Assembly (NCBI GenBank): GCA_028679405.1 | Contig: JAJRBP010000034.1 | Span: 1 to 11,955, forward strand | Direction: 5' to 3' | From: Methanoregulaceae archaeon | GTDB taxonomy: Archaea > Halobacteriota > Methanomicrobia > Methanomicrobiales > Methanospirillaceae | Length of the DNA stretch: 11,955 nucleotides | Notes under the pieces: model-generated | Told to the model about the DNA's origin: nothing | Database searches by the model: none | The model's input: the letters and a program-made list of their open reading frames with translations, nothing else | Made by a program: the position numbers and the translations under genes | In this document: piece after piece, positions 1 through 11,955 of the stretch | Layout of the letters: each line of letters opens with the position of its first letter | Numbering within the stretch: the stretch's first letter is position 1

Positions 1-1875
1 CCGTTCACGTATATAAACGTCTGCAGGGTCTGCCTCCTTGAAGAGCGGGTGACAGAACTCGACGAGAAGACTGCGGTGCGGTATGGTACCAGGGGGGACC
101 GGGTGTGTATGGACTGTGCAAGACGTGAGCTCCGACGCGAGGCGGCTCACATGGGCCGCCTCGGGAGAGGGGCTGCCTCCCGTCTTGAGGAGCTCCTCCT
201 CCAGTTCAGGGATATCGACCGCGTCCTTGCAAGTATTCAGCCCGAGGAGGGCGGGGTATCCCAGACACTCTTCGACAGGCTGGATGCCCACCCGGTAGCA
301 AAGACGGCAGGGCTCGAGGAACTCCCGCTGCCGAGGCCGTTCGTAGATGCCTCGGGTATCGGGAACCTGATGCCTGTCCAGCAGCTTGCCGTCGAGGCCG
401 GACTCCTTTATGGAAAGGACCTCCTCGTGGTGTCCGCAACTGCGAGCGGCAAGACCTTCATCGGGGAGATGGCAGGGCTCAAGAACGTAATGGAGGGGAG
501 GGGAAGGATGCTCTTCCTGGTCCCGCTCGTTGCCCTCGCCGTCCAGAAATACCAGCGTTTCGCCGAGCGGTACGGGGTGCTTGCCGATGTCGGGATCCTC
601 ATCGGCAAGAGCCGGATCAACCTGCCCGATACCCGGCCTGTCGGCGATGGAAAGACCCGGGCCCCCGTCCTGGTCGGGACATACGAAGGTCTTGACCACA
701 TGATCCGGACCGGAGGAAAGCCCGGAAAGATCGGAACCGTAGTGATCGACGAGATCCAGATGCTCGAGGACCCTGACAGGGGTCACCGGCTCGACGGCCT
801 GATCGCGCGGCTCAAGTACCTCGCCCCGAACGCACAGTTCCTTTACCTCAGTGCAACAATCGGGGCTCCGAAGACGCTTGCAAAAAAGCTCGGAGCCTCC
901 CTCGTCACCTATTCGGAGCGACCTGTTTCGCTCGAACGGTACCTGATGTTTGTCGAGAAGAAGCAGAAAATCCCCATCATCCAGCGGCTCGCGCTTGAAG
1001 AGTACGGAAAGATCTCCTCCAAGGGATTCCACGGCCAGACAATCGTATTCACCAATACGAGGGCGCGCTGCCACGTGGTCGCCGAAGCCCTCGGTCCGAG
1101 ATTCGCGCCCTATCATGCAGGCCTGACCGCCCAGGAGCGGCGCGAGGTTGAGAAAAAGTTCCTCGAAGGGAAGCTTGCGGGGGTGATCACTACCGCTGCA
1201 CTGGCCGCCGGGGTGGATTTCCCGGCCTCGCAGGTGATCTTCGATACGCTTGCAATGGGGATCTCGTGGCTCTCCGTGAGCGAGTTCAACCAGATGTCTG
1301 GGAGGGCCGGTCGTCCGGACTTTCACGACCTCGGGAAAGTGGTAGTCCTCGCGGAGCCGGGCGCGAGCTACTCGCGCGAAAGCACGGTCACCGAGGAGGA
1401 GATGGCGATCCGGCTCCTCCGGGGAGAGGTGGAGGAGGTTGCCCCGGTACACGACTTCGAACAGAGTTCGGAGGAGTTCGTGGCGAATGCAGTCGCCTGC
1501 GAGGGAAACGTTCGTGCGCTCTCGAAAATCGCAGACACCATGGTGGGAAGCATCGAGCCGGTCGAGGACCTCCTCCTCGCCAGGGGCCTGATCCACAGGG
1601 AAGGAGACCGGATCGTCCTCACCGATCTGGCAAGGGTGATGGCCGAGCATTTCATCGGGGTCGAACGTCTCCTCGAGATCCTGCAGCTCACGAAGATGAT
1701 GGACGACCCGGTGCGGATCCTGACAGAGCTCGAGTGCGAGGAGGCCGCAAACGCGGAGCGTGAGAAGGCCCTGGAAAGGGCGAAACGCGAGATCCGTCGG
1801 GGACCCGCTCCTCCCCACGGGGCTGCGAAAAAGGGAGCGGGCAGGGGCCGGTCGCGAAAGCGGAAGAAGGGATAA
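1..1875 (+). CDS. Ski2-like DEAD/DEAH-box helicase with N-terminal zinc ribbon, 5' end cut off by the window
   Basis: ATP-dependent superfamily 2 helicase, expected to unwind or remodel nucleic acid in the cytoplasm; the substrate is unknown. The frame is open from base 1. A GTG at 49 could be read as a start, but it would discard the first half of a zinc ribbon: CxxC cysteines are encoded at 22-24 and 31-33, the second pair (CMDC) at 106-117. The real start is therefore upstream. Counting from GTG 49, motifs run in order: P-loop ATASGKT at 130-136, DEIQ (motif II) at 234-237, SAT (motif III) at 268-270, a second RecA domain with FTNTRARC and YHAGL, AAGVDFP, and motif VI QMSGRAGRP at 415-423. 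DEIQ plus this motif VI resembles Ski2/Hel308 helicases. A helical, probably winged-helix C-terminal part follows, ending in a basic Arg/Lys/Gly-rich tail likely to contact nucleic acid. The family assignment is firm; the cellular role is not known. Confidence 0.93.
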   Translation, partial: PFTYINVCRVCLLEERVTELDEKTAVRYGTRGDRVCMDCARRELRREAAHMGRLGRGAASRLEELLLQFRDIDRVLASIQPEEGGVSQTLFDRLDAHPVAKTAGLEELPLPRPFVDASGIGNLMPVQQLAVEAGLLYGKDLLVVSATASGKTFIGEMAGLKNVMEGRGRMLFLVPLVALAVQKYQRFAERYGVLADVGILIGKSRINLPDTRPVGDGKTRAPVLVGTYEGLDHMIRTGGKPGKIGTVVIDEIQMLEDPDRGHRLDGLIARLKYLAPNAQFLYLSATIGAPKTLAKKLGASLVTYSERPVSLERYLMFVEKKQKIPIIQRLALEEYGKISSKGFHGQTIVFTNTRARCHVVAEALGPRFAPYHAGLTAQERREVEKKFLEGKLAGVITTAALAAGVDFPASQVIFDTLAMGISWLSVSEFNQMSGRAGRPDFHDLGKVVVLAEPGASYSRESTVTEEEMAIRLLRGEVEEVAPVHDFEQSSEEFVANAVACEGNVRALSKIADTMVGSIEPVEDLLLARGLIHREGDRIVLTDLARVMAEHFIGVERLLEILQLTKMMDDPVRILTELECEEAANAEREKALERAKREIRRGPAPPHGAAKKGAGRGRSRKRKKG

Positions 1876-2005
1876 ATCCCGATCTCCCGGCAGTTGCATG
1901 TCTCCGGTCCGGTTATTCCACCGTGATGGTCGAATCCTGCAGGGACCTCTCATCTGTGCCCCGATTCCCCGGGCTCTTGCCTGAGCAGCTACCTATAATG
2001 CCAGC

Positions 2006-2023
2006 GGGAAAAAAAATATGATA
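2006..2023 (+). promoter_or_regulatory. Candidate archaeal promoter (BRE plus TATA-like box) for the VWA/AAA+ operon
   Basis: A purine-rich run followed by an AT-only core (GGGAAAAAAAATATGATA) is the most AT-rich spot in the 243-base gap between the helicase and the VWA gene. It looks like a BRE followed by a TATA box. Transcription would start near 2045, giving a leader of about 75 bases. A second, weaker TATA-like core (CTATAC) lies at 2069-2074. A five-T run at 2029-2033 could help end helicase transcription. The rest of 1876-2118 shows no gene I can support; a 62-codon minus-strand frame there has no recognisable content. Chosen by eye, not by a scored matrix. Confidence 0.35.
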
Positions 2024-2118
2024 ACTGATTTTTCCATGCCTGTCCCCGACTGCCCGACGAATTCCCACTATACACGGGATCATGGTTAAGCCGGCGGTCA
2101 TATGAAGGGGAGACGTGC

Positions 2119-5100
2119 ATGACAGAGGAACTGGACAAGGTAATTGACCGGCTCCTCTGCCGGCTTCCGGAGCTCCTCGACAGCTGTTCCGAACACGATA
2201 TTACTACCGATATCTTCGTGAAAAATGCCGACGCGACCCGCTACAGGGAGATACTCCGGGAGATCACTGAAGAAGTCTCCATGATTCGTAAGAGCGGATG
2301 CTCCTGTGGTGACATTGTCGCAGCGATTGAAGCCAGGGAGCGGGCAGGCGACCCGGTTTCCGAAGAGATTGTTCCGGCCCGGGATCTGGTCCCGCTGATC
2401 TGCCCTTCGTTTACAAAAGAGCAGGAGGACCTTATCAGCGAGGCGTGCGATGAATGGTCGGCTGCGGTCGCCCCGGAAGAATCCGTTCCGATGCAGGCGC
2501 GGCTGAGTGGTGCCATCAGGCCGCTGACCCTGGGGGAACTCCTATCCCCCGAGGTCACCCGTATGCAGCGGGTTAAGACTTTTACGATGCTGCAGTCAGC
2601 AGGATTGGGAACCGGTGAGGCCTCCGGTCCTGGACTTGCGAAAGAAGAGGAGATCCTGATCCCGGTCACTGATGACCTGGCAGTATTTTCACGGGAACTT
2701 GACCGGTCGATATTCCGGTTCCTTGCTGCGAACGGTTTTGTTCCGAAACCCAGGTACCCGGGAATGATCTTCCAGGCGCTCGAAGATCTCGGCACAATGC
2801 GGGTTTTGGGAAATACCCCACTCAGGGGATTCCCGCATTTCCAGGGAGTATCCCGGGTCCTCTATGAAGGAGGGAGTACGATGTCCCGGATGGGTGAGCC
2901 CCTTTCAGATGTCCGGAAGTTGTATCACGTCATCCTTGAGGTAACCGCGGGGAGCGATCCTGGACCTCGTATTTCCCCTGAACGGACTGAACTGCTCGCC
3001 GGACATGTCCTGGCGGGATTTATCGCAGAAAGTGGAGGCCTGGATAACCGGGCACGGATCGCGAGGGTCATTGATTTCGTAACCCGGGTCGCAAGCCGGC
3101 CGGACGGGCGGGAAATGCCTGGCCCGGACCGGCTCCGCGCCCTGGGCGAGACCGTGAGCGCACTGGAGCACCTGGCGAGGGTCATTACGGGGGACTATGC
3201 ATGGAGGGCAGTCGCTATGACTCCCGCACCGGGGCATAAAAGGCAGGCGATAGACCTCCGGCCTGAAAGGATGATTTTCCTGTATGATCCGGACTACCTG
3301 GCTTTCCAGACCCGGCCGGCCGCGAGCGCTCTTCTCATGGATGCGTTCTACCAGGCATGGTTCCAGCCCAATCCTGATGCCGATCTCCCACTGCCGGAGG
3401 ATTTACTCTTCCCGCGGCTGACGCGTGCGGTGACCGCTGCCCGTGCCCTGAAACTGGGGACCTCCCTGCATCCCGGGGCACTCCGCTGGTTTGAGAAATT
3501 CCTTGATGAGGAGTACAGCGTAGTGAACCGCCTGGCTGGCACTCCCTCAGTCAGGACACTCCCTCCGGAGGATCAGTTCCTGGAAGGAGTCCTCGCCGAA
3601 GGTCGCATCGGAGGGCCTTCGGGCCTCTTTGTCGACGATTCGGTGAAGGAGGCGCTGGAGGAGACCAGGGATGCAAGAATGGAGGCCGGAGCCACCTGTG
3701 TCCCGGATGGCGAGAGTCTCCGGACAATCAGGGATCGCATCTGGCCGGCACTTCAGCATCTGCGGCACATGGATTCAGGGCCTCTTCCGGATGGACAGAT
3801 AACCACGGGGAGAGCCGGAGGAGGTTTTGGGCCCGAACTCACCCCCGGGGGGAGCGTACGGCGGATGGATACTTCTCTGCCTGGTGCACACCAGCCCGCT
3901 GATGATGCGACGGTGAAAGCTATCGAAGGGAAAGGTCCCAGCCTGCTCGATGACGGCGATGGATTCTCCGTCCCGGGCGGGTCCATGCGAAGGGGAAGTC
4001 CGGCCGGGGGTAACCGGGGAACCGGCCCGATGGAGACCTCTCCCGGATCAGGGGGTAATTCCGATACATCCGGACCCGGGGACGATACATGCGGCATGGG
4101 GACTCCGACAGGGCAGCCGGACGATCCCGGACGTACTGCCGGCGAGATGGTGAAGGCATGTGCCGAGAGCGAAAAGGTTATGAAAACTCTCCTTTCCGCC
4201 CGCGATAAAGAGAACCAGGCAGCGTCCGGCAGCCAGGTGCCAGGAACGGAGGGAGGCGCCGGCAGGGCGGCATCGGCACTGGACGATCTTGCAGGGAAGA
4301 TTGGGGACCTTGCCGGGGAACTTGAAAAGTCAACACGGAGAAGAAGGGATGCCAGGTCACCCGGGCGTGAGACCGGAGGTCGTCCGGGTGGCGGTACGCG
4401 GACAGCGACACGGGAGAAGGCGCTGGACTCGCTTCTCAGGATGTCCGAAAAGATCAGTGAGGCGGCCCGCGAATACCGCAATGCCATCGGGGACATGACA
4501 CGGAAGATGAGGGAAGCCCCGGCCGATCCCGAAACGGCCCGGTCCCGTCTTGGGATGACGGAGAAGGCACTCCAGGACCTCAGGGATGCCAGCGTCGAGT
4601 TCCAGCGGCTCTCCGGGGCTTTCATAGATCGCGGACCCGGGAGGGATGGGGTGAGGGTCCCCCTTCCGGAGAGCGCCGAAGATAACAACCGGGCCGGGGC
4701 TGCGGGTACAAGCCGGAAGCAACGAATGGAACCCTCTTTCCATCCGGTCGCACCGGATGCGGGGAAGGACGAAGAGATGTGGGAAAGCCTCTCCTACTTC
4801 GATGCAAGTTTCGGAGAAGGCGGGGAATCCGATGCCGGAGGACAATCCGCCAGTCAGCACGCAGGCGACAGCGCCGAGATGCGCTACGAGCAGGGGGTAC
4901 ACCTGCTCACCAGGGAGGCCGAGCAGTACCTCTCGGCCATGAAGCAGCGGACGCGAAGCGAATGGGAGACGCTGGATGAGCGTGCCGAACGGATCCGCAG
5001 GGTCGCGCTCCTCGAACTGCACTCGATCAGGCAGGAGGACTATGCCTTGTACCAGCGGTTTTACCAGCCGGTCGCCGGTCTCACCGGTGTCGCAAGGAAG

Positions 5101-5850
5101 AACATCCAGCAGGTCCTCCAGAAGGAGAGGGCGACCCGCGAGCAGACCGAACTGATCACCGGTTCAGATATCGACGAGGAGAACCTGGCCGCGGTCAGGA
5201 CAACGATGCGCATTTTCAAGGAGTCGGCGCGGCAGCCTGATAAAACCCCGTGGTGCCTCTCTCTTCTCATCGATGCAAGCAGCAGCATGCATGACGAGAC
5301 CGTGGCGAAGAAGCTCGAGGCAACTATCCAGGCAGCCATCCTCTTCGGTGAGGCCCTCAACCGGATCGCGGGGATCCGCTTCGAGATCGCCGCATTCGCG
5401 GACACCGAGTATATCCCGCTCAAGCGGTACCAGGACAAGTGGAACCTCCAGCAGGCCTGCTACCTCATCAGGCAGGTTATCCAGGCCTCTGGCGGAACGA
5501 ACGACGTGGGAGCGATCAGCAGCGCCATCGACCGGATGAACCGCTCCAGGGCGGGGACCGGCGCGAACCGGATGATCTTCGTGGTATCGGACGGCCAGTC
5601 AGGTGTCGGAGGGAGGGAGCAGATGATGCGGATACGTTCTGTAAACCGTGAGATCAGGATATTCGGGTGGGGGGTAGGTCCGGACATGGAGAAGATCGAG
5701 TATACCTACAAGCCGTATGGGACGCATGTCAAGGATATTGCGGACCTGCCCCGGTCCCTCGGCGATGTGCTCCGGAGGGAACTCGGCCGGCCTGTGCTGG
5801 CGGGATTCGGGGATGAGAAAGGATCGGGAGAGACTGCATGCACGAACTGA
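2119..5850 (+). CDS. Large VWA-domain protein (CobT-like C-terminus), partner of the downstream tandem AAA+ ATPase
   Basis: Probable metal-binding adaptor of an AAA+/VWA remodelling machine in the cytoplasm; no signal peptide or membrane segment is visible. The ATG is preceded by GGGGAG at 2107-2112, six bases away. Architecture of the 1243 residues: a mostly helical region of unknown family at 1-545; a Gly/Pro/Ser/Asp-rich, probably disordered linker at about 549-677; charged helices likely to form coiled coils at about 678-744 and 764-838; another flexible stretch; a helical segment at about 921-1027 resembling the part that precedes the VWA domain in CobT-type proteins (ITGSDIDEENL); and the VWA domain at about 1046-1235. 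The MIDAS metal site looks complete: D1052-x-S1054-x-S1056, T1127 in GGTND and D1158 in VVSDGQS. The stop lies 13 bases inside the AAA+ gene, so the two are probably translated together. The VWA assignment is secure; a biological client is not evident. Magnesium chelatase/CobT is an alternative, but no chelatase large subunit is nearby. Confidence 0.93.
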   Translation: MTEELDKVIDRLLCRLPELLDSCSEHDITTDIFVKNADATRYREILREITEEVSMIRKSGCSCGDIVAAIEARERAGDPVSEEIVPARDLVPLICPSFTKEQEDLISEACDEWSAAVAPEESVPMQARLSGAIRPLTLGELLSPEVTRMQRVKTFTMLQSAGLGTGEASGPGLAKEEEILIPVTDDLAVFSRELDRSIFRFLAANGFVPKPRYPGMIFQALEDLGTMRVLGNTPLRGFPHFQGVSRVLYEGGSTMSRMGEPLSDVRKLYHVILEVTAGSDPGPRISPERTELLAGHVLAGFIAESGGLDNRARIARVIDFVTRVASRPDGREMPGPDRLRALGETVSALEHLARVITGDYAWRAVAMTPAPGHKRQAIDLRPERMIFLYDPDYLAFQTRPAASALLMDAFYQAWFQPNPDADLPLPEDLLFPRLTRAVTAARALKLGTSLHPGALRWFEKFLDEEYSVVNRLAGTPSVRTLPPEDQFLEGVLAEGRIGGPSGLFVDDSVKEALEETRDARMEAGATCVPDGESLRTIRDRIWPALQHLRHMDSGPLPDGQITTGRAGGGFGPELTPGGSVRRMDTSLPGAHQPADDATVKAIEGKGPSLLDDGDGFSVPGGSMRRGSPAGGNRGTGPMETSPGSGGNSDTSGPGDDTCGMGTPTGQPDDPGRTAGEMVKACAESEKVMKTLLSARDKENQAASGSQVPGTEGGAGRAASALDDLAGKIGDLAGELEKSTRRRRDARSPGRETGGRPGGGTRTATREKALDSLLRMSEKISEAAREYRNAIGDMTRKMREAPADPETARSRLGMTEKALQDLRDASVEFQRLSGAFIDRGPGRDGVRVPLPESAEDNNRAGAAGTSRKQRMEPSFHPVAPDAGKDEEMWESLSYFDASFGEGGESDAGGQSASQHAGDSAEMRYEQGVHLLTREAEQYLSAMKQRTRSEWETLDERAERIRRVALLELHSIRQEDYALYQRFYQPVAGLTGVARKNIQQVLQKERATREQTELITGSDIDEENLAAVRTTMRIFKESARQPDKTPWCLSLLIDASSSMHDETVAKKLEATIQAAILFGEALNRIAGIRFEIAAFADTEYIPLKRYQDKWNLQQACYLIRQVIQASGGTNDVGAISSAIDRMNRSRAGTGANRMIFVVSDGQSGVGGREQMMRIRSVNREIRIFGWGVGPDMEKIEYTYKPYGTHVKDIADLPRSLGDVLRRELGRPVLAGFGDEKGSGETACTN

Positions 5851-8800
5851 GCGGATTCGGATCATTGAACGTGGCAGAGAAGAGACAGGGCAGGCGGGTC
5901 CAGGTTGCGGTCCGGTTGTCCGTAGGGGATATCGAGATCCCCGCGCCGAAAGACCCTCACCTCCTTCTCGTCCCTGAGAACGTCGCAAACCTCCGGAAGA
6001 TGTGGGACGCGCTCCGCATGCCCACGCGGAACAACCTCCTGATCACCGGCGAATCCGGGTCGGGGAAGACGACCCTCGTCCGTTACCTCGGGGAGATCTA
6101 CCGCGAAGTACTCGCAAAGAAGGCCGAGGGGGAGAGGGACCCGGCCCTTGCAGCCCATATGAAAGCCCGGGCATCCGCGTTCCAGACAAGGATCCTCTCA
6201 TTCCATGAGAACCTCCGGAGATCAGACATCACCGAGCGGAGGCACTACGGGGAGACCGGGGAGGAGAAGACCGGCTGGACGATGAGCGATGTGATGGAGG
6301 GGGTGATTGCCGGCGACTGGAATATCCTCTCCGAGATCAACCGGACCGGCGAAGACGTCTGGGCAGAGTTCAACGACCCGCTCGAGAACAAGGCAAAGAC
6401 ACTCCACCAGCGGGTGATCCGCGGTCATCCGGACAGCAGGTTCATTGCGACCGTGAACCCGTTCAAGAGTGAAGGGAGGGGGATCTACGAGGGCAAGGTG
6501 ATGAGCGGCGAGTTCATGAACCGCTTCACGAACAAAGTGCACCTCAGGTACCTCCCCCCGGACCAGGAGTTCGAGGTACTCGCGGACTATGGTCCTGATG
6601 TCGGACCAGGGGTGATCGACCGGTTGATCGGCCTCGCGACCGACATCCGCAGGGACTACTCCGAAGAACACGGGGTCGTCCCGTTCCCGGTGACGACACG
6701 GGCCCTCATACGGATGGTCCGGCACCTCCAGCGGTTCCCTGGTGACGTGCGATCCCTTCGTTCCCTGTTCTGGCGGAAGGCTTACTGGCTCGATGACCAG
6801 ATCCATCCCCCGCTCGCGAGGAGGCTTGTTGAGGACCTGCTCGACCTCCATGATATCGTGGATTCGCCACATTCAGGAAGGGAGAAAACCAGGGTCGTCC
6901 GGGACACCGGTGAAGGGAAGCCGGTTCTCAGGATCGGGACGGTCGAACACCCCCTCGGTACGGGAGGCAGTTATGTTCCCGACACCGTGATAGAGGAGGT
7001 CGACAGGAACATCGAGGACCTCGAATGGATCGCAAAAGACATGGTCCTCTCGGAAAATGTCCTCCTAATCGGCGAGGCCGGCGTCGGGAAGAACAAGCTC
7101 GAGAGCTACCTTGCCCACCTTCTCAGGGCCAACCTTCTCGTGATCGGCATGAGCGGGGAGACAAGGGTATCGGACCTCCTCACCTACCGGAGTTTCGGGG
7201 AGGAGGAGGCGGGGAAGACCGGGGATACGGCGACCCTCGGACTCAGGGCCCTTACCGACTCCGATCAGCTCTGGATGATCGTGCTTGACGAGGCGAACAA
7301 GGCCCAGCCCGGGGTCCTCGTCTCGTTCAACGATCTCCTCCAGGACCGGGTTGTCCGGCTGCCGGGTGGGGCGGAAAGTCCGGTCAGGGCCTCGATATTC
7401 GTGAACATCAACCCGAACCGGCCCCCCTACGAGGTGAACGACTTCTCCTTCGAGTTCATGGACCGGTTCTCCATTCACACGATCGTGCACCTCCCGACCG
7501 ACCAGGCCGTGGAAGTACTCCGGAAGAAATACCCGGATGCGGACGAGGATTTCGTCAGGGACATAGTGGAAGGCTACTATGCACTTCACCCCCTCTATAG
7601 TGGCGGAGTCCTCTTCGAGCCTGTCACGATGCGGAACGAGGAAGCGGCGATCGAGCGCGGGCTCCAGTACCGGGATAACGCCTCCAACCTGATCGACCTG
7701 ATATGTTCCTGTTATGGTGCCCGGGACGCCCGCGAACTCGATGCAGTCCGGGGCGCCCTCCAGGCCGCAGGATTCGACAGGAGCGTGCTTCCAGGTACAG
7801 GAGCCCTCGATGCGTTGCGGGAGTCGTGGGAGCAGGACCGGGGGAGCGAGGAGAAGGCATTCTCCCTCGCAGCCACGTACCGGGCTATCGGGAAGCCGAC
7901 GTCATCTCTCCAAATCCTCTCCACGATGATCACCGGGGACTCAGAGCGGGACTGGGTCTTCCATCTCGGGAACGCGCAGATCCTGCTTGATTCCGACAAG
8001 GCCGGCGATGCCCTCGCTGAATTGCGGAAGGGATTCTCACCTGGAAGGGTGGTCCGTATGGGGGACCAGTCAAGGTACCTGGTCATCCGGCCTTCGGTCA
8101 GGATCACTCAGGGCCAACCCCGGATCTCGATCGAGGCGGCGAAAATCAGCACCGGCTGTGCCTCGCTCATCATGTCCGCCGGGGCGAGCCCGTTACGCCC
8201 GGCTTTCCGGCGGGCATCCGGAGAATTCCTCCTGACTTTTACCGACACGGATCACGGACTGGCAGTGTATGAGCAGGGTATTGATCAGCAATCCGCATCC
8301 CGGGATGACCGCCCCGTCCTTTCGCAGGATCAGGAGGGCTGTCTGCGGTGTGAAGCGAGCGCCGGGAATGTGCCGCTGGGAAGACTCGTCGAAGAATACC
8401 TGGCCCTTTCGCCATCAGGATCCGATTTCAGACAGCAATTCTGCAGGCTCCCTTCCCCGCCGTGGACCGGGATGTCAGTTGCAGGAGAGCAGATATGCCG
8501 TACGGTAACGGGGGCAGGCTGGACCATCCGGGCTGTCCTCGACAGCAGGACCGGGACCTGGGCCGTCGAGATTCTCGCAGGTGGAGCAGGACCGGGGCGC
8601 GTACCGTTCAGAATCAACTGGACAGGGAGCAAAGGTGGTCCGGGTCAGATCTCTCTGGAATCCTCAAATGGTGGAACATGTGCGGTACCCGCACCCGCCG
8701 ACCCGTTCGTCCACCTCGGATTCAGCGTGCTTAACCGTACGCTCTTCATTGTCCTTGCGGACGAGGTCGTGTCAGAACTGCACACAAAGGGTATACCTGA

Positions 8801-10031
8801 TAAAGGGGACGCTGAGGGTGTCGGATGGCGAATTCTCGCTGCTTCCGGATATTGGCCCGGAGTTCTCCGGCAACTCCACTCCGTACTTTCCTTCCGCGTA
8901 CAGGAAATATTCAGGTACGCCCGCCCATTGCCCGGGTATACCGGCGCGGGGGCAGGCGACGTTGTGTATTCCATAGAGGAGGACTCGACAACCTCACCTG
9001 CCATACTCGAAGACATCGATGGGATGGGGCCCGGGATCTCAGACCTTAGTATAAGCGGCGAAAAAGCCGAAAGGGAAGGAAAAGGGGCATCGGACCGGTC
9101 GAAGTACAGGTTCGTAATCCCGTTCGCCCAGCTGGACGCCTGTGAAGAGAAACAGGCTGCAGCCTTCTCCCCCGATACCCAGGAATACCTGCGGGAGGTC
9201 CGGGGGTACCTTGCCCGTGCATTCTTCCAGAAGGACCAGCCCCGCGACCTTGCGTGGGAAGTGAAAGCCCGCGCGATCCTCGCCGGTTTTGTACCTTTCG
9301 CCGGACCTGTCGTGCCCGCAGCCGGGAATTCCCTGCTCAGCCGCGGGGATATCCTCGTCAGGACACGTGAAGGCGAGGACCATCACGATCCCACGAGGTC
9401 GGTGCTTGTAGTCGACTTCGTCGGCGAAGAAGCGGACAAGCCGGGGGGAGGTCGTTCTCCGCGGGTTCGCGGGTTCTGGCTCGCAGAGAAAAACCCGGTG
9501 GCAACAGGGTATCTTGACGAGATCGGGGACCGGTTCAGCCTGATCGCAGTTGCCGGGGACGATACGCAGGGACGTATCGTGCGCCGGCTGGCAGAGGCAT
9601 GCCTGGGATCCGGGCACCCGTGGAAGTATTCACGCTCCGGGACCGCAGTCGATCCGGTGATACGGTTCGAGTGCAGCAGCCTGGTCGTCGAGCACCGCCC
9701 GATGTACCGGCAGCTCAGGCTCGAGGCCTGCCATGATGACAGAACCGGGGCGCTCTCGATCGAAGAGACAGGGTATCCGGCCGGGTCAGCGGTCGTTGAT
9801 ACCGGAGGTCGTGCGGTAACCAGGTGGCAGGGATCGGCGCTGGTGGATATCGCGTACGAGCCGGTTATGGAGGAGATCAGGGTAATCCTTGGGGATGACC
9901 TCGCGAAGTACCTTCAGGGGAGCGGGGTGATCGATGAGATGCCGTTCGCCGGGTCCGGGGTAATCATCAGGTTCATCCCCAGGTCAGTGGCAGAGGAACA
10001 CTGTAGTGACGAAAGCAGTGTGATCGGGTAA
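5838..10031 (+). CDS. Tandem MoxR/dynein-type AAA+ ATPase with TPR-like segment and long uncharacterised C-terminus (VWA8-like)
   Basis: Probable ATP-driven motor paired with the upstream VWA protein, whose last 13 bases it overlaps. GGGAG at 5826-5830 lies seven bases before the ATG. AAA1 (about 25-340): P-loop GESGSGKT 71-78, Walker B-like ILSEINR 163-169 with Ser165 where Asp is expected, sensor-1 Asn207 in ATVNP, and Arg229 in FMNRF. Its lid contains YGPDV and VRHLQRFP. AAA2 (about 375-640): P-loop GEAGVGKN 412-419 with Asn in place of the usual Thr/Ser, Walker B VLDEANK with D484/E485, sensor Asn525, and Arg543 in FMDRF. Residues 674-738 look like two TPR-type helix pairs. A beta-rich, variable region follows at about 740-1075, then an unrecognised C-terminal region at about 1088-1385. 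MoxR proteins normally have one AAA+ domain of about 330 residues. From memory, the GVGKNK P-loop and the lid motifs resemble eukaryotic VWA8. The AAA+ calls are secure; the VWA8 link and the function are inferences. Confidence 0.94.
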   Translation: MHELSGFGSLNVAEKRQGRRVQVAVRLSVGDIEIPAPKDPHLLLVPENVANLRKMWDALRMPTRNNLLITGESGSGKTTLVRYLGEIYREVLAKKAEGERDPALAAHMKARASAFQTRILSFHENLRRSDITERRHYGETGEEKTGWTMSDVMEGVIAGDWNILSEINRTGEDVWAEFNDPLENKAKTLHQRVIRGHPDSRFIATVNPFKSEGRGIYEGKVMSGEFMNRFTNKVHLRYLPPDQEFEVLADYGPDVGPGVIDRLIGLATDIRRDYSEEHGVVPFPVTTRALIRMVRHLQRFPGDVRSLRSLFWRKAYWLDDQIHPPLARRLVEDLLDLHDIVDSPHSGREKTRVVRDTGEGKPVLRIGTVEHPLGTGGSYVPDTVIEEVDRNIEDLEWIAKDMVLSENVLLIGEAGVGKNKLESYLAHLLRANLLVIGMSGETRVSDLLTYRSFGEEEAGKTGDTATLGLRALTDSDQLWMIVLDEANKAQPGVLVSFNDLLQDRVVRLPGGAESPVRASIFVNINPNRPPYEVNDFSFEFMDRFSIHTIVHLPTDQAVEVLRKKYPDADEDFVRDIVEGYYALHPLYSGGVLFEPVTMRNEEAAIERGLQYRDNASNLIDLICSCYGARDARELDAVRGALQAAGFDRSVLPGTGALDALRESWEQDRGSEEKAFSLAATYRAIGKPTSSLQILSTMITGDSERDWVFHLGNAQILLDSDKAGDALAELRKGFSPGRVVRMGDQSRYLVIRPSVRITQGQPRISIEAAKISTGCASLIMSAGASPLRPAFRRASGEFLLTFTDTDHGLAVYEQGIDQQSASRDDRPVLSQDQEGCLRCEASAGNVPLGRLVEEYLALSPSGSDFRQQFCRLPSPPWTGMSVAGEQICRTVTGAGWTIRAVLDSRTGTWAVEILAGGAGPGRVPFRINWTGSKGGPGQISLESSNGGTCAVPAPADPFVHLGFSVLNRTLFIVLADEVVSELHTKGIPDKGDAEGVGWRILAASGYWPGVLRQLHSVLSFRVQEIFRYARPLPGYTGAGAGDVVYSIEEDSTTSPAILEDIDGMGPGISDLSISGEKAEREGKGASDRSKYRFVIPFAQLDACEEKQAAAFSPDTQEYLREVRGYLARAFFQKDQPRDLAWEVKARAILAGFVPFAGPVVPAAGNSLLSRGDILVRTREGEDHHDPTRSVLVVDFVGEEADKPGGGRSPRVRGFWLAEKNPVATGYLDEIGDRFSLIAVAGDDTQGRIVRRLAEACLGSGHPWKYSRSGTAVDPVIRFECSSLVVEHRPMYRQLRLEACHDDRTGALSIEETGYPAGSAVVDTGGRAVTRWQGSALVDIAYEPVMEEIRVILGDDLAKYLQGSGVIDEMPFAGSGVIIRFIPRSVAEEHCSDESSVIG

Positions 10032-10073
10032 CCCTGCATGGAAAGTGTAGTGGGGGCTTGTCCTGGTACCGGA

Positions 10074-10094
10074 TTTTTCTCTCTTTTTCGTTCT
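10074..10094 (+). terminator. T-rich transcription terminator of the VWA/AAA+ operon
   Basis: Two runs of five T in a pyrimidine-rich tract (TTTTTCTCTCTTTTTCG) begin 43 bases after the AAA+ stop codon, in the 92-base gap between convergent genes. Archaea commonly end transcripts at such U-rich stretches without a hairpin, and I see no convincing stem-loop here. The tract is T-rich only on the plus strand, so it fits the AAA+ transcript and not the opposing membrane-protein gene. Confidence 0.55.
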
Positions 10095-10123
10095 GCCCTG
10101 CTATGTGAATCGGATCTCTTCGA

Positions 10124-10687
10124 CTATTTTATGCCGGAAAACCTGTCAGACATTCCAAGTATCCTGTCACGCATCTCCCAGGACTTTATGACACCCCGGA
10201 CGGGAATTTCCCCGGTGCCTTCCTTGTCCCCCACGAGTCCGCCTGAGAGGATGAGGAGAGTCGAGAGTCCGAAAAGCCGCGATACCGGACCCTGCACAAC
10301 CCTGACCTCTGTAATTGTCTCGTAAGGGATTACTGCGATCTTCCGGAATAATACCCCGCGTTCGAACGTGAGAGCATCCTTCGTGAACCGGTATGTCATC
10401 GACTGCCAGTACCTGCGGATCCAGACGATAGCGAAAACTATCGAAAGCAGGACGATTACGGTGATCTCGAGAGCAATTGGCGATTTTTCAGCCAGGATCA
10501 TTGGAATCAGCCACCAGAAGATTCCGCCCCAGACGAGGACGAGGAGGTATACCATATAGAGGAGGCGGAGCCTTGGCGAGGGGCGAAACTCCCAGTCCCC
10601 CGGGGGGTTCCCACGAGGAAATCCACCAGTTGGTTGTTTTGCGCCGGCTTCCCTGGATTCCGACATGACGTCCCGGGGGTTATGCAC
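10124..10687 (-). CDS. Small membrane protein with bacterial-type PH domain (YdbS/YdbT-like)
   Basis: 187-residue predicted membrane protein of unknown function. After a polar, Pro/Gly-rich N-terminus (1-38) come two hydrophobic segments at about 42-65 (rich in Trp, Leu, Tyr, Val) and 72-90, separated by a short loop. A soluble domain at about 94-180 contains YRFTKDALTFERGVLF, IPYETITEVRVVQGPVSR and LFGLSTLLI, a pattern typical of bacterial PH (bPH2) domains, in which two membrane helices precede the PH fold. The start is uncertain. GTG at 10687 has GGAG four bases upstream and overlaps the methyltransferase stop by eight bases, which fits coupled translation. ATG at 10666 (180 residues) lacks a clear ribosome binding site but is a more common start codon. 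It is the last gene of the minus-strand operon. bPH2 proteins are often linked to membranes or envelope stress, but nothing here specifies a role. Confidence 0.85.
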   Translation of the reverse strand: MHNPRDVMSESREAGAKQPTGGFPRGNPPGDWEFRPSPRLRLLYMVYLLVLVWGGIFWWLIPMILAEKSPIALEITVIVLLSIVFAIVWIRRYWQSMTYRFTKDALTFERGVLFRKIAVIPYETITEVRVVQGPVSRLFGLSTLLILSGGLVGDKEGTGEIPVRGVIKSWEMRDRILGMSDRFSGIK

Positions 10688-11525
10688 CCTTCTCCGTCAG
10701 GCATACCCACCGGTCATAGAGCGGGTCTGCCGGGTTCTCGAAGATCTCGCATCCCCGCCCGACCCACCCGGCGACCAGCCGGACCTCGGGCTCCGTCCCG
10801 ACCGTGATAAGAGCGTTGTCCGTGAGAGAGAGGAAGGAGCGGGTGATAGTCTCCCAGAGTTTCTGGTTGAACTGGTTTATCTCCCCGAACATGAGGCCGA
10901 TCCCGTAGGGAGCATGGGGCACGTACTGATCTGCCCGGGTCGCATCGATGCACATGGTCTCCTCCGGGGCGAGCCGGCCTGTTGCGAGCCCGAGCGAGAG
11001 GAGGGAGGCATCGTTGTCGTACGAGAGCGGTGAATACCTCAGTCGGCGCAGGACGTGCGACCCGACGCCTGAACCGCATCCGCAGTCGAGGCACACTCCC
11101 CCCGGGAGGTCTCCCCATACACGCCGGACCAGTCCTTCGACCATTCCCGGTCTGGAGGAATTCATGTCCTCGATGGCCGGGGCAACTGTCGAGAGAATTT
11201 CCCTGCTGAAATACTCCCGTACAGAAGCAGCCCAGGTGGCCCGGTCCTCCTGGTAGATCTCGCCAAGCGTCTCCTCGAAGCGGTCGAGGACATTTATACT
11301 GGGTTTTCTCAGGTGAAACGTCCCTGCGATCCAGGTCTCGCCATCCCCCAGGGCGAGGGCAACCGGGGTCTCCTCCTCATCGATGAGCAGTCTCCCCTGG
11401 TCCCCGGGCAGCTCTGTCAGGGCCTCCGTGAACCTCATCTCGGTGAGTGAGGCAAAAGACGGTTCTATAAACCTCAGGTTCGCGGTCCCAAGAATTTCCG
11501 CGGCTGTTGCGATATGGGCCATCAT
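10680..11525 (-). CDS. Class I SAM-dependent methyltransferase, substrate unknown
   Basis: 281-residue cytoplasmic protein. The Rossmann-type SAM-binding core begins near residue 143: motif I LDCGCGSG at 146-153 is the glycine-rich loop, and the acidic YDND at 169-172 fits the residue that contacts the ribose of SAM. Further core segments are CIDATRADQ at 192-200 and GLMFGEINQFNQ at 210-221. The first 140 residues are not part of the methyltransferase core: they look like a small alpha/beta domain (1-70) followed by helices, and may recognise the substrate. The start ATG overlaps the apgM stop in an ATGA arrangement, so translation is probably coupled; a second ATG follows immediately at 11522. 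A GGTG two bases before the ATG is a poor ribosome binding site, which supports coupling. The fold is clear, but I cannot assign protein, RNA or small-molecule methylation. Confidence 0.88.
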   Translation of the reverse strand: MMAHIATAAEILGTANLRFIEPSFASLTEMRFTEALTELPGDQGRLLIDEEETPVALALGDGETWIAGTFHLRKPSINVLDRFEETLGEIYQEDRATWAASVREYFSREILSTVAPAIEDMNSSRPGMVEGLVRRVWGDLPGGVCLDCGCGSGVGSHVLRRLRYSPLSYDNDASLLSLGLATGRLAPEETMCIDATRADQYVPHAPYGIGLMFGEINQFNQKLWETITRSFLSLTDNALITVGTEPEVRLVAGWVGRGCEIFENPADPLYDRWVCLTEKGA

Positions 11526-11955
11526 GCACCGTACTTATGTGACTTGTTGATAAGGTCAAGGATGACCGGCATGAGCGACTTACCCCTGATACGTGTCAGT
11601 CCGCCTTCCGCACAGGAGATCTCGTCGAACCGGCCGACCGAATCGACCCTGACCACTTCGCCCGCGATGACCAGCGGGACAGGGTCGGCGCTATGGTCCT
11701 TCACCGTGCAGGGTGTGCTGTGGTCGGCGCAGACGACGAGCAGACAACCCGGGAGATTTGCCAGCGGGGCAACTGCGGTATCCAGCCTGCTGATAAAATC
11801 CCGCTTCTCCTCGGCTTTCCCGTCATGGCCTGCCTCGTCCGCACCCTTGATGTTGAGCAGGACGAAGTCGTACGTCCCGAGCGCTTCAACGGCAGCCGCC
11901 ACCTTCCCCCCGATATTGCTCGTCGCGGACCCGGTCGCACCCGGAACGGGGATAT
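11522..11955 (-). CDS. apgM: Archaeal 2,3-bisphosphoglycerate-independent phosphoglycerate mutase, C-terminal part (5' end outside the window)
   Basis: Interconverts 3-phosphoglycerate and 2-phosphoglycerate in cytoplasmic glycolysis/gluconeogenesis, without the 2,3-bisphosphoglycerate cofactor. About 144 C-terminal residues are visible of a family usually near 400. The frame stays open to base 11955, so the GTG at 11902 is an internal Val codon and not a start. Visible family marks are VPGATGS with SNIGGK (11903-11947), the metal-binding KGADEAGHDGK around 11821-11845, and ADHSTPCTVKDHS with DPVPLVIAG around 11665-11728. The Asp and His residues in these motifs are the metal ligands of the alkaline phosphatase superfamily to which the enzyme belongs. 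It is the most upstream gene visible in the minus-strand operon, and its TGA overlaps the methyltransferase ATG. Any promoter lies beyond the window. Confidence 0.93.
   Translation of the reverse strand, partial: IPVPGATGSATSNIGGKVAAAVEALGTYDFVLLNIKGADEAGHDGKAEEKRDFISRLDTAVAPLANLPGCLLVVCADHSTPCTVKDHSADPVPLVIAGEVVRVDSVGRFDEISCAEGGLTRIRGKSLMPVILDLINKSHKYGA

Follow-up and report, generated by a model that had tools for sequence, protein, structure and literature searches.

A VWA and tandem-AAA+ gene pair from a Methanoregulaceae archaeon related to VWA8

The window (the whole 11,955-nucleotide stretch of Methanoregulaceae archaeon DNA analyzed here) carries two overlapping genes, one for a VWA protein and one for a protein with two AAA+ modules. 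Do they encode an archaeal two-subunit counterpart of VWA8, a mitochondrial protein that is still poorly understood, as a first-pass annotation proposed, and what would such a pair do? Passages of PMC8517341 tie VWA8 to a human developmental syndrome, and parts of PMC10743472 propose that it acts on large mitoribosomal subunit intermediates. A prokaryotic two-gene relative would give separately purifiable subunits, make the cooperation of a MIDAS VWA domain with an AAA ring directly testable and supply outgroups to root VWA8.

The gene pair and its distribution

Reading of the ORFs confirmed the arrangement described by the first-pass annotation, with the following features:

2119..5850, + strand: VWA-protein gene, 1243 aa (ORF; 37 other family proteins; PF00092, 38 bits)
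2119..3798, + strand: N-terminal region, residues 1-560, variable, without known domain (no Pfam match; 35-row alignment)
3799..4890, + strand: low-conservation linker (family alignment)
4891..5793, + strand: conserved C-terminal module with the VWA and the segment ahead of it (alignment; Pfam VWA 1049-1189)
5838..5850, + strand: end of the VWA gene and beginning of the AAA gene, overlapping by 13 nt (VWA stop at +10 from the AAA ATG)
5838..10031, + strand: tandem-AAA+ protein gene, 1397 aa (ORF; AAA_5, 91.5 bits; 32 other family proteins)
5910..6872, + strand: AAA module 1, residues ~25-345 (alignment and motif reading)
6960..7757, + strand: AAA module 2, residues ~375-640 (motif reading; AAA_5 407-544)
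7758..10028, + strand: C-terminal region, residues 641-1397 (relatives show a weak TPR likeness at its start; the rest has no known domain)

The VWA stop lies at +10 from the AAA ATG in all seven loci read, and match coordinates imply the same 13-nt overlap in the eighth. By eye, a purine-rich stretch precedes this ATG. Chance ORFs were rejected because both chains have homologues. Besides the window's own proteins, the searches returned 37 VWA and 32 AAA family members plus one VWA8, which was the AAA chain's sole match outside its family (E 2.5e-19) in a search that admitted proteins 0.55-1.75 times as long as the query, a range below which MoxR and above which midasin proteins fall.

In a survey of 232 genomes of the order, both genes were present in the same eight genomes of methane-producing archaea (the window's own and those of loci L009-L015, equated by coordinates) and were adjacent in all eight. 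In the genome of locus L015 the AAA gene is interrupted and reads in two frames. The patchy distribution (8 of 232) speaks against a housekeeping role. The neighboring genes vary from locus to locus: the four other genes of the window found no match in the seven other loci, and no third gene was common to the seven loci compared, whose flanks vary in length. The window's other genes include a helicase and a phosphoglycerate-mutase-like gene. A viral origin of the pair was rejected, as scans of viral contigs gave no match and a search of phage records returned only weak AAA matches, in 42 mycobacteriophage records and, among the matches listed, all to module 2.

Modules and motifs of the two proteins

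Pfam AAA_5 matches three stretches of the AAA chain (91.5 bits in all). Module 1 has the Walker A motif GESGSGKT, a Walker B motif LSEINR with Ser in place of Asp, an Arg-finger-like NRF and a lid with YGPDV (251-255) and VRHLQRFP (VRHLQ at 294-298). Module 2 has the Walker A motif GEAGVGKNK with Asn in place of Thr/Ser (GVGKNK at residues 415-420), the Walker B motif VLDEANK, the sensor NINPN and an Arg-finger-like DRF. The departures are complementary: module 1 keeps GKT and lacks the Walker B Asp, whereas module 2 keeps DE and has the Asn in Walker A. With two sites altered in this way, ATP hydrolysis could be weak or lacking. The GKN P-loop is present in 32/32 family members (31 GVGKNK and one GTGKNT), and the annotated likeness to VWA8 at this motif proved correct, GVGKNK being found in 10/10 VWA8 rows. 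Of 65 comparison modules, 63 had a readable Walker A and one of these a GKN; they form a non-random sample from fetched loci, the family's own excluded, in which many are best search matches and overlapping loci may be counted twice.

The tandem AAA part is 72-76% identical to the versions of five other genomes, as against 31-37% for the C-terminal region. Weak TPR matches occur in the latter in up to three of six members and are absent from the window's own protein. The C-terminal region as a fused third component or propeller was rejected, since profile and domain comparisons gave no match.

The VWA chain is 40-47% identical to rows P0036-P0069 over 93-100% of its length. Its VWA domain (residues 1049-1189; PF00092, 38 bits, cut-off 23.8) carries a full MIDAS: DASSS at 1052-1056, T1127 in GGTNDVG and D1158 in SDGQSG. 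The N-terminal region has no Pfam match, but it matches a region of the Omnitrophota-labelled relative P0072 with a profile score of 343. An HExxH motif (HEIFH) occurs in P0072 alone among 35 aligned rows and in none of the other 34, the window's protein included. The idea of a degenerate zincin in this region, which comes from that single sequence, is unproven. The haloarchaeal vWA N-terminus carries HELGH, and profile comparison of the two N-termini gave no match.

The VWA domain scored 82 against the VWA of another archaeal gene pair (f7), 80 against that of an archaeal six-AAA giant, 48 against CobT-like proteins and 38 against VWA8, with profiles of 1-15 rows whose scores are not strictly comparable. 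Judged by these scores, other archaeal VWAs and CobT-like proteins are closer kin of this domain than the VWA of VWA8 is, and the whole protein had no significant BLASTP match to VWA8. Plasmid kin of the module were rejected, as a plasmid search found none.

Some of these features would fit a conflict (defense) system in which an AAA+/VWA switch governs an effector, like the MoxR-vWA ternary systems described by Kaur et al. 2020. The distribution is sparse, the neighbors are not conserved and a conserved motor is joined to fast-evolving ends. P0072 includes a subtilase domain (39.1 bits against a cut-off of 21.8), and peptidases are fused to vWA in ~9% of such systems according to passages of PMC7159879; P0072 is, however, one sequence. 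The bpMoxR model matches module 2 of two relatives below its cut-off and the giant above it (46.4; cut-off 27). Against this, the seven loci compared share no third gene that could be a propeller, VMAP or effector component, PADLOC gave weak P-loop matches only, and the viral and phage searches returned little. We regard a conflict system as unlikely.

Relationship to VWA8 and other AAA+ families

In three trees (97/85, 97/93 and 96/94), both AAA modules shared a group with modules of VWA8 and of the archaeal giant; the VWA8 rows used are metazoan by source names. The 96/94 tree rests on long branches, and in it this group stood apart from MoxR, NorQ, CobS-like, haloarchaeal ternary and one midasin module. 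The latter is partial, was included in that tree only and clusters, by way of a long branch, with MoxR (91/90). VWA8 module 1 was omitted from the same tree, and RavA and GvpN were omitted from two trees because of their long branches. AAA modules were extracted by pattern, which left the family row P0004 without module 1 and several VWA8 rows without module 1 or 2 and dropped one MoxR reference; in the separate VWA comparison, 15 of 17 VWA rows passed the pattern. The AU test was applied to five groupings named after the tree had been seen. It rejected joining the family to CobS-like (p 0.0115), NorQ (p 0.0076), haloarchaeal ternary (p 0.0042) and midasin (p 0.0155) modules, but not to MoxR at the 0.05 level (p 0.067). 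The tree proposed at the outset as a check thus places both modules with VWA8 and outside MoxR, NorQ and CobS; an ordinary MoxR-VWA pair is rejected by the trees, the AU result for MoxR not being decisive.

The same tests bear on the idea of a machine that inserts a cofactor or a metal, as CobST, CbbQ-CbbO or NorQ-NorD would. The best profile match of module 1 is a plasmid CobS-like ATPase (154.7), followed by haloarchaeal ternary (112.5) and VWA8 (78 and 74) modules, and the VWA domain scores 47.9 with CobT-like proteins; like the VWA scores, the module scores stem from profiles of 1-15 rows and can be compared only loosely. Module 1 alone with CobS-like was not rejected (p 0.136), whereas the family as a whole was separated from CobS-like and NorQ, and the neighboring genes differ across loci. 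We consider such a machine very improbable.

How close is the relationship to VWA8? PMC8517341 describes VWA8 as a single chain whose VWA follows three AAA modules, while PMC10743472 counts two. The pair here has two modules, with the VWA separate and upstream. A true split VWA8 would derive from one ancestral protein, with module 1 corresponding to VWA8 module 2, module 2 to module 3 and the VWA to that of VWA8. The AAA chain is indeed collinear with VWA8 modules 2+3 (BLASTP), the best profile match of module 2 is VWA8 module 3 (113.5, 264 columns), GVGKNK is held in common and the order of site types is the same, an intact Walker A followed by GKN. The corresponding AU tests rejected neither module 2 with VWA8 module 3 (p 0.414 and 0.313) nor module 1 with VWA8 module 2 (p 0.093). 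However, neither grouping was recovered in the trees, in which the modules of one protein were inclined to group with each other at moderate support (83/81 and later 56/79 for the two modules here; 93/91 and later 84/86 for VWA8). The VWA score to VWA8 is the lowest of the four, profile comparison gave no match between the C-terminal region of the AAA chain and the middle region of VWA8, VWA8 module 1 has no counterpart here and the gene order is reversed. The annotated likeness of the YGPDV..VRHLQ lid is also displaced: the motif is present in module 1 here but in module 3 of a VWA8 sequence (P0034), in which GVGKNK falls in the same module. VWA8 and the pair also have a MIDAS-bearing VWA in common. 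A split VWA8 in the strict sense is thus quite unlikely. Of the counterpart first proposed, the kinship of AAA modules stands (96/94). Module-to-module orthology was neither recovered by the trees nor rejected by the tests, and the VWA is closer to VWAs other than that of VWA8. That the pair is a VWA8-related two-subunit machine is supported by the sequence comparisons.

Proposed machine and known systems

We lean, with some reserve, toward an obligate two-subunit AAA+/VWA protein-remodelling machine that would form its own family in the AAA group of VWA8. This reading draws on the shared presence and adjacency of the genes in the eight carriers, their 13-nt overlap and the lack of any other window gene in the seven loci. 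The fused relative described below, the 96/94 group with the AU rejections, the site motifs, the full MIDAS, the conservation contrast and the A-B pattern of the giant also point to it. It is limited by the altered sites, the uneven Walker B motifs of the giant, the patchy distribution, the long branches, the MoxR p-value, the interrupted gene in L015 and the single partial sequence of the fusion.

In such a machine, coupled translation would make both subunits together. Three AAA chains may close into a putative six-module ring, perhaps a trimeric pseudo-hexamer, with two kinds of sites alternating as in the related giant. The VWA module would dock on it at or next to its MIDAS, the client would be recognized by the fast-evolving ends, and ATP turnover would remodel or extract that client. 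The same mode of action is ascribed to midasin, RavA-ViaA and CbbQ-CbbO.

Several known arrangements can be compared with the pair. In an Omnitrophica-labelled relative (P0031; a single partial MAG protein, possibly mislabelled through faulty binning), the VWA end is fused to both AAA modules and lies upstream as in the window. The giant (G002/G221; 3262- and 3312-aa frames) resembles the pair in its AAA modules and VWA, but it is a single chain with six AAA modules ahead of a C-terminal VWA, GKD instead of GKN and a propeller-like stretch. Its two-module unit occurs three times, with A and B modules each forming a clade (100/100 and 100/100), whereas its Walker B motifs, four of six read with a loose pattern, do not alternate neatly (LDE, VDE, IEG, VDD). 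A query with its C-terminal part was present in 2/294 genomes of the phylum, in one genus. It is possible, though doubtful, that the gene pair, the VWA-AAA-AAA fusion and the three-unit giant together represent the prokaryotic side of the VWA8 group. The ancestral element would then be the two-module unit, three copies would build an alternating-site ring as a homotrimer or in one chain, and VWA8 would be a eukaryotic descendant of this unit.

The f7/g28 archaeal pair (L082, L085) likewise has a VWA gene followed by a tandem-AAA gene, but the one of its two AAA modules that was placed in the tree falls outside the family's group, its N-terminus looks HEAT-like by eye and its P-loops are GKS/GKT; this pair did not appear in the initial AAA genome survey, which scored four candidates per genome. 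MoxR-vWA ternary systems and the haloarchaeal AAA-vWA-large triplets (L033, L034, L042) also encode AAA and vWA together, but with one AAA module, the AAA gene first and a third large gene. Among solved structures, in which a sequence search did not find VWA8, the best match of the AAA part is midasin (profile E 4.6e-29). Midasin (Rea1) likewise combines an AAA ring with a MIDAS VWA, but it does so with six AAA modules in one chain of >4700 aa, whereas here two modules and a separate VWA protein are encoded by neighboring genes.

Gene order and conservation of the pair

The window carries two genes that overlap by 13 nt, and Pfam recognises a VWA domain near the end of the first product.

2119-5850, plus strand: VWA gene, 1243 aa (ORF)
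5838-10031, plus strand: gene with two AAA+ modules, 1397 aa (ORF)
residues 1049-1189 of the 1243-aa protein: VWA domain (Pfam PF00092, also VWA_2)

In the 1397-aa protein, Pfam found AAA_5 in three stretches (91.5 bits), with a few further P-loop models above cut-off; among the NCBIfam models listed, none reached cut-off for either protein.

A profile of the AAA C-terminal region gave matches in 8 of the 232 genomes searched from the order and, across the phylum, in 2 of 392 genomes sampled; the window's genome is included, and all belong to its taxonomic family. A profile of the VWA protein retrieved the same eight order genomes and no others. The first-pass annotation, which had looked to a survey of archaea for whether the genes stay paired, was borne out on that point among these 232 genomes: the two are adjacent in all eight carriers. 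The VWA gene lies immediately upstream of the AAA gene on the same contig in seven loci, and in the eighth its contig continues into AAA residues 1-178 before ending. In all seven loci read, the VWA stop is at +10 relative to the AAA ATG; match coordinates imply the same 13-nt overlap in the eighth. At one locus (L015:10001-13538) the AAA gene is broken and is read in two frames, switching near residue 297, through either sequencing error or decay.

The window's four other genes had no match in the seven other loci (tblastn, E 1e-3). Among those loci, whose flanks vary in length, several flanking genes are common to L009/L015 and to L011/L012 only, and one additional match joins L011 and L014. 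Because neighbouring genes mostly differ between loci, no third component is visible. The pair's neighbours within the window are a DEAD/DEAH helicase (1-1875) with partial Hel308-like similarity, well under the Hel308 cut-offs, and, on the minus strand, a bPH_2 protein (10124-10687) and an unassigned, weakly methyltransferase-like protein (10680-11525), neither of which is matched at any of the seven other loci.

Anatomy and site motifs

Compared with its counterparts in five other genomes, the window's pair shows 72-76% identity in the tandem AAA part and 31-37% in the AAA C-terminal region; for the VWA protein, whose C-terminal module is near-invariant, the figure is 42-46%. Apart from weak TPR matches in up to three of six members, and in none for the window's own protein, no known domain was found in the AAA C-terminal region.

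Module 1 has the Walker A motif GESGSGKT in 25 of 28 readable rows, and its Walker B Asp is replaced by Ser in 29/29. Module 2 keeps DE in 33/33, and its P-loop is GVGKNK in 31 of 32 rows and GTGKNT in the other. This GKN P-loop is common to the window's family (32/32) and VWA8 (10/10), a mitochondrial AAA+/VWA protein, and uncommon elsewhere (1 of 63 readable modules). The motifs GVGKNK and YGPDV..VRHLQ, cited when the pair was proposed as a split VWA8, hold in their letters but not in their placement: both lie in VWA8 module 3, whereas here they are split between modules 2 and 1.

The VWA MIDAS is complete. Under a strict pattern, 37 of 38 rows carry its first motif, and the exception, P0072, shows DVSGS by eye; the second and third motifs are present in 37/38, with P0071 the exception. 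In P0072, a single MAG protein with the label Omnitrophota, residues 131-289 give a subtilase match (39.1 bits) that contains the serine motif GTSYSAP, with candidate Asp and His motifs ahead of it by eye; after this come the N-terminal region of the VWA protein, bearing HEIFH, and then the VWA. P0031, a single MAG protein with the label Omnitrophica, is an incomplete chain of 1011 aa in which the VWA module's end is followed by a hydrophobic stretch and then by both AAA modules; judged by its sequence, it appears to be a natural fusion, VWA first.

Placement of the AAA modules

The sole match to the AAA chain outside the family, in a search whose length limits excluded MoxR and midasin, was a VWA8, collinear with its modules 2 and 3. 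Among solved structures midasin was the best match, and VWA8 was not found among them. In trees, both family modules grouped with those of VWA8 and of a giant archaeal protein with six AAA modules and a VWA at 97/85 (65 rows), 97/93 (39 rows) and 96/94 (38 rows).

In AU tests, with groups chosen after the tree had been seen, joining the family to the haloarchaeal ternary (0.0042), NorQ (0.0076), CobS-like (0.0115) or one midasin module (0.0155) was rejected. The proposed kinship with VWA8 is upheld by the tree check in that both modules fall with VWA8 and the giant, but not in full, as joining to MoxR did not reach rejection (p 0.067). Within the group, none of the pairings tried was rejected: p was 0.414 and 0.313 for module 2 with VWA8 module 3, 0.093 for module 1 with VWA8 module 2, 0.212 for module 1 with giant B and 0.371 for module 2 with giant A; module 1 with CobS-like was also unrejected (0.136).

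By profile, module 2 is closest to VWA8 module 3 (113.5), the giant being next (101). Module 1 is closest to CobS-like (154.7), followed by the haloarchaeal ternary (112.5) and then the giant (105); VWA8 module 3 (78), MoxR (76) and VWA8 module 2 (74) score lower. The VWA module scored 82 against the VWA of f7, another archaeal pair, 80 against the giant, 48 against CobT-like and 38 against VWA8. A profile comparison of the AAA C-terminal region with the VWA8 middle region gave no match.

The f7 pair is that of genus g28 (L082:7632-13888, L085:7553-13883), where a VWA gene lies immediately upstream of a HEAT-like and tandem-AAA gene. Gene order is like that of the window's pair, but the g28 AAA module placed in the tree falls outside the group of the window's modules. 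Haloarchaeal plasmids carry triplets of AAA, vWA and a very large gene (L033, L034, L042); those of L033 and L042 adjoin protein-kinase genes. An HELGH motif occurs in the vWA protein of L033.

Possible function and the giant protein

According to PMC7159879, AAA proteins of the helix-2-insert group act together with vWA partners as a rule. PMC10743472 reports that VWA8 migrates together with intermediates of the large mitoribosomal subunit; it counts two AAA domains in VWA8, terms midasin its ortholog, and notes that archaea and bacteria have the AAA and VWA parts on different proteins. Among the papers listed by the literature searches, no description of the pair's protein family was found, by which we do not claim its absence from print. 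The likeliest reading of the pair, in which we place somewhat more belief than doubt, is a client-remodelling machine. A conflict system ranks second and seems improbable; a PADLOC scan of both proteins gave weak P-loop matches only (top 20.9 bits).

The giant occurs as one frame per genome in one genus of the window's phylum (L051:5775-15560 in G002, L086:2138-12073 in G221; 3262 and 3312 aa), and its C-terminal query matched 2/294 phylum genomes. Pfam finds six AAA_5 stretches and a C-terminal VWA in the G002 frame, with bpMoxR above cut-off and a propeller-like stretch below its own; by sequence, G221 has six corresponding modules and the same VWA end. Walker A alternates between GKD and GKS (or GKT) for three rounds, and in the tree the A modules and the B modules each form one group (100/100). 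Most simply, the giant consists of three copies of a two-module unit. By analogy, three chains of the window's type could form a six-module ring with alternating sites. The layout of the giant itself resembles that of midasin, here in archaea.
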